From NCBI GenBank assembly GCA_902788975.1, contig CADAMI010000002.1:1-51967 (forward strand): DNA of 51,967 bases, given 5' to 3'. Under the pieces are notes generated by a model that worked only from the letters and a program-made list of their open reading frames with translations, made no database searches and was not told the DNA's origin. Within the stretch, counting starts at the first letter, position 1. Each line of letters opens with the position of its first letter. This DNA is from an uncultured Erysipelotrichaceae bacterium. Its GTDB lineage: Bacteria; Bacillota_I; Bacilli_A; RF39; UBA660. This document shows positions 1 to 51,967 of this stretch, piece after piece. A program made the translations under genes and the position numbers.

Positions 1-108
1 AATTTATCTATCAGAAATTGGGAATGTCCTAATTGTCATACACAACATGATAGAGATATCAATGCAGCAATAAATATAATGCAAGAAGGATTAAGAACAT
101 TACCTTAA
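1..108 (+). CDS. tnpB: TnpB-type RNA-guided nuclease, C-terminal end (5' part outside window)
   Basis: The window opens inside this gene; only the last 35 codons before the TAA at 106-108 are visible. They read W-E-CPNC followed by [11 protein letters not shown] and a short tail, which is the C-terminal zinc-finger half (one CxxC pair) plus the conserved D of the third RuvC motif seen in IS605/IS1341 TnpB proteins. TnpB is an omega-RNA-guided DNA endonuclease that helps IS200/IS605 elements persist at their donor sites. The right end of the element follows directly. Whether a tnpA transposase lies upstream cannot be seen. Activity cannot be judged from this fragment. Confidence 0.9.
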
Positions 109-224
109 TCGCATTATAAATATTTAGTAGGGATGGAATAGCCCGAATTTACGCTTGCGGAGACTGTAGGTTACGAAGTCTGAGAACCAAGAAGCCCATC
201 GGCTTTAGACTATGGGTAGTTCAC
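100..224 (+). ncRNA. Omega RNA scaffold / right end of IS605-type element
   Basis: The non-coding stretch after tnpB holds hairpins typical of TnpB guide RNA scaffolds: AGACT/AGTCT around 163-183 and CCCAT/ATGGG around 194-215. It finishes with GGGTAGTTCAC (214-224), a common 3' end of such scaffolds. The RNA would begin inside tnpB and run through this end, so the roughly 16-20 nt after 224 (GTAATACTTACTGATTTG) would be its guide. The exact 5' end is not determinable by eye. Confidence 0.75.
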
Positions 225-443
225 GTAATACTTACTGATTTGTCAGAAGAAACTGCTAAAAGATTAGCTATGAAGCATAAACCGCAAGGACTAACTGAAA
301 ATATTAAAGTTGCAAAACTTGGTGGACATGCTGCTAAAGTTGCTAGAGATGATATAGAGAAAAATTTGGGTGAAAATGTAGTAACAAAAAATAATAGATT
401 AAATTATGAATATAAAGATGAAAAATTAATAGATAGTAAATAA
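225..443 (+). pseudogene. 3' remnant of a Bro/DinD-type gene interrupted by the IS605-type element
   Basis: An open frame runs without a stop from the IS boundary at 225 (V-I-L-T-D...) to the TAA at 441-443. Its sequence (KPQGLTENIKVAKLGG, then a conserved A-K-V-A-R, I-E and VVTKNN) resembles the C-terminal end of DinD/Bro antirepressor-like proteins. The full Bro-N protein at 640-1473 has a comparable tail (a G-E-K-I-A-A-N-T-R type segment, then IVTN) and the same I-L-T-D string at the junction. A TTG at 240 could be read as a start, but no ribosome binding site precedes it. I infer the element inserted into this gene and that the 5' part lies left of the window. It is probably not functional. 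Confidence 0.65.
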
Positions 444-533
444 ACTGTTTATATCATGTGTAGAAAAAATATGTCTAATAGCCACGATTATGTTATGCTG
501 AGTGTAGTTAAACTTATCTATAACGATAAATAG

Positions 534-599
534 TTAACTTATTGTTAACAACATTTGTTTGTTTTTAATCTTGACATGCCTTATTTTATATGGTATTAT
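534..599 (+). promoter_or_regulatory. Composite promoter element, copy E (upstream of Bro-N gene)
   Basis: Inverted repeat TTAAC (534-538) N5 GTTAA (544-548), then ACATTTGTTTG (551-561), 9 nt, -35 TTGACA (571-576), 17 nt, -10 TATTAT (594-599). The same layout occurs near 4280, 33868, 36155 and 39681. The stretch 444-533 shows nothing else I recognise. Confidence 0.75.
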
Positions 600-639
600 T
601 TATTTAGTAAAAAAATATTAGTATGTAGGAGGTAAAGGT

Positions 640-1473
640 ATGGATAAAGATTTCAAATTAGTAGCTAAAATATTTGATGGTAAAAAAGTAAGAACTGTAT
701 GGAGCAAAGAGGAAGAGAAGTTTTATGTGAGTGTTGTTGATATAATTTCAGTACTGACAGATAGTGAGTATCAAATAGCAAGAAACAATTGGAAAATAAT
801 AAAATATAGATTAGTAAAAGAGGGAAATGAAACGGTTACAAATTGTAACCAGTTGAAATTAAAATCGCAAGATGGTAAAATGCGTATGACAGATGTCGTT
901 GACATTGAAGGTATGTTTAGATTAATTGAATCTATTCCATCTAAAAAAGCAGAACCTGTTAAACTTTGGCTTGCTAGACTTGGAAAAGAGAGAATAGATG
1001 AAGAATATGATCCAGAAATCACGATTAATAGAGCACTTGAAGCATATAGAAGAAAAGGTTATTCAGATGATTGGATTAATCAACGATTAAAAACAATAGA
1101 TGCAAGACACGAATTTACAGATGAATTAAAAAATAAAGGAATAGAAAGTAGTAAAGATTTTGCTATATTAACTGATACATTAACCAAAATATGGAGTGGT
1201 TATTCAGTAAAAGAATATAAACAACTTAAAAACTTAAAAAAAGAAAATTTACGAGATAATATGACTAATATGGAACTGGTTCTAAATATGCTTGCTGAAG
1301 TAACATCTACTGAAATATCAAAAAATTCAAGTGAATTTGGATATAATGGCGCATTAAATTCTGTTGAAAAAGGCGAAAAAATTGCTGCTAATACTAGGAA
1401 ACAGATAGAAGAAGAAACTGGCAAAAAGATTGTTACTAATAGTAATAATAAAAGTATTAAACAAATTAAATAA
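640..1473 (+). CDS. Bro-N / prophage antirepressor-like protein
   Basis: This 277-aa protein has an N-terminal Bro-N domain (about residues 5-115): the stretch FYVSVVDIISVLTDSEY is the usual V-x-D-v opening and K-L-W-L-A-R-L-G-K-E-R-I closes the domain. A C-terminal segment of the DinD/Bro type follows and ends in a G-E-K-I-A and IVTN signature. Bro-N domains bind DNA in viral and phage antirepressors; the chromosomal role is unknown. AGGAGG lies 7 nt before ATG 640. Its promoter carries the shared ACATTTGTTTG element. It sits just downstream of the interrupted relative at 225-443, so the two may be duplicates. Possibly of phage origin. Confidence 0.8.
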   Translation: MDKDFKLVAKIFDGKKVRTVWSKEEEKFYVSVVDIISVLTDSEYQIARNNWKIIKYRLVKEGNETVTNCNQLKLKSQDGKMRMTDVVDIEGMFRLIESIPSKKAEPVKLWLARLGKERIDEEYDPEITINRALEAYRRKGYSDDWINQRLKTIDARHEFTDELKNKGIESSKDFAILTDTLTKIWSGYSVKEYKQLKNLKKENLRDNMTNMELVLNMLAEVTSTEISKNSSEFGYNGALNSVEKGEKIAANTRKQIEEETGKKIVTNSNNKSIKQIK

Positions 1474-1534
1474 AATGATATTTTTAGTATCTATAGTTAT
1501 GCCGCATTCTGGTAGTTCAAAAGAAGGAAAGTGA

Positions 1535-1876
1535 GTGGATAATATATATAATTTTGATTTATTAAATGATGAAGAAATAAAACTTATTGATGATAATGTT
1601 TTGATTTATAAAGATAATAAATTATATACCTTTATAATAACTAATAAAAGATTATTAGTTTTAGACTATCCAAGTGGATTATATAATTCAATGGAAGACT
1701 TAAGAATATCTGGTAAAATGAATTATATAAGAATGAAAGAAATTATTTTTGAGAGAAATCTTGATGATATTAAGTTAATATCTAATGATAGTGGTAAAAT
1801 AAAGATAAGTTTTATGGATGATAATTTTATAGAATTTAAAAGTGATGATGTTTATAAAGCAATAATTAGAAATTAA
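1535..1876 (+). CDS. Hypothetical protein, possible bacterial PH-like domain
   Basis: This 113-aa protein starts with GTG at 1535, 5 nt after AAGGA; the GTG at 1531 runs into a stop after three codons. The pattern K-L-Y-T-F-I-I-T-N-K-R-L-L-V-L-D, followed by alternating short strands and a final helix, resembles small bacterial PH-like domains, in which 'TNKRLIV' is a frequent motif. That assignment is inference only. No signal peptide or membrane segment is visible. Its N-terminus (I-Y-N-F-D-L-L-N-D) is similar to that of the small ORF at 1898, so the two may be related or co-evolving. No separate promoter was recognised. Confidence 0.6.
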   Translation: MDNIYNFDLLNDEEIKLIDDNVLIYKDNKLYTFIITNKRLLVLDYPSGLYNSMEDLRISGKMNYIRMKEIIFERNLDDIKLISNDSGKIKISFMDDNFIEFKSDDVYKAIIRN

Positions 1877-1897
1877 TTACATATAAGAGGCAAGAAT

Positions 1898-2023
1898 ATG
1901 AAAGAAATAATTTATAATTATGATTTATTAGATGATGCTTTAGAAATATTAGAGAAAAGTATTGGGGATGCTAAAAGGAAAAATCCAGTATTAGATATGA
2001 TTGAAGCCATAAAGAATATATAA
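1898..2023 (+). CDS. Small hypothetical protein (41 aa)
   Basis: ATG 1898 is preceded by AAGAGG. The product starts MKEIIYNYDLLDD and is acidic and helical, with no membrane segment. The opening I-I-Y-N-Y-D-L-L-D-D resembles that of the protein encoded just upstream at 1535. After the TAA at 2021-2023 the frame stays open for another 18 codons, so it could be a truncated longer gene. Whether it is expressed is unknown. Confidence 0.4.
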   Translation: MKEIIYNYDLLDDALEILEKSIGDAKRKNPVLDMIEAIKNI

Positions 2024-2074
2024 AAATATGTGGTGATGATACTAGAAGAGCTGAATGGCGATAATTATCATATA

Positions 2075-2103
2075 TTGTAAATATATTTATTTTATTATAT
2101 AAT
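2075..2103 (+). promoter_or_regulatory. Promoter for the DUF308 / membrane-protein pair
   Basis: TTGTAA (2075-2080), 17 nt, TATAAT (2098-2103). The predicted start near 2110 leaves a short leader containing GTGAGGA before the ATG. Confidence 0.55.
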
Positions 2104-2124
2104 TATAATGAAAGTGAGGATATG

Positions 2125-2646
2125 ATGAAAAAAGATTTTTGGAGTGAAGCATTGATGCTTTTATGTGTTTTAATATTAGGAGTATGTCTTACAGTTTGGG
2201 CAGATAAAGTTACTACTCTGGTATCTATTTTACTAGGATGCTTGGCAGTTATATATGGAATTAGTGCTTTTATTAGTTATTTTAGAAATCAAGATAGAAT
2301 TATGAATGATCGCATGCAATTTATATTTGGAATAATTGTGTTAGTAATTGGTTTTACCTTAATATTTAAAGTTGATTTCTTAAAAGGATTAATTTCTTTT
2401 GTGGTAGGTATTTATATACTTCTTTCTAGTATACTTAGATTACAAGAGTGTCTTGATATTAAGAAAACATTAAATGTTAAAATGACTTCAGCAATTGTTT
2501 TATCAATACTTGGAATACTTGTCGGTATTTTGTGTATTGCTGGTAAGTTCTTAGTTCCTGATATGATAGTTACATATATTGGAGTTATGTTAATTATTTA
2601 TAGTGTTATTAGTTTTGTTGAATTAATTATTATTAAGAGAAAGTAG
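2125..2646 (+). CDS. HdeD/DUF308-family integral membrane protein
   Basis: This protein of about 173 aa is almost entirely hydrophobic, with about six membrane segments in pairs (residues 8-25, 30-50, 65-80, 85-105, 118-138 and 145-168). That is the layout of the DUF308/HdeD family, whose E. coli member is linked to acid resistance. The molecular activity is unknown. Two ATGs are adjacent (2122 and 2125); the second has the better spacing to GTGAGGA (2114-2120). The gene for a large membrane-anchored protein follows 6 nt after the stop, so the two are probably co-transcribed. Confidence 0.75.
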   Translation: MKKDFWSEALMLLCVLILGVCLTVWADKVTTLVSILLGCLAVIYGISAFISYFRNQDRIMNDRMQFIFGIIVLVIGFTLIFKVDFLKGLISFVVGIYILLSSILRLQECLDIKKTLNVKMTSAIVLSILGILVGILCIAGKFLVPDMIVTYIGVMLIIYSVISFVELIIIKRK

Positions 2647-2652
2647 GCTTAT

Positions 2653-4248
2653 ATGAAAAAGAAAATATGGATTGTTAGAATACTAATTATTATATTATTT
2701 GCATTTTTACTATATTATGTAACATTACCCGCTATTAATTTACATAATCCAGGATTTTATGCTTATTTGTTTATGATATTTATTTGTTATCTTATAACAT
2801 CTGGGATTAGTTTGTTTGATGGAGAAAGAGTTATTAATAAAGTAAAAAGATTACCAAGAAATACATTAATAGTTGTAAGTAGTGTTACAACAGTTATTGT
2901 ATTAATTATTTTGGTAAATGTAATATCTAGTCCATTATTTAATTCCAAGTCATGGGCTAGTAGAATTACGATTCAAGATGATACAAGTTTTACAGATGAT
3001 ATTAAAGAAGTAGATTTCAATCAAGTACCATTATTAGATAAGGATTCTAGTCAAAAACTAGGAGATAGAGTAATGGGACAGATGAGTGAACTTGTTAGTC
3101 AGTATTATGTATCAGATTTATATACCCAAATTAATTATAATAATGAAATAGTTAGGGTTACACCAATTGAATATAATGGATTTATTAAATGGTTAAATAA
3201 TAAAAAACATGGAGTACTTGGATATATTAAAGTTAATTCAGTAACGGGAGCAAGTGAATTAGTTAAATTGAATAAGGGTATGAAATATATGCCTAGTGCT
3301 TATATTTTTAAAGATTTAGATAGAGCTCTTAGATTTAAGTATCCAACAACAATCTTCGGAACAATTAGTTTTGAAATTGATAATGAAGGAAATCCTTATT
3401 GGGTTGTACCAACTATTAAATATACAGGCGTTGGGTTAAAAGAAGAAATAAATGGAATTGTTTTATTAGATCCAGTTACTGGTAAGACTAATAAATATAA
3501 TATTGACGAAGTACCTAAATGGGTTGACCAAGTGTATTCAGCAAGTTTAATAATTGAACAAATAGATGACTGGGGAATGTATAAGAATGGATTCTTAAAT
3601 TCAGTATTTAGTCAAAATGGGGTAGTACAAACAACTGAAGGATACAACTACTTGGTTAAAGATGATGATGTTTATATGTATACGGGTATTACTTCGGTAT
3701 CTACGGATGAATCTAATATTGGGTTTGTACTTACGAATATGCGCACTAAAGAAACTAATTTTTATGGCGTTCCAGGAGCTGAAGAATATTCAGCAATGGC
3801 ATCAGCTGAAGGTCAAGTTCAACAAATGAAATATATTTCTTCATTCCCATTATTAATTAATTTAAATAATAGACCAACATATTTAATGAGTTTAAAAGAT
3901 AATGCTGGACTTGTTAAAATGTATGCTTTTGTCGATGTAACTGATTATCAAAAAGTAGTTGTCACTGATAGTACATTAGGTATAGATGTAGCTGCTAATA
4001 ACTATTTGAATAATGCTAATTTAGGTAGTGGAGTTGCTAATAATAGTAAAGAAATTATTGTTAAAGCAATAAGTACAGCAATTATTGATGGGAATACTTA
4101 TTATTATATTATCGACAATGATAATCAAAAATATAAAGTATCTATAAAAATTAATAGTAGTCTATTACCATTTATTAATGTTGGTGATAAGATAGAAGTA
4201 AGTTATAATAAGATATCTGATGTTATCGATATAGTTAAGATAAAATAG
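2653..4248 (+). CDS. Large membrane-anchored protein of unknown function
   Basis: This 531-aa protein has three N-terminal membrane segments (about residues 8-24, 35-53 and 73-92). A long soluble domain, probably extracellular, follows and is rich in the V-T-G-x-x-N-K-Y and L-L-D-P-V-T-G type turns seen in PepSY-like or beta-propeller proteins. The last 65 residues (EIIVKAISTAIIDGNTYYYI onward) look like a small beta-barrel. I do not recognise the family with confidence. It follows the DUF308 gene closely and ends at a strong terminator. AGTAGG before ATG 2653 is a modest ribosome binding site. No catalytic motif is apparent. Confidence 0.6.
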   Translation: MKKKIWIVRILIIILFAFLLYYVTLPAINLHNPGFYAYLFMIFICYLITSGISLFDGERVINKVKRLPRNTLIVVSSVTTVIVLIILVNVISSPLFNSKSWASRITIQDDTSFTDDIKEVDFNQVPLLDKDSSQKLGDRVMGQMSELVSQYYVSDLYTQINYNNEIVRVTPIEYNGFIKWLNNKKHGVLGYIKVNSVTGASELVKLNKGMKYMPSAYIFKDLDRALRFKYPTTIFGTISFEIDNEGNPYWVVPTIKYTGVGLKEEINGIVLLDPVTGKTNKYNIDEVPKWVDQVYSASLIIEQIDDWGMYKNGFLNSVFSQNGVVQTTEGYNYLVKDDDVYMYTGITSVSTDESNIGFVLTNMRTKETNFYGVPGAEEYSAMASAEGQVQQMKYISSFPLLINLNNRPTYLMSLKDNAGLVKMYAFVDVTDYQKVVVTDSTLGIDVAANNYLNNANLGSGVANNSKEIIVKAISTAIIDGNTYYYIIDNDNQKYKVSIKINSSLLPFINVGDKIEVSYNKISDVIDIVKIK

Positions 4249-4279
4249 AATTTAAGATATTTCTTAAGTTCTTTTTTTG
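4249..4279 (+). terminator. Rho-independent terminator after the large membrane protein gene
   Basis: AATTTAAGA-TATT-TCTTAAGTT hairpin followed by C and seven Ts (4272-4278). The next promoter element begins at the T-tract. Confidence 0.8.
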
Positions 4280-4345
4280 TTAACTATAAGTTAATACATT
4301 TGTTTGAATTTATTATTGACAATATATGTTACTTATTGATATAAT
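4280..4345 (+). promoter_or_regulatory. Composite promoter element, copy A (upstream of DUF4186)
   Basis: TTAAC (4280-4284) N5 GTTAA (4290-4294), ACATTTGTTTG (4296-4306), 9 nt, TTGACA (4316-4321), 18 nt, TATAAT (4340-4345). The predicted transcription start (about 4352) falls on the ATG of the next gene, so the message appears leaderless. Confidence 0.8.
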
Positions 4346-4351
4346 TGTTAT

Positions 4352-4723
4352 ATGAAGAATGTAGATATAATGTTAGATAATTTAAGTAAATCAAAATTTA
4401 GAAGTAGTTTTCACTTAAATAATAAAATGAAAAATTATGTTAAAGAAAAAGGCTTTGATACGATAAGAAAACATGCATATGAAATTATAAGTAATAGATT
4501 AAAACCTGAATATATATCAAATGATGGTAAACAAACACCAATGAGACAAGTACATCCAGTGTTTATAGCGCAACATGCATGTGCTTGCTGTTGTCGTGGT
4601 TGTTTAGAAAAGTGGCATAAAATATCTAGAGGTAGAGAATTAAGTGATGGTGAGATAAATTACGTTGTAGATATTCTTATGACTTGGATTAAGAGAGAAT
4701 GTAATTATAGGGATGGTGATTAG
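4352..4723 (+). CDS. DUF4186 family protein
   Basis: This 123-aa protein matches the DUF4186 pattern throughout: LSKSKFRSSFHL near residue 12, DGKQTPMRQVHPVFIAQHAC, then C-C-C-R-G-C-L-E-K-W-H, and a final V-V-D-I-L-M-T-W-I-K-R. The cysteines and histidines (C74, C76-C78, C81 region) could bind metal. The family function is unknown. There is no Shine-Dalgarno before ATG 4352, and the -10 box ends 6 nt upstream, which fits leaderless translation. The stop is immediately followed by the ATG of the ORF6N gene, so the two are translationally coupled. The operon probably continues to 6112. Confidence 0.88.
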   Translation: MKNVDIMLDNLSKSKFRSSFHLNNKMKNYVKEKGFDTIRKHAYEIISNRLKPEYISNDGKQTPMRQVHPVFIAQHACACCCRGCLEKWHKISRGRELSDGEINYVVDILMTWIKRECNYRDGD

Positions 4724-5689
4724 ATGAAAAATGAGATAATGATTATTGATGAGAAAACAATTGAGGATAAAATATATGTTGTTCGTGGTAAGCAAGTTAT
4801 GATCGATAGTGATTTGGCTGCAATCTACGGATATGAAACGAAGGATTTTAATAGACAAGTCAGAAATAATATTGAGCGATTTGATGATGATTTTATGTTT
4901 CAACTAACTGATGATGAAGTAAACGAATTATCGAGGTGCAAAAAATTCACCACGATGCAGACAAAAGGTATAAAAGGTGGAAGAGTCTATAATCCGTATG
5001 TATTTACCGAACAAGGCGTTTATATGTTAATGACGGTATTAAGGGGAGAACTAGCTATAAAGCAAAGCAAGGCACTCATAAGAGTGTTTAAAAAAATGAA
5101 AGATTATATAATAGAAACAAATAAGTTAACTGGTTATAATAATGTAATCGATTTGGCATTACAAACTAAGGAAAATACTGATGATATAAAAATTATTAAA
5201 AAAGAATTAAATACTATTCATAAATTTTTAGATATTGGCTATGATAAGGAAATTATAATATTAAATGGACAACAGGTTGAAGCAAATTTGGCTTATAAAA
5301 GAATATATAGTTTAGCTAAAGAAAGTATTTATATTGTTGATGATTATATAAGTTTAAAAACATTAGTTTTGTTAAAAGATATAGATAAAAAGGTTAAGAT
5401 AACTATATTTAGCGATAATGTAAGTAAAAAATTACATGCGATAGAGTATAATGATTTTGTAAATGAATATGATTATTTAAATATTTCTTTTAAAAGTACT
5501 AATAATAAGTTTCATGATAGATATATTATAATTGATTATGGTAAAAGTAATGAAAAAATATTTCATTGTGGTTCTTCGTCAAAAGATTCAGGTAAAAAAA
5601 TTACAACAATTATGGAAATAAATGATAAGAAATTATATTTTGAACCAATTGATGATTTATTTAAGAATGATGAACTTATATTAACATAA
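4724..5689 (+). CDS. ORF6N-domain protein with C-terminal PLD-like domain
   Basis: This 321-aa protein has an N-terminal ORF6N (KilA-related) domain, residues about 10-125: M-I-D-S-D-L-A-A-I-Y-G-Y-E-T-K then FTEQGVYMLMTVL. ORF6N domains bind DNA in phage and viral regulators. A linker of about 40 residues follows, and then a C-terminal domain containing FHDRYIIID (H-x-R-x4-D) and HCGSSSKD. This resembles one HxK(x)4D half-site of phospholipase D-type nucleases with R in place of K. Combined DNA binding and nuclease action is inference. The gene starts directly at the DUF4186 stop, with GGTGAT as ribosome binding site. It may belong to phage-derived accessory DNA. Confidence 0.8.
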   Translation: MKNEIMIIDEKTIEDKIYVVRGKQVMIDSDLAAIYGYETKDFNRQVRNNIERFDDDFMFQLTDDEVNELSRCKKFTTMQTKGIKGGRVYNPYVFTEQGVYMLMTVLRGELAIKQSKALIRVFKKMKDYIIETNKLTGYNNVIDLALQTKENTDDIKIIKKELNTIHKFLDIGYDKEIIILNGQQVEANLAYKRIYSLAKESIYIVDDYISLKTLVLLKDIDKKVKITIFSDNVSKKLHAIEYNDFVNEYDYLNISFKSTNNKFHDRYIIIDYGKSNEKIFHCGSSSKDSGKKITTIMEINDKKLYFEPIDDLFKNDELILT

Positions 5690-5704
5690 TGGAGGAAATG
5701 AAGA

Positions 5705-5863
5705 ATGGATAATCAAAAAGAAATAGTTTACTTATTATCTTTGATGATGGGTATTGGTGGTATGAATAATAATCCTTATAATGACTTCTTAATATTTGGT
5801 GATGAGAAATTATTAAATTATTCAGTTAGCTTAGTTTTAGAAATAGATAATCTTTTAGAGTAA
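5705..5863 (+). CDS. Small hypothetical protein (52 aa)
   Basis: A perfect GGAGG (5691-5695) precedes ATG 5705. The product opens MDNQKEIVYLLSLMMGIGG, is N-rich in the middle and ends acidic. It has one weakly hydrophobic stretch that is probably too short and polar to be a clear membrane segment. It sits between the ORF6N gene and the next small ORF, both in the same orientation with short gaps, so it is likely part of the same operon. I do not recognise a family. Confidence 0.55.
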   Translation: MDNQKEIVYLLSLMMGIGGMNNNPYNDFLIFGDEKLLNYSVSLVLEIDNLLE

Positions 5864-5869
5864 GGATAT

Positions 5870-6112
5870 ATGAAAGAAGTGATAACTGAATTAATTAATA
5901 AGAGTAATTTTTGTGAAAATGATTTAGAATTATCTAGTGAAGAAGGAGTTATATTAAAAGAACATGCATATCATATTTTAGATATTAGATATGAATTATT
6001 TATGGAAAGTAAAAAGGAAGAAAAAGTAAAAAAATACTTGTTTAATAAGCAAAAATATGCTAATATAATATTAGTTTTTGAAAGGCGTATAATAGAAGTA
6101 GTAATAAATTGA
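5870..6112 (+). CDS. Small hypothetical protein (80 aa)
   Basis: ATG 5870 follows AAGGA, which overlaps the stop of the previous ORF and suggests coupled expression. The protein is charged and predicted helical, with no signal peptide or membrane segment: MKEVITELINKSNF at the start, a run rich in E and K in the middle, and a hydrophobic end. I do not recognise a family. It is the last gene of the unit that begins at 4352; no terminator separates it from the T-box leader that follows. Confidence 0.55.
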   Translation: MKEVITELINKSNFCENDLELSSEEGVILKEHAYHILDIRYELFMESKKEEKVKKYLFNKQKYANIILVFERRIIEVVIN

Positions 6113-6287
6113 ATATTTATAGAGAGAATATGGTTGGTGAAAATATTTGATATGAAATTTATGAACTTGTCTATTTAGCTGATTTTTATCCGCAGAAATG
6201 CGTTAAAGTTTAGAGTGTATAACAATAGTTATAAAGTAAGGTGGTACCGCGATTATTCGTCCTTATATTTATAACTATTTTTTTATG
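6110..6287 (+). promoter_or_regulatory. T-box riboswitch (leucine) with attenuator terminator
   Basis: A T-box core AAGGTGGTACCGCG lies at about 6238-6251, and the 5' AGAGA ... GGTTGGTGAAA segment of Stem I lies at 6121-6142. A terminator pairs ATAGTTATAAA (6225-6235) with TTTATAACTAT (6268-6278), followed by Ts. The specifier is probably CTT at 6166-6168 in the GAA-CTT context; CTA at 6171 is an alternative. Both are leucine codons, consistent with leuS downstream. Uncharged tRNA-Leu would favour antitermination. Confidence 0.9.
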
Positions 6288-6298
6288 AGGAGGATACT

Positions 6299-8698
6299 AT
6301 GTATAATTTTACAAAAATTGAAAAAAAATGGCAGAAGTATTGGGAAGAAAATAAGACATTTAAAGCTATTAATGGAGGAGAAAAAGAACCTTATTATATA
6401 TTGGTTGAGTTTCCATATCCATCAGGGGCTGGATTACATGTAGGGCACGTACGTAGTTATACAGCGCAAGATGCTTTGGCTAGAGTTAAAAGAATGCAGG
6501 GATATAATGTGTTATTTCCAATGGGATGGGATGCTTTTGGGGCACCTGCAGAGCAGTATGCAATAAAGAATCATATACATCCAAAGGAAGCGGTTATGGA
6601 AAATATTAAAACATTTAAGGGACAAATGTTATCTTTAGGATTTTCATTTGACTGGGATCGTGAGTTTTCAACGACAGATCCAGAGTATTATAAATGGACG
6701 CAATGGCAATTCTTACAATTTTATAAACATGGACTAGCTTATAAAGCTAAGAAGGATGTCAATTGGTGTCCTAACTGCAAGATAGTTTTATCAAATGAAG
6801 ATGCGGCTGGTGGAGTATGTGAAAGATGTGGTAGTAAAGTAGTTCAAAAAGAGAAAAGTCAATGGATGCTTAAAATGAGTGATTATGCTGAAGATTTGAT
6901 TAAAGGACTTGAAGATACAAACTTTGCTGATAGAGTTAAATTAGGCCAAATTAATTGGATAGGGAAATCTAATGGAGCAGAAGTTGATTTTACAATAGCG
7001 GAAACGGGTGATAAATTAACAGTTTACACGACAAGATGCGATACGTTATTTGGAGTTACCTTTATGGTTTTAGCGCCTGAACATCCAATGCTTGAAAAAT
7101 TAAATAATGTTATTACTAATATGGATGAAGTAAAGAAATATCAAGAATTTGCTAAAACTAAGAGTGCTTTTGAAAGAACAGAGGTTAATAAGGATAAAAC
7201 TGGTGTTAAACTTGAAGGCATTACTGTTAAAAATCCACTTAATGGTAGAGATGTAGCGGTATTTATATCTGATTATGTTATGATGGGATATGGAACAGGT
7301 GCTATTATGGCTGTTCCAGCTCATGACCAAAGGGATTATGAATTTGCAAAAAAATTTGGATTAGAAATTATTCCAGTAATTAAAGGCGGGGATATATCTA
7401 AAGAAGCCTATACTGGGGATGGCGAGATGATTAACTCTGATTTCTTGAATGGCTTTACTAATAAAAAAGATTCAATAAAAAGAATGCTCGAGTACTTAGA
7501 AGAGCATAAATTAGGTAGAGCTAAGGTTAATTATAAACTTCAGGATTGGATATTCTCAAGACAAAGATTTTGGGGAGAACCAATTCCAATGATATATTGT
7601 GATAAATGTGGATGGCAACCAGTACCTGACGAAGATTTACCATTACTTTTACCTGATGTTGCAGAGTATGAGCCAACTGATGATGGGGAAAGTCCACTTG
7701 CAAAAATTGATTCATTTGTTAATACAACTTGTCCAAAGTGTGGAGGAAAAGCTAAAAGGGAAACAGATACAATGCCTAACTGGGCAGGATCTAGTTGGTA
7801 TTTCTTAAGATATATGGACCCACATAATGAGCATGAATTCGCATCAATGGATGCGATGAAATATTGGAAAAAAGTTGATTGGTATAATGGTGGAATGGAA
7901 CATACAGCAAGACATTTATTGTATGCAAGATTCTGGGTACAATTCTTATACAACGTTGGTTTAGTACCATCAAAAGAAATGATTTGGACAAGAGTTAGTC
8001 ATGGAATGGTACTTGGCTCTGATAATCAAAAAATGAGTAAATCTAAAGGAAATGTAATTAATCCAGATGAAATAGTTAGTGATTATGGGGCAGATGTTTT
8101 GAGAATATATGAAATGTTTATGGGAGATTATACACAAGATGCGCCATGGAATACTAATTCTTTAAGAGGATGTAAAAGATTTATCGATAGGATATATCGT
8201 TTAAAAGAAAAATTAAATAATAAAGATGGATATACAAAAGAACTTGAAGCAATTCAGAATAAAACTATTAAAGGTATTAGCTATGATTTAGAACATATGG
8301 GATATAACACATATATATCTAAATTAATGATTTTAACGAATGCTTATGAAGAAAAGGAAAGTATTACTAAAGAAGATTACAGATTATTATTAATCTTATT
8401 AAATCCAGTAGCTCCACATTTAACGGAAGAATTAAATCAAGAAATGGGTTATGACTTAATATCAAATGCGACATGGCCTAAATGTGATGAGACTAAAATT
8501 GTTGAAGAAGAAAAAGAAATTGCCGTGCAAGTAAATGGTAAAGTTAGAGCAACAATTAATATTTCAGTTAATGAAGATGAAGAATTAATAAAAGACAAGG
8601 CTCTTTCATGTGAAAATGTTAAGAAACATTTAGAGGGACTACAAATTTTAAAAATAATGGTAATAAAAAATAAAATAGTAACGATAGTTGCTAAATAA
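6299..8698 (+). CDS. leuS: Leucyl-tRNA synthetase
   Basis: This 799-aa class I aminoacyl-tRNA synthetase attaches leucine to tRNA-Leu in the cytoplasm. The HIGH motif is HVGH (47-50) and the KMSKS loop is intact (about 577-581). Between them lie a CPNC/CERC zinc knuckle and the CP1 editing domain with the GTGAIMAVPAHDQRD segment. The CP1 region also ends in the usual W-A-G-S-S-W-Y. The length is normal for bacterial LeuRS. GAGGAGG lies just before ATG 6299. Expression is controlled by the T-box leader, so it should rise on leucine starvation. A terminator follows at 8708. Confidence 0.98.
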   Translation: MYNFTKIEKKWQKYWEENKTFKAINGGEKEPYYILVEFPYPSGAGLHVGHVRSYTAQDALARVKRMQGYNVLFPMGWDAFGAPAEQYAIKNHIHPKEAVMENIKTFKGQMLSLGFSFDWDREFSTTDPEYYKWTQWQFLQFYKHGLAYKAKKDVNWCPNCKIVLSNEDAAGGVCERCGSKVVQKEKSQWMLKMSDYAEDLIKGLEDTNFADRVKLGQINWIGKSNGAEVDFTIAETGDKLTVYTTRCDTLFGVTFMVLAPEHPMLEKLNNVITNMDEVKKYQEFAKTKSAFERTEVNKDKTGVKLEGITVKNPLNGRDVAVFISDYVMMGYGTGAIMAVPAHDQRDYEFAKKFGLEIIPVIKGGDISKEAYTGDGEMINSDFLNGFTNKKDSIKRMLEYLEEHKLGRAKVNYKLQDWIFSRQRFWGEPIPMIYCDKCGWQPVPDEDLPLLLPDVAEYEPTDDGESPLAKIDSFVNTTCPKCGGKAKRETDTMPNWAGSSWYFLRYMDPHNEHEFASMDAMKYWKKVDWYNGGMEHTARHLLYARFWVQFLYNVGLVPSKEMIWTRVSHGMVLGSDNQKMSKSKGNVINPDEIVSDYGADVLRIYEMFMGDYTQDAPWNTNSLRGCKRFIDRIYRLKEKLNNKDGYTKELEAIQNKTIKGISYDLEHMGYNTYISKLMILTNAYEEKESITKEDYRLLLILLNPVAPHLTEELNQEMGYDLISNATWPKCDETKIVEEEKEIAVQVNGKVRATINISVNEDEELIKDKALSCENVKKHLEGLQILKIMVIKNKIVTIVAK

Positions 8699-8707
8699 TT
8701 ATTTTAT

Positions 8708-8738
8708 GAAATCTGTTTTATAATAGATTTCTTTTTTT
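8708..8738 (+). terminator. Rho-independent terminator after leuS
   Basis: GAAATCT (8708-8714) pairs with AGATTTC (8725-8731), followed by seven Ts. Confidence 0.85.
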
Positions 8739-8840
8739 ATTAAATATTTTTAATTCTATTGTTTTTTCTAACTATTTATGATATCATTTATTATGATATA
8801 AGATAATGTATTAGTATAATCTCGAAAGGGGTATTTGAAT

Positions 8841-11800
8841 ATGAAAAATAAAATTAAGATGTATATAATAGCAATATTTTTTGCAGTTTTGTTGATAGCT
8901 GGAGGAACGTTTGCTTTTTGGTCATTTACTAGTAATAATAAAAGCATTGTTTTTAATACAGCTTCAAATCTTAGAAAATATATAAATTATGATTCTGGTG
9001 AAAGCCATTTTTCTGGAACTCTTGTTGTCGGTGAAAACTATTCATATGGAATTCATTCAACAATTTCTGTATCCAAAAGTGAAGCAGCAAGTAATGTTAC
9101 TTTAATGGGCACTATTTATATGGATATTAATGAAATTGGCGAAAATATGCGTAATAGTAGTGCTTTAAAGTGGGCTTTGACAAGTGGAGATAGTACTAAT
9201 GTTGGAGCTTTGTTAGCGGAAGGTAATTTTATTGGCGCTCCGGTTGGCGATAGTTTAATACTACTTCCTTCATTTGAAGTTACAACTACAGTACAACAGT
9301 TTACAGTATGGATTTGGTTAGATCAGTCAGAACATCCAAGTGAAGCTTTATCAGGCGAAACACTTGATACGAATGTCTGGGTTGAAATTAATCAAGTTGA
9401 AGGTACTACAGAAGACTTTATTGTTACACAAATAAATGCTAATTATCAAATTATAACAGCAACTGCTGTTAATAATAGACATAATATTGATGGCTACAAA
9501 GTAACTACTAGTGCAGAAGAACCAAGTAGTTGGGAGCCAGTTGCCAGTCCATCAAGAATTTATAATATGCCTGAATATTCAGATACTCAAGTGGGACAAA
9601 CTTATTATGTTTGGTTTAAAGATACAGAAGGACATAAGGTTTATGAACCTATAGAAATAACTCAAAGTGATACAACAAGGCCATCATGTACATGGGGAAC
9701 ATTTAATTCAAATAGTATTGGTAATGGTGATACGGCAACAATATCATTAACATGTACTGATAGTGGCTCTGGAATAGTTAATAGTAATATAACAACAAGC
9801 AATATTACAACAACAAATGAAAAAATACAAGTTACTAATATTTCTAAAGAGGCTACAACTGGAGGATATATATATACAATAACTGTTACTGGTATTAGCG
9901 ATGTTGATGGTGTAGACAACTTAATATTAGCGGCTGATTCTGTAAAAGATGGCACTAAAAATGGCAATTTGTCAGAGACATCAGGAAATATAACAATTTC
10001 TAATGCTAGCGTAATTACAATAAATGCGGGTAATGGTATTTCTTCAATCACTGGAAATGGTTTAACGTATGATAGTAATACTGGAAAGGCAACTGGTACA
10101 TTTAATAATGGCAATACAATTGATTTGAGTTCACTAACAATTACTTATAAAAATGGATATAGTGGTACAAGTTATACTAAAGCAAGCGGGGAAGGTACTT
10201 TATCTGGCTCAACGTTTATCGTAGGAAGCGGAGCTGGAATTGTAACTATCGATGCAACCACGCTTGCTACACCACTATGTACACTTGGACTGGCTTCTTC
10301 TGTACATATTTATAATCAAAGCGATACAATTGTTCAAGCCAATAAAAATAATGCCTATGATAGTGGTGTTACTAAAACGTATGAATTTGGATATACTTCT
10401 AGTAGTACGGGGATATTGGGTAACTTTGAATCACCAAATGTAAATTCTAGCTTTTATTATGCGTATGGCGTTTCTAAGACACTGTATAGAGGAACAAGAT
10501 ACTACGGAGTAAGAGTAACCGTAACTGGTGATGGTGGACTTACTGCCACTTGTACAACACCTAGTGGATCATATGAAGAAGTTACATTCGTTAATGCAAG
10601 AATAGATTTTGATGCAGCAACGAATGAAGGAACTTTATTGGGAACAAGCCCTTTATATGTAAGTTATGATGCATCTAGTATATATACTGGAAGAACAAAT
10701 GCAACGGCTGGTACAATCCCAATAGCATCAAAAACGGGATATACATTTAATGGATGGTATACTGATGCTAGTGGTGGTACTAAAGTAATTAATGCTGATG
10801 GTACACTAGTTGCTTCTGTATCCGATTGGATAAATGAAAATGGTAATTGGATTCTTATTAATGATAGTGATGCAGTGAATACTAATAGATTATATGCGCA
10901 ATTTACTCCTCAATCATATACAGCGACTTTCTATTATCAAAGCGATACAACAAGCGGAAGTACAAAAGTTTCAAGTACGACTGTTTCATGTACAGTATCT
11001 AATACAGCAGGTAATTGTGATGTGACTATTCCAAGTACAGTAAAATCTAGTGTAGGTACTTATAATAATGCTTATGCTGGATTAAGTGAAAGTACTGGTA
11101 ATATGACAGAGGCTGTTGCATCATCTGATACGACAATTACTTTAAGTGCTAGCAAGACATACTATTGCATATATAGAACAGTAGTAACAGTTTACGAGCC
11201 AACAAGTACAACGGTTGCTGAAGCAAGGACTTATTATCGTAATCAATGGTTTACAAGTACTTCAGCATTAGCTACAACTGTTCTTTCTGATTCTCAAACA
11301 GGCACTAGTAATTGGGAATTCGTTTCAAATGTAAGTACGTATCCAGTTTTGGGAGGATATAATACTACTAAGGCTAATTCAACCACTATTAATTATTCAA
11401 CAGTTGCTTATTTAGCTGCTTCAAATAAGACTGTAGCATATCAGATATTAAGGGGTAATATAATAACTGCAACATATTATTATAATAGTAGTACTGCCGG
11501 CGATGGAACTATTATAATATCAACTGCAACTGCAGAATCGAGAAAACGTTTATATTGTACATCAAAAACTACGGCCGATACTTTTAATTCAACCTTTACA
11601 ATACCTGCTGTTGTTACAAGTAGTAAGGGTCCATATGGACAGGATTATCTTGGCACAGCAAGTGCGGTAAATAAAATTTCTCATTATAATAATACGGCCT
11701 CAACAACATATTATACTTATTATCAAAGCGAAGTAGCTAATAATTATTATAATGGTAGTGAGTATGCTGATAGAACTTTATATAGAACTTCAGTATTTAC

Positions 11801-13934
11801 TTCAAAAACGGCAATGAAGACAGTATTATCGACTTCTGCTACTGGATTAACTAATTATACTGGAGAAGCAGGACCTGGTAGTAGTGAATGGGCAGGATTA
11901 TCAACTGCACAGGATACGACAGCTGAATATGCTACGGTGGCTGCGGCAGCGACTTCAACTTCTGCTTCTTTATATACAATATATCAATTTAATGTCTCTT
12001 ATTTGACTGGATCTAATGTAAGTTCAGTTGGGGCAGCTAGTGGTAATTGTAAGGTAACGGCAAGCGATACTAGTTGTGCAGTAACATTACCAAGTATAAC
12101 TCCAAGTACTGGATATGCATCAGCTGGTTGGAATACGACAAATGGTGCAACAACTGGTACAGCAGCTGGTGGTAGTTATTCATTAGAAGCTAATAGTATA
12201 ACTTTATATGCAAATGCTATAAGTAATACATATACAATTACATTAGATAATCAGAGTGCTACAACAGCTGGGACTGGTACAATATATGAGAAATATGCTA
12301 GTGGTGTATGTTTGGATAGTAGTTGTACAACAGTTATGACTACAAGTACTAATCCAATAACAGTGCCAGAAAAAACGGGTTATACATTTGATGGATATTA
12401 TGATGGTACGACACAAATGATTGATGCTGATGGTCATATTACATCTTCATTTACTAGTAGCTCATTTAGTGCTAACAGTACATTGATTGCTCATTGGATA
12501 GATGATATTTCACCTACTGGTACTTTAGTTGCTACATTAAATGGTAGTGTAATTGAGGCTTCATTAACTGCTAGTGACTCTGGATCTGGATTGAAAACGA
12601 CAAATACTTACGGATGGTTTGTTTCGACCTCTTCAACTTGCGATCCATCAGTTGATGGAAATTTTAATGAGACAAGCAATAGTACATATAGTTTTTCTAT
12701 AACTTCAAATGGGTTATATTATGTGTGTGCTAGAGTTGTTGATAATGCCGGTAATAAAGCTTATTTTTCAACATCTGTTGAAAAGGCTGGCATTAGTACT
12801 TCTGATGTTTCATATTCTGGTACTTGGAGTGATGTCATTGAGGAGGATAGTGAAAATTGGTATGCTAAAATAACAGGCTCTGGAACTTTAACGTTGTTAT
12901 CTGCAGGAGATATTGAAGTCTTCTTAGTTGGTGGTGGTGCTAGCGGTGGTGCTGGTCAACAAAGTGATTATGCTGGCGGTGGTGGTGGTGGCTCTGGAGG
13001 AGCTATTGCTACTGGAACTATCTCTGTAACAGCTACAACATATAATCTGGTTATTGGCGATGGCGGAACTTATTATAACAATGGAAATGACACCACTGGT
13101 TTTGGTTTGACTGCTGCAGGTGGTGGCAAGGGTGGTCATTCTTCTCCTTCATATAGTGATGTTAATAGTGGTGGAACTGGTGGTACGATTACTAATGGTG
13201 CAAGTGGTGGAAAAGGTTCATCTATTAATAAGTATTCAAAATATTATTCTTCCGTTGCAGGTAATGATGGTACGATAGCATTTTCTGATATTAAATATGG
13301 ACAATATGGCGGCGGAGGCGGCGGTGGTTCTTCCATAACCAGTGGTTATATTACAGGATTTTATGGAACACGTGATTCTGGTGCTAATGCTCCTGGTGGT
13401 GCTGGTGGCGGTGGTACCGGTGGCGATAAACAAGGTGCAGGTGTTGCTGGAACTGCTAATACAGGCGGCGGCGGTGGCGGCGGAGGATCTGGCCAGGCCG
13501 GCGGTGCTGGTGGCTCTGGAATTATTATTATTCGTAATGCAAGAGATGGTTCTTCTGGCAGCAGTTCTTCAAGTAGCACTTCTTCTTCTTCAAGTAGTGG
13601 ATCATCTAATAGTGGAACTACATTATATAGCAAGACGACAACGACATGTAATAGAAGTACTTATACGGCTACATCGGCTGGTTCTTATACTACTTTAGGT
13701 CAATGTCAAAGTGCCTGCACAAACGTAACTGGTGGTACTTGTGTAAGTGTTGGATCGGGTTATTCATGTTATGGATGCCAAAATGGTGGATATTTGAGTG
13801 GCACACAGTGTGTAGTCCACAGTACTTACTCATTGACAGAACAAACTAGCAGCTGTGATGCACAATACGAATTTTATTCATGTACCTCTGGTTATGCTGG
13901 TAAGACAAACATTGAATGTACACCTCTTAATTAA
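8841..13934 (+). CDS. Giant secreted repeat protein with SipW-type N-terminus and Gly-rich C-terminal region
   Basis: This protein of about 1697 aa starts at ATG 8841, preceded by AAAGGGG (8825-8831); an upstream in-frame TTG at 8835 is less likely. It begins with a signal or anchor segment ending G-G-T-F-A-F-W, as in SipW-dependent TasA-like proteins. An N-terminal domain (about 40-195) is shared with the protein at 44611. Ig-like segments follow (about 275-385 and 1225-1310). Two InlB-type repeats have GYTFNGWYTDASGG near 633 and GYTFDGYYDG near 1180. A glycine-rich domain spans about 1355-1565, followed by a serine tract and a cysteine-rich tail of about 100 residues. It is probably a surface adhesin or matrix protein. 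No sortase signal is present. Confidence 0.8.
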   Translation: MKNKIKMYIIAIFFAVLLIAGGTFAFWSFTSNNKSIVFNTASNLRKYINYDSGESHFSGTLVVGENYSYGIHSTISVSKSEAASNVTLMGTIYMDINEIGENMRNSSALKWALTSGDSTNVGALLAEGNFIGAPVGDSLILLPSFEVTTTVQQFTVWIWLDQSEHPSEALSGETLDTNVWVEINQVEGTTEDFIVTQINANYQIITATAVNNRHNIDGYKVTTSAEEPSSWEPVASPSRIYNMPEYSDTQVGQTYYVWFKDTEGHKVYEPIEITQSDTTRPSCTWGTFNSNSIGNGDTATISLTCTDSGSGIVNSNITTSNITTTNEKIQVTNISKEATTGGYIYTITVTGISDVDGVDNLILAADSVKDGTKNGNLSETSGNITISNASVITINAGNGISSITGNGLTYDSNTGKATGTFNNGNTIDLSSLTITYKNGYSGTSYTKASGEGTLSGSTFIVGSGAGIVTIDATTLATPLCTLGLASSVHIYNQSDTIVQANKNNAYDSGVTKTYEFGYTSSSTGILGNFESPNVNSSFYYAYGVSKTLYRGTRYYGVRVTVTGDGGLTATCTTPSGSYEEVTFVNARIDFDAATNEGTLLGTSPLYVSYDASSIYTGRTNATAGTIPIASKTGYTFNGWYTDASGGTKVINADGTLVASVSDWINENGNWILINDSDAVNTNRLYAQFTPQSYTATFYYQSDTTSGSTKVSSTTVSCTVSNTAGNCDVTIPSTVKSSVGTYNNAYAGLSESTGNMTEAVASSDTTITLSASKTYYCIYRTVVTVYEPTSTTVAEARTYYRNQWFTSTSALATTVLSDSQTGTSNWEFVSNVSTYPVLGGYNTTKANSTTINYSTVAYLAASNKTVAYQILRGNIITATYYYNSSTAGDGTIIISTATAESRKRLYCTSKTTADTFNSTFTIPAVVTSSKGPYGQDYLGTASAVNKISHYNNTASTTYYTYYQSEVANNYYNGSEYADRTLYRTSVFTSKTAMKTVLSTSATGLTNYTGEAGPGSSEWAGLSTAQDTTAEYATVAAAATSTSASLYTIYQFNVSYLTGSNVSSVGAASGNCKVTASDTSCAVTLPSITPSTGYASAGWNTTNGATTGTAAGGSYSLEANSITLYANAISNTYTITLDNQSATTAGTGTIYEKYASGVCLDSSCTTVMTTSTNPITVPEKTGYTFDGYYDGTTQMIDADGHITSSFTSSSFSANSTLIAHWIDDISPTGTLVATLNGSVIEASLTASDSGSGLKTTNTYGWFVSTSSTCDPSVDGNFNETSNSTYSFSITSNGLYYVCARVVDNAGNKAYFSTSVEKAGISTSDVSYSGTWSDVIEEDSENWYAKITGSGTLTLLSAGDIEVFLVGGGASGGAGQQSDYAGGGGGGSGGAIATGTISVTATTYNLVIGDGGTYYNNGNDTTGFGLTAAGGGKGGHSSPSYSDVNSGGTGGTITNGASGGKGSSINKYSKYYSSVAGNDGTIAFSDIKYGQYGGGGGGGSSITSGYITGFYGTRDSGANAPGGAGGGGTGGDKQGAGVAGTANTGGGGGGGGSGQAGGAGGSGIIIIRNARDGSSGSSSSSSTSSSSSSGSSNSGTTLYSKTTTTCNRSTYTATSAGSYTTLGQCQSACTNVTGGTCVSVGSGYSCYGCQNGGYLSGTQCVVHSTYSLTEQTSSCDAQYEFYSCTSGYAGKTNIECTPLN

Positions 13935-13945
13935 TAATTAAAAAG

Positions 13946-13977
13946 ACTTTGAGTAAAAAAATACTCAAGTTTTTTTA
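13946..13977 (+). terminator. Terminator after the giant surface protein gene
   Basis: ACTTTGAGTA-N6-TACTCAAGT hairpin followed by a run of Ts (13970-13976). Confidence 0.85.
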
Positions 13978-14030
13978 ATTATACTTTAAAAAAAAAGATA
14001 ATTATTATATAATATATGTAAGGTGATTGT

Positions 14031-14411
14031 ATGAATGATAAAGGTTTTACTTTAATTGAATTATTGGTTACAATTTCTTTATTGGCTATAATATCGTTAA
14101 TATCTTTTGTATCGATTAATAAAGTTATTCAACAAAGCAGAATTAATGATTGTGAGACATTGGTTAATAGTATTAAAATGGCTACAAGCGAATATATTAG
14201 TGATAATAGGTATAGAAATTTAGATATTAATAATTTTACAGCTAAAAAATTAATAGATGGAAAGTATTTATCTAGTCCAATAATTAATCCATTTACAAAA
14301 GAAGAAATTAATTCAGAATCTATTTTGATAAGTATTGAACTTAATAGTGATTATACGTTAAAAACTGCTACAATTAGTGAACCAGCCGTTTTAACAAATT
14401 GTGAAGGGTAA
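14031..14411 (+). CDS. Type IV pilin-like (pseudopilin) protein
   Basis: This 126-aa protein carries a prepilin cleavage site and N-terminal helix: MNDKGFTLIELLVTISLLAI, with cleavage after G5, F at +1 and E at +5 of the mature form. The rest is a short globular domain with two cysteines (C43 region and C124) that could form a disulfide. Type IV pilins need a prepilin peptidase, an assembly ATPase and an inner-membrane platform; none is in this window. AGGTGAT precedes the ATG. It stands alone between two terminated units and may serve with a ComG-type or Tad-type system elsewhere in the genome. Confidence 0.8.
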   Translation: MNDKGFTLIELLVTISLLAIISLISFVSINKVIQQSRINDCETLVNSIKMATSEYISDNRYRNLDINNFTAKKLIDGKYLSSPIINPFTKEEINSESILISIELNSDYTLKTATISEPAVLTNCEG

Positions 14412-14440
14412 TAAAATATAATATGATATATAATAAATTC

Positions 14441-14469
14441 TTGTGAATAAATTTATATTATGATAAAAT
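14441..14469 (+). promoter_or_regulatory. Promoter of the ireB-ruvX-yrzB-mltG operon
   Basis: TTGTGA (14441-14446), 17 nt, TAAAAT (14464-14469). Transcription would start near 14476, leaving an 18-nt leader with AGGTGA before ATG 14494. Confidence 0.5.
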
Positions 14470-14493
14470 ATTATTATGGAGATAGGTGAATAT

Positions 14494-14700
14494 ATGGATA
14501 AAGATGAAATTAAACAAATTATTAAAGAAATAAGTAATAGTATGTCTAAAAAAGGATATGATCCAGTTAATCAAATAGTAGGGTACCTTATTAGTAATGA
14601 TTTAGGGTATATTCCTGATTTTGATGATAATCGTAATAAGATTGCAACATTAGATAGAACACTTATGTTAGAAAGTATGCTTCAGGATTATTTAAAATGA
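14494..14700 (+). CDS. ireB: IreB family regulatory protein (UPF0297)
   Basis: This 68-aa protein matches the IreB/YrzL family, with S-K-K-G-Y-D-P-V-N-Q-I-V-G-Y-L-I-S-N-D and the Y-I-P-D signature. In enterococci IreB is a small phosphoprotein target of the IreK Ser/Thr kinase and affects cephalosporin tolerance. It is also the usual first gene of the ruvX cluster in Firmicutes. ATG 14494 is chosen because AGGTGA lies at 14484-14489. The ATG at 14476 sits at the predicted transcription start and would add six residues. The stop overlaps ruvX by 4 nt (ATGA). Confidence 0.92.
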   Translation: MDKDEIKQIIKEISNSMSKKGYDPVNQIVGYLISNDLGYIPDFDDNRNKIATLDRTLMLESMLQDYLK

Positions 14701-15113
14701 GATGTTTGGGTTTAGATTTAGGAAGTAAAACTTTAGGAATATCAATTAGTGATAGAACTAATACTATTGCTTCAGTATATACGACATTATATTTTAAAAA
14801 TGAGGATTATCATAGTTTAATTTTATCACTTAAGGAAATAATAGAAAAAGAAGAAATAGATACTTTAGTTTTAGGCTTACCTAAGAATATGAATAATACT
14901 TTAGGAGAAAGGGCTATAATAACTTTAGAATTTAAAGATATGTTAGAAAAAGAATTTAGTATTCCAGTAATTATGGAAGATGAGAGACTTACATCAGTTA
15001 TATCAAATAATGTTTTGATTGAGGCTGATATTTCGAGAAAGAAAAGGAAGAAAAAAGTGGATGGAATGGCTGCAGTAATTATTCTTCAGGGATATTTAGA
15101 TAGGAATAGGTAG
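14697..15113 (+). CDS. ruvX: Holliday junction resolvase-like YqgF/RuvX
   Basis: This 138-aa RNase H-fold protein has the N-terminal G-L-D-L-G-S-K-T-L-G-I strand with the first catalytic Asp. It also has V-L-G-L-P-K-N-M-N followed by the conserved M-E-D-E-R-L-T-S motif, and a D near 122 in V-D-G-M-A-A. The family is annotated as a putative Holliday junction resolvase and is also implicated in 16S rRNA 5'-end maturation in E. coli. It overlaps ireB by 4 nt and is followed 7 nt later by the DUF1292 gene, the conserved order in Bacillus (yrzL-yrrK-yrzB). Length is normal. Confidence 0.95.
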   Translation: MRCLGLDLGSKTLGISISDRTNTIASVYTTLYFKNEDYHSLILSLKEIIEKEEIDTLVLGLPKNMNNTLGERAIITLEFKDMLEKEFSIPVIMEDERLTSVISNNVLIEADISRKKRKKKVDGMAAVIILQGYLDRNR

Positions 15114-15120
15114 GGATAAT

Positions 15121-15399
15121 ATGAAAGATAAACAGAAATTTATAGTAGTAGATGAAAAAGGAAAAGAAATAGAGTGTGAACCATTATTTACTTTTGAGTC
15201 GGAAGAAACTAATAAGCAATATGTAGTATATACAGATAATACTAAAGATAAGAATGGTAATATAAGAGTTTTTGCATCAATATATGAAGTAACTGATAAG
15301 GGAAATAAATTATTGCCTATAAAGAGTGATAAAGAATGGAAAGTAATTGAAATGATCCTTGAATCAATTAAAGAAGAAACAAAAAAAGCTGAGGAGTAG
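15121..15399 (+). CDS. DUF1292 (UPF0473, YrzB-like) protein
   Basis: This 92-aa acidic protein has the family pattern: F-I-V-V-D-E-K-G-K-E-I at the start, a central F-T-F-E-S...Y-V-V-Y-T-D stretch, and A-S-I-Y-E-V followed by an acidic helix (D-K-E-W-K-V-I-E). DUF1292 proteins are small, soluble and widespread in Firmicutes, and they sit next to ruvX and ireB. No function is established. Here the gene lies between ruvX and mltG with very short gaps, supporting one operon. TAGGGATA before ATG 15121 is a weak ribosome binding site. Confidence 0.9.
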   Translation: MKDKQKFIVVDEKGKEIECEPLFTFESEETNKQYVVYTDNTKDKNGNIRVFASIYEVTDKGNKLLPIKSDKEWKVIEMILESIKEETKKAEE

Positions 15400-15405
15400 T
15401 TGGTA

Positions 15406-16491
15406 ATGAAGAAGTATAAGATAATCGTATTAATTCTTACGATAATACTTGCAGGAATTTTCCTTGTGGCTTTTTTATATAATTATAGTATATCAGCAGT
15501 ATCTAAAAATAATGAGCCGGTAGTTGTTGAGATAAAAGAAGGAAGTATCTACTCAATTGGAGATACATTGTATGAAAATAAACTTATTAGAAATACATTA
15601 ATATTTAAAATATATGTAAAATTAAATGGAGTTAAAGATTTAAAAGCTTCAACATACGAATTTAATCGTAATATGAAACTTAAGGAAATTATTTCAATGT
15701 TAGAAGAAGGTAATTCTTATAACCCAGATGAAGTAAGAATTACGTTTAAAGAAGGATTAAATGTTAGAAAGATTGCTAGGATTGTTGATGAAGAAACTAA
15801 TAATAGTTATGATGATTTTATAAATATAATGAGTGATACAGACTTTATTAATAGTTTAATTGATAAATATTGGTTTTTAACTGATAATATTAAGAATAGT
15901 AAAATATATTATCCGCTTGAAGGATATTTATTCCCTAATACATATGCTTTTTTAAATAAAGATGTTAGTGTAAAAGAAATTGTTATAACAATGTTAGATG
16001 AAACTAATAAACAATTAGAACCATATAAAAGTAAGATTGAAGAATTTACAAAAGATGGAGTGGTTGATAGCGTCCATAAATTTATGACATTAGCTTCAAT
16101 TGTTGAACTCGAGGGAGCTAGTGCTAATGATAGGGCAAGTGTGGCTGGAGTATTTTATAATCGTATTAAAGAAGGCTGGGTACTTGGTAGCGATGTAACA
16201 ACATACTACTACTTAAAGATTGATGATTTTAAACAATCATTAAATGGCAATCCTAATTTATATACTTGTGATAATGCTTATAACACAAGATGTACTAGTT
16301 TTGTTGGATTACCAGTTGGTCCAATATCTAATCCTGGCAAGGAATCAATTGAAGCAACAGCTAATTATACGAAACATAATTATTATTACTTTGTAGCTGA
16401 TTGTAAAGGAAAAACTTATTTAAGCAAAGATCCAACAGAGCATTATAATACAATACAAAGATTAAAAAATGAAGGTAATTGGTGTGTATAG
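15406..16491 (+). CDS. mltG: Endolytic murein transglycosylase MltG (YceG-like)
   Basis: This protein of about 361 aa is membrane-anchored by one N-terminal segment (about residues 5-27) with the catalytic domain outside. MltG cleaves nascent glycan strands and is linked to glycan chain termination. The catalytic Glu lies in L-A-S-I-V-E-L-E-G-A; other family signatures are L-E-G-Y-L-F-P-N-T-Y, GVFYNRI, S-D-V-T-T-Y-Y and G-L-P-V-G-P-I-S-N-P-G. A LysM-like segment lies near 45-100. ATG 15406 is preferred over TTG 15400 because GAGGAG (15391-15396) is well spaced. The gene ends the operon; in Bacillus yrrL holds the same place. Confidence 0.95.
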   Translation: MKKYKIIVLILTIILAGIFLVAFLYNYSISAVSKNNEPVVVEIKEGSIYSIGDTLYENKLIRNTLIFKIYVKLNGVKDLKASTYEFNRNMKLKEIISMLEEGNSYNPDEVRITFKEGLNVRKIARIVDEETNNSYDDFINIMSDTDFINSLIDKYWFLTDNIKNSKIYYPLEGYLFPNTYAFLNKDVSVKEIVITMLDETNKQLEPYKSKIEEFTKDGVVDSVHKFMTLASIVELEGASANDRASVAGVFYNRIKEGWVLGSDVTTYYYLKIDDFKQSLNGNPNLYTCDNAYNTRCTSFVGLPVGPISNPGKESIEATANYTKHNYYYFVADCKGKTYLSKDPTEHYNTIQRLKNEGNWCV

Positions 16492-16515
16492 AGGTTACAA
16501 AAGTAATCTCTTTTT
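16491..16515 (+). terminator. Terminator after mltG
   Basis: GAGGTTAC-AAAA-GTAATCTC hairpin overlapping the last base of the stop codon, followed by five Ts. Confidence 0.8.
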
Positions 16516-16550
16516 ATATTATATAGTTTTATACAATTATTGTAAAATTA

Positions 16551-16598
16551 AAATAACTGCTATAATTATTTAATGATAAATAAATATAGTAGTTACTT
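16551..16598. repeat. Imperfect 22-bp inverted repeat in the mltG-dinD gap
   Basis: Arms 16551-16572 and 16577-16598 are complementary except at about three positions, one of which can wobble, around an ATGA loop. The left arm contains TATAAT. A second terminator-like hairpin (AGATA...TATCT plus seven Ts) ends near 16672. The 285-nt gap contains no ORF I can support. A small RNA or a miniature element remnant is possible. Confidence 0.4.
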
Positions 16599-16705
16599 AA
16601 TATATGTTGATTAGATTTTTTTGTAAATATGTAGATATTAATAATCTGTTATTTATTGGTATCTTTTTTTAATATTTTGTAGAATTTAAGAATTTTGTAT
16701 TTTGA

Positions 16706-16733
16706 TTGACAAGATATATATTTCTGTTATTAT
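16706..16733 (+). promoter_or_regulatory. Promoter of dinD
   Basis: TTGACA (16706-16711), 16 nt, TATTAT (16728-16733). It lacks the ACATTTGTTTG element seen at other Bro-family genes in the window. Confidence 0.6.
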
Positions 16734-16776
16734 GTCTATACATTGGGAAAATAATTAATAGAAATGGAGAGATATA

Positions 16777-17580
16777 ATGAATGAGATAATAAAAAGTATT
16801 AGTGTATTTGAGAATATTAAGCATATTGATGAATTTGGTAGTGAATATTGGAGCGCAAGGGAGTTAAGTAAAGTACTTGAATATAGTGAGTATAGAAAAT
16901 TTATGTCTGTAATTAAGAAAGCTATGGTTTCATGTAATACTAGTTTGCAAAATGTTAATTATCATTTCGCCCAATCGGACGGAATGATAGATTTAGGGAA
17001 AGGTGCTAAAAGAAAAGTAAGCAATTATAAATTAAGTCGTTATGCTTGCTATCTAATAGTTCAAAATGCAGATAGCAAAAAAGAAATTGTTGCGCTTGGT
17101 CAAACATACTTTGCTATACAAACGAGAAAACAAGAATTAAGAGAAAAACAATATGATGAACTTAGTGAAGATGAAAAAAGATTTTATAATCGCGAATTAA
17201 CTAAAAAAGGAAATTACTCATTAAATCAAACAGCTAGAAATGCGGGAGTCAGAAACTTTGATAAATTTCATAATTATGGATATAAGGGTTTATATAATGG
17301 AGAGACGGCTAATGATATTGCTAAAAGAAAAGGACTTAGATATCGTGAAGATATACTTGATAATATGGGAAGTGATGAATTAATTGCTAATTTGTTTAGA
17401 ATATCCCAAACGGATCAAAAGTTAAAAAATGAAAATGTTATTGGTGAAAATAAGGCTAATATAGTTCATTATAATATGGGGAAAGATATAAGAAAATTTA
17501 TAGCTGGTCAAGGTGGAAAGATGCCAGAAGAATTACCAACACCTGAAAAAAGTTTAAAGGAATTAGAAAAAAGATTATAA
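16777..17580 (+). CDS. dinD: DinD-like DNA damage-inducible protein D
   Basis: This 267-aa protein matches DinD along its length. An N-terminal Bro-N domain (about 10-115) includes EYWSARELSKVLEY and DLGKGAKRKVSNYKLSRYAC, with A-Y/C-L-I-V-Q-N-A-D. The DinD-specific segment follows: SLNQTARNAGVRNFDKFHN, G-Y-K-G-L-Y-N-G-E-T-A-N-D-I and L-R-I/F-R-I-S-Q-T-D. E. coli DinD is SOS-induced and inhibits RecA-mediated strand exchange in vitro. GGAGAG precedes ATG 16777. It interrupts the usual mltG-trmR order, so it was probably acquired or moved there. It is more canonical than the Bro-N protein at 640. Confidence 0.9.
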   Translation: MNEIIKSISVFENIKHIDEFGSEYWSARELSKVLEYSEYRKFMSVIKKAMVSCNTSLQNVNYHFAQSDGMIDLGKGAKRKVSNYKLSRYACYLIVQNADSKKEIVALGQTYFAIQTRKQELREKQYDELSEDEKRFYNRELTKKGNYSLNQTARNAGVRNFDKFHNYGYKGLYNGETANDIAKRKGLRYREDILDNMGSDELIANLFRISQTDQKLKNENVIGENKANIVHYNMGKDIRKFIAGQGGKMPEELPTPEKSLKELEKRL

Positions 17581-17659
17581 ATCGATTGATGATCAATAAT
17601 AATATCTAGTAAAAAGAGATAGTTTATGCTATAATTTAAGTGTTCTTGAGGTGATTAAT

Positions 17660-18232
17660 ATGTTTAAAGATATGGAAGAATATGCAAAAGAAAATAGAGT
17701 GCCTATTATGTTACCTGATGGTATTGATTATTTATGTAATTATATAAAAGAACATAATATAAAGAGAATATTAGAAATAGGTAGTGCTATTGGATATTCT
17801 GCTATACGTATGGCTTCAGTTAGCGATGATATACATATTGCTACTATTGAAAAAGATGAAGTTAGATATAATGAGGCTGTTAAAAATATTAATAAATATA
17901 ATTTAGTTGATAGAATTAATATTATTTTAGATGATGCTTTAAATACTGTAATAGGTGGAGAATTTGATTTAATATTTATCGATGCATCTAAAGGTAATAA
18001 TATTAATTTCTTTAAGAAATATAGTGCTAATTTAGCTAAGTATGGTATAATAATCACCGATAATTTATTTTTTCATGGTCTTGTTAATGATGAATCTTTG
18101 ATTCAGACAAAAAATCAAAGAGGAATAGTTAGAAAAATCAAAGAGTTTATTAAGTTTTTAGATACAAATGAAGATTTTGTTACGGAATATATATCTGTTG
18201 GTGATGGAATAGCAATAAGTAAAAGAAAATAA
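17660..18232 (+). CDS. trmR: tRNA 5-hydroxyuridine methyltransferase (TrmR/YrrM-like O-methyltransferase)
   Basis: This 190-aa class I SAM methyltransferase has motif I as R-I-L-E-I-G-S-A-I-G-Y-S-A-I-R-M, then the acidic I-E-K-D-E loop and D-L-I-F-I-D-A-S-K, with a metal-binding D near I-I-T-D-N-L-F-F. B. subtilis TrmR (YrrM) makes 5-methoxyuridine at tRNA position 34. The two U32 proteins that would make the 5-hydroxyuridine precursor follow downstream, which supports the assignment over a catechol methyltransferase. GAGGTGAT (17648-17655) selects ATG 17660. Length is near the family norm. Confidence 0.85.
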   Translation: MFKDMEEYAKENRVPIMLPDGIDYLCNYIKEHNIKRILEIGSAIGYSAIRMASVSDDIHIATIEKDEVRYNEAVKNINKYNLVDRINIILDDALNTVIGGEFDLIFIDASKGNNINFFKKYSANLAKYGIIITDNLFFHGLVNDESLIQTKNQRGIVRKIKEFIKFLDTNEDFVTEYISVGDGIAISKRK

Positions 18233-18251
18233 TTGTTTAATGGTGGTTTTG

Positions 18252-19058
18252 GTGAAGATAATTAATGTTTATGATAAAAATAGTAATATTTTATGTCATG
18301 GTAAAAATGTATTTGATACGACAAAAAGATATTTATATAAATTTTCAAAAGAATATAGTGAATGCTATAACTATAATTTAGATGATTTATTATTATTTGA
18401 AGTTGACCGTATGACTGATGAGTCAATGTATGGTTACTATGATAGTGATGCTAATAAAATATTTTATATTGATAAAAACTCTTTAGGACATGAAATGTTT
18501 CATATGGCATCAAATGATATAGTAAATAATCAATATGCATTTGAGAGTAAGATGGATATTGAAACAGGTTTAATCGAAGGGATGACAGAGTATTTAGCAA
18601 TGAAGGCTTATGGACTTTCTAAACCTGAAAGTTATTTTTTTGAGGTTTTTTGTGTAACTATGCTTGAAGATATTCCTAATTTATTTAGACCATATTTTAT
18701 TCCTAATCATAAAGATTTTATTAATTTATTTCCTAACAGAAGAGATATTTATAGTTTGTTATATTCACTTAATGCTTATAATGATATTGAACTTGATTAT
18801 TTGGATTCAAAAAATAATGATAGTGATATTGCAATTGATCAAACGGTTTTAGTTGAGTCTATTCAAGATACCCTTAATAGTTTGATTACTATTGAATTAT
18901 CAGTAGAAAATGATCAAAAGAAATTAAAACTATATGGTAATAAATTTATGGATTACTTGAGTAGTGATTTTGTTAGACATATACTTAAAGATTTATATCC
19001 AGGATATTTAGGATATGCGGAAGAACTAGTAAAGAAAAAGATTAGAAAAAAGAGGTAA
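18252..19058 (+). CDS. HExxH putative zinc metalloprotease of unknown family
   Basis: This protein of about 268 aa contains L-G-H-E-M-F-H-M-A (HExxH) followed about 30 residues later by G-L-I-E-G-M-T-E-Y-L-A, a gluzincin-like third ligand region (E in I-E-G). No signal peptide or membrane segment is visible, so it is probably cytoplasmic. Substrate is unknown. The start is uncertain: GTG 18252 has GGTGG in front, while ATG 18240 lacks a ribosome binding site. It lies between trmR and the U32 genes and breaks an order otherwise like Bacillus yrrM-yrrN-yrrO. A second unrelated HExxH protein is at 36579. Confidence 0.6.
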   Translation: MKIINVYDKNSNILCHGKNVFDTTKRYLYKFSKEYSECYNYNLDDLLLFEVDRMTDESMYGYYDSDANKIFYIDKNSLGHEMFHMASNDIVNNQYAFESKMDIETGLIEGMTEYLAMKAYGLSKPESYFFEVFCVTMLEDIPNLFRPYFIPNHKDFINLFPNRRDIYSLLYSLNAYNDIELDYLDSKNNDSDIAIDQTVLVESIQDTLNSLITIELSVENDQKKLKLYGNKFMDYLSSDFVRHILKDLYPGYLGYAEELVKKKIRKKR

Positions 19059-19063
19059 TAATT

Positions 19064-19873
19064 ATGAAATTGATTGTTAGTGCTAATTCAAGAAAACATT
19101 TAAATAGTTTATTAGAAAAAAATATTGATGGAGTAATATTATCGATTGATAAGTTATCTGTCAATGATTCTTTTTATATAAATGTAGATGATTTAGTTGA
19201 TCTAGATTTTAAAGATAAGGAAGTATTTGTTAGTTTAAATAAACTTATGCATAATGGAGATTTAGATTATTTAAGAACTGTTTTATCTAAATTAAGAGAT
19301 AAGTGTGTTAGAATTATGTTTTATGATATGGCAGTATATAATATAGCAAAAGAATATGATATGGTAGATAAATTAGTAATTTGTCAGGATCATTTAAATG
19401 CAAGTGTACTTTCTAATAAGTTTTATTTAAATAGAGGAATAAAATCTAGTTATGTTACATCTGATATAACTAAGGATGAACTTTTAGAAATAAAAGATAA
19501 GAGTGGAATGGAAATATTCTTTTTAGGATATGGATATGCTCCCATCTTTTATTCAAGAAGATATTTAATTAGTAATTATTTAAAATATATTGATGAAAAT
19601 AATGATGGTAAAAAGTATGAAATAGTTAGTGATACAGGTGTTGTATATCCAATAGATGAAGAAAAGTTTGGAACTACTATTTATACGGAAAAACCAATTA
19701 ATTTAATTAATTATTTGGATGAATTAGATAAAATTGATTATTTGGTTTTAAAGAGTAACAAAATAGATGATTCCGAATTTAATAAGATGGTCGATAAATT
19801 TATTAATAGAGAACATATTGATAATGAATATATTGGATTTTTTAATAAAAAGACAATATATAAAGTAAAGTAG
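19064..19873 (+). CDS. Peptidase U32-like protein, TrhP1/YrrN type
   Basis: This 269-aa protein is a short member of the U32 (YrrN) group. A TIM-barrel-like order is visible: V-I-L-S-I-D-K-L-S near 25, V-F-V-S-L-N-K-L near 52, a conserved D-M-A-V-Y-N and V-I-C-Q-D-H-L-N-A-S. It lacks the cysteine cluster of the larger partner. In Bacillus, TrhP1 and TrhP2 are both used for prephenate-dependent 5-hydroxylation of U34 in tRNA. The larger U32 gene starts 8 nt downstream. Identity rests partly on context, so the symbol is left empty. Confidence 0.75.
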   Translation: MKLIVSANSRKHLNSLLEKNIDGVILSIDKLSVNDSFYINVDDLVDLDFKDKEVFVSLNKLMHNGDLDYLRTVLSKLRDKCVRIMFYDMAVYNIAKEYDMVDKLVICQDHLNASVLSNKFYLNRGIKSSYVTSDITKDELLEIKDKSGMEIFFLGYGYAPIFYSRRYLISNYLKYIDENNDGKKYEIVSDTGVVYPIDEEKFGTTIYTEKPINLINYLDELDKIDYLVLKSNKIDDSEFNKMVDKFINREHIDNEYIGFFNKKTIYKVK

Positions 19874-19880
19874 GTGAAGT

Positions 19881-21074
19881 ATGAAAAAAGTAGAGTTACT
19901 TGCTCCAGCTGGTAATTTAGAGAGGTTAAAAATTGCTTTGTTATATGGAGCAGATGCTGTATATTTTGGCGGTAGAAACTATAGTTTAAGAGCGAATGCT
20001 AAAAATTTAGATATTAGTGAGATAGATGAAGCTTGTAAATATGCCCATAATTTAGGTAAAAAAGTATATGTAACAGTCAATATTGTTTTTCATACTGAAG
20101 ATACTTTAGGAATTACTGATTATCTAAAAGATTTAGAAAAATGTGGCGTAGATGCGATAATTGTATCTGATCCATTGATTATAGATGTAATTCATGATAA
20201 TAAGATAAATATTCCAATACATATTTCAACACAATATTCAAGTGTTAATATAGAAACAGTTAAATTTTGGAAGTCTTTAGGAGTAGAAAGAGTTGTTTTA
20301 GGTAGAGAATGTAGTCGGGATGAAATAAAAGAGATTATTGATAAAACAGGTGTTGAAATAGAAACATTTATCCATGGAGCAATGTGTTCAAGCTATTCAG
20401 GTAGATGTGTTTTATCTAATTATTTTACGAATAGAGATGCTAATCGTGGTGGATGTGCACAGATATGTCGATGGAATTTTGATTTAATTAAAGATGGCAA
20501 AAAGCTAGATAATGATATTAAATTTACGATGTGTTCAAAAGATTTATGTATGTTAGAGTATTTAACTGATATGATAGATATTGGAATAAAAAGTTTAAAA
20601 GTTGAAGGAAGAATGCGTAGTATTTATTATATAGCTGTTGTTATTAATAATTATCGTAGAGCAATTGATGACTATTATAATGGTACTTTAACTGATGAAA
20701 ATTTGAGAATGTATCGTCATGAACTTGATAAGGTAGCAAATAGAGATAATGTAGCACAGTTTTATAATAAATTTCCGGGTATGGATGAACAATATTTCTT
20801 AGGGAGAGATGAGGTAAGTAATCAAGAATTTTTAGGTATCGTAGATGATTATGATGGGGAATATGTAACAGTCATTTCTAAGAATTTCTTTAAACCTGGT
20901 GATAAAGTAGAAATAATATCGCCAGATAGAGAAACATTTAGTTTTATATTGGGTGAAATTTATGATGAAGATGGAAATGTATTAGATGCAAGCAGACATC
21001 CAGAAAATAGGGTTAAATTTAAGTTAGATAAAGAAGTTAAAAGATTTGATATGTTAAGGAGTTATGAACTATAA
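19881..21074 (+). CDS. Peptidase U32 family tRNA hydroxylation protein (TrhP2/YrrO type)
   Basis: This 397-aa protein has all U32 signatures. The start is K-V-E-L-L-A-P-A-G-N-L-E-R-L-K with G-A-D-A-V-Y-F-G-G, and H-I-S-T-Q-Y-S follows. The cysteine cluster begins at M-C-S-S-Y-S-G-R-C and continues in RGGCAQICRW. C-S-K-D-L-C-M-L and K-V-E-G-R-M-R-S complete the set. U32 proteins of this group (TrhP/YegQ) carry out prephenate-dependent 5-hydroxyuridine formation at tRNA wobble position 34, the substrate of TrmR. TAGGTGA precedes ATG 19881. It closes the trmR cluster. Older 'collagenase' annotations are probably misleading. Confidence 0.88.
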   Translation: MKKVELLAPAGNLERLKIALLYGADAVYFGGRNYSLRANAKNLDISEIDEACKYAHNLGKKVYVTVNIVFHTEDTLGITDYLKDLEKCGVDAIIVSDPLIIDVIHDNKINIPIHISTQYSSVNIETVKFWKSLGVERVVLGRECSRDEIKEIIDKTGVEIETFIHGAMCSSYSGRCVLSNYFTNRDANRGGCAQICRWNFDLIKDGKKLDNDIKFTMCSKDLCMLEYLTDMIDIGIKSLKVEGRMRSIYYIAVVINNYRRAIDDYYNGTLTDENLRMYRHELDKVANRDNVAQFYNKFPGMDEQYFLGRDEVSNQEFLGIVDDYDGEYVTVISKNFFKPGDKVEIISPDRETFSFILGEIYDEDGNVLDASRHPENRVKFKLDKEVKRFDMLRSYEL

Positions 21075-21104
21075 AAAATAGTTCTAAGAAAATAAAAAAT
21101 ATAC

Positions 21105-21133
21105 TTGACAAAATTATAAATAACTAGTAAAAT
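21105..21133 (+). promoter_or_regulatory. Promoter of greA-tig
   Basis: TTGACA (21105-21110), 17 nt, TAAAAT (21128-21133); transcription would begin near 21140. Confidence 0.7.
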
Positions 21134-21160
21134 GTTGAAATGTTAAAAGAGGTGAAGAAA

Positions 21161-21628
21161 GTGAGCAATAAAGTATATTTAACAAATGAAGGCTTTTTAG
21201 AAATAGAAGAAGAATTAAATCACTTAAAGGAGGTTAAAAGACCAGAAGTTATTAAAGCATTAAAAGATGCTAGGGCTTTAGGTGATCTATCAGAAAATGC
21301 TGACTATGATGCAGCTAGAAATGAGCAAGCACAAGTAGAAGGAAGAATTAAAGAGTTAGAACAACTACTTGAAAAAGCTGAATTAATTGAAAAACAAGAT
21401 ACAGATAAAGTTGGTTTAGGCGCAACAGTAACTATTAAATATATCGATGATGACGATGATGTTGAAGAATATCGTATTGTTGGTTCTAAAGAAGCTGATC
21501 CATCTAATGATAAAATTTCTAATGAAAGTCCACTTGCTAAAGCAGTAATGGGACATAAAGTTGGCGAAGTTTGTGTTGTTGAAAGTCCAAATGGCAATTA
21601 CAATGTAGAAATAATGGAAATTAAGTAA
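21161..21628 (+). CDS. greA: Transcription elongation factor GreA
   Basis: This 155-aa protein rescues backtracked RNA polymerase by stimulating transcript cleavage. The N-terminal coiled coil includes L-G-D-L-S-E-N-A-D-Y-D-A-A, with the D/E tip residues that reach the active site. The C-terminal FKBP-like domain ends G-H-K-V-G-E-V and a short strand. GTG 21161 is the best start because AGAGGTGA lies at 21148-21155; an upstream ATG at 21140 is at the predicted transcription start. The operon partner tig follows after 10 nt. In Bacillus udk sits between trhP2 and greA; it is missing here. Confidence 0.95.
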   Translation: MSNKVYLTNEGFLEIEEELNHLKEVKRPEVIKALKDARALGDLSENADYDAARNEQAQVEGRIKELEQLLEKAELIEKQDTDKVGLGATVTIKYIDDDDDVEEYRIVGSKEADPSNDKISNESPLAKAVMGHKVGEVCVVESPNGNYNVEIMEIK

Positions 21629-21638
21629 GGAGTTAATA

Positions 21639-22907
21639 ATGAAACAAGAATTTAGTTTGGTTGTAAAAGGAAAAGAATGGGTTGAATTACAAGATGAAGC
21701 ATTTGAAAAAGTAAATAAAAAAGCTAAAATCGATGGCTTTAGACCTGGTAAAGCACCTAGAAGTGCTTATGAAAAGAAATATGGTAAACAAGATATTTTA
21801 TTCGAAGCAGCTGATATGGCTATAAAGAAAGAATATGAAAGATTATTAACTAAAGAAAAAGTTATGCCAGTTATTGAACCAAAGGTAGACTTAGTTAAAT
21901 GTGATGATAACGAATTAGAAGTCAAATTTATATTTGTTTTAGAACCAAAGGTAGAACTTGGTAAATATACAAATTTAGGTGTTAAGAAAGAAAAAGTAAA
22001 GGTTACAAAAGAAGAAATAGATCATCGTATTCATCATTTGCTTGAAGATTATGCTGAAATGATTGTTAAAGATGGTAAAGTTGAAAATGGAGATACAGCT
22101 ATTATCGATTTTAAAGGATTAAAAGATGGGGTAGCGTTCGATGGTGGAACAGCTGAAAATTATTCTTTAACAATTGGAAGTAATACATTTATTCCTGGAT
22201 TTGAAGATGCTTTAATTGGTATGAGTAAGGGAGAAGAAAAGGATATTGATTTAACTTTCCCAGAAGATTATATGGCAGAAGAATTAAAAGGTCAAAAAGT
22301 AGTATTTAAAGTAAAAGTAAATGAAATAAAGACAAGAGTAGTACCTAAACTAGATAAAGATTTCTTTGATGACTTAGGTATGGAAGGCGTTACTAATAAA
22401 GAAGAATTAGAACATGAAGTTAAGCATGAAATTGAACATCAAAAAGAACACGAAATGGAACATGTTTATGAAGAAAAATGTTTAGAAGCAGCATCTGAAA
22501 ATATGAAAGTGGAAATATGTGATGAACTTATTGATGACGAAGTAGAGCATATGTATAACGAATTTATGCAAAGAATGGCTATGCAAGGCGTTAGTGAAGA
22601 AATGTATTTTCAATATACTAAGGCTAAAAAAGAAGATATTACTAGTCAAATGAAAGAAGATGCTTTAAAGAGACTTAAATATCGTTATTTACTTAAAGAA
22701 ATTATTAATGTAGAAAAAATTAAGGTTACTGATAAAGAAGCAAAAGCCAGAGTTAAAGAAATGGCAAGTATGTATCAAGTAGATGAGGATACTATTTTAA
22801 AGGATGTAAGTTTAGAAAATATTAAATTTGATTTGATGTATACCAAGGCTTTAGAAATTGTTACTAATAACGAAGAAAAGAAAACAACAAAGAAAGAAGA
22901 AAAGTAG
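21639..22907 (+). CDS. tig: Trigger factor (ribosome-associated chaperone and prolyl isomerase)
   Basis: This 422-aa chaperone binds nascent chains at the ribosome exit tunnel. The ribosome-binding signature D-G-F-R-P-G-K-A-P is at about 33-41. The FKBP-type PPIase domain (about 145-240) shows G-D-T-A-I-I-D-F-K-G, I-P-G-F-E-D-A-L-I-G-M and F-P-E-D-Y. A helical C-terminal domain ends in a lysine-rich tail. Length is close to the family norm. AAGGAG precedes ATG 21639. It is co-transcribed with greA and closed by a terminator at 22914. Confidence 0.97.
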   Translation: MKQEFSLVVKGKEWVELQDEAFEKVNKKAKIDGFRPGKAPRSAYEKKYGKQDILFEAADMAIKKEYERLLTKEKVMPVIEPKVDLVKCDDNELEVKFIFVLEPKVELGKYTNLGVKKEKVKVTKEEIDHRIHHLLEDYAEMIVKDGKVENGDTAIIDFKGLKDGVAFDGGTAENYSLTIGSNTFIPGFEDALIGMSKGEEKDIDLTFPEDYMAEELKGQKVVFKVKVNEIKTRVVPKLDKDFFDDLGMEGVTNKEELEHEVKHEIEHQKEHEMEHVYEEKCLEAASENMKVEICDELIDDEVEHMYNEFMQRMAMQGVSEEMYFQYTKAKKEDITSQMKEDALKRLKYRYLLKEIINVEKIKVTDKEAKARVKEMASMYQVDEDTILKDVSLENIKFDLMYTKALEIVTNNEEKKTTKKEEK

Positions 22908-22913
22908 TTTATT

Positions 22914-22944
22914 AGACTGTCAATTTAAATTGATAGTCTTTTAT
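22914..22944 (+). terminator. Terminator after tig
   Basis: AGACTGTCAAT...ATTGATAGTCT hairpin (22914-22939) followed by TTTTATTTT. Confidence 0.8.
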
Positions 22945-23003
22945 TTTGCTTACTGGTGTGGTATACTTTAATAAATGCTAAATATAATTAAAGGAGTGAT
23001 ATT

Positions 23004-23519
23004 ATGGCAGGAAATTTAGCGCATACATTGGTAGAAGCTTTTAGTGGATTAACAAGTTTAAAATTTGGGAAAGAATTAATTGTTTTTATTATTTCTTTAA
23101 TGCCAATATTAGAACTTCGAGGAGGTTTAATTGCAGCTTCTTTACTCGGCCTTAGTGCTGTTAAAAGTTTTGTTATTTGTTTTATAGGAAATATTATTCC
23201 CATTCCATTTATTTTATGGTTAATTACACCAATATTTAATTATTTAAAGAAAACTAAATTATTTAAAGGTATAGTTACTAAACTAGAAAATAGAGCTATG
23301 AATAAGAAGGAACAGATAGAGAAAATGCAATATATTGGGCTTTTGCTATTTGTTGGGATTCCAATTCCTGGAACGGGTGCTTGGATGGGTTGTTTAATCG
23401 CGGCTTTACTAAATATGGAAAAGAAAAAAGCTATGCTATATGCAATACTTGGGGTGATAATGGCTGGAATTATTATGCTACTATTCTCTTATGGAATACT
23501 TGACAAAATAGTGCACTAA
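23004..23519 (+). CDS. Small multi-drug export family membrane protein (COG2426)
   Basis: This 171-aa integral membrane protein shows the family core L-P-I-L-E-L-R-G-G-L-I-A-A-S and a second half V-G-I-P-I-P-G-T-G-A-W-M-G-C-L-I-A-A. About four to five membrane segments can be seen. The family is named after a weak drug-export phenotype and is related in fold to DedA/SNARE-associated proteins; the true substrate is unknown. AAGGAG precedes ATG 23004. Its downstream neighbour is a DUF3419-like gene after a 27-nt gap. Confidence 0.85.
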   Translation: MAGNLAHTLVEAFSGLTSLKFGKELIVFIISLMPILELRGGLIAASLLGLSAVKSFVICFIGNIIPIPFILWLITPIFNYLKKTKLFKGIVTKLENRAMNKKEQIEKMQYIGLLLFVGIPIPGTGAWMGCLIAALLNMEKKKAMLYAILGVIMAGIIMLLFSYGILDKIVH

Positions 23520-23546
23520 TCATATAATATCACCTTGGTGGTTTAT

Positions 23547-24470
23547 ATGGAAATGGATGTTGATGAAAAAATCAAATTAGCATTACAGGAATGTGGGGGA
23601 ATTTGGTGTTATAATATAGATAATAAATTTAAGTATCTTTATCCATTTACAACAGAAAATATAGCTGGTTATATTAATCAATTTGATTTAAAAGATAAAA
23701 CATTTCTTACAGTAGGATCTTCAGGTGATCAAGTATTAAATGCTATATTACATAATTGTAAAGATATATCGGTAATTGATTTATGTCCGTTTGCTAAAGA
23801 ATATTTTTATTTAAAGAAAGCAGCAGTAGAAGTGTTTAATAGAAAAGATTATTTAAAATTCTTTTGTTATTCTAAATACGATAAAAGGTATAATAACAAT
23901 AATGCTTTGTGTAAATATGAATATAATAAAATTAGAGAAGTATTAGATACTTATGATCAAGAGGTAGCATATTTCTGGAATACTTTATACAATAGATATA
24001 AAGGTTTAAAAATTAGAAAAAGATTGTTTAGTTTTGATGAGACAGAAGTTAAATTCTTATCTAGTTTAAATGAATATTTAGTGAGTGATATAGCTTATCA
24101 AAATTTAAGAAATAAAATATCTAATTCTTGTGTTAATTTTGAAGTTGATAATTTATTTTATTTTAATAGTGACAAAACATATGATTATATTAATTTATCT
24201 AATGTAATTGATTATTGTTCTTTTGAATTGTTTGGAAAGTTAATTAACCAATTAATTGATCATTTAAATGTTGAAGGAACATTATTGATTGCATATTTGT
24301 ATTTGGTTGATGGTAATAGTATAAGTAATCAATTAAGAATGGAAAAATTAAAAATTATTTTACCTGATGATGTTCAATATTTTAATTTTAGAAGTGTATC
24401 TGGCATAAGACTTGGCAAATTTGACTCACACGATAGTGTTGTTACTTATAAGAAAGTAAAAAAAATATAA
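23547..24470 (+). CDS. DUF3419-like (BtaA-related) putative SAM-dependent transferase
   Basis: This protein of about 307 aa has FLTVGSSGDQVLNAIL followed by I-S-V-I-D-L-C-P-F-A, which resembles a SAM-binding loop and acidic strand. Y-L-K-K-A-A-V follows, as in DUF3419 proteins, some of which transfer the 3-amino-3-carboxypropyl group from SAM to lipids. The C-terminal half keeps a D-Y-I-N-L-S-N-V-I-D-Y segment, like the family's methyltransferase-type strand. The exact reaction is unknown. ATG 23547 is chosen because GGTGG (23537-23541) precedes it; TTG 23535 would be the alternative. The tRNA cluster follows. Confidence 0.55.
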   Translation: MEMDVDEKIKLALQECGGIWCYNIDNKFKYLYPFTTENIAGYINQFDLKDKTFLTVGSSGDQVLNAILHNCKDISVIDLCPFAKEYFYLKKAAVEVFNRKDYLKFFCYSKYDKRYNNNNALCKYEYNKIREVLDTYDQEVAYFWNTLYNRYKGLKIRKRLFSFDETEVKFLSSLNEYLVSDIAYQNLRNKISNSCVNFEVDNLFYFNSDKTYDYINLSNVIDYCSFELFGKLINQLIDHLNVEGTLLIAYLYLVDGNSISNQLRMEKLKIILPDDVQYFNFRSVSGIRLGKFDSHDSVVTYKKVKKI

Positions 24471-24477
24471 AAATAGG

Positions 24478-24506
24478 TTGAAAAATAAATATTTATGTGC
24501 TATAAT
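24478..24506 (+). promoter_or_regulatory. Promoter of tRNA-Lys
   Basis: TTGAAA (24478-24483), 17 nt, TATAAT (24501-24506). Confidence 0.75.
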
Positions 24507-24542
24507 TTTAATTGTCTTTGTGAAGAACAATGATAATTAAAT

Positions 24543-24618
24543 GGGCTGTTAGCTCAGTTGGTAGAGCAACTGACTCTTAATCAGTGGGTCTAGGGTTCGA
24601 ATCCCTAACAGCCCACCA
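24543..24618 (+). tRNA. tRNA-Lys (anticodon CTT)
   Basis: Complete cloverleaf: acceptor GGGCTGT/ACAGCCC, D arm AGCTCAGTTGG, anticodon stem ACTGA/TCAGT with loop CTCTTAA (anticodon CTT), T arm GGTTCGAATCC, encoded CCA. It has its own promoter. Confidence 0.95.
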
Positions 24619-24646
24619 TTTAATTATTAAATAGTTTTAAAAATGC

Positions 24647-24675
24647 TTGATATCTCATAAATTATATGATATAAT
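24647..24675 (+). promoter_or_regulatory. Promoter of tRNA-Ile and tRNA-Glu
   Basis: TTGATA (24647-24652), 17 nt, TATAAT (24670-24675). The two tRNAs that follow are only 6 nt apart. Confidence 0.75.
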
Positions 24676-24694
24676 CAATTAGCGAACACAAAAT

Positions 24695-24771
<77 letters not shown>

Positions 24772-24777
24772 TTTTGT

Positions 24778-24854
24778 GGCCCGTTGGTGAAGTGGTTCAA
24801 CACACATGCCTTTCACGCATGCATTCATGGGTTCAAATCCCGTACGGGTCACCA
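24778..24854 (+). tRNA. tRNA-Glu (anticodon TTC)
   Basis: Acceptor GGCCCGT/ACGGGTC with one G-T pair, anticodon stem CATGC/GCATG with loop CTTTCAC (anticodon TTC), T arm GGTTCAAATCC, encoded CCA. Confidence 0.93.
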
Positions 24855-24864
24855 ATTTTTAAAA

Positions 24865-24888
24865 CAAGCGAGTTTTACTCGTTTTTTC
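24865..24888 (+). terminator. Terminator of the tRNA cluster
   Basis: AGCGAGT-TTT-ACTCGT hairpin running into six Ts. Confidence 0.8.
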
Positions 24889-24974
24889 TTTTGTTTAAAT
24901 GATATGTAAAATTTATTATTATCTATAGATTTTTATTATGATATTTGATATTATTTTATTAGAGGTAGATAAGA

Positions 24975-26192
24975 ATGAATGAAAAATATTTAGTTGTTAA
25001 TTGTGGCAGTTCATCATTAAAGTTTTCTTTATATGAGATGCCTAATGAAGCTGTTATTGCTAAAGGATATATTGAAAAGATAGGTTTAGATGATAGTTTT
25101 TGGACTATTAGTTATAATGGTGAAAAGATTACTGGAAAGAAGAAATTAGATAATCATAAAGAAGCTGTTAATGTTATGACCAGTGAACTAGTTAATAATA
25201 ATATTATAAAGAATATGAATGAAATAAAAGGAATAGGTCATAGGGTATTACATGGTGGGGAAATATATAGTGATTCAGTTATTATTGATGATAAAGTATT
25301 AAATGATATTATTAATATGACTAATTTAGGGCCACTTCATCATCCGGGAGAAATTGATGGCATTAGAGCAATGATAGAATGTTTGCCGAAGACTAAACAG
25401 GTAGCAGTTTTTGATACGGCTTTTCATCAAACCATGCCTAAAGTTAGTTATATATATGCTGTTCCTTATGAGTGGTATACGAAATATAAAGTTAGGAAAT
25501 ATGGCTTTCATGGTACAAGCCATAAATATATAACTAATAAAATGCAAAAATTATTTAATAAAAATGATGTTAATTTAATTATATGTCATGTGGGAAGTGG
25601 CGCTAGTGTTACTTGTGTTAAGAATGGTAAATCATATGATACTTCAATGGGACTTACACCACTCGATGGTTTGGTTATGGGAACACGATCTGGCAGAATA
25701 GATCCATCAATTATTAAATTTATTAGTGACGAGAGCGGTAAGAGCCTTGATGAAATAACTACTGATTTAAATAAAAATAGTGGATTAAAAGGAATATGTG
25801 GTAAAAATGATTTTAGAGATGTCGTGGCACTAATAAATGAAGGAAATGAACAAGCAAAGCTTGCTTATGATATATTTATGGATGCGATAATTAAACATAT
25901 TGCCGAATATTATTTCGAACTAGACGGAAGAGTAGATGCGATAGTATTTACGGCAGGAATTCTTGAAAATAACACTTTAATTAGAGAAAATATTATTAAT
26001 AAATTATCAGGGCCCATCAATACTTATATTAATAAAGTAGCAAATGATAACATTGGATATGGTCACGATTTGAAAGAAGGAATAATTACAACGGAATCTT
26101 CAAAAGTTCCGGTATATGTAATTCCAACAGATGAAGAAGTAATGATTGTAAGAGATTGTTATAGATTAGTAAAAGAGGCTAATAATAATTAG
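24975..26192 (+). CDS. ackA: Acetate kinase
   Basis: This 405-aa enzyme interconverts acetyl phosphate plus ADP with acetate plus ATP, the last step of fermentative acetate formation. The ASKHA-fold signatures are complete. They include V-V-N-C-G-S-S-S-L-K-F-S at the N-terminus, G-H-R-V-L-H-G-G, F-D-T-A-F-H-Q-T-M, and R-K-Y-G-F-H-G-T-S-H-K with the catalytic region. H-V-G-S-G-A-S-V, G-T-R-S-G-R-I-D-P and a C-terminal P-T-D-E-E follow. AGAGGTAG precedes ATG 24975. No pta gene is adjacent. It converges with the gene on the other strand across a shared terminator. Confidence 0.98.
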   Translation: MNEKYLVVNCGSSSLKFSLYEMPNEAVIAKGYIEKIGLDDSFWTISYNGEKITGKKKLDNHKEAVNVMTSELVNNNIIKNMNEIKGIGHRVLHGGEIYSDSVIIDDKVLNDIINMTNLGPLHHPGEIDGIRAMIECLPKTKQVAVFDTAFHQTMPKVSYIYAVPYEWYTKYKVRKYGFHGTSHKYITNKMQKLFNKNDVNLIICHVGSGASVTCVKNGKSYDTSMGLTPLDGLVMGTRSGRIDPSIIKFISDESGKSLDEITTDLNKNSGLKGICGKNDFRDVVALINEGNEQAKLAYDIFMDAIIKHIAEYYFELDGRVDAIVFTAGILENNTLIRENIINKLSGPINTYINKVANDNIGYGHDLKEGIITTESSKVPVYVIPTDEEVMIVRDCYRLVKEANNN

Positions 26193-26204
26193 TCTCTTTA
26201 TCTT
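26174..26204. terminator. Bidirectional terminator between ackA and the convergent gene
   Basis: AGAGGCTAAT-AATA-ATTAGTCTCT hairpin overlapping the ends of both genes, with A/T-rich flanks on each side. Confidence 0.65.
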
Positions 26205-27535
26205 TTATTAATACTTTTGCTTTCAAGATATGCTTCAGTAGTATTATTTGGACTGTATATATATGGAAATGCTTTGTTTTTTATTTTGTGATTATCTTTT
26301 AAAGTTTGCTCTAACCATACTTTAATTTCTGAAATATTCATTTTATATACTTCTTTTTTTACTTCAATTACGGCTCTTAAAGTTGTTTCTAAAGTAACTT
26401 TATTGTTAGATAATGGCATTATATATTTTGCATAGTCTTTTAAAAAACTAGTCATAACTGGTTCTAAATCATTTGATGAAATTTTTTCTATATTGATGTT
26501 AATTTTATTATTATATTTACTGTATAATTCTTGGTATTCTTGTTTATCTGTTTCTCTTAAAATACTGATAATTTTTAAATATAGATCTTTATAACTTTTC
26601 TTTGTTAATTGTTCAATAGAATTAGCATCCATATTAGGGTGACTTACTTTTCTTTTGATATAAAATTTTATTTTTTCGATAAATTCATTGGTACTATGAA
26701 AATCTAATAAAAGATCTTCGTCTTCAAGCGTTTCTAAACGTTTTGCTTCTTTTTTTTCATCAAACGTTAAAAGACTATTTAGATATAAATCATATTTTGG
26801 ATTATTGTCCCAAGTACTATCAGCAAGATAATAACCATGAATATGATATTTATCATCATCAATTTTAACAAGATTTCTAGTGTGACCTAAATTATTAATT
26901 TTTATTTCTTCCTTGGTATATCCTTCGTTATAAGAACTATCAACACCGACATGGATACATATACTTGGTATATTAACACGACTAAGTAATTCTTTTAATA
27001 AATTGGCAAAACCTACGCAAACAATATAATCGTTATTATCTTCTAAAATATATTTTAAGTTGCGGCTTTCTTGCTGACTTTCATTATTATCCTTATAGGG
27101 CTTAAATTTTTTTACAATGTCATATATGGCTAAATATTTTTCTAAAGGTGATAATTTACTATTTCTAATTGGAGTTACTATTTTTTCTAGTTTGTTTTCT
27201 TCTTCAATGTATTCATGTATGTTGTATTCATAATCATTACTACAGATAATTAAGTTAATATTTTTAGGAACGCTTGAAAGAAGATTACTTTGTCTTAATA
27301 GTTCGCGGTTATTAATATATATACGTAAAGAATAATTCTTCTTACTATCTTTTAATTGATTAAAAATATTTTTAATATTATTTATATATATTTCATCATT
27401 ATGATTAGAAGAATCTGGTTTAATATTAATCAAGGCGTTGTTTTTTAATAATTTTATTTTAGAATAATCTTCTTCTTTTATTGTTCCAGTAATAGTTAAA
27501 TAATCTTTTTTGTTAATAAAATTTGCTATATTCAT
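26198..27535 (-). CDS. Transglutaminase-like cysteine protein
   Basis: This protein of about 445 aa has a transglutaminase-like triad. Cys lies in Y-I-V-C-V-G-F-A-N-L-L-K-E-L-L, His in L-G-H-T-R-N-L-V-K-I, and Asp in Y-L-A-D-S-T-W-D. This core spans about residues 155-265. No signal peptide or membrane segment is seen, so it is probably intracellular, unlike many secreted members. The N-terminal 130 residues and the C-terminal 170 residues are unassigned. The start (complement of 27533-27535) is chosen because GTGAGGT sits just upstream; a GTG 12 nt further out lies inside that site. It might act as a peptidase; the substrate is unknown. Confidence 0.7.
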   Translation of the reverse strand: MNIANFINKKDYLTITGTIKEEDYSKIKLLKNNALINIKPDSSNHNDEIYINNIKNIFNQLKDSKKNYSLRIYINNRELLRQSNLLSSVPKNINLIICSNDYEYNIHEYIEEENKLEKIVTPIRNSKLSPLEKYLAIYDIVKKFKPYKDNNESQQESRNLKYILEDNNDYIVCVGFANLLKELLSRVNIPSICIHVGVDSSYNEGYTKEEIKINNLGHTRNLVKIDDDKYHIHGYYLADSTWDNNPKYDLYLNSLLTFDEKKEAKRLETLEDEDLLLDFHSTNEFIEKIKFYIKRKVSHPNMDANSIEQLTKKSYKDLYLKIISILRETDKQEYQELYSKYNNKININIEKISSNDLEPVMTSFLKDYAKYIMPLSNNKVTLETTLRAVIEVKKEVYKMNISEIKVWLEQTLKDNHKIKNKAFPYIYSPNNTTEAYLESKSINKR

Positions 27536-27587
27536 TTTATACCTCACTATCTGTATTTAATTATAACATATTTTTCATGAATATAGA

Positions 27588-27616
27588 TTGCTTTACATAT
27601 AAATATGTAATATAAT
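27588..27616 (+). promoter_or_regulatory. Promoter of the XRE-membrane regulator and ABC genes
   Basis: TTGCTT (27588-27593), 17 nt, TATAAT (27611-27616). The leader of about 85 nt before ATG 27707 contains short inverted repeats, but I cannot assign a known RNA family. Confidence 0.55.
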
Positions 27617-27706
27617 AGTAGATGCAACTTAAAGTATGCATAAATAAACCTGTAGTTGGTAGATGGCAACCGGGTTATATTGTAAAATTGCGTCAGAGGT
27701 GAAAAA

Positions 27707-29116
27707 ATGAAATTTTGTGATAAGTTACAAAAAATAAGAAAAGAGAACAATGTAACACAAGAACAGTTGGCAGACAAACTTAATGTATCAAGGCAGGCTG
27801 TTAGTAAATGGGAAAGTGGAACGGCTTATCCGGATACAGAAAAATTAATTCAGATAAGTAAAATATTCAATATTAGTTTAGATGAACTTGTAAATGATAA
27901 TAAGAATAATAGCCAAAAAAAGAGTGACAAAAGATTTAATTTTATGGAAACATTTAATATGGTGTTTGAATTTTTTGGTAATATTTTTAGTATGTTTTCG
28001 GCAATGAAATTTAGTGAAAAGATTAAATTTATAATTGAAATGGGACTATTATTATTAATTGTAATTGGTTCATCAATCATATCTAAGGATATAATTTGTG
28101 AAATAGTAAGAAGATTATTTATTTTTATGCCTGATAATTTACTTCGTGGAATAATATATTTAGTTGATACATTACTATATATTGTGTGGATAATTTTAGG
28201 AGTAATTATTTTTGTTAGGGTAATTAAAACAAGATATTTGGATTATTATGTAATTATTAAAGATGATAATGTTAAAGAGAGAATAATTGAAGAGCCAATA
28301 AAAGAATTAAAGGAAAAAAAAGAATATAAAGTTGTTATTAGAGATCCAGAACATAGTAGTTATAATTTTATTAAAAAAATAGGCAAAATATTTATGTTTC
28401 TGTTAAAATGTATGGCAGTATTTATAGCAATACCAGTTGTGATGTCATTTATATTTTTTGTTATGCTTCTAGTTATTAGTTTGATGTATTTATTTAGTGG
28501 TATATTCTTTAATGGGATTACTATAGCTTTACTAGGGATTATATTATTTATATTCTTAATTATATATTTTATTTATAATTTAGCTTTTAATAGAAAAAAT
28601 AGTTACTCTAAAATGTTTATGATATTTATTTTGAGTATTACACTTGTTGGGGTAGGTATTGGTTTATCATTTGCGACACTAGCTACTTTTACAACATATG
28701 ATGATAATGAAATAGAAAGAGTTACTAAAACATATATCATTGATATGAAAGATAATTTAATTATTAATGATATTATGGATGTACCAAATGAAAAAATTGT
28801 TATTGATAATACATTATCTAATATTAAAATGGATATAACATCATGTGGAGATGGTGAAATATATACATATACATATTCAGTAAATAGATATGATGAAGAT
28901 ATAGATAAGTATAACTATAATGTATATGAAATTGCTAATACATATGTTGATTATGATGAAATAAATAGATTAAAAAGTGTTATTGAAGATTTGAAGAAAA
29001 AGAGAATTAATACGAATATTTTTTATAATAGTTGTAGTTATGAAATAGAAAAATTATATATATCAGAAGATAATTTGACAAAGTTAAGACAAAATTATTT
29101 AAACTTTAATGATTAA
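27707..29116 (+). CDS. XRE-family regulator fused to a membrane domain
   Basis: This 469-aa protein starts with a Cro/C1-type helix-turn-helix (about 5-60: TQEQLADKLNVSRQAVSKWE, then Y-P-D-T-E-K-L-I). At least five hydrophobic segments follow (about 105-125, 145-170, 228-262, 270-295 and 305-325). A C-terminal region of about 140 residues (from Y-D-D-N-E-I-E) would then lie outside. This arrangement fits a one-component membrane sensor-regulator. Two ABC transporter genes follow in the same direction, so it may control them, although this is inferred from position. AGAGGTGA precedes ATG 27707. Confidence 0.75.
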   Translation: MKFCDKLQKIRKENNVTQEQLADKLNVSRQAVSKWESGTAYPDTEKLIQISKIFNISLDELVNDNKNNSQKKSDKRFNFMETFNMVFEFFGNIFSMFSAMKFSEKIKFIIEMGLLLLIVIGSSIISKDIICEIVRRLFIFMPDNLLRGIIYLVDTLLYIVWIILGVIIFVRVIKTRYLDYYVIIKDDNVKERIIEEPIKELKEKKEYKVVIRDPEHSSYNFIKKIGKIFMFLLKCMAVFIAIPVVMSFIFFVMLLVISLMYLFSGIFFNGITIALLGIILFIFLIIYFIYNLAFNRKNSYSKMFMIFILSITLVGVGIGLSFATLATFTTYDDNEIERVTKTYIIDMKDNLIINDIMDVPNEKIVIDNTLSNIKMDITSCGDGEIYTYTYSVNRYDEDIDKYNYNVYEIANTYVDYDEINRLKSVIEDLKKKRINTNIFYNSCSYEIEKLYISEDNLTKLRQNYLNFND

Positions 29117-29167
29117 ATTGAATAATGGTTTATTATTGCTTATAATTGATGTGAAAGGATGATAAGA

Positions 29168-31396
29168 ATGCTAAAACTTAAGAATGTATCAAAATTTTAT
29201 TATAATAAGGGAGTTATTGCTTCGGGATTTAATAAAATTAATATTGAATTTAATATGGGCGAATTTGTTGCTATTGTTGGAGAATCTGGTAGTGGTAAAT
29301 CAACTCTTTTAAATGTTATTAGTGGGCTTGATAGTTATGAAGAAGGAGAAATGTATATTAATGGGGAGGAAACGAGCCATTATCGTGAAGTTGATTTTGA
29401 AGAATATCGAAAAAAATATGTATCAAATATCTTTCAGAATTTTAATCTAGTTAATAGTTATACGGTATATCAAAATATTGAGTTAGTTTTACTTTTAAAT
29501 GGTTACAAACGAAAAGAAGTAAAGACTAAAGTACTTGAATTAATTGATAAAGTAGGACTAAAAAAATATCGTAAAACAAAGGTATCTAAATTATCAGGAG
29601 GGCAAAAACAAAGGGTAGCAATAGCAAGAGCTTTAGCTAAAGATACCCCTATAATTGTTGCGGATGAACCAACAGGTAATTTGGATAGTAAATCAGCTAA
29701 AGATGTTATTAAATTGTTAAAAGATATTTCAAAAGATAAGTTAGTAATTGTGGTTACTCATAACTTTAGTGAAATAGAAGATATAGCTACGCGTATTGTT
29801 AAAATGCATGATGGTAAAATTGTATCTGATAAGACAGTTGTTGAGACAGATAAAGTAGAAGAAAATATAGAAAATAATAATAAAAATATTGGATTTTTCA
29901 ATATGATTAGATTAGGACTTAGAAATACCTTTAATATAATTCCTAAATTTGTTTTGATATTTATTGTTTTCTTATTTGTTACCGTTAGTCTATTAAGTGA
30001 ATATGGATCAATGCAAAAAGATGAATATGAAGAAGGCAAGCTAGGAGTAAACTATTTCTTTCATGATACGAGAGATACCAGAATTGTTATTAAGAAAAAA
30101 GATGGTAGTGCAATAAATAAAGAGGAATTTGATGAGATTAGAAAACTAGATAATGTTGATTTAGTTATTGAAAATGATATTATGTTAGATACCGATGTAT
30201 GGTTTCAAACGACTGATGATAGTTACTTTAATATGAATGGAACACTGCGTAATATTGACTCTTTTGATGGTAAACTAGATTATGGACGAATGCCGGAAGC
30301 TGATAATGAAGTTGTATATGTTGTAGATGAATATGATTATTATTTTAATGAGAAACAAACTGAAGCAATAAATAAAACTTATTATTATAATGGTGATAGT
30401 AGTAGCTATAGTATTAAAGTAGTGGGAGTTAAATATAAAAATGAAAGTGTCTTTTCGAATGGTTCTGGTAATTTAATATATGGCTCTAGTAATTTATTAA
30501 ATAAATATATGAAAGATATTAACCGAGCACATAGTAACGTTATAGTTAGTATTAATGGTAAAAATCATGAAAGTTATGATTCGCCAGGATCAAACTTTGA
30601 TATTAGAACGAGTGATCGAGTAGCTAAAGGAAATGTATACGTTCCTGAATCAATGAATTATTTATGTAAGGACTATGACTGTAGATGGGAATGGCTTGGT
30701 ATTAAAGTAAATAATCTATATTTTAATGATCGTATTGATTTATATATTACTAATACATACAACGACAAAAATATTAATAGTTTACTTTGGATAAATAAAG
30801 ATAGTGAAAATAATGGATCAATCTTTGTAAATCCAGATGACTTTAATTATTTATTTAATAAGGATAGTTATCAAGCATCAGTATTTGCTAAACATGTTAA
30901 TAATGTTGATGAAGTAAGTAATGAATTAGATAAACTTGGCTATAGTACATTACAAATTAGAAAAACGCTTGATAATATGCTAGGAGAAGCGGTAAAGGCA
31001 ATTAAGATACTAAAATTAGTAGTTACAGTAGTACTTGTTGTAACATTATTCTTTATTTCATACTTTGTTATTAAGTTAATACTTAAATCAAGAAATGTAT
31101 ACTTCTCAACATTACGTATTCTTGGAGCTAATGCTAAACATATTAAACGAATACTTGATATTGAATTATTCTTTGATGCATCACTAGCTTATTTAGCATA
31201 TATGATTGCAATACTACTAGTAAAATATAAAGTTATCTATGTCAAATTTATTAATAATATTTTAGAATACCTAGGTATGCGAGATTATATCTTAATGTAT
31301 GTTATTTTAATAATAATGTCTTATTTAATATCTACAAGATATGCCAGAAAGATATTTAATAAGAGTGCCATGAAGTCATATAGAGAGGAAGTGTAA
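29168..31396 (+). CDS. ABC transporter, ATPase fused to FtsX-like permease
   Basis: This protein of about 742 aa has an N-terminal ATPase domain: Walker A GESGSGKST (38-46), signature L-S-G-G-Q-K-Q-R, Walker B I-I-V-A-D-E-P and switch H in V-V-T-H-N. A first membrane segment lies near 247-266, followed by a large extracytoplasmic domain of about 340 residues. Three C-terminal membrane segments contain a L-R-I-L-G-A-N motif as in FtsX/MacB permeases. It belongs to the MacB-like type that exports or senses peptides or antibiotics. ATG 29168 is preferred over 29159 because AAAGGATGA is better spaced. A second fused ABC gene starts 3 nt after the stop. Confidence 0.88.
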   Translation: MLKLKNVSKFYYNKGVIASGFNKINIEFNMGEFVAIVGESGSGKSTLLNVISGLDSYEEGEMYINGEETSHYREVDFEEYRKKYVSNIFQNFNLVNSYTVYQNIELVLLLNGYKRKEVKTKVLELIDKVGLKKYRKTKVSKLSGGQKQRVAIARALAKDTPIIVADEPTGNLDSKSAKDVIKLLKDISKDKLVIVVTHNFSEIEDIATRIVKMHDGKIVSDKTVVETDKVEENIENNNKNIGFFNMIRLGLRNTFNIIPKFVLIFIVFLFVTVSLLSEYGSMQKDEYEEGKLGVNYFFHDTRDTRIVIKKKDGSAINKEEFDEIRKLDNVDLVIENDIMLDTDVWFQTTDDSYFNMNGTLRNIDSFDGKLDYGRMPEADNEVVYVVDEYDYYFNEKQTEAINKTYYYNGDSSSYSIKVVGVKYKNESVFSNGSGNLIYGSSNLLNKYMKDINRAHSNVIVSINGKNHESYDSPGSNFDIRTSDRVAKGNVYVPESMNYLCKDYDCRWEWLGIKVNNLYFNDRIDLYITNTYNDKNINSLLWINKDSENNGSIFVNPDDFNYLFNKDSYQASVFAKHVNNVDEVSNELDKLGYSTLQIRKTLDNMLGEAVKAIKILKLVVTVVLVVTLFFISYFVIKLILKSRNVYFSTLRILGANAKHIKRILDIELFFDASLAYLAYMIAILLVKYKVIYVKFINNILEYLGMRDYILMYVILIIMSYLISTRYARKIFNKSAMKSYREEV

Positions 31397-31398
31397 TT

Positions 31399-33828
31399 GT
31401 GATTAGAATAGAAAAACTTAATAAATATTATAATCGTCATAAGAAAAATCAAATTCATGTCATTAATGATACTTCTTTAGAACTTCCTGATAAAGGATTA
31501 GTCGCTTTACTTGGACCAAGTGGATGCGGTAAAACGACATTACTTAATGCAATAGGTGGTTTGGATAAAGCTAATAATGGTAAGATATTTATTGATGATA
31601 AAAAGATTACGACGTTTAACACTTATAAAAAAGATAAATTACGTAATTTAAAGATAGGATATATCTTTCAAGATTATAAGTTAATTGATAACAAGAGTGT
31701 TTATGATAATGTGGCAATGGTTCTAAGAATGATTGGTATCAAAGATAAAAATGAAGTTAAGAAGAGAGTCGAATATATCTTAGAAAGAGTTGGAATATAT
31801 AGATACCGTTATAGACCTTGTGGGATGCTATCGGGGGGAGAAAGACAGAGAGTTGGTATAGCTAGAGCATTAGTTAAAAATCCTGATATAATTTTGGCAG
31901 ATGAACCAACAGGTAATTTGGATAGTAAAAATACAATTGAAATAATGAATATTATTAAATCAATATCTAAAGATAAACTAGTAATATTAGTAACCCATGA
32001 AGTAGAACTAGCTAAATTTTATGCAACAAGAATCATTGAAGTAGTAGATGGAACTGTTGAAAAAGATTATCAAAATAAAAATAAAGATAATTTAGATTAT
32101 CGAATCGATAATAAGTTTTATCTAAAAGATTTTAAATATCATGAAGAAAATAAAGATAATAATATTAATATAGATATGTATAGTGATACTAAAGAGAAAC
32201 TTAATTTAGTAATAATATTTAAAAATGGTAATTTGTATATTAAGAATAAAGATAATGATAAAGTAGAAGTAATCGATAGTAGTTCTAATATAGAGTTAAT
32301 TAATGATAATTATAAACAATTAGATAAAAGTGTTTATGAAAAATATTCTTTTGATTTTGATAAGATTATCAATAATAATATTAAATTAAAATATTCATCA
32401 ATATTTAATATATTTACAATATTTAGTAATGGTTTTAAAAAAGTATTTGATTATTCTTTTGTAAAAAAATTACTATTAATCGGATTCTTCTTATCATCAT
32501 TATTTGTTACTTATTCAGTAAGTAATTTACTTGGAGTGGCGACAGTTAATGATAAAGATTTTATTAAAACAAATAAGAATTATTTGATGTTAGAAAGCAA
32601 GAAAGTATCAGTGAGTGACTATAATAAATATTCAGAAATGGATGGTATTAATTATATTCTTCCGGGGGATAGTAATGCAAACTTTAATATTGATACGAAG
32701 GGCTACTATCAGACTGAAAACGTAGGACTAATTATTGGTGGATCAATTGCAAGTACTAGTATGATTAGTAAAGATAATTTGGTATATGGAAGAATGCCTG
32801 AAAATGAATATGAAATCGTTATCGATAAAATGACTTATAAGAGAGCAGAGAATATTAAGATGGTCGGTTTATATGATATAGAAAGAATGCTTGATACAAA
32901 AGTTTATTTAGGTAATCATCTTCTTGAATATACAATTGTTGGTATAACTGATTTGGAAAGTCCATCAATATATGTAGATAATAATCAATTTATAAATATT
33001 ATTGATAATAGTTCTAGTGATGGTATGTTTTCATATAGAGAAGAAAGAGCTAATGGCGGTAGTGTATATGATTACACACTATATAAAGATAAGATAAGTA
33101 TTGTTAAAGGACGTACACCAGATAATGATTATGAAGTAATTGTTAATGAAAACTTAAAAGATACTTTTAAATTAGATAAATATATCGATGATTTAAAAGT
33201 TAATGGTGAAAAATTAAAAGTTGTTGGTTATTATACTTCTAGTGATGAAATTAATAGTTATTTTGTAAATACAAATACTAATAAATATGAATTAATTGGT
33301 AATAGTCAAAATTTGGTTATATATGCCAGTGATAAGGATAAAACAATTAGAGATTTTAAAGAACTAGATAGAAAGGTAATCGACGTGTATGATGCTGATA
33401 AAAAGGCTTATTTAAAGGAAAATAAGGAAAGTATGAATGCTAGTTTAATTGTAGCAGCTATTATGTTAGGTATATCTTTAGTTGAAATAATTTTGATGAC
33501 GCGTTCATCATTCTTATCAAGAATTAAAGAAGTAGGTATATATAGAGCTATTGGCGTTAAGAAAAGTGATATATATAAGATGTTTATGGGTGAAGCATTC
33601 GCGATTACAACATTAACAAGTATTCCAGGAGTATTATTTATGGGATACTGTATCAATGTTATTTCGGATATTAAGTATATAAGTAGAAATTATATTATGA
33701 ACTGGGGAGTAATTCTTTTATGTATAGTTATTATATATGTATTTAATATTGTTGTTTCCTTAATACCAGTATTTAACACGATGAGAAAAACACCTGCTCA
33801 AATTCTTGCTAGACATGATTTAGACTAA
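31399..33828 (+). CDS. ABC transporter, ATPase fused to FtsX-like permease (second subunit)
   Basis: This 809-aa protein has Walker A GPSGCGKTT (39-47), L-S-G-G-E-R-Q-R, I-I-L-A-D-E-P and L-V-T-H-E in the ATPase domain. An extra linker of about 130 charged residues separates this from the first membrane segment (about 355-375). A large outside domain follows, then three membrane segments with G-I-Y-R-A-I-G-V-K, the FtsX motif. It starts with GTG 31399, 3 nt after the previous gene, with AGAGGAAG upstream. The two fused half-transporters probably pair as a heterodimer. Substrate unknown; antimicrobial peptide or lipid export are possibilities. Confidence 0.88.
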   Translation: MIRIEKLNKYYNRHKKNQIHVINDTSLELPDKGLVALLGPSGCGKTTLLNAIGGLDKANNGKIFIDDKKITTFNTYKKDKLRNLKIGYIFQDYKLIDNKSVYDNVAMVLRMIGIKDKNEVKKRVEYILERVGIYRYRYRPCGMLSGGERQRVGIARALVKNPDIILADEPTGNLDSKNTIEIMNIIKSISKDKLVILVTHEVELAKFYATRIIEVVDGTVEKDYQNKNKDNLDYRIDNKFYLKDFKYHEENKDNNINIDMYSDTKEKLNLVIIFKNGNLYIKNKDNDKVEVIDSSSNIELINDNYKQLDKSVYEKYSFDFDKIINNNIKLKYSSIFNIFTIFSNGFKKVFDYSFVKKLLLIGFFLSSLFVTYSVSNLLGVATVNDKDFIKTNKNYLMLESKKVSVSDYNKYSEMDGINYILPGDSNANFNIDTKGYYQTENVGLIIGGSIASTSMISKDNLVYGRMPENEYEIVIDKMTYKRAENIKMVGLYDIERMLDTKVYLGNHLLEYTIVGITDLESPSIYVDNNQFINIIDNSSSDGMFSYREERANGGSVYDYTLYKDKISIVKGRTPDNDYEVIVNENLKDTFKLDKYIDDLKVNGEKLKVVGYYTSSDEINSYFVNTNTNKYELIGNSQNLVIYASDKDKTIRDFKELDRKVIDVYDADKKAYLKENKESMNASLIVAAIMLGISLVEIILMTRSSFLSRIKEVGIYRAIGVKKSDIYKMFMGEAFAITTLTSIPGVLFMGYCINVISDIKYISRNYIMNWGVILLCIVIIYVFNIVVSLIPVFNTMRKTPAQILARHDLD

Positions 33829-33832
33829 AATA

Positions 33833-33869
33833 AAATACTAGATTTATAAAAAAGATCTAGTATTTTTTT
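33833..33869 (+). terminator. Terminator after the ABC transporter operon
   Basis: AAATACTAGAT pairs with ATCTAGTATTT, followed by Ts that run directly into the next promoter element. Confidence 0.85.
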
Positions 33870-33933
33870 AACTATAAGTTAATACATTTGTTTGAATTTA
33901 TTATTGACATTAATAATGATGTTTTGTTATAAT
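33868..33933 (+). promoter_or_regulatory. Composite promoter element, copy B (type I toxin 1)
   Basis: TTAAC (33868-33872) N5 GTTAA (33878-33882), ACATTTGTTTG (33884-33894), 9 nt, TTGACA (33904-33909), 18 nt, TATAAT (33928-33933). Transcription would start near 33940. Confidence 0.8.
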
Positions 33934-33965
33934 ATTATTTAGGAATATTTGATAGTTGGGTGATG

Positions 33966-33989
33966 CCTCCAATCTTAATAGATTGGAGG
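33966..33989 (+). promoter_or_regulatory. Hairpin sequestering the ribosome binding site of toxin 1
   Basis: CCTCCAATC (33966-33974) pairs perfectly with GATTGGAGG (33981-33989) around TTAATA. The GGAGG of the toxin gene lies in the right arm, so translation should be blocked in this fold. Confidence 0.8.
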
Positions 33990-33996
33990 TGATGCG

Positions 33997-34089
33997 ATGA
34001 GTACCAAAGAATTAAAAAACTTGCTTAATATTTTACTTATCATCGTAATATTACTTATTGCATTACTATTCGTAGTGCTCATGAAATAA
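33997..34089 (+). CDS. Putative type I toxin: small hydrophobic membrane peptide (30 aa), copy 1
   Basis: The 30-residue peptide begins MSTKELKNLLN, continues with an uninterrupted run of I, L, V, A and F of about 17 residues, and ends L-M-K. That is one membrane helix with charged ends, like Fst/TxpA/TisB-type toxins. GGAGG (33985-33989) is buried in a perfect 9-bp hairpin. The mRNA 5' segment GGGTGATGCCTC (33958-33969) can pair with GAGGCATTACTC (34138-34149) at its 3' end. A convergent promoter could make an antisense RNA over the 3' part. A second locus of identical design lies at 36275. I assign no known family; toxicity is inference. Confidence 0.7.
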   Translation: MSTKELKNLLNILLIIVILLIALLFVVLMK

Positions 34090-34123
34090 AAGATTGCCTA
34101 AATAAGCTTAGTTAGGCAATACC

Positions 34124-34203
34124 CAAAAAAATATTTTGAGGCATTACTCAACAGCGAAAAGTCAAGTATTCCTCTTTTTTAATATATGAAGTTTCCTTCA
34201 TCT
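34124..34203 (-). ncRNA. Putative antisense RNA antitoxin of type I locus 1
   Basis: Minus-strand promoter: TTGTTT (34238-34233), 17 nt, TATAAT (34215-34210), start near 34203. The RNA would begin with a small hairpin (ATGAAG-GAAA-CTTCAT), then ATATATTAAAAAAG and the long terminator hairpin. It could read on to a second hairpin next to the toxin stop codon (ends near 34086). The layout matches the antisense RNA of locus 2. Confidence 0.6.
34138..34180. terminator. Bidirectional terminator of type I locus 1
   Basis: Imperfect hairpin GAGGCATTACTCAAC (34138-34152) with GTCAAGTATTCCTC (34161-34174), followed by TTTTTT on the plus strand. On the minus strand it is followed by ATTTTTTT (top A-run at 34124-34131). 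The left arm also pairs with the toxin mRNA 5' end. Confidence 0.7.
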
Positions 34204-34316
34204 ATATACATTATATAATATAATAGATAAAAAAACAAGATTAAAAGTAAGATAAATTATTTAAATGCTCGTAATTTGTTTAAAATAATGGTATAATTAC
34301 TAACGAGGAAGATATT

Positions 34317-36116
34317 ATGGATATAAATAAGATAAGAAATTTCTGTATTATTGCACATATTGATCATGGTAAGAGTACTTTAGCTGATCGTATACTTGAA
34401 TATACGGGTGCGATTGATAAAAGAGAAATGAAAGATCAAATATTAGATAATATGGATTTAGAAAGAGAAAGAGGAATTACAATTAAATTAAATGCAGTTA
34501 GGTTAAATTATAAAGATTATATTCTTAATTTAATTGATACGCCAGGACATGTCGATTTTACTTACGAAGTAAGTAGAAGTATGGCGGCATGTGAAGGGGC
34601 TATTTTAATCGTAGATGCTGCTCAAGGAATTGAAGCTCAAACTCTATCAAATATATATTTAGCAATGGAAAATGATTTAGAGATAATACCAGTTATTAAT
34701 AAAATAGATTTACCTAGTGCTGATATTGAAAAAAGAATAGACGAACTTAATAAGATGTTCGGTTTTAAGAGAGAAGAAATTTTACTTACATCAGCAAAGA
34801 CTGGTGAGGGTATTCCAGAACTGGTTGATGCGATTGTCGAAAGAATTCCTAGTCCGAAAATAGAATATAACGATGAGAAATTAAGATGTTTAATATTTGA
34901 TAGTTATTTTGATTCTTATTTAGGGGTCGTTTCATTAATTAGAGTTGTTAGTGGTAAAGTATCAATGGGTGATAATATTAAGATGTTTACGACGGGTGCT
35001 AATTATGAAGTAACAGAGATAGGTTATCATACTCCAAAAAAAGAAAAAGTTAGTACTTTAAGTGCGGGTGAAGTAGGATTCTTGTCAGCAAGTATAAAAT
35101 CGATTGATAGTGTACGTGTAGGCGATACGATAACATTAAATAATAATCCTTGTTTGGTGGGATTACCTGGTTATAAACAATTGAAACCAATGGTATTTTG
35201 TGGAATATATCCAATTGACAGTAAGAAATATCCTAATTTAAGAGAAGCTTTAGAAAAATTAAAACTAAATGATGCGTCATTATCATTTGAACCCGAGACT
35301 TCACAGACTTTAGGTTTTGGCTTTAGAACTGGTTTTTTAGGATTGCTTCATTTAGATATTATTACGGAACGTATTGAAAGAGAATTTGGGGTAGATATTA
35401 TTGCCACAGCTCCATCGGTTATTTATGAAATAACCTTAACTGATGGAAGTGTAATCTATGTTGATAATCCATCAGAATTTCCACCTAAGGTAAGAATTAG
35501 TATGATAAAAGAACCATACATTAGAACTAATATCTATGTACCAAATGAATATATTGGTTCTATAATGGAACTTTGTCAAGATAAAAGAGGAACTTATATA
35601 AATACTGACTATATTGATACGACTAGAGTAAATATTCATTATGAGATACCTTTATCAGAAATCGTATATGATTTTTTTGATAAACTTAAGAGTTATACGA
35701 AGGGATATGCCTCTTTTGACTATGAGATAATTGGTTATAAGATAAGTGATCTTGTTAAGATGGATGTTATGTTAAATGGGGAAATTGTCGATGCATTATC
35801 AGTTATAGTTCATAAAGATTTTGCTTATAAGAGAGGAAGAGTAATTGTCGATAATTTAAAAGAAATTATTCCTAGACAATTATTTGAAGTACCAGTCCAA
35901 GCGGTAATTGGTAGTAAAGTAATTGCTCGTAGTGATATAAAAGCGATGAGAAAAGATGTCTTAGCTAAATGTTATGGTGGCGATATTACTAGAAAAAGAA
36001 AACTTTTGGAAAAACAAAAAGAAGGTAAGAAAAAAATGAAGACTATCGGTAAAGTAGATATACCTAAAGAAGCCTTCTTATCAGTATTAAAAGCAACAGA
36101 AATTAAGAAAGATTAA
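34317..36116 (+). CDS. lepA: Elongation factor 4 (LepA), ribosome-associated GTPase
   Basis: This 599-aa translational GTPase acts on the ribosome; it has been linked to back-translocation and to 30S assembly. The G1 motif is A-H-I-D-H-G-K-S-T (about 13-21), the switch region is E-R-E-R-G-I-T-I, G3 is D-T-P-G-H and G4 is N-K-I-D. The LepA-specific C-terminal region is present with K-G-Y-A-S-F-D-Y and [10 protein letters not shown]. The tail ends in a basic stretch and A-F-L-S-V-L-K. Length is normal. The gene is flanked on each side by a type I toxin-like locus. GAGGAAG precedes ATG 34317. Confidence 0.98.
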
Positions 36117-36150
36117 AAGAGAATTGAGTATGTTATCAATTCTCTTATTT
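36117..36150 (+). terminator. Terminator after lepA
   Basis: AAGAGAATTGA pairs with TCAATTCTCTT, followed by ATTTTAAT; the next promoter element starts immediately. Confidence 0.8.
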
Positions 36151-36204
36151 TAATACATTTGTTTGATTTTATTATTGACTTTTCATTAATGCGTTTGATA
36201 TAAT
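36150..36204 (+). promoter_or_regulatory. Composite promoter element, copy C (type I toxin 2)
   Basis: ACATTTGTTTG (36155-36165), 9 nt, TTGACT (36175-36180), 18 nt, TATAAT (36199-36204). The left half of the upstream inverted repeat is missing here; the T-rich end of the lepA terminator takes its place. Confidence 0.78.
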
Positions 36205-36274
36205 TATATTGGAACATTTAGTGTGAGTGTCTGCCTTGAGTCGTTCTTACGAATAGATTGGAGGCTTGGTCAAT

Positions 36275-36367
36275 ATGAAAAAACGTGAATACAATATCAG
36301 GTTTTTAAGGTATATTTCGATCATTTTATTTCTGATTATCATTTTGATAATTGTTATAAAAAAATGA
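36275..36367 (+). CDS. Putative type I toxin: small hydrophobic membrane peptide (30 aa), copy 2
   Basis: The peptide begins MKKREYNIRFLRY, has about 15 consecutive I, L, F, V and S residues, and ends in K-K. It differs from copy 1 in sequence but has the same length and single-helix design. GGAGG (36260-36264) lies in the right arm of an imperfect hairpin formed with GCCTTGAGTCGTTC upstream. The mRNA 5' part GTGAGTGTCTGCC (36223-36235) can pair over 13 positions, with three G-U wobbles, to GGTAGGCATTCAC (36419-36431). An antisense promoter faces it. The TGA stop lies in a hairpin that also serves as the antisense terminator. Toxicity is inferred. Confidence 0.7.
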   Translation: MKKREYNIRFLRYISIILFLIIILIIVIKK

Positions 36368-36484
36368 CATCCACTTTACTATGGATGTCCCCGTTTTATG
36401 CCATATGGCATTTAATTAGGTAGGCATTCACAAGGAAAACTGAATGTTCCACCTTTTTTAATATATGCAAGAACTCTTGCTTAC
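36358..36484 (-). ncRNA. Putative antisense RNA antitoxin of type I locus 2
   Basis: Strong minus-strand promoter: TTGACA (36519-36514), 17 nt, TATATT (36496-36491), start near 36484. The RNA starts with hairpin GCAAGA/TCTTGC, then ATATATTAAAAAAG as in locus 1, then the long hairpin. It can end after GACATCCA/TGGATGTC (36389-36366) followed by ATTTTTTT. It covers the toxin stop codon and the whole 3' region of the toxin mRNA. Confidence 0.65.
36419..36459 (+). terminator. Terminator of type I locus 2 mRNA
   Basis: GGTAGGCATTC (36419-36429) pairs with GAATGTTCCACC (36442-36453), followed by six Ts. The left arm is also the partner of the mRNA 5' end. Confidence 0.7.
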
Positions 36485-36578
36485 ATACTTAATATAGCAT
36501 ATTTATATTTTATTGTCAAAAGATTATTTACATATTTATAGATGATGATATAATAATTAATAATTATTGGGGGTAGTT

Positions 36579-37802
36579 ATGCATAATGTTGATGAAATGA
36601 AATTATATGAATTATATTATATCGTATATGTTTATAGTATATATGAAGATGATGATATTGTTCCTTATGATATGGAATATGTATGGCATAAAATTAATGA
36701 TTATTATTACCAAGAAAATGATATATTATTAGATATCAATAAAGAAGATGATAGAAGTATTTTATTTAATTGGATGAAAGAGAAATGTAGATATCAATTA
36801 CTAGATGAATTAATGGTTCATATGTTTAATAGATTTATTAATATAGAAGATAATGGCATAGATAATCGAGATGAATTCTTTATTAATAATATAGATATGA
36901 TGGAAAAAATTATGGGTACTGGTAATTATGATATGAAAATGGATGATAAAAATATATCGGAATTAAGTAAAGATAAAGTAATTACTTTAGTAAAAGAGAT
37001 ACTTTTAGAAATTGATCCATCTAGTGAATGGTTAAGAATATATGAAGAAGCCATTGATAAGAATAAAATTATTTATTTAAATGAATTAGATAAAAAAGGG
37101 ATAATTGATTTAAAGAAAGAATTAGTCGTTGATTCATTAAAATATATTGATAACTCTTGTTTGACTCTTGAGAATGGTGAGAAATATATATTCTTAAATT
37201 ATAAAGGGGATATTAGTGATGTATCTACGACAATTCATGAATTTACTCATTATGTTAGTAAATATAATCATAATGAAAAAGAGTCACCAATATTACGAGA
37301 ATTTCCAGCCATATTTTTTGAATTATATGCATTAGATTATTTAAAAGAAATAGGTTATGATGAAAATGATATAAAATTAGTTAATCAACATAGAGTAGCT
37401 GATACTTATATGGCAACGATGGAATCAAGAATATTTATTTATTATTTAAAAACGATAATGAATAATGGGGTAATTAATGAAGAAATAGACAGAGAATTAA
37501 TTAGAGATAAATATTATTTGTTTAATGATGTAAGAAAAAATTGTGATAATTGTATTAGAGATTTAATAATTAATCCGTATGCATTTTTTGAAATATATCC
37601 ATATGTTATTGGTAATTATTTAGCAGATAATGCTATAATAAAACTAAAAAATGATAGACAATTATTAGGGTTTATAAAATATATGAATGATAATTTATAT
37701 AGGATAAATCCATATGATGTATTTAATATCCTTGGTTGTGGAGATGTTGATTTAGTAAATACCAATGAAGAAAAACAAAAAGTAAAAAAAAGAAATAAAT
37801 AG
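36579..37802 (+). CDS. HExxH putative zinc metallopeptidase (M3-like)
   Basis: This protein of about 407 aa has T-T-I-H-E-F-T-H-Y-V-S near residue 222 (HExxH). Further along, L-R-E-F-P-A-I-F-F-E-L-Y-A resembles the glutamate ligand segment of M3/oligoendopeptidase F-type enzymes (E-x-P-S-x-x-x-E-x). The helical content and lack of signal peptide fit a cytoplasmic peptidase. It is shorter than usual oligoendopeptidases (about 600 aa), so this may be a compact or divergent member. GGGGG (36569-36573) favours ATG 36579. Its function and substrate are unknown. Confidence 0.65.
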   Translation: MHNVDEMKLYELYYIVYVYSIYEDDDIVPYDMEYVWHKINDYYYQENDILLDINKEDDRSILFNWMKEKCRYQLLDELMVHMFNRFINIEDNGIDNRDEFFINNIDMMEKIMGTGNYDMKMDDKNISELSKDKVITLVKEILLEIDPSSEWLRIYEEAIDKNKIIYLNELDKKGIIDLKKELVVDSLKYIDNSCLTLENGEKYIFLNYKGDISDVSTTIHEFTHYVSKYNHNEKESPILREFPAIFFELYALDYLKEIGYDENDIKLVNQHRVADTYMATMESRIFIYYLKTIMNNGVINEEIDRELIRDKYYLFNDVRKNCDNCIRDLIINPYAFFEIYPYVIGNYLADNAIIKLKNDRQLLGFIKYMNDNLYRINPYDVFNILGCGDVDLVNTNEEKQKVKKRNK

Positions 37803-37876
37803 CTATATTTAAACTTTTGTTTTGTCTTTGTTTAACTGGAGTTCTTTTGTTCTAAGAAAAAATGAAGAAAAAATTC

Positions 37877-37905
37877 TATACAAAAAAAATATTTTATTGT
37901 ATAAT
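37877..37905 (+). promoter_or_regulatory. Promoter of miaB
   Basis: TATACA (37877-37882), 17 nt, TATAAT (37900-37905). Placement before ATG 37930 supports that start rather than longer upstream reading. Confidence 0.55.
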
Positions 37906-37929
37906 TATTTAGCGAGTGGAGTTGGTCGT

Positions 37930-39342
37930 ATGAATTTACCTAATATGTTAGATGCTAAAAAGAGAACTAAAGAAGAGTCTAAAATATTATATGATGATTA
38001 TAATATTAATGAAATAAATGATCTTGGTAAAGATAAAAAATATCTTATATTAACATATGGATGCCAGATGAATGTTCATGATAGTGAATATATATCTGGT
38101 ATTATGGAAGATATAGGATATACCAAAACAGAAGATATGAATAAGGCTGATGTTATAATTGTTAATACTTGTGCGATAAGAGAAAATGCTCACAATAAAG
38201 CTGAAGGTATGCTTGGTAGAATTAAACATCTAAAAGAAACTAAAGAAGACATAATTGTAATATTCTGTGGATGTATGGCTCAAGAAGAAGGGCTTGTTAA
38301 TAAGATAAAAGATTATAAATGGATTGATATAATATGCGGAACTCATAATTATCATAAAATACCAGAATATTTATATGAGTATATGGATAAAGGGAAAGTA
38401 TGTGAAGTTTATAGCATAGAAGGTAATGTTATTGAAAATTTACCAGTTATAAGAGATTCTAAATATACAGCTTGGGTAAATATTCAATATGGATGTGATA
38501 AATTCTGTACTTATTGTATAGTTCCATATACAAGAGGAAAACAAAGAAGTAGAAAAAGTGAAGATATTATAGATGAAGTGAGAGAACTTTATAATAATGG
38601 TTATCAAGAAGTAACATTACTTGGACAAAATGTTAATGCTTATGGAAAAGACTTTAATAATGATTACGATTTTGCTGATTTATTAGGTGAAGTTAGTCAG
38701 ACAGGAATACCACGTATTAGATTTGTAACTAGTCATCCATGGGATTTTACAGATAAGATGGTTGAAGTTATTAGTAAATGTGATAATATTATGCCATATA
38801 TTCATCTTCCTATTCAATCTGGATCTGATCGTATTCTTAAACTAATGGGAAGAAAATATACCATAAAAGAATACTTAGAAATAGTAAGAAAACTTAGAGA
38901 AAAGATTCCTAATGTAAGTATTACAACCGATATTATTGTTGGCTTTCCAGGAGAAACTGAAGAAGATTTTCAAAAGACTTTAGATATTGTTAATCAAGTT
39001 AAATATGACTTGGCGTATACATTTATTTTTAGTCCAAGAGAGGGAACACCAGCTGCTAAAATGGAAGATAATACTCCGATGGAAGAAAAAAAAGAAAGAC
39101 TAGCCAGACTTAATGAACTAATTAATAAATATGCTTTGGAATCTAATCAGAAGATGTTAAATAAAACATATGATGTTTTAATACTTGGAGAATCAGATAA
39201 GGATGATAAGTATATGGGATATACCGATAATATGAAATTAGTTAATGTTAAATGTGATAAAGAATTAGTTGGTAAAATTATTCCCGTTAAGATTACAGGA
39301 GTTAAGACTTGGAGCTTAGATGGTGAAGTAAATGATAAATAG
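37930..39342 (+). CDS. miaB: tRNA-2-methylthio-N6-dimethylallyladenosine synthase MiaB
   Basis: This 470-aa radical-SAM enzyme adds the 2-methylthio group to i6A37 of tRNAs reading UNN codons. Three domains are visible. The N-terminal MTTase domain has Y-G-C-Q-M-N (C45), N-T-C-A-I-R-E-N-A and F-C-G-C-M-A cysteines for one Fe-S cluster. The radical-SAM core has C-D-K-F-C-T-Y-C, and a TRAM domain is at the end. The frame is open to 37822, but the promoter and GTGGAG point to ATG 37930. It overlaps the YlbF/YmcA gene by 11 nt, as miaB-ymcA are adjacent in Bacillus. Confidence 0.96.
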   Translation: MNLPNMLDAKKRTKEESKILYDDYNINEINDLGKDKKYLILTYGCQMNVHDSEYISGIMEDIGYTKTEDMNKADVIIVNTCAIRENAHNKAEGMLGRIKHLKETKEDIIVIFCGCMAQEEGLVNKIKDYKWIDIICGTHNYHKIPEYLYEYMDKGKVCEVYSIEGNVIENLPVIRDSKYTAWVNIQYGCDKFCTYCIVPYTRGKQRSRKSEDIIDEVRELYNNGYQEVTLLGQNVNAYGKDFNNDYDFADLLGEVSQTGIPRIRFVTSHPWDFTDKMVEVISKCDNIMPYIHLPIQSGSDRILKLMGRKYTIKEYLEIVRKLREKIPNVSITTDIIVGFPGETEEDFQKTLDIVNQVKYDLAYTFIFSPREGTPAAKMEDNTPMEEKKERLARLNELINKYALESNQKMLNKTYDVLILGESDKDDKYMGYTDNMKLVNVKCDKELVGKIIPVKITGVKTWSLDGEVNDK

Positions 39343-39661
39343 TAGTTTAGAAGAATTATTTAATACAATAGAAAATTCAACTTTATATAAAGAGTATTTA
39401 AAAATGAAAGATATTTTAAGTAAAGATAAGGAAATTAAATTATTGATTGATGAAATTAAAGAATTAGAAAAACAAGCTACTTATTTAGAAAATATCGGAG
39501 ATAATAAATATAAAGATATTGATGAAGAAATAAAAAGAAAAGCTGATGTATTAAATAATAAACAAGTATATCAAGAATATTTAAATAAGATGGAAGAATT
39601 TAATAATGAATTAGCTATTTCATCTAAAATGATAGAGAAATATGTTGAAGAAAAGGTTTAA
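39332..39661 (+). CDS. YlbF/YmcA family protein
   Basis: This 109-aa, mostly helical protein matches the YlbF/YmcA family: T-L-Y-K-E-Y-L-K-M-K-D near residue 17, a long charged central helix, and Y-Q-E-Y-L-N-K-M-E-E-F-N-N near the end. In Bacillus YmcA forms a complex with YlbF and YaaT that directs RNase Y-dependent mRNA processing and aids competence and biofilm pathways. The overlap with miaB reproduces the Bacillus gene order, which supports the YmcA-like identity; which paralogue it is remains uncertain. Confidence 0.8.
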   Translation: MINSSLEELFNTIENSTLYKEYLKMKDILSKDKEIKLLIDEIKELEKQATYLENIGDNKYKDIDEEIKRKADVLNNKQVYQEYLNKMEEFNNELAISSKMIEKYVEEKV

Positions 39662-39680
39662 TGATTTAAATCTTTTTTTG
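39654..39680 (+). terminator. Terminator after the YlbF/YmcA-like gene
   Basis: AGGTTTAA-TGA-TTTAAATCT hairpin with seven Ts, overlapping the stop codon region. Element D starts directly after it. Confidence 0.7.
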
Positions 39681-39746
39681 TTAACTATATGTTAATACAT
39701 TTGTTTGTGATTATTATTGACATATGTAGTATTTATTTGTTATAAT
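39681..39746 (+). promoter_or_regulatory. Composite promoter element, copy D
   Basis: TTAAC (39681-39685) N5 GTTAA (39691-39695), ACATTTGTTTG (39697-39707), 9 nt, TTGACA (39717-39722), 18 nt, TATAAT (39741-39746). Transcription would begin near 39753. Confidence 0.8.
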
Positions 39747-39771
39747 TAATATTAGAATGGCTGGTGAACAT

Positions 39772-40452
39772 ATGGACTATGAACTAAAATGTGGTTATGA
39801 TTATTTAGAAATTTTCTTTTCAGTTAGAGAAGAAAGATTAGAATATTTAAATAATAATTACAAATATCAAGATATATTGTTTAGGCAAAATAAAGGTAAT
39901 ATTCCTGTTAAAAGTGAATTGTTAAATATATATGAAAATGATAGAGAAATATTTGATAGTGTTATAGGGACTTTTTGCAACATAAGGCTTGTAAGTAATT
40001 GTTTATATGAATTTAATATTGCTGATATATATAAATTAAAGATTAACGAAATAAAGAAAATTGCAAAAGAAATTTTTAACAGATATAATGCTACTAATAT
40101 ATTTTTTAATGATGGAAATAAAATCTTTATTAATAAAACTGGTATAGATGAAGTAATCACAAAAATTTATGAAAGTAGAGAGCAAAGAAAATATTTAATT
40201 CAGCATTTAATTATAATAGCAAATATGTGTAATATAGTGGAACATGGCATATTAGTAAATCAAGCATTAGAATTTAAAGGTAGAGACAAGTACAATAATT
40301 GGAATTATTATCTTGATGTAGTTAATATAACTGGTGAATTATACATTTTAGTATATGATGTCGTGTCAATGACAAATGGCGAAAATCATTATAGAGTACA
40401 AAAAATAGAAAAAATAAAAAAACAGAGATTTCCACTGGGAGTACAAAAATAG
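39772..40452 (+). CDS. Unknown protein, C-terminus resembles BECR-type (PBECR) nuclease domains
   Basis: This protein of about 226 aa has no signal peptide or membrane segment. I do not recognise the N-terminal 130 residues. The C-terminal 75 residues contain L-E-F-K-G-R-D-K-Y-N-N-W-N-Y-Y, then beta strands and E-N-H-Y-R-V-Q-K-I. This recalls the phage-associated Barnase/EndoU/ColicinE5-D/RelE-like nuclease fold, where a late His-Tyr motif is usual; this is a weak resemblance. GGTGA (39763-39767) selects ATG 39772; ATG 39757 would be almost leaderless. It shares the promoter element with the type I toxin-like genes, and a convergent small RNA overlaps its stop codon. Confidence 0.5.
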   Translation: MDYELKCGYDYLEIFFSVREERLEYLNNNYKYQDILFRQNKGNIPVKSELLNIYENDREIFDSVIGTFCNIRLVSNCLYEFNIADIYKLKINEIKKIAKEIFNRYNATNIFFNDGNKIFINKTGIDEVITKIYESREQRKYLIQHLIIIANMCNIVEHGILVNQALEFKGRDKYNNWNYYLDVVNITGELYILVYDVVSMTNGENHYRVQKIEKIKKQRFPLGVQK

Positions 40453-40484
40453 CACCTTACCAGTTTCCAAAATCTCTGTTCTTG
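40411..40484 (-). ncRNA. Putative antisense small RNA overlapping the 3' end of the 39772 gene
   Basis: Minus-strand promoter TTGACT (40518-40513), 17 nt, TATATT (40495-40490); start near 40484. The RNA would be about 75 nt: AACAGAGATTT (complement of 40480-40470) pairs with AAATCTCTGTT (40431-40421), with an inner ACTGG/CCAGT stem. A T-rich tail follows (top A-runs 40411-40420). The stop codon of the sense gene lies in its loop. Confidence 0.6.
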
Positions 40485-40597
40485 GTTATAATATAGCATA
40501 ATTAAATAAGAAAGTCAATGCTTAAAAATGAAATCATAATAGTCAAAAATGAATATATAAAAGATAATATAAATGCTGATAGGCTAGAAAAGATTTA

Positions 40598-40646
40598 TGA
40601 AAAAAGAACCCAAGTACGAATATAACTTCGTAGTTGGATTCATCTA
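40598..40646 (-). ncRNA. Possible second short minus-strand RNA (hairpin-terminator)
   Basis: Minus-strand TTGACA (40680-40675), 17 nt, CATATT (40657-40652). Then follows a hairpin GAATCCAACTACGAA with TTCGTACTTGGGTTC (complement of 40641-40627 and 40620-40606) and six Ts. The 314-nt gap 40453-40766 otherwise shows no gene. Confidence 0.4.
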
Positions 40647-40766
40647 TGTTCAATATGTCATAATCTAATATAAATGTCAATTATGATATATCTAATAATA
40701 GTAATATGCAAGAAAAAGAAAAAAAATACTTAAAAATAGTTTATAATAATTATATGAGGTGATTTA

Positions 40767-41447
40767 ATGAAGGTAATTACTAATATGTTATTTAAGAAAC
40801 AAGATCTTAAATATCGAGAATTTACGGCTAAATCAATACCTAATATAAGTATAGATAAGATTATTGGAGTACGTATTCCGGGTATTAGAGTATTAGCTAA
40901 AGAAATAAAAGATTGTGAATATATAGATGAATTTCTAAATGAATTACCTCATGGGTATCAGGAAGAGAATTTGTTACATGGAATAATACTTAGTTATTAT
41001 AAAGATATTGATTTATTACTTAAGAAATTAGATATATTCTTAAAGTATACAGATAATTGGGCAGTAACAGATATTATTAGTCCTAAGATATTTAAAAAGT
41101 ATCCGGATAAAGTATATAAATATATTGTTAAATGGGTAAATAGTAAAGATGAATATAAAATTAGATTTGGGGTAGTTAGTTTATTACAATTTTATTTAGA
41201 TGATAATTATAATAAAAATATTTTATGGTTAGTTAAAAATATTAAAAGTGAATCATATTATGTCAAGATGGCAATTGCTTGGTTTTATTCTTTTGCTTTG
41301 ATAAAACAATATGATGATACGATTATATTATTTCAGGATAAATGTTTAGATAAATGGATTCATAATAAGAGCATTCAGAAAGCAATAGAGAGTTATAGAA
41401 TTAGTGATGATAAAAAAGAATATTTAAAAAGTTTAAAAATAAAGTAG
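40767..41447 (+). CDS. AlkD-like DNA alkylation repair protein
   Basis: This 226-aa all-helical protein matches the DNA alkylation repair (AlkD/AlkC-like HEAT-repeat) family. Evidence includes I-I-G-V-R-I-P-G-I-R-V-L-A-K-E near residue 31, E-E-N-L-L-H-G near 66, and T-D-N-W-A-V-T-D near 105 with the conserved W and D that approach the damaged base. F-G-V-V-S-L-L follows near 135. AlkD removes cationic alkylated purines without base flipping. ATG 40767 is preceded by GAGGTGAT. The PLC-like gene follows after 8 nt, giving a short operon. Confidence 0.85.
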   Translation: MKVITNMLFKKQDLKYREFTAKSIPNISIDKIIGVRIPGIRVLAKEIKDCEYIDEFLNELPHGYQEENLLHGIILSYYKDIDLLLKKLDIFLKYTDNWAVTDIISPKIFKKYPDKVYKYIVKWVNSKDEYKIRFGVVSLLQFYLDDNYNKNILWLVKNIKSESYYVKMAIAWFYSFALIKQYDDTIILFQDKCLDKWIHNKSIQKAIESYRISDDKKEYLKSLKIK

Positions 41448-41455
41448 GTGATATT

Positions 41456-42214
41456 ATGCCAGGATTTGTTAGCCATACAGTAATGGCTAGAGATGTATAT
41501 AATACTATAGATAAAAATAAAGTTGATATAGATTATATGATTTCTTATTCTTTAGGGGGAGATTTATGTAAATATGCTAAATGTCGATATGATAGTCATC
41601 ATAAAGATATGGATAAGTTTATTTATACGATGGCTGATTATATCAAAGAAAATAATTTAGTTAATAATAAAGAAATTATGGGAGTTTTATATGGACATAT
41701 CTGTCATTATGTTATGGATTGTATGATTCATCCATTAGTGAGAATGATCGATAAGGTTTGTATTAAGAATAAACATAATCATACTTTAATTGAAGAATAT
41801 TATGATAGTTATTTAGTTAAAGAAAGATATGAAATAGAAAAGAAAGAATACTTAAAGAAAAGAGTACTTAAGGCTAAAGCTAATAGAAAAATATCTAAGA
41901 TGTTAGATTATGTTTATACGAAAGTATATAATACTCAAAAAGTATCTATTTATTATAATCTTAATTTATTATTATATAGATTATTAAGTAAGATATATAT
42001 TATATTTAGTAAAGGATTTATTGAAAAGATAATTGGATTAAATAGGTTTTTAGATAATAATAAAAGTGTTGATATATTTAATGAGGATAATAAAATTATG
42101 TATAAAGATTATTTAAGAAATGAGTGTTCTAATAGTTTAATGTCTTTATATGAAGAAAGTATAGATGTAGCTAGGGAATATATTAAAAATATAAATAATT
42201 ATCTGAATATTTGA
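41456..42214 (+). CDS. Zinc-dependent phospholipase C-like protein
   Basis: This 252-aa protein belongs to the Zn_dep_PLPC-type family. Evidence includes P-G-F-V-S-H-T-V-M-A at the N-terminus, a middle G-G-D-L-C-K-Y (the D of the metal site), S-H-H-K-D, and G-H-I-C-H-Y-V-M-D-C-M-I-H-P-L with histidines spaced as in the zinc site. No signal peptide is visible, so unlike clostridial alpha-toxin it is likely intracellular; this branch is common in Firmicutes with unknown substrates. TAGGTGAT precedes ATG 41456. Its TGA stop overlaps the -35 of the next promoter. Confidence 0.8.
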   Translation: MPGFVSHTVMARDVYNTIDKNKVDIDYMISYSLGGDLCKYAKCRYDSHHKDMDKFIYTMADYIKENNLVNNKEIMGVLYGHICHYVMDCMIHPLVRMIDKVCIKNKHNHTLIEEYYDSYLVKERYEIEKKEYLKKRVLKAKANRKISKMLDYVYTKVYNTQKVSIYYNLNLLLYRLLSKIYIIFSKGFIEKIIGLNRFLDNNKSVDIFNEDNKIMYKDYLRNECSNSLMSLYEESIDVAREYIKNINNYLNI

Positions 42215-42239
42215 CAAATGTTTGTTTTTATGGTAGAGT
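42211..42239 (+). promoter_or_regulatory. Promoter of the 42263-42772 pair
   Basis: TTGACA (42211-42216), 17 nt, TAGAGT (42234-42239). The -35 overlaps the stop of the upstream gene. Confidence 0.5.
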
Positions 42240-42262
42240 ATATCACTCGAAAGAGGGGTATT

Positions 42263-42523
42263 ATGAATACTTTTAAGAAAGAAATAAAAAATAAAGATAA
42301 TAGTGTAGATATTGTTTTTGCTAAATCAAGTGATAATTATATTGTTATTATTAATGATAATTATAAATTAATTAGATTTAATAATAGTAAAAGTACATTT
42401 AAAAATTCAATATTAGGAACAGATATTGGAATACATAGTAAAGGATTTACCAGTGTAGTAGCTATATCAATAATAATTGCGGTTGGATTAATGGCAATAA
42501 TGCTTATTAATTTTAGAATATAA
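42263..42523 (+). CDS. Small protein with C-terminal membrane segment
   Basis: This 86-aa protein starts at ATG 42263 after AGAGGGG; longer upstream readings would begin inside the promoter. The first 60 residues are polar and probably a small beta-rich cytoplasmic domain (F-K-K-E-I-K-N-K, then V-D-I-V-F-A-K). A single membrane segment V-V-A-I-S-I-I-I-A-V-G-L-M-A-I-M-L-I lies at the C-terminus, which fits a tail-anchored protein. I do not recognise a family. A second small gene follows after 9 nt. Confidence 0.55.
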   Translation: MNTFKKEIKNKDNSVDIVFAKSSDNYIVIINDNYKLIRFNNSKSTFKNSILGTDIGIHSKGFTSVVAISIIIAVGLMAIMLINFRI

Positions 42524-42532
42524 GGTGTAAGT

Positions 42533-42772
42533 ATGAATATTTATTTAAAATTTAGAGAATTATTAATTCAGAATGAACTAAAAAAAGTAGAGAGTGAAAT
42601 TTCTAATTTAGAAAAAGGATTAGATGCTATTACTAATAATCCATTATTAGTTAAAAATATAAAATCAAGAATGAACTTATTAATACGTAAATCTGAATTA
42701 CTTGAATATGATTTATCTTTAGTCATGCAGGAAATGGATAATAGTAATAAAGATATTAAAAATAATAAATAA
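42533..42772 (+). CDS. Small coiled-coil hypothetical protein
   Basis: This 79-aa protein is charged and predicted helical: F-R-E-L-L-I-Q-N-E-L-K-K-V-E-S-E-I-S-N-L followed by a second heptad-like stretch. A short coiled-coil dimer is likely. No known family is recognised. It is the second gene of a pair with the tail-anchored protein at 42263, and a terminator follows directly. AAGGTGTA is its ribosome binding site. Confidence 0.55.
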   Translation: MNIYLKFRELLIQNELKKVESEISNLEKGLDAITNNPLLVKNIKSRMNLLIRKSELLEYDLSLVMQEMDNSNKDIKNNK

Positions 42773-42804
42773 AGAATCGTTATTTGACAATGATTCTTTT
42801 TTTT
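42772..42804 (+). terminator. Terminator before the RNase J2 gene
   Basis: AAGAATC (42772-42778) pairs with GATTCTT (42792-42798), followed by Ts. Confidence 0.8.
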
Positions 42805-42852
42805 GTTATAATTTCTTAGTCTTTATACTTTATTAATGAAGAAAGGAGAAAA

Positions 42853-44502
42853 ATGAGTAAAATTAATATATTTAGTCTAGGTGGACTAAATGAAAATGGT
42901 AAGAATATGTATGTTATCGAAGTTGATAACGATATATTTGTTTTTGAAGCGGGGTTGCAGTATGCTGATGAGCATACGTTAGGAATAGATTATTTTATTC
43001 CTAATATTGATTATTTAAAAGATAATAAAGAAAGAATAAAAGGAATATTTTTGACACATGGACATGATGAGAATGTTGGAGCTCTTACTGATATAGTTGA
43101 TGTACTTGATAATGTTAAGATTTATGGATCTAAATTTACTTTAAATATTGTTAGACATGAATTTGATAATTATAAAAAGAGTACTGATAATTTAATTGAA
43201 ATAAAAGAGAATAGAATTATTGATTTTGGTAATGTTAGAATTACTCCAATTAGTTTATCACATTCAATTCCAGATAATTTAGGATTTGCTGTGTATACAC
43301 CTGATGGAGTTATCTTTTATGCATCAGACTTTGTTTTTGATCAGACAATGCGTGGACCTTACAGAACAGATTTAGGAAGGCTTGCTTATGTCGGAAGACA
43401 AGGAGTTTTATGTTTAATGACCGAGTCATTATATGCGATGAATAAAGGATATACTTCACCAAATCATCGTATTAGTGGACTAATTAATAAGACACTTGCT
43501 AGAAATAAAGGAAGAATAATATTTAATGTCTTAAATTCCCATTTATATCGAATACAAGAATTATTTAATGAGGTATCAAAGACTGATCGTAAGATTGTGG
43601 TAATGGGAAAAAGGCTTCAAAATATTGTTAAATATTCATTAGAAAATAATTATTTAAAGATAGATAAAAAATTTATTGGTACTTTAGCTAATATAAATGA
43701 TCCTGATGTTGTAATACTTAATTCAAATGAAAGAGAAAAACCTTATGTTAATATGATTAAAATATTAGATGGTTATGATAAATTTATTAAAATTAATAAA
43801 GATGATACGATATTTTTAGCTACTCCTATATATGAAGGAAGAGAAAAAACATTTTATAGATTATTAGATAGAATAGCGATGATTGGAGCTAATGCGGTAA
43901 CATTACCACCAAAAGAGTATTTGTCATATCATGCATCTAGTGAAGACTTAATGATGATGATCGATTTAATGAATCCAAAATATTATTTTCCAATAAAAGG
44001 AGAATACTCAGAACAAGTAGCTAATGGAGACTTAGCTTATCAATTAGGTATTTCAAAGGAAAATATTATTCTTAAAGAAAATGGATATGTCGCTAGTTTT
44101 CAAGATGGGGAATTAGTTAATGACTTTAAACAAGTTCATACGGGAGTTATATCTATTGATGGAGAAAGTAGCGATGATGTTGGTGAACTTGTTTTAAGAG
44201 ATAGAGAAATGTTATCAGAAAATGGGATAATTATTATTAGTGCTACTCTTGATAAGAAAACAAAACATATATTATCAGGACCTGAAATATTAACAAGAGG
44301 ATTTATCTATGTAAGAGATAGTGCGGAACTAGTTGATGGAATTAAAAAGATATGTATTGAAATAATAACTAATAATGCCCATAATAATTATATTGATTAT
44401 AATAAAGTTAAATTGTTAATACGTGATAATTTATCTAAATATTTAATAGATGAGACTGGTAATAAACCAATGATTATTACGGTAATCCAAGAAATAGAAT
44501 AA
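42853..44502 (+). CDS. rnjB: Ribonuclease J2-type protein with degenerate active site
   Basis: This 549-aa metallo-beta-lactamase/beta-CASP RNase J protein acts in mRNA turnover and 5'-3' decay. The motif-2 sequence is T-H-G-H-D-E-N-V-G instead of the active H-x-H-E-D-H; this is the form seen in Bacillus RNase J2. The C-terminal His of J1 (P-x-H-G-E-Y-R) is replaced: F-P-I-K-G-E-Y-S. H-S-I-P-D and S-D-F are kept. J2 is thought to work with J1; no J1 gene lies in this window. AAGGAG precedes ATG 42853. Length is normal. Confidence 0.9.
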   Translation: MSKINIFSLGGLNENGKNMYVIEVDNDIFVFEAGLQYADEHTLGIDYFIPNIDYLKDNKERIKGIFLTHGHDENVGALTDIVDVLDNVKIYGSKFTLNIVRHEFDNYKKSTDNLIEIKENRIIDFGNVRITPISLSHSIPDNLGFAVYTPDGVIFYASDFVFDQTMRGPYRTDLGRLAYVGRQGVLCLMTESLYAMNKGYTSPNHRISGLINKTLARNKGRIIFNVLNSHLYRIQELFNEVSKTDRKIVVMGKRLQNIVKYSLENNYLKIDKKFIGTLANINDPDVVILNSNEREKPYVNMIKILDGYDKFIKINKDDTIFLATPIYEGREKTFYRLLDRIAMIGANAVTLPPKEYLSYHASSEDLMMMIDLMNPKYYFPIKGEYSEQVANGDLAYQLGISKENIILKENGYVASFQDGELVNDFKQVHTGVISIDGESSDDVGELVLRDREMLSENGIIIISATLDKKTKHILSGPEILTRGFIYVRDSAELVDGIKKICIEIITNNAHNNYIDYNKVKLLIRDNLSKYLIDETGNKPMIITVIQEIE

Positions 44503-44539
44503 ATAACATTGTCTTATTTGACAATGTTATTATTTTTTT
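44502..44539 (+). terminator. Terminator after the RNase J2 gene
   Basis: AATAACATTGTC-N6-GACAATGTTATT hairpin, then ATTTTTTT. Confidence 0.85.
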
Positions 44540-44549
44540 AAAAAAATAA

Positions 44550-44578
44550 TTGTTATTATTCTTACATTTTGATATAAT
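44550..44578 (+). promoter_or_regulatory. Promoter of the dockerin-bearing protein gene
   Basis: TTGTTA (44550-44555), 17 nt, TATAAT (44573-44578). Confidence 0.65.
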
Positions 44579-44610
44579 TATTTTAGATTTTATGATAGAG
44601 GTGTAATTAT

Positions 44611-45396
44611 ATGGACAATAAAAAGAAATTAATTATATTGATAGTTTCAATCATTGCTTTAATATTATTAATAATTGGTGGAACATATGCATTTATAACT
44701 TGGTCATCAAATGAGAATCAAGCAACAAATGTAGTCTTTACTGTAACACCAGATTTTAGTTGTAGTGCGGATGCGGGTGGACATATAACTAGTAATGATC
44801 GAATGCTAGCACCAACGGACTGTATGGATCCAGAGTATGCCATCCAAAGAACAATTAGTACAGGCTTAACAAATGAAAGTGATGGAAAAGTTTATTATGA
44901 TTTATGGCTGGATGTCAATAACATTGGATCTGGTTTATCAGGAAGCCAAAACTTTAAATATGCTTTAACACAACAAGCTGACAATTGTGTTGCTAACCCT
45001 ATAGTAACAGGTACGTTTAATGGCGTAACTAATGGTGATGTAATAACGTTACTCATAGGTATTAATAATAGTTATTTATCGAGTGCAACCGGTACTTATT
45101 ATTTATATATTTGGTTAGATGAGGCTGAGACTGACATTAATACGCAAAATCAAAATTTTGATTTTTCAATAAATGGAAGATGCTCTAATATACTTTATGG
45201 TGATGCTAATGGCGATGGTGAAATTAACAGTAAGGATATAACACGTATAAATAGGTATATTAATGGTAGTACTACAGAAATAATTTATGATGCTGCCGAT
45301 GTTAATGTGGACGGCGTAATAGATAGTACAGATTCAACTATTCTACAAAATTATATTAATAATAATGGAAAAAATATTATATTGGGTCCACATTAA
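44611..45396 (+). CDS. Secreted protein with SipW-type N-terminus and C-terminal dockerin-like domain
   Basis: This 261-aa protein starts with a signal segment (I-I-L-I-V-S-I-I-A-L-I-L-L-I-I-G-G-T-Y-A-F) of the SipW/TasA type. A domain (about 45-190) follows that is shared with the giant protein at 8841: L-D-V-N-N-I-G, K-Y-A-L-T, and Y-L-Y-I-W-L-D-E. The last 65 residues carry two calcium-binding repeats of a type I dockerin, D-A-N-G-D-G-E-I-N-S-K-D and D-V-N-V-D-G-V-I-D-S-T-D. It could attach to a cohesin-bearing scaffold, but none is in the window. AGAGGTG precedes ATG 44611. It converges on the sortase B gene. Confidence 0.85.
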   Translation: MDNKKKLIILIVSIIALILLIIGGTYAFITWSSNENQATNVVFTVTPDFSCSADAGGHITSNDRMLAPTDCMDPEYAIQRTISTGLTNESDGKVYYDLWLDVNNIGSGLSGSQNFKYALTQQADNCVANPIVTGTFNGVTNGDVITLLIGINNSYLSSATGTYYLYIWLDEAETDINTQNQNFDFSINGRCSNILYGDANGDGEINSKDITRINRYINGSTTEIIYDAADVNVDGVIDSTDSTILQNYINNNGKNIILGPH

Positions 45397-45435
45397 TTTT
45401 AATGAAAGTTTATATATTCAGTTATTTAAAAAAAA

Positions 45436-45469
45436 TAAAAATCGTTTCATTTCATTGAGACGATTTTTT
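45436..45469. terminator. Bidirectional terminator between dockerin protein and sortase B
   Basis: AAAAATCGTTTC pairs with GAGACGATTTTT; Ts follow on both strands. The end overlaps the sortase stop codon. Confidence 0.85.
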
Positions 45470-46385
45470 ATCTGTATTCAGCTTTTACCATTTTAGCATG
45501 GATGACAGCCCTTTTAGTACCATCATCGGAGCAGGTTGAGAGAGTTAATATTTTATCGTTTGTGGTTAATTCTTCATTAAAGTTATAGATACTTCTATTT
45601 TTTAAGGTATCTAAGAATTCTTGATGTTCTTCAGTAGTTTCAAAGTATGTTTTTAAATAATAGACTTCGGGTTTTATTTGATAGATAGAAAATATTTTCC
45701 ATATCGTGTTTGATGTTGGGGTAGATATTTTAATATATTGATTTTCTTCATTTGTGTACCATGATTCTTTTTGACACCATATTAATGAACCAAACATGGT
45801 TCTATTTATTAGATTGTGTCCATAGAGGATAGTGTTATTTCCAAAATAAGTAAAGTCATCACGATAGTCACCATAGACCCAACCACCGAAGTTACTATTT
45901 TTATTAAAGTCATGTTTTAGATAATATTCGTTATCATCTGCTTGAACAACTGAATAATTAACATTAGTGTTATTGACTTTTATCCAAGCGACTGTATCAC
46001 TATTTTTTTGTAATAGTTCAGTAAAATCAACATTTAGAAAACTTATATTGGAATATTTATCATTATCAGTAGGGGTATACTCTGTTTGATCTATTTCTTC
46101 TGCTTTTTCGTTTTCTAATATTTTAGTAGCTTCTAGAATGCTGGCTGTTAGTTCATTTATTTTTAATTTTTGGACATACCATCTAGTTGAAAGAAAGATA
46201 CATATAAAGTATATCGTTAAAGTAAGAGAAATCATTATTACTGGGATTATTGGTTTACCTTTATAAGTTAATTCTCTTCCTCTTTTAGGATCAATAATAC
46301 ACATAATACCTATAAAAAGATAGCGAGGTATAAGAGTAAAAATATTATATACACCTAGATAAAACCAACGACAAATATTAATCAT
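45468..46385 (-). CDS. srtB: Class B sortase
   Basis: This 305-aa membrane-anchored transpeptidase links substrate proteins to the cell wall or to pili. The N-terminus contains two hydrophobic segments (about 12-30 and 47-68) and a linker of about 60 residues. The class B catalytic domain follows: N-N-T-I-L-Y-G-H-N (His), L-T-L-S-T-C-S-D-D (Cys285) and T-K-R-A-V (Arg292). The W-V-Y-G-D-Y-R segment is typical of class B. AGGAGGT precedes the ATG. No LPxTG/NPxTG-type substrate is adjacent; the neighbouring dockerin protein shows no sorting signal. Substrate unknown. Confidence 0.92.
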   Translation of the reverse strand: MINICRWFYLGVYNIFTLIPRYLFIGIMCIIDPKRGRELTYKGKPIIPVIMISLTLTIYFICIFLSTRWYVQKLKINELTASILEATKILENEKAEEIDQTEYTPTDNDKYSNISFLNVDFTELLQKNSDTVAWIKVNNTNVNYSVVQADDNEYYLKHDFNKNSNFGGWVYGDYRDDFTYFGNNTILYGHNLINRTMFGSLIWCQKESWYTNEENQYIKISTPTSNTIWKIFSIYQIKPEVYYLKTYFETTEEHQEFLDTLKNRSIYNFNEELTTNDKILTLSTCSDDGTKRAVIHAKMVKAEYR

Positions 46386-46444
46386 TTCATATACCTCCTA
46401 GTATCTTAATTATAGCATATATTAAGAAAAAATAATATAATACT

Positions 46445-46472
46445 TTGAAAAAAAATAAAATAATGTTATAAT
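46445..46472 (+). promoter_or_regulatory. Promoter of the DUF402 gene
   Basis: TTGAAA (46445-46450), 16 nt, TATAAT (46467-46472). Confidence 0.6.
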
Positions 46473-46504
46473 ATGTTGTAGTTATTGGAAAGAAGGTGAA
46501 TCAA

Positions 46505-47044
46505 GTGAATATTAATGATATAAAAGTTGGAGATAGATTACAGATACAATGTTATAAACACGATGGTAGTTTACATAGAAGATGGGATGAAGCCGTTGTT
46601 TTAGATATATTTGATGATTATATGGTCTTTGGTAATAATAGAACAACAGTAGTTGATGCTGATGGAAAAATATGGAAAACGAGAGAACCAGCGGTAATGT
46701 TTTTCTTTAAAGATAGATGGTTTAATATAATTGGGCAACTTAAGGATTATGGAATATATTTTTATTGTAATATAGCAACACCAGCCTTGATAGATAATAG
46801 AGTAATTAAATATATTGATTATGATCTAGATTTAAGAGTATTCCCTAATGGTAGTTTTAAAATACTTGATAGAATGGAATATAAATATCATAAAAGACAA
46901 ATGCATTATTCAAATAGACTTGATTTTATACTTAAATATGAGCTTGGTAATTTAATTGATATGGTAAGAGTTAGAGAAATGCCATTTGATAAAGAAACAA
47001 TTAATAAATATTATGAAAAATATGTTAGTTTAGTGAAGGAATAG
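46505..47044 (+). CDS. DUF402 family protein (Ntdp-like nucleoside phosphatase)
   Basis: This protein of about 179 aa has the DUF402 core: an N-terminal barrel (V-G-D-R-L-Q-I-Q-C-Y-K-H-D-G-S-L-H-R), E-P-A-V-M-F-F-F-K-D-R-W-F-N, then Y-C-N-I-A-T-P-A and a Y-I-D-Y-D-L-D-L-R-V motif with the acidic metal-binding residues. It ends in a long helix. Staphylococcal and streptomycete homologues dephosphorylate nucleoside tri- and diphosphates. GTG 46505 is chosen because AGAAGGTGA lies just before it; GTG 46496 is inside that site. It is monocistronic. Confidence 0.88.
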   Translation: MNINDIKVGDRLQIQCYKHDGSLHRRWDEAVVLDIFDDYMVFGNNRTTVVDADGKIWKTREPAVMFFFKDRWFNIIGQLKDYGIYFYCNIATPALIDNRVIKYIDYDLDLRVFPNGSFKILDRMEYKYHKRQMHYSNRLDFILKYELGNLIDMVRVREMPFDKETINKYYEKYVSLVKE

Positions 47045-47075
47045 ATTATGTTCTATTTTTTCTTTCATTTAGGAC

Positions 47076-47104
47076 TTGAATATAACTTTGTTAATTGATA
47101 TAAT
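47076..47104 (+). promoter_or_regulatory. Promoter of the t6A operon (tsaE-tsaB-rimI-tsaD)
   Basis: TTGAAT (47076-47081), 17 nt, TATAAT (47099-47104). Confidence 0.7.
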
Positions 47105-47133
47105 TATTCTAGCAATACGAAAGGAAGATAATA

Positions 47134-47586
47134 ATGGAAGAATATAAATTGACAATGCGTAGTGAAGAAGATACTGTACATTTAGCACAAAATATTGAAT
47201 CAGAGAAGTTTCCTAATATGGTAATTTGTTTATATGGTGAACTTGGTAGTGGCAAGACTGTTTTTGCTAAATCATTTGGACATGCCATGGGAATTGATGG
47301 CGTTACTTCATCTACTTTTAATATAATTAAGGAATATAATGGAGAATTACCACTATACCATATGGATGTATATAGATTAGAGGATGGCAATGTAGATAAT
47401 TTAGGACTTGAAGAATACTTTGAAAAGGGTGGCGTTACCATTATTGAATGGGCTGACTTAATCAAAGATTATTTACCAGAAGAGAGACTAGATATTAAAT
47501 TTAAAGTTATTGATGAAAATACTAGAGTATTAATACTTAGACCACATGGGGAAGAGTATCAACGAGTATGTGAGGATATTTTATGA
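47134..47586 (+). CDS. tsaE: tRNA threonylcarbamoyladenosine biosynthesis ATPase TsaE
   Basis: This 150-aa P-loop ATPase supports the TsaB-TsaD complex that makes t6A37 in ANN-decoding tRNAs. Walker A is L-Y-G-E-L-G-S-G-K-T (about 33-42), the conserved V-T-S-S-T-F-N-I-I follows, and the switch M-D-V-Y-R-L-E-D and E-W-A-D-L-I segments complete the fold. AAAGGAAG lies before ATG 47134. The stop overlaps tsaB by 4 nt. It is the first gene of the t6A operon. Confidence 0.97.
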   Translation: MEEYKLTMRSEEDTVHLAQNIESEKFPNMVICLYGELGSGKTVFAKSFGHAMGIDGVTSSTFNIIKEYNGELPLYHMDVYRLEDGNVDNLGLEEYFEKGGVTIIEWADLIKDYLPEERLDIKFKVIDENTRVLILRPHGEEYQRVCEDIL

Positions 47587-48209
47587 TAAGTTTATTTATA
47601 GATACATCGATGGCTAATGTATCTATTTCTGTTGTTAAGGATAATAAAATTCTTTCTTTAATTGAGAAAGATATTCCTAATATGCATTCAGCTTATGCGA
47701 CTAAATATGTTAAAGATGCTTTAGATACGGCTAATATTGATGCGAATGATGTCGATAATATTATGGTTGTTAATGGGCCGGGATCATTTACGGGAGTTAG
47801 AATTGGGGTAACGATTGCTAAAACTTATGGATATTTAATAAAAAAAGATATTACACCAATATCTAGTTTAAAAAGTTTGGCAATAAGTAGTAATTATAAT
47901 GATATGGTTATGAGTATTATACCAGCTAATAAAAGTAGTTATTATGTTGGAATATATGATAAAGATTATAATGTTATTTATGATGAATGTTTTATGAAAA
48001 AAGAAGATATTTTAGTTTTGTGTGATAAATATAATCCTTATATTGTAGGATTAGATCAAAGTATTATTGGTAAGTATAAGATTAATAAACAGAATTTAGA
48101 TATCCTTAAGATAGTTAATTATTATATGGATAAAGAAAAAGTTAATTCACATAAAATAGTTCCTAACTATTTAAAATTACCTCAAGCATTAGAAGGTAAA
48201 AATGATTAA
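47583..48209 (+). CDS. tsaB: tRNA threonylcarbamoyladenosine biosynthesis protein TsaB
   Basis: This 208-aa protein is an inactive relative of TsaD that dimerises with it. The N-terminal I-D-T-S-M-A-N-V-S strand and the signature V-N-G-P-G-S-F-T-G-V-R-I-G are present. The C-terminal half is shorter than in TsaD. It overlaps tsaE by 4 nt and rimI by 8 nt, so the three are translationally coupled. Confidence 0.96.
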   Translation: MISLFIDTSMANVSISVVKDNKILSLIEKDIPNMHSAYATKYVKDALDTANIDANDVDNIMVVNGPGSFTGVRIGVTIAKTYGYLIKKDITPISSLKSLAISSNYNDMVMSIIPANKSSYYVGIYDKDYNVIYDECFMKKEDILVLCDKYNPYIVGLDQSIIGKYKINKQNLDILKIVNYYMDKEKVNSHKIVPNYLKLPQALEGKND

Positions 48210-48555
48210 AGAAATAGATATTATTAGTACTAATCCATTTGGGAGAAGAATTGAATATTTTATTGATGAAGAAAGTGTTGGTTATTTAGAGTATTCACTG
48301 ATATATGATCGAATGGAAATAGATAATATTAAAGTTTTGGAAGAATATAGGGGACAAGGAATAGGTACTAAACTTATGGCTTATCTAGTTAGTTTAGCGA
48401 TAGATTATAAGGTAGATAATATTACTTTAGAAGTAAGAGTTAGTAATGAGATAGCTAGAAATTTATATAAAAAGTTTGGCTTTAGAGAGGTAGCATTAAG
48501 AAAATACTATTACGGGGATGAAGATGGTATTTTAATGGAAAAAAATTTTATGTAG
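48202..48555 (+). CDS. rimI: RimI-like GNAT acetyltransferase
   Basis: This 117-aa GNAT protein shows the acetyl-CoA loop Y-R-G-Q-G-I-G-T-K-L-M and the late strand E-V-R-V-S-N-E-I-A-R-N-L-Y-K-K-F-G-F. RimI acetylates the N-terminus of ribosomal protein S18 in E. coli, and the gene sits with tsaB and tsaD in many Firmicutes. This copy is short (usual about 150 aa). It overlaps tsaB by 8 nt. Another substrate is possible; the symbol follows position. Confidence 0.85.
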   Translation: MIKEIDIISTNPFGRRIEYFIDEESVGYLEYSLIYDRMEIDNIKVLEEYRGQGIGTKLMAYLVSLAIDYKVDNITLEVRVSNEIARNLYKKFGFREVALRKYYYGDEDGILMEKNFM

Positions 48556-48570
48556 TAAGAAGGTGAAGAT

Positions 48571-49572
48571 ATGTATATTTTAGCAATTGAATCAAGTTGT
48601 GATGAAACTAGTATGAGTATTATTAAAGATGGGATAGAAGAAATATGTACAGTTACGAATACTCAAATAGATATTCATAAAAAGTTTGGAGGCGTAGTTC
48701 CAGAAGTAGCTAGTCGTAGTCATATTGAAAATGTTACAATAGTTTTGGATGAATTACTAGAAAGAAGTGGTTTTACAATCGATATGATTGATGCGATTGG
48801 GGTTACTTATGGTCCAGGATTAATTGGATCTTTAATGATTGGCCTTCAGTGCGCTAAAACAATTTCTTTGGTAACTGGTAAGCCTTTAATACCAGTACAT
48901 CATATTGCTGGACATATCTACGCTAATAATTTAGAAAAAAGATTAGAATTTCCATTAATTGCTTTAGTCGTATCTGGAGGACATACTGATTTAGTATATA
49001 TGAAAGAAGATTATTCTTTTAAGCGTATTGGATCAACTTTAGATGATGCCGTTGGAGAAGCATATGATAAAGTAGCTAAAGTATGTGGACTTGAATATCC
49101 TGGTGGTCCTAAAGTAGATAAATTAGCTAAATTAGGTAAAGATACATATGATTTACCATATCCACTAGATGATGATAGTTATAATTTTAGTTTTAGTGGC
49201 ATAAAATCAGCGGTAGTTAATCTTGTTCACAATGAAGAACAAAGAGGTAATAAAATCAGAGTTAATGATATGTGTACTTCATTTCAAAATAGAGTAGTAA
49301 ATGTTATTACAAAGAAAACAATTAGAGCATTAAAGGAATATAACTGTAATAATTTAGTTTTAGCTGGGGGAGTAGCTGCTAATAGTTATTTAAGAGAAGA
49401 ATTAACTAAGGCATGTAAAGATAATAATATTAATTTTAGTTATCCAAGAATGGCATATTGTACTGATAATGGAGCGATGATTGGAGCGGCAGCTTATTAT
49501 GCATATAAAAAGGGAATTATGGCTGACTTAACTTTAAATGCGGTAGCAGTTGAAACATTATATAATGAATAA
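48571..49572 (+). CDS. tsaD: tRNA N6-adenosine threonylcarbamoyltransferase TsaD
   Basis: This 333-aa enzyme transfers the threonylcarbamoyl group to A37 of tRNA. It shows the ASKHA fold with I-E-S-S-C-D-E-T-S at the N-terminus. The metal-binding H-H-I-A-G-H lies near residue 110, V-S-G-G-H-T-D-L near 132, and D-D-A-V-G-E-A-Y-D-K-V-A near 160. The late signatures are L-A-G-G-V-A-A-N and C-T-D-N-G-A-M-I. AAGGTGA precedes ATG 48571. It closes the t6A operon; a terminator follows. Confidence 0.97.
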   Translation: MYILAIESSCDETSMSIIKDGIEEICTVTNTQIDIHKKFGGVVPEVASRSHIENVTIVLDELLERSGFTIDMIDAIGVTYGPGLIGSLMIGLQCAKTISLVTGKPLIPVHHIAGHIYANNLEKRLEFPLIALVVSGGHTDLVYMKEDYSFKRIGSTLDDAVGEAYDKVAKVCGLEYPGGPKVDKLAKLGKDTYDLPYPLDDDSYNFSFSGIKSAVVNLVHNEEQRGNKIRVNDMCTSFQNRVVNVITKKTIRALKEYNCNNLVLAGGVAANSYLREELTKACKDNNINFSYPRMAYCTDNGAMIGAAAYYAYKKGIMADLTLNAVAVETLYNE

Positions 49573-49602
49573 GAATGTTAATAAATGACATTCTTTTATT
49601 AT
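49571..49602 (+). terminator. Terminator after tsaD
   Basis: AAGAATGT ... ACATTCTT hairpin followed by TTATT. Confidence 0.75.
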
Positions 49603-49617
49603 AATTAATAATAAAAA

Positions 49618-49686
49618 TTAACACGAAGTTAAGTTCGTTAAAATTCCAGAAAAAGTATTGACAAATATGATTATAAATGGTATTAT
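49618..49686 (+). promoter_or_regulatory. Promoter and upstream inverted repeat of the type III TA locus
   Basis: TTAAC (49618-49622) N5 GTTAA (49628-49632) lies upstream, as in the composite elements but without ACATTTGTTTG. TTGACA (49658-49663), 17 nt, TATTAT (49681-49686) form a near-consensus promoter, so the repeat RNA should start near 49693. Confidence 0.75.
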
Positions 49687-49710
49687 TAAGACACATAAGA
49701 AATTATGTAT

Positions 49711-49821
49711 AAAAAAGTGAGTGAAGCCAGCTCTATAAATGGCAATTAAAAAAGTGAGTGAAGCCAGCTCTATAAATGGCAATTAAAAAAGTGAGTGAAG
49801 CCAGCTCTATAAATGGCAATT
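49711..49821 (+). ncRNA. toxI: ToxI-type RNA antitoxin: three identical 37-nt tandem repeats
   Basis: Three perfect 37-nt units start at 49711, 49748 and 49785, followed by a 9-nt partial fourth (49822-49830). Each unit begins AAAAAAGTGAGTGAAGCC and ends in TGGCAATT. GAG-(TGAAGCCAG)-CTC can form one stem while GCCA in its loop pairs with the later TGGC, which is an H-type pseudoknot as in ToxI. The processing site would be in the A-run. The array lies between a strong promoter and a terminator in front of toxN. Confidence 0.93.
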
Positions 49822-49829
49822 AAAAAAGT

Positions 49830-49858
49830 GGATTAGAGAAATTACTCTAATCCTTTAT
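49830..49858 (+). terminator. Attenuating terminator between toxI repeats and toxN
   Basis: GGATTAGAG (49830-49838) pairs with CTCTAATCC (49845-49853), followed by TTTATT. Read-through gives the low toxin to antitoxin ratio typical of type III systems. Confidence 0.88.
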
Positions 49859-49884
49859 TCTCTATTTTATGTGAGGTGGTGCAG

Positions 49885-50409
49885 ATGTATAAGAGTTTAA
49901 AAATAGTAAAAATTGATTCAAAGTATTGTGATTTTTTAAGACATTTTGATAATAAAGTTCCATATAATATAGGTAATAAAGAACTAAGACCATTCATTGG
50001 TGTTCTATTTAATGTTGGAAAATATGAATATTTTGCTCCACTATCCAGTCCAAAAGAAAAACATAAAAGAATTAAAAACACTTTGGATTTAATAAAAATA
50101 CAAGATGGTGAATTAGGGGTAATTAATTTCAATAATATGATTCCAGTTGTGAATAATAATTATATTGAATTTGATTTAAGTAAAAAAGGTAAGGATAAAT
50201 TTAATTTGTATAGAATAGAATTATTAACTAATCAATTAAGATGGTTAACTGCCAACAAAAAAATTATTTATACTAAATCAAGATTGTTATATAATTTATA
50301 TAAATTTGATAAATTACCTAAGAATGTTAGAAATAGATGTTGTAACTTTCCTTTGTTGGAAGAAAAATGTATGGAATATAATGAAAGTAAGATTCCACAA
50401 GAAGTATAA
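49885..50409 (+). CDS. toxN: ToxN/AbiQ-family endoribonuclease toxin (type III TA)
   Basis: This 174-aa toxin matches ToxN/AbiQ. Y-C-D-F-L-R-H-F-D-N-K-V-P lies near residue 14, R-P-F-I-G-V-L-F near 35, and Y-F-A-P-L-S-S-P-K-E-K-H near 49-60 with the S-P-K catalytic loop. L-G-V-I-N-F-N-N-M-I-P-V is also present. A C-terminal helical part ends in two cysteines (R-C-C-N-F). ToxN cleaves RNA in A-rich sites and is held inactive by the pseudoknot repeats; such systems give abortive phage resistance. GAGGTGG (49873-49879) selects ATG 49885. It is probably complete. Confidence 0.93.
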   Translation: MYKSLKIVKIDSKYCDFLRHFDNKVPYNIGNKELRPFIGVLFNVGKYEYFAPLSSPKEKHKRIKNTLDLIKIQDGELGVINFNNMIPVVNNNYIEFDLSKKGKDKFNLYRIELLTNQLRWLTANKKIIYTKSRLLYNLYKFDKLPKNVRNRCCNFPLLEEKCMEYNESKIPQEV

Positions 50410-50412
50410 ATA

Positions 50413-50442
50413 AGAAAACTGATATTTTTATATCAGTTTTCT
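50413..50442. terminator. Bidirectional terminator between toxN and clpP
   Basis: AGAAAACTGATA pairs with TATCAGTTTTCT around TTTTTA; it overlaps the clpP stop codon. Confidence 0.85.
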
Positions 50443-51005
50443 AGTATTTTATCAATGATACCGTAATCTAGAGCTTCGTCTGATGACATATAATAATCTC
50501 TATCGGTATCTTTTTCTATTTGTTTTAATGTTTTTTTAGTATTCTTAGCAAGAATAGTATTTAATTTTTTTCTTAGATTGATGATTCTTTTTGCGACAAT
50601 GTCAATTTCAGTTGCTTGACCTTGAACACCACCTAGAGGTTGATGAATCATGACTTCACTATTAGGTAAACAATAACGTTTACCTTTTTTACCACATGAA
50701 AGTAAGAAAGCAGCCATTGATGCAGCCATACCAACACAAGTAGTTGAGACATCTGACTTAATAAAATTCATCGTATCATATATAGCCATACCAGATGTAA
50801 TAGATCCACCTGGGGAATTAATATATAATTGAATATCATTTTGATTTAAACTATCTAAATACAACAACTGTGCTATTATAACATTAGCTGTATCATCATT
50901 TATTTCACCACTTAAAAGAATAATTCTATTTTTTAAAAGTCTTGAGTAAATGTCATAAGCTCTTTCTCCTTGACTACTTTTTTCAATGACAGTTGGAATT
51001 AACAT
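50433..51005 (-). CDS. clpP: ATP-dependent Clp protease proteolytic subunit
   Basis: This 190-aa serine protease forms the ClpP tetradecamer that works with ClpX/ClpC. The triad is Ser96 in G-M-A-A-S-M-A-A, His121 in V-M-I-H-Q-P-L-G-G and Asp170 in D-T-D-R-D-Y-Y-M. The N-terminal L-I-P-T-V-I-E and the C-terminal Y-G-I-I-D-K are standard. AGGTGAT precedes the ATG. No CIRCE or CtsR operator is recognised upstream. It is convergent with toxN and divergent from the MBL hydrolase gene. Confidence 0.97.
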
Positions 51006-51101
51006 AGTATCACCTAATAATATATTAAGTGATATTTTATATTTTATTATAAAAAGTATACGACAAATTTATCTAAATATGATACAATATTATTGATAAT
51101 T

Positions 51102-51635
51102 ATGAAAATAGAGAAAGTAGTTGTTGGTAAGCTTCATTGTAATTGTTATATTTTAAGTATTAATAATGAAGTTTTAGTAATAGATCCTGGTGATGATGGA
51201 AATAAAATTATTAAACTTATTGGTAATAGAAGGGTTTTAGGAATTATTATTACACATTATCATTTTGATCATATTGGAGCAGTTAATGATTTGATATTTA
51301 AGTACAATACCATTGTCTATGATAAGAATAATTTATCTGAAGGAATAAATAGAATAGGCAAATTTAAATTTGAGGTTATATATACACCCGGACATAAAGA
51401 TGATTTAATAACTATTTATTTTAAAGAAAGTAAAGTTATGTTTTGTGGGGATTTTATATTTAGGGATAGTATTGGTAGATGTGATTTAGATGATGGTAGT
51501 ATTTCTGATATGATAACATCTATTAATAAAATTAAAAAATATGATAAAGATGTTATTGTATATCCTGGGCATGGAGATATAACTACTTTAGGTTATGAAA
51601 TAAATAATAATCCGTATTTTAAAAATTATTTATAA
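51102..51635 (+). CDS. MBL-fold hydrolase (glyoxalase II-like, YqgX type)
   Basis: This protein of about 177 aa has the full beta-lactamase-fold metal motif T-H-Y-H-F-D-H-I-G, with V-I-D-P-G-D before it. T-P-G-H-K-D follows, with F-C-G-D-F-I-F and a final Y-P-G-H-G-D. YqgX-type proteins hydrolyse glutathione or bacillithiol thioesters or act on related substrates; the true substrate here is unknown. A TACAAT box (51083-51088) leaves a leader of only about 7 nt before ATG 51102, and no ribosome binding site is seen. It is close to the next gene, which has a strong AGGAGG. Confidence 0.9.
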   Translation: MKIEKVVVGKLHCNCYILSINNEVLVIDPGDDGNKIIKLIGNRRVLGIIITHYHFDHIGAVNDLIFKYNTIVYDKNNLSEGINRIGKFKFEVIYTPGHKDDLITIYFKESKVMFCGDFIFRDSIGRCDLDDGSISDMITSINKIKKYDKDVIVYPGHGDITTLGYEINNNPYFKNYL

Positions 51636-51645
51636 GGAGGTATTT

Positions 51646-51967
51646 ATGGAATTTCTAAATAAATATAAATATTACTTGATATTTGGAATTATCTTTATAA
51701 TTGGAATTATTGTCTTAATTATAGGAATTTATGCAAGAAATAATGTTGATATAGTTGATAACTATACATTATATTATATTGAATTAATGGGTGATAATAA
51801 AATTACTATCTATCAGGGAGAAGACTATTTAGAACCTGGATATAGGGGATATGATGATAATAACAATAATTTAACTAGTCAAGTAGAAGTAACTAATAAT
51901 ATTAATACTGATAATGTAGGAATATATAAAGTTATCTATAGTTTAAAAGATATAGTAAAGGAAAGAA
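51646..51967 (+). CDS. N-terminal part of a membrane-anchored Ig-like surface protein (truncated by window end)
   Basis: AAGGAGG (51634-51640) precedes ATG 51646. The visible 107 residues begin with a membrane anchor (Y-Y-L-I-F-G-I-I-F-I-I-G-I-I-V-L-I-I-G-I, residues 9-28). A DUF5011-type Ig-like domain follows: I-T-I-Y-Q-G-E-D-Y-L-E-P-G-Y-R-G-Y-D and a closing V-G-I-Y-K-V-I-Y-S. These domains are common in surface hydrolases or adhesins of Firmicutes. The catalytic part, if any, lies beyond the window. It follows the MBL hydrolase gene by 10 nt. Confidence 0.85.
   Translation, partial: MEFLNKYKYYLIFGIIFIIGIIVLIIGIYARNNVDIVDNYTLYYIELMGDNKITIYQGEDYLEPGYRGYDDNNNNLTSQVEVTNNINTDNVGIYKVIYSLKDIVKER

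What the first reader, a model, noticed from the sequence alone, without database searches (positions are those of the whole stretch)
39681..40484. Unknown 226-aa protein with toxin-type promoter and an antisense RNA over its stop codon
The gene has composite element D. A convergent promoter (TTGACT-N17-TATATT) would make an RNA of about 75 nt ending in a long hairpin and T-run, with the sense stop codon in its loop. This copies the plan of the two type I loci, but the protein is large and soluble, with a C-terminus that recalls phage-linked BECR nucleases. It could be a new RNA-controlled toxin or defence effector.
Basis: partly seen in the sequence, partly recalled or inferred. Interest (0 to 1): 0.62.

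Follow-up and report, generated by a model that had tools for sequence, protein, structure and literature searches.

The report
Phage nuclease toxin with antisense RNA partner
A chromosomal copy of a phage-derived, RNase-like toxin domain has a small structured RNA gene on the opposite strand over its end; the same pairing recurs in many gut bacteria and inside giant phage genes, so bacteria and prophages may use a previously undescribed set of RNA antitoxins against phage-injected nucleases.

Summary
The ORF (226 aa from ATG 39772) has a perfect sigma-70 promoter behind a regulon-type repeat. On the minus strand lie a promoter (40518-40490) and a ~70-nt hairpin RNA ending in a T-run. The protein is not an orphan: it is a stand-alone LPD3, a domain of phage polyvalent proteins, and its model best matches BECR/RelE-fold RNase toxins (weak, Z 6.7).

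The main finding lies outside the coordinates. 24 of 30 LPD3 loci carry this antisense promoter + hairpin + T-run unit just after the domain (sense strand 2/30; shuffles 0/900; other tiles 9/480). In giant phage ORFs the unit lies inside the gene. It also follows MuF_C (9/11) and long-type PBECR3 domains, with RNA sequences that differ by toxin family. The main RNA family covaries strongly, including in copies outside any LPD3 gene. Tandem and orphan RNA genes exist; one species keeps two RNA genes at the site where a relative also has LPD3.

Best reading: RNA antitoxins (immunity RNAs) for phage BECR-type nuclease effectors; the window copy is a captured, probably SOS-induced module. Toxicity, transcription and neutralisation are inferred. 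Neither Rfam nor the papers searched describe it.

The parts
39680..39707 (+). Repeated regulon element GTTAACTATATGTTAATACATTTGTTTG upstream of the -35; its part ATACATTTGTTTG (39695-39707) resembles a LexA box
   Evidence: Copies elsewhere in window and genome; lexA and recA promoters of this genome carry AAACAAATGTTTG / CAAACGATTGTTTG; motif alone is not enriched in the window
39717..39746 (+). Sense promoter TTGACA-18-TATAAT, 12/12, extended -10
39772..40452 (+). Solo LPD3 protein, 226 aa (231 aa if started at ATG 39757)
   Evidence: AlphaFold2 model
40048..40392 (+). LPD3 domain, predicted BECR/RelE-like RNase fold
   Evidence: Pfam PF18798; structure matches
40490..40518 (-). Convergent promoter TTGACT-17-TATATT with TG before the -10
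   Evidence: conserved in homologues
40417..40484 (-). Predicted small RNA (candidate RNA antitoxin), hairpin and terminal T-run, covering the stop codon 40450-40452
   Evidence: fold; covariance model R1 hit of 28.8 bits, local search with filters off
40652..40680 (-). Second minus-strand promoter TTGACA-17-CATATT with TG
40600..40645 (-). Second predicted small hairpin RNA with T-run, tandem to the first
   Evidence: not recognised by R1 (7.7 bits)

Best explanation
The gene is a chromosomal, stand-alone copy of an RNase-like (BECR/RelE-fold) effector domain, LPD3, that phages carry inside giant polyvalent proteins. The minus-strand RNA over its 3' end is its partner: a constitutively transcribed, structured RNA antitoxin (immunity RNA). 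In phage genes the same kind of RNA gene lies antisense within the toxin ORF just after the nuclease domain, so a lysogen would make the RNA continuously and be protected when it makes the effector or is injected with it. Chromosomes have captured LPD3+RNA modules, carry tandem RNA genes beside them, and can keep RNA genes without the toxin. In the window the toxin promoter has a LexA-like box, which suggests induction by DNA damage against a steady level of RNA. How the RNA neutralises the toxin is open: binding the protein (type III-like, favoured) or pairing with the mRNA (type I-like). Shown by sequence: domain identity, conserved placement, promoters, covariation, toxin-family-specific RNAs, orphan RNAs. 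Inferred: RNase activity, toxicity, transcription, neutralisation, injection, SOS control.
For: LPD3 identity and phage polyvalent relatives. Best structural matches of the domain are CDI BECR toxins and RelE-type toxins: 6cp9 Z 6.7 over 95 aa, 7m5f, 7vd7, 6vek, 6cp8, 4fxe. Antisense promoter+hairpin+T-run after the domain in 24/30 LPD3 loci against 2/30 sense, 0/900 shuffles, 9/480 other tiles; antisense inside phage ORFs, in 3 of 3 IMG/VR contigs found with A3 and in another bacterial family. Same with MuF_C 9/11 and long PBECR3 types, each with its own RNA sequence type. Covariation: 62 double-change cells against 19.2 in shuffles, 0/500; same in 16 copies outside LPD3 ORFs. RNA start 4-6 nt after the -10 element. 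Orphan RNAs: G452 keeps two RNA genes where G177 has LPD3 plus four RNA genes; other orphans in G177, G452, G273, G168; broken LPD3 frame beside an intact RNA in G271.
Against: No expression or toxicity data. Structural similarity is weak (Z under 8, Foldseek E about 0.1). Profile comparison links LPD3 to neither PBECR3 nor MuF_C, though it also fails between those two. Three solo LPD3 genes (L025, L028, L029) have no RNA unit; PBECR4 and the short solo PBECR3 genes lack one. The window RNA is a divergent member, found by R1 only in a local unfiltered search. Loci are related, so statistics overstate independence.
Confidence: 0.6

Rival explanations
1. Pure cis-antisense control: the RNA only represses or destabilises the LPD3 mRNA from its 3' end (type I-like) and does not bind the protein.
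For: Perfect complementarity over 67-75 nt to the mRNA 3' end, at the stop codon. Array members still form predicted duplexes of -47 to -84 kcal/mol with the resident toxin mRNA. The same host regulon contains type I-like loci.
Against: Copies outside LPD3 genes keep the fold by compensatory changes while sharing only 7-16 contiguous nt with the resident toxin region; orphan RNAs persist without a target gene in cis; unpaired core positions are invariant.
Confidence: 0.2
2. Regulatory or structural element without immunity role: the RNA times or limits expression of the polyvalent gene, or is an RNA partner (guide, scaffold or substrate) that LPD3 needs for its function.
For: In phages the RNA gene is always in cis and antisense to the effector gene; RNA types track domain types.
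Against: RNA genes persist without the protein, unlike a cofactor or a purely cis-acting regulator; tandem arrays of different RNAs beside one protein gene.
Confidence: 0.12
3. The hairpins are only terminators or DNA recombination sites (attC-like, domain-shuffling joints), and the promoters are by-products of AT-rich sequence.
For: They sit at domain or gene borders; linkers are AT-rich; some R1 hits are palindromic enough to score on both strands.
Against: Only the antisense strand has promoter and T-run in register (24/30 against 2/30; shuffles 0/900). Inside long ORFs a terminator of the sense transcript would make no sense. The promoter stays at a near-fixed distance from the RNA in non-coding copies. 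I did not search for integrases.
Confidence: 0.08

Closest known systems
LPD3 / PBECR / MuF-C domains of phage polyvalent proteins (Iyer 2017, PMC5512222) and MuF polymorphic toxins (Jamet 2017, PMC5576092)
   Same: The protein is an LPD3; the same domain families and phage settings.
   Different: Those papers describe no RNA partner: the text of the polyvalent paper has no 'antisense', and the MuF paper proposes small immunity proteins.
Type III toxin-antitoxin systems (ToxIN family; own knowledge)
   Same: A structured, repeated RNA would neutralise an RNase.
   Different: ToxI repeats lie upstream of the toxin on the same strand and are processed by it; here each RNA is antisense with its own promoter and terminator, and the predicted toxin fold is BECR/RelE-like.
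Type I toxin-antitoxin systems with soluble toxins, e.g. SymE/SymR, and 3'-overlapping pairs such as txpA/RatA (own knowledge)
   Same: Convergent or antisense small RNA over a toxin gene; SymE is SOS-controlled.
   Different: Here the RNA fold covaries, is toxin-family-specific, occurs inside phage genes and as orphan genes.
CDI toxins with BECR fold (PDB 6cp9, 6vek, 6cp8)
   Same: Best structural matches of the LPD3 domain.
   Different: Neutralised by protein immunity (CdiI); no detectable sequence similarity.

Membership tests
Pfam LPD3 (PF18798) | Score above the curated cut-off | tested here: met
   32.1 bits against a cut-off of 27
BECR-fold RNases | Helix followed by a four- to five-stranded sheet, with structural match to BECR members | tested here: inconclusive
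   Model has helices then four strands; BECR/RelE toxins lead the list at Z 4.5-6.7, below a safe level
BECR-fold RNases | Active site with helix His and C-terminal Ser/Thr (or the Arg variant) | tested here: inconclusive
   Invariant helix His, E.K.R, W.YY and C-terminal Arg in 14 LPD3 sequences; roles untested
Type I toxin-antitoxin | Antisense RNA gene with promoter and terminator overlapping the toxin gene | tested here: met
   conserved in homologues; transcription itself not shown
Type I toxin-antitoxin | RNA represses toxin synthesis by base pairing | not testable with these tools
   Only predicted duplexes
Type III toxin-antitoxin | RNA antitoxin repeats upstream of the toxin on the same strand | tested here: not met
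   RNA genes are on the opposite strand at the 3' end
Type III toxin-antitoxin | RNA binds and inhibits the toxin protein | not testable with these tools
   Covariation and orphan RNAs are only suggestive
Known RNA family (Rfam 15) | Match to any Rfam model | tested here: not met
   No match at E up to 1 in 10 loci with the window locus included

The most novel reading that the evidence does not exclude
A new class of RNA-based immunity: toxin-family-specific, fold-conserved immunity RNAs, each encoded antisense inside (or just after) a phage BECR-type effector domain with its own promoter and terminator, giving lysogens protection against injected nucleases; hosts collect them as tandem and orphan RNA genes, the RNA counterpart of orphan immunity proteins of polymorphic toxins.
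Probability: 0.4. Interest if true: 0.95.

Novelty: new variant of a known kind. Interest (0 to 1): 0.85.

Why it matters
How a lysogen or a phage-producing cell survives its own injected polyvalent nucleases is, as far as I could find, not known beyond predicted immunity proteins. A linked RNA gene for these effectors would answer this, suggest a function for LPD3, account for antisense RNAs inside large phage genes, and offer new small RNA inhibitors of RNases. It also says where to look: RNA genes hidden antisense in toxin ORFs are missed by annotation.

Tried and rejected
Single-protein scans of genome and viral collections, and tblastn against INPHARED phages, found no relatives; profiles and closer alignments were needed. 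The first alignment was too diverse to scan with; alignments A2 and A5 found nothing in viral contigs. PBECR4 loci showed no comparable unit at the domain. Most short stand-alone PBECR3 genes lack it. An attC-like recombination site was considered and set aside because promoter and T-run are strand-specific. Profile-profile comparison of LPD3 with PBECR3 and MuF_C gave nothing, but also failed between PBECR3 and MuF_C. PDB sequence search gave no relative. No own-genome match to R1 passed the strict genome-wide search, while the local search without filters gave 28.8 bits. Literature searches found no description; the library lacks most subscription papers and preprints.

Full report
CHECK OF THE OBSERVATION. 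The ORF, the promoter, the repeated upstream element and the convergent promoter with hairpin are all present at the stated coordinates. The start is best taken at ATG 39772, behind GGTGA, giving 226 aa. The sense promoter matches the sigma-70 consensus 12/12. The upstream element (39671-39747) is repeated in the window at 4270, 33863, 36146 and, more weakly, 533, and elsewhere in the genome; it precedes type I-like peptides of about 30 aa, Bro-N-like genes and a DUF4186-like/ORF6N-like pair (names by inspection). The minus-strand promoter TTGACT-17-TATATT lies at 40518-40490; the RNA would start at about 40484 and end in the T-run near 40410; the stop codon (40450-40452) lies in the apical region.

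WHAT THE PROTEIN IS. Pfam identifies LPD3, Large polyvalent protein-associated domain 3, above its curated cut-off; PHROGs gives only weak hits, NCBIfam and PADLOC none. In 147 related genomes the only other relative found with the single protein is 46% identical and lies inside an 1824-aa ORF on a contig with a phage portal gene. LPD3 was defined in phage polyvalent proteins, and I found no function assigned to it there (PMC5512222). A profile search of 385 genomes of the order found 27 with LPD3, mostly as stand-alone proteins of about 180-300 aa and also in ORFs of up to 2,762 aa. AlphaFold2 gave a confident domain (about 95 pLDDT within the full-length model; 85 for the domain alone). The best matches of the domain model are the CDI toxin 6cp9 (Z 6.7, 3.2 A, 95 aa), 7m5f, the toxin-antitoxin entry 7vd7, 6vek, 6cp8 and RelE 4fxe; CDI toxins also lead for the full-length model. 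These values are below the level at which fold identity is safe, but the top six rows are all bacterial toxin entries. Invariant residues include a helix His, E.K.R, W.YY and a C-terminal Arg.

THE ANTISENSE UNIT IS CONSERVED. After the LPD3 domain, 24 of 30 loci have a minus-strand promoter (at least 10/12), a stable hairpin and a T-run; the sense strand 2/30, dinucleotide shuffles 0/900, other tiles of the same loci 9/480. Further cases are visible by eye below the threshold (L045, L047). In giant phage ORFs the unit lies antisense within the reading frame: in 118 kb of seven fetched regions, six of the seven units found lie antisense in the LPD3-bearing ORF, one each. A second LPD3 ORF on the same contig as L036 has a 12/12 antisense promoter too. 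Three IMG/VR viral contigs and a 2599-aa ORF in another bacterial family show the same.

IT EXTENDS TO OTHER BECR-TYPE DOMAINS. A viral-contig scan with one LPD3 subfamily returned ten contigs that share a conserved module followed by different cassettes. Cassettes identified as LPD3 (L121 by alignment, L122 by a Pfam score just below the cut-off), PBECR3 (L127) and MuF_C (L128) carry an antisense unit directly after the domain; the metallopeptidase-type cassettes L124 and L125, L123 (no family) and L130 (ART-like by eye) show none at the domain; in L126 and L129 a unit stands further on, beside what looks like a remnant of such a domain. In genomes, MuF_C 9/11 (other tiles 1/172) and PBECR3 6/29 (0/474) have it; the PBECR3 positives are long or polyvalent types. 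The RNAs of MuF_C (AAAGAACTTGCTACGG...) and PBECR3 (AGAACTCGTACCRCTG...) differ from those of LPD3. PBECR4 loci lack it.

THE RNA. Thirty distinct units of the main LPD3 RNA family were collected; 27 were aligned (A4). The structure is a 16-bp outer stem, a short asymmetric internal loop, a four-pair inner stem and a variable apical part. 97% of cells pair; 62 cells have changes on both sides against 19.2 in shuffles (0/500), and slid structures collapse. Sixteen units outside any LPD3 ORF give the same result (43 against 11.5, 0/500), so coding constraint is not the cause. The covariance model R1 finds the three viral RNAs and, locally with filters off, the window RNA at 40417-40484 with 28.8 bits. 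Rfam has no match.

ARRAYS AND ORPHANS. R1 hits 12 of 385 genomes. Most hits are next to LPD3, often two to four in tandem, each with its own promoter. In G177 four RNA genes and LPD3 lie between a 420-aa ORF and a TrmH-like gene; at the same site G452 has two RNA genes and no LPD3. G177:C8 and G452:C38 share another RNA with no LPD3 nearby; G273 and G168 have further cases; in G271 the LPD3 reading frame is broken beside an intact RNA. In the 13 units checked the -10 element ends 4-6 nt before the RNA start. This is how an antitoxin or immunity gene behaves when its toxin is lost, and not what a pure terminator or a purely cis-acting element predicts.

MECHANISM. The favoured reading is an RNA antitoxin or immunity RNA. 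Protein binding is preferred because fold and unpaired core are kept while sequence drifts, but imperfect antisense pairing of array members with the resident mRNA remains possible. The window gene may belong to a damage-induced set: its element contains ATACATTTGTTTG, resembling the boxes before lexA and recA, and three other LPD3 genes (L025, L028, L029), which lack the RNA, have AAACAAATGTTT inside their promoter. The motif alone is not enriched in the window, so this step is weak.

KNOWN OR NEW. Searches of the paper library found polyvalent proteins, MuF toxins with proposed immunity proteins, and RNA antitoxins of other kinds, but nothing describing RNA partners of these domains. Most subscription papers and all bioRxiv preprints were not searchable. 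I rate it a new variant of a known kind (RNA-neutralised toxins), with a real chance of being a new kind of phage immunity.

LIMITS. The loci come from a narrow set of uncultured gut Bacilli plus viral contigs; they are related, so the P values overstate independence. The promoter and hairpin criteria were set while looking at these loci, so the MuF_C and PBECR3 tests, run afterwards with the same criteria, are the cleaner ones. No expression data exist here.

Noticed in passing
window 33863-34200 and 36146-36400; G000 C7:12213, C28:5738, C49:1853 (L009, L008, L010): Five type I-like loci with ~30-aa hydrophobic peptides and hairpins share the promoter element; the C7 copy encodes the same peptide as the one at 33998.
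   Followed up: partly
window 533-1473, L007, L019: Three Bro-N-like genes carry the same upstream element, suggesting one regulon with the toxins; the GTTAACTATAAGTTAA part of the element is unexplained.
   Followed up: partly
window 40767-41447: The next gene matches the Pfam DNA alkylation repair family (E 2e-13).
   Followed up: no
L034 (G154:C40): An LPD3 phage-gene fragment is flanked on both sides by GTTTTAGATCTATGTCATCTTAAATGGTATTAAAAC CRISPR-like repeats; it may be an assembly artefact or an array interrupted by phage DNA.
   Followed up: no
L025, L028, L029: Three solo LPD3 genes without the RNA unit have a box AAACAAATGTTT, as in the lexA promoter, between -35 and -10.
   Followed up: partly
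L065 6750-7260: Each tandem RNA gene in G177 is preceded by a conserved CCGGACATTATAACTA-like stretch upstream of its promoter.
   Followed up: no
L126 and L129, 3657-3703: Near-identical viral contigs keep an antisense promoter+hairpin unit beside what looks like only the C-terminal remnant of a nuclease domain.
   Followed up: partly
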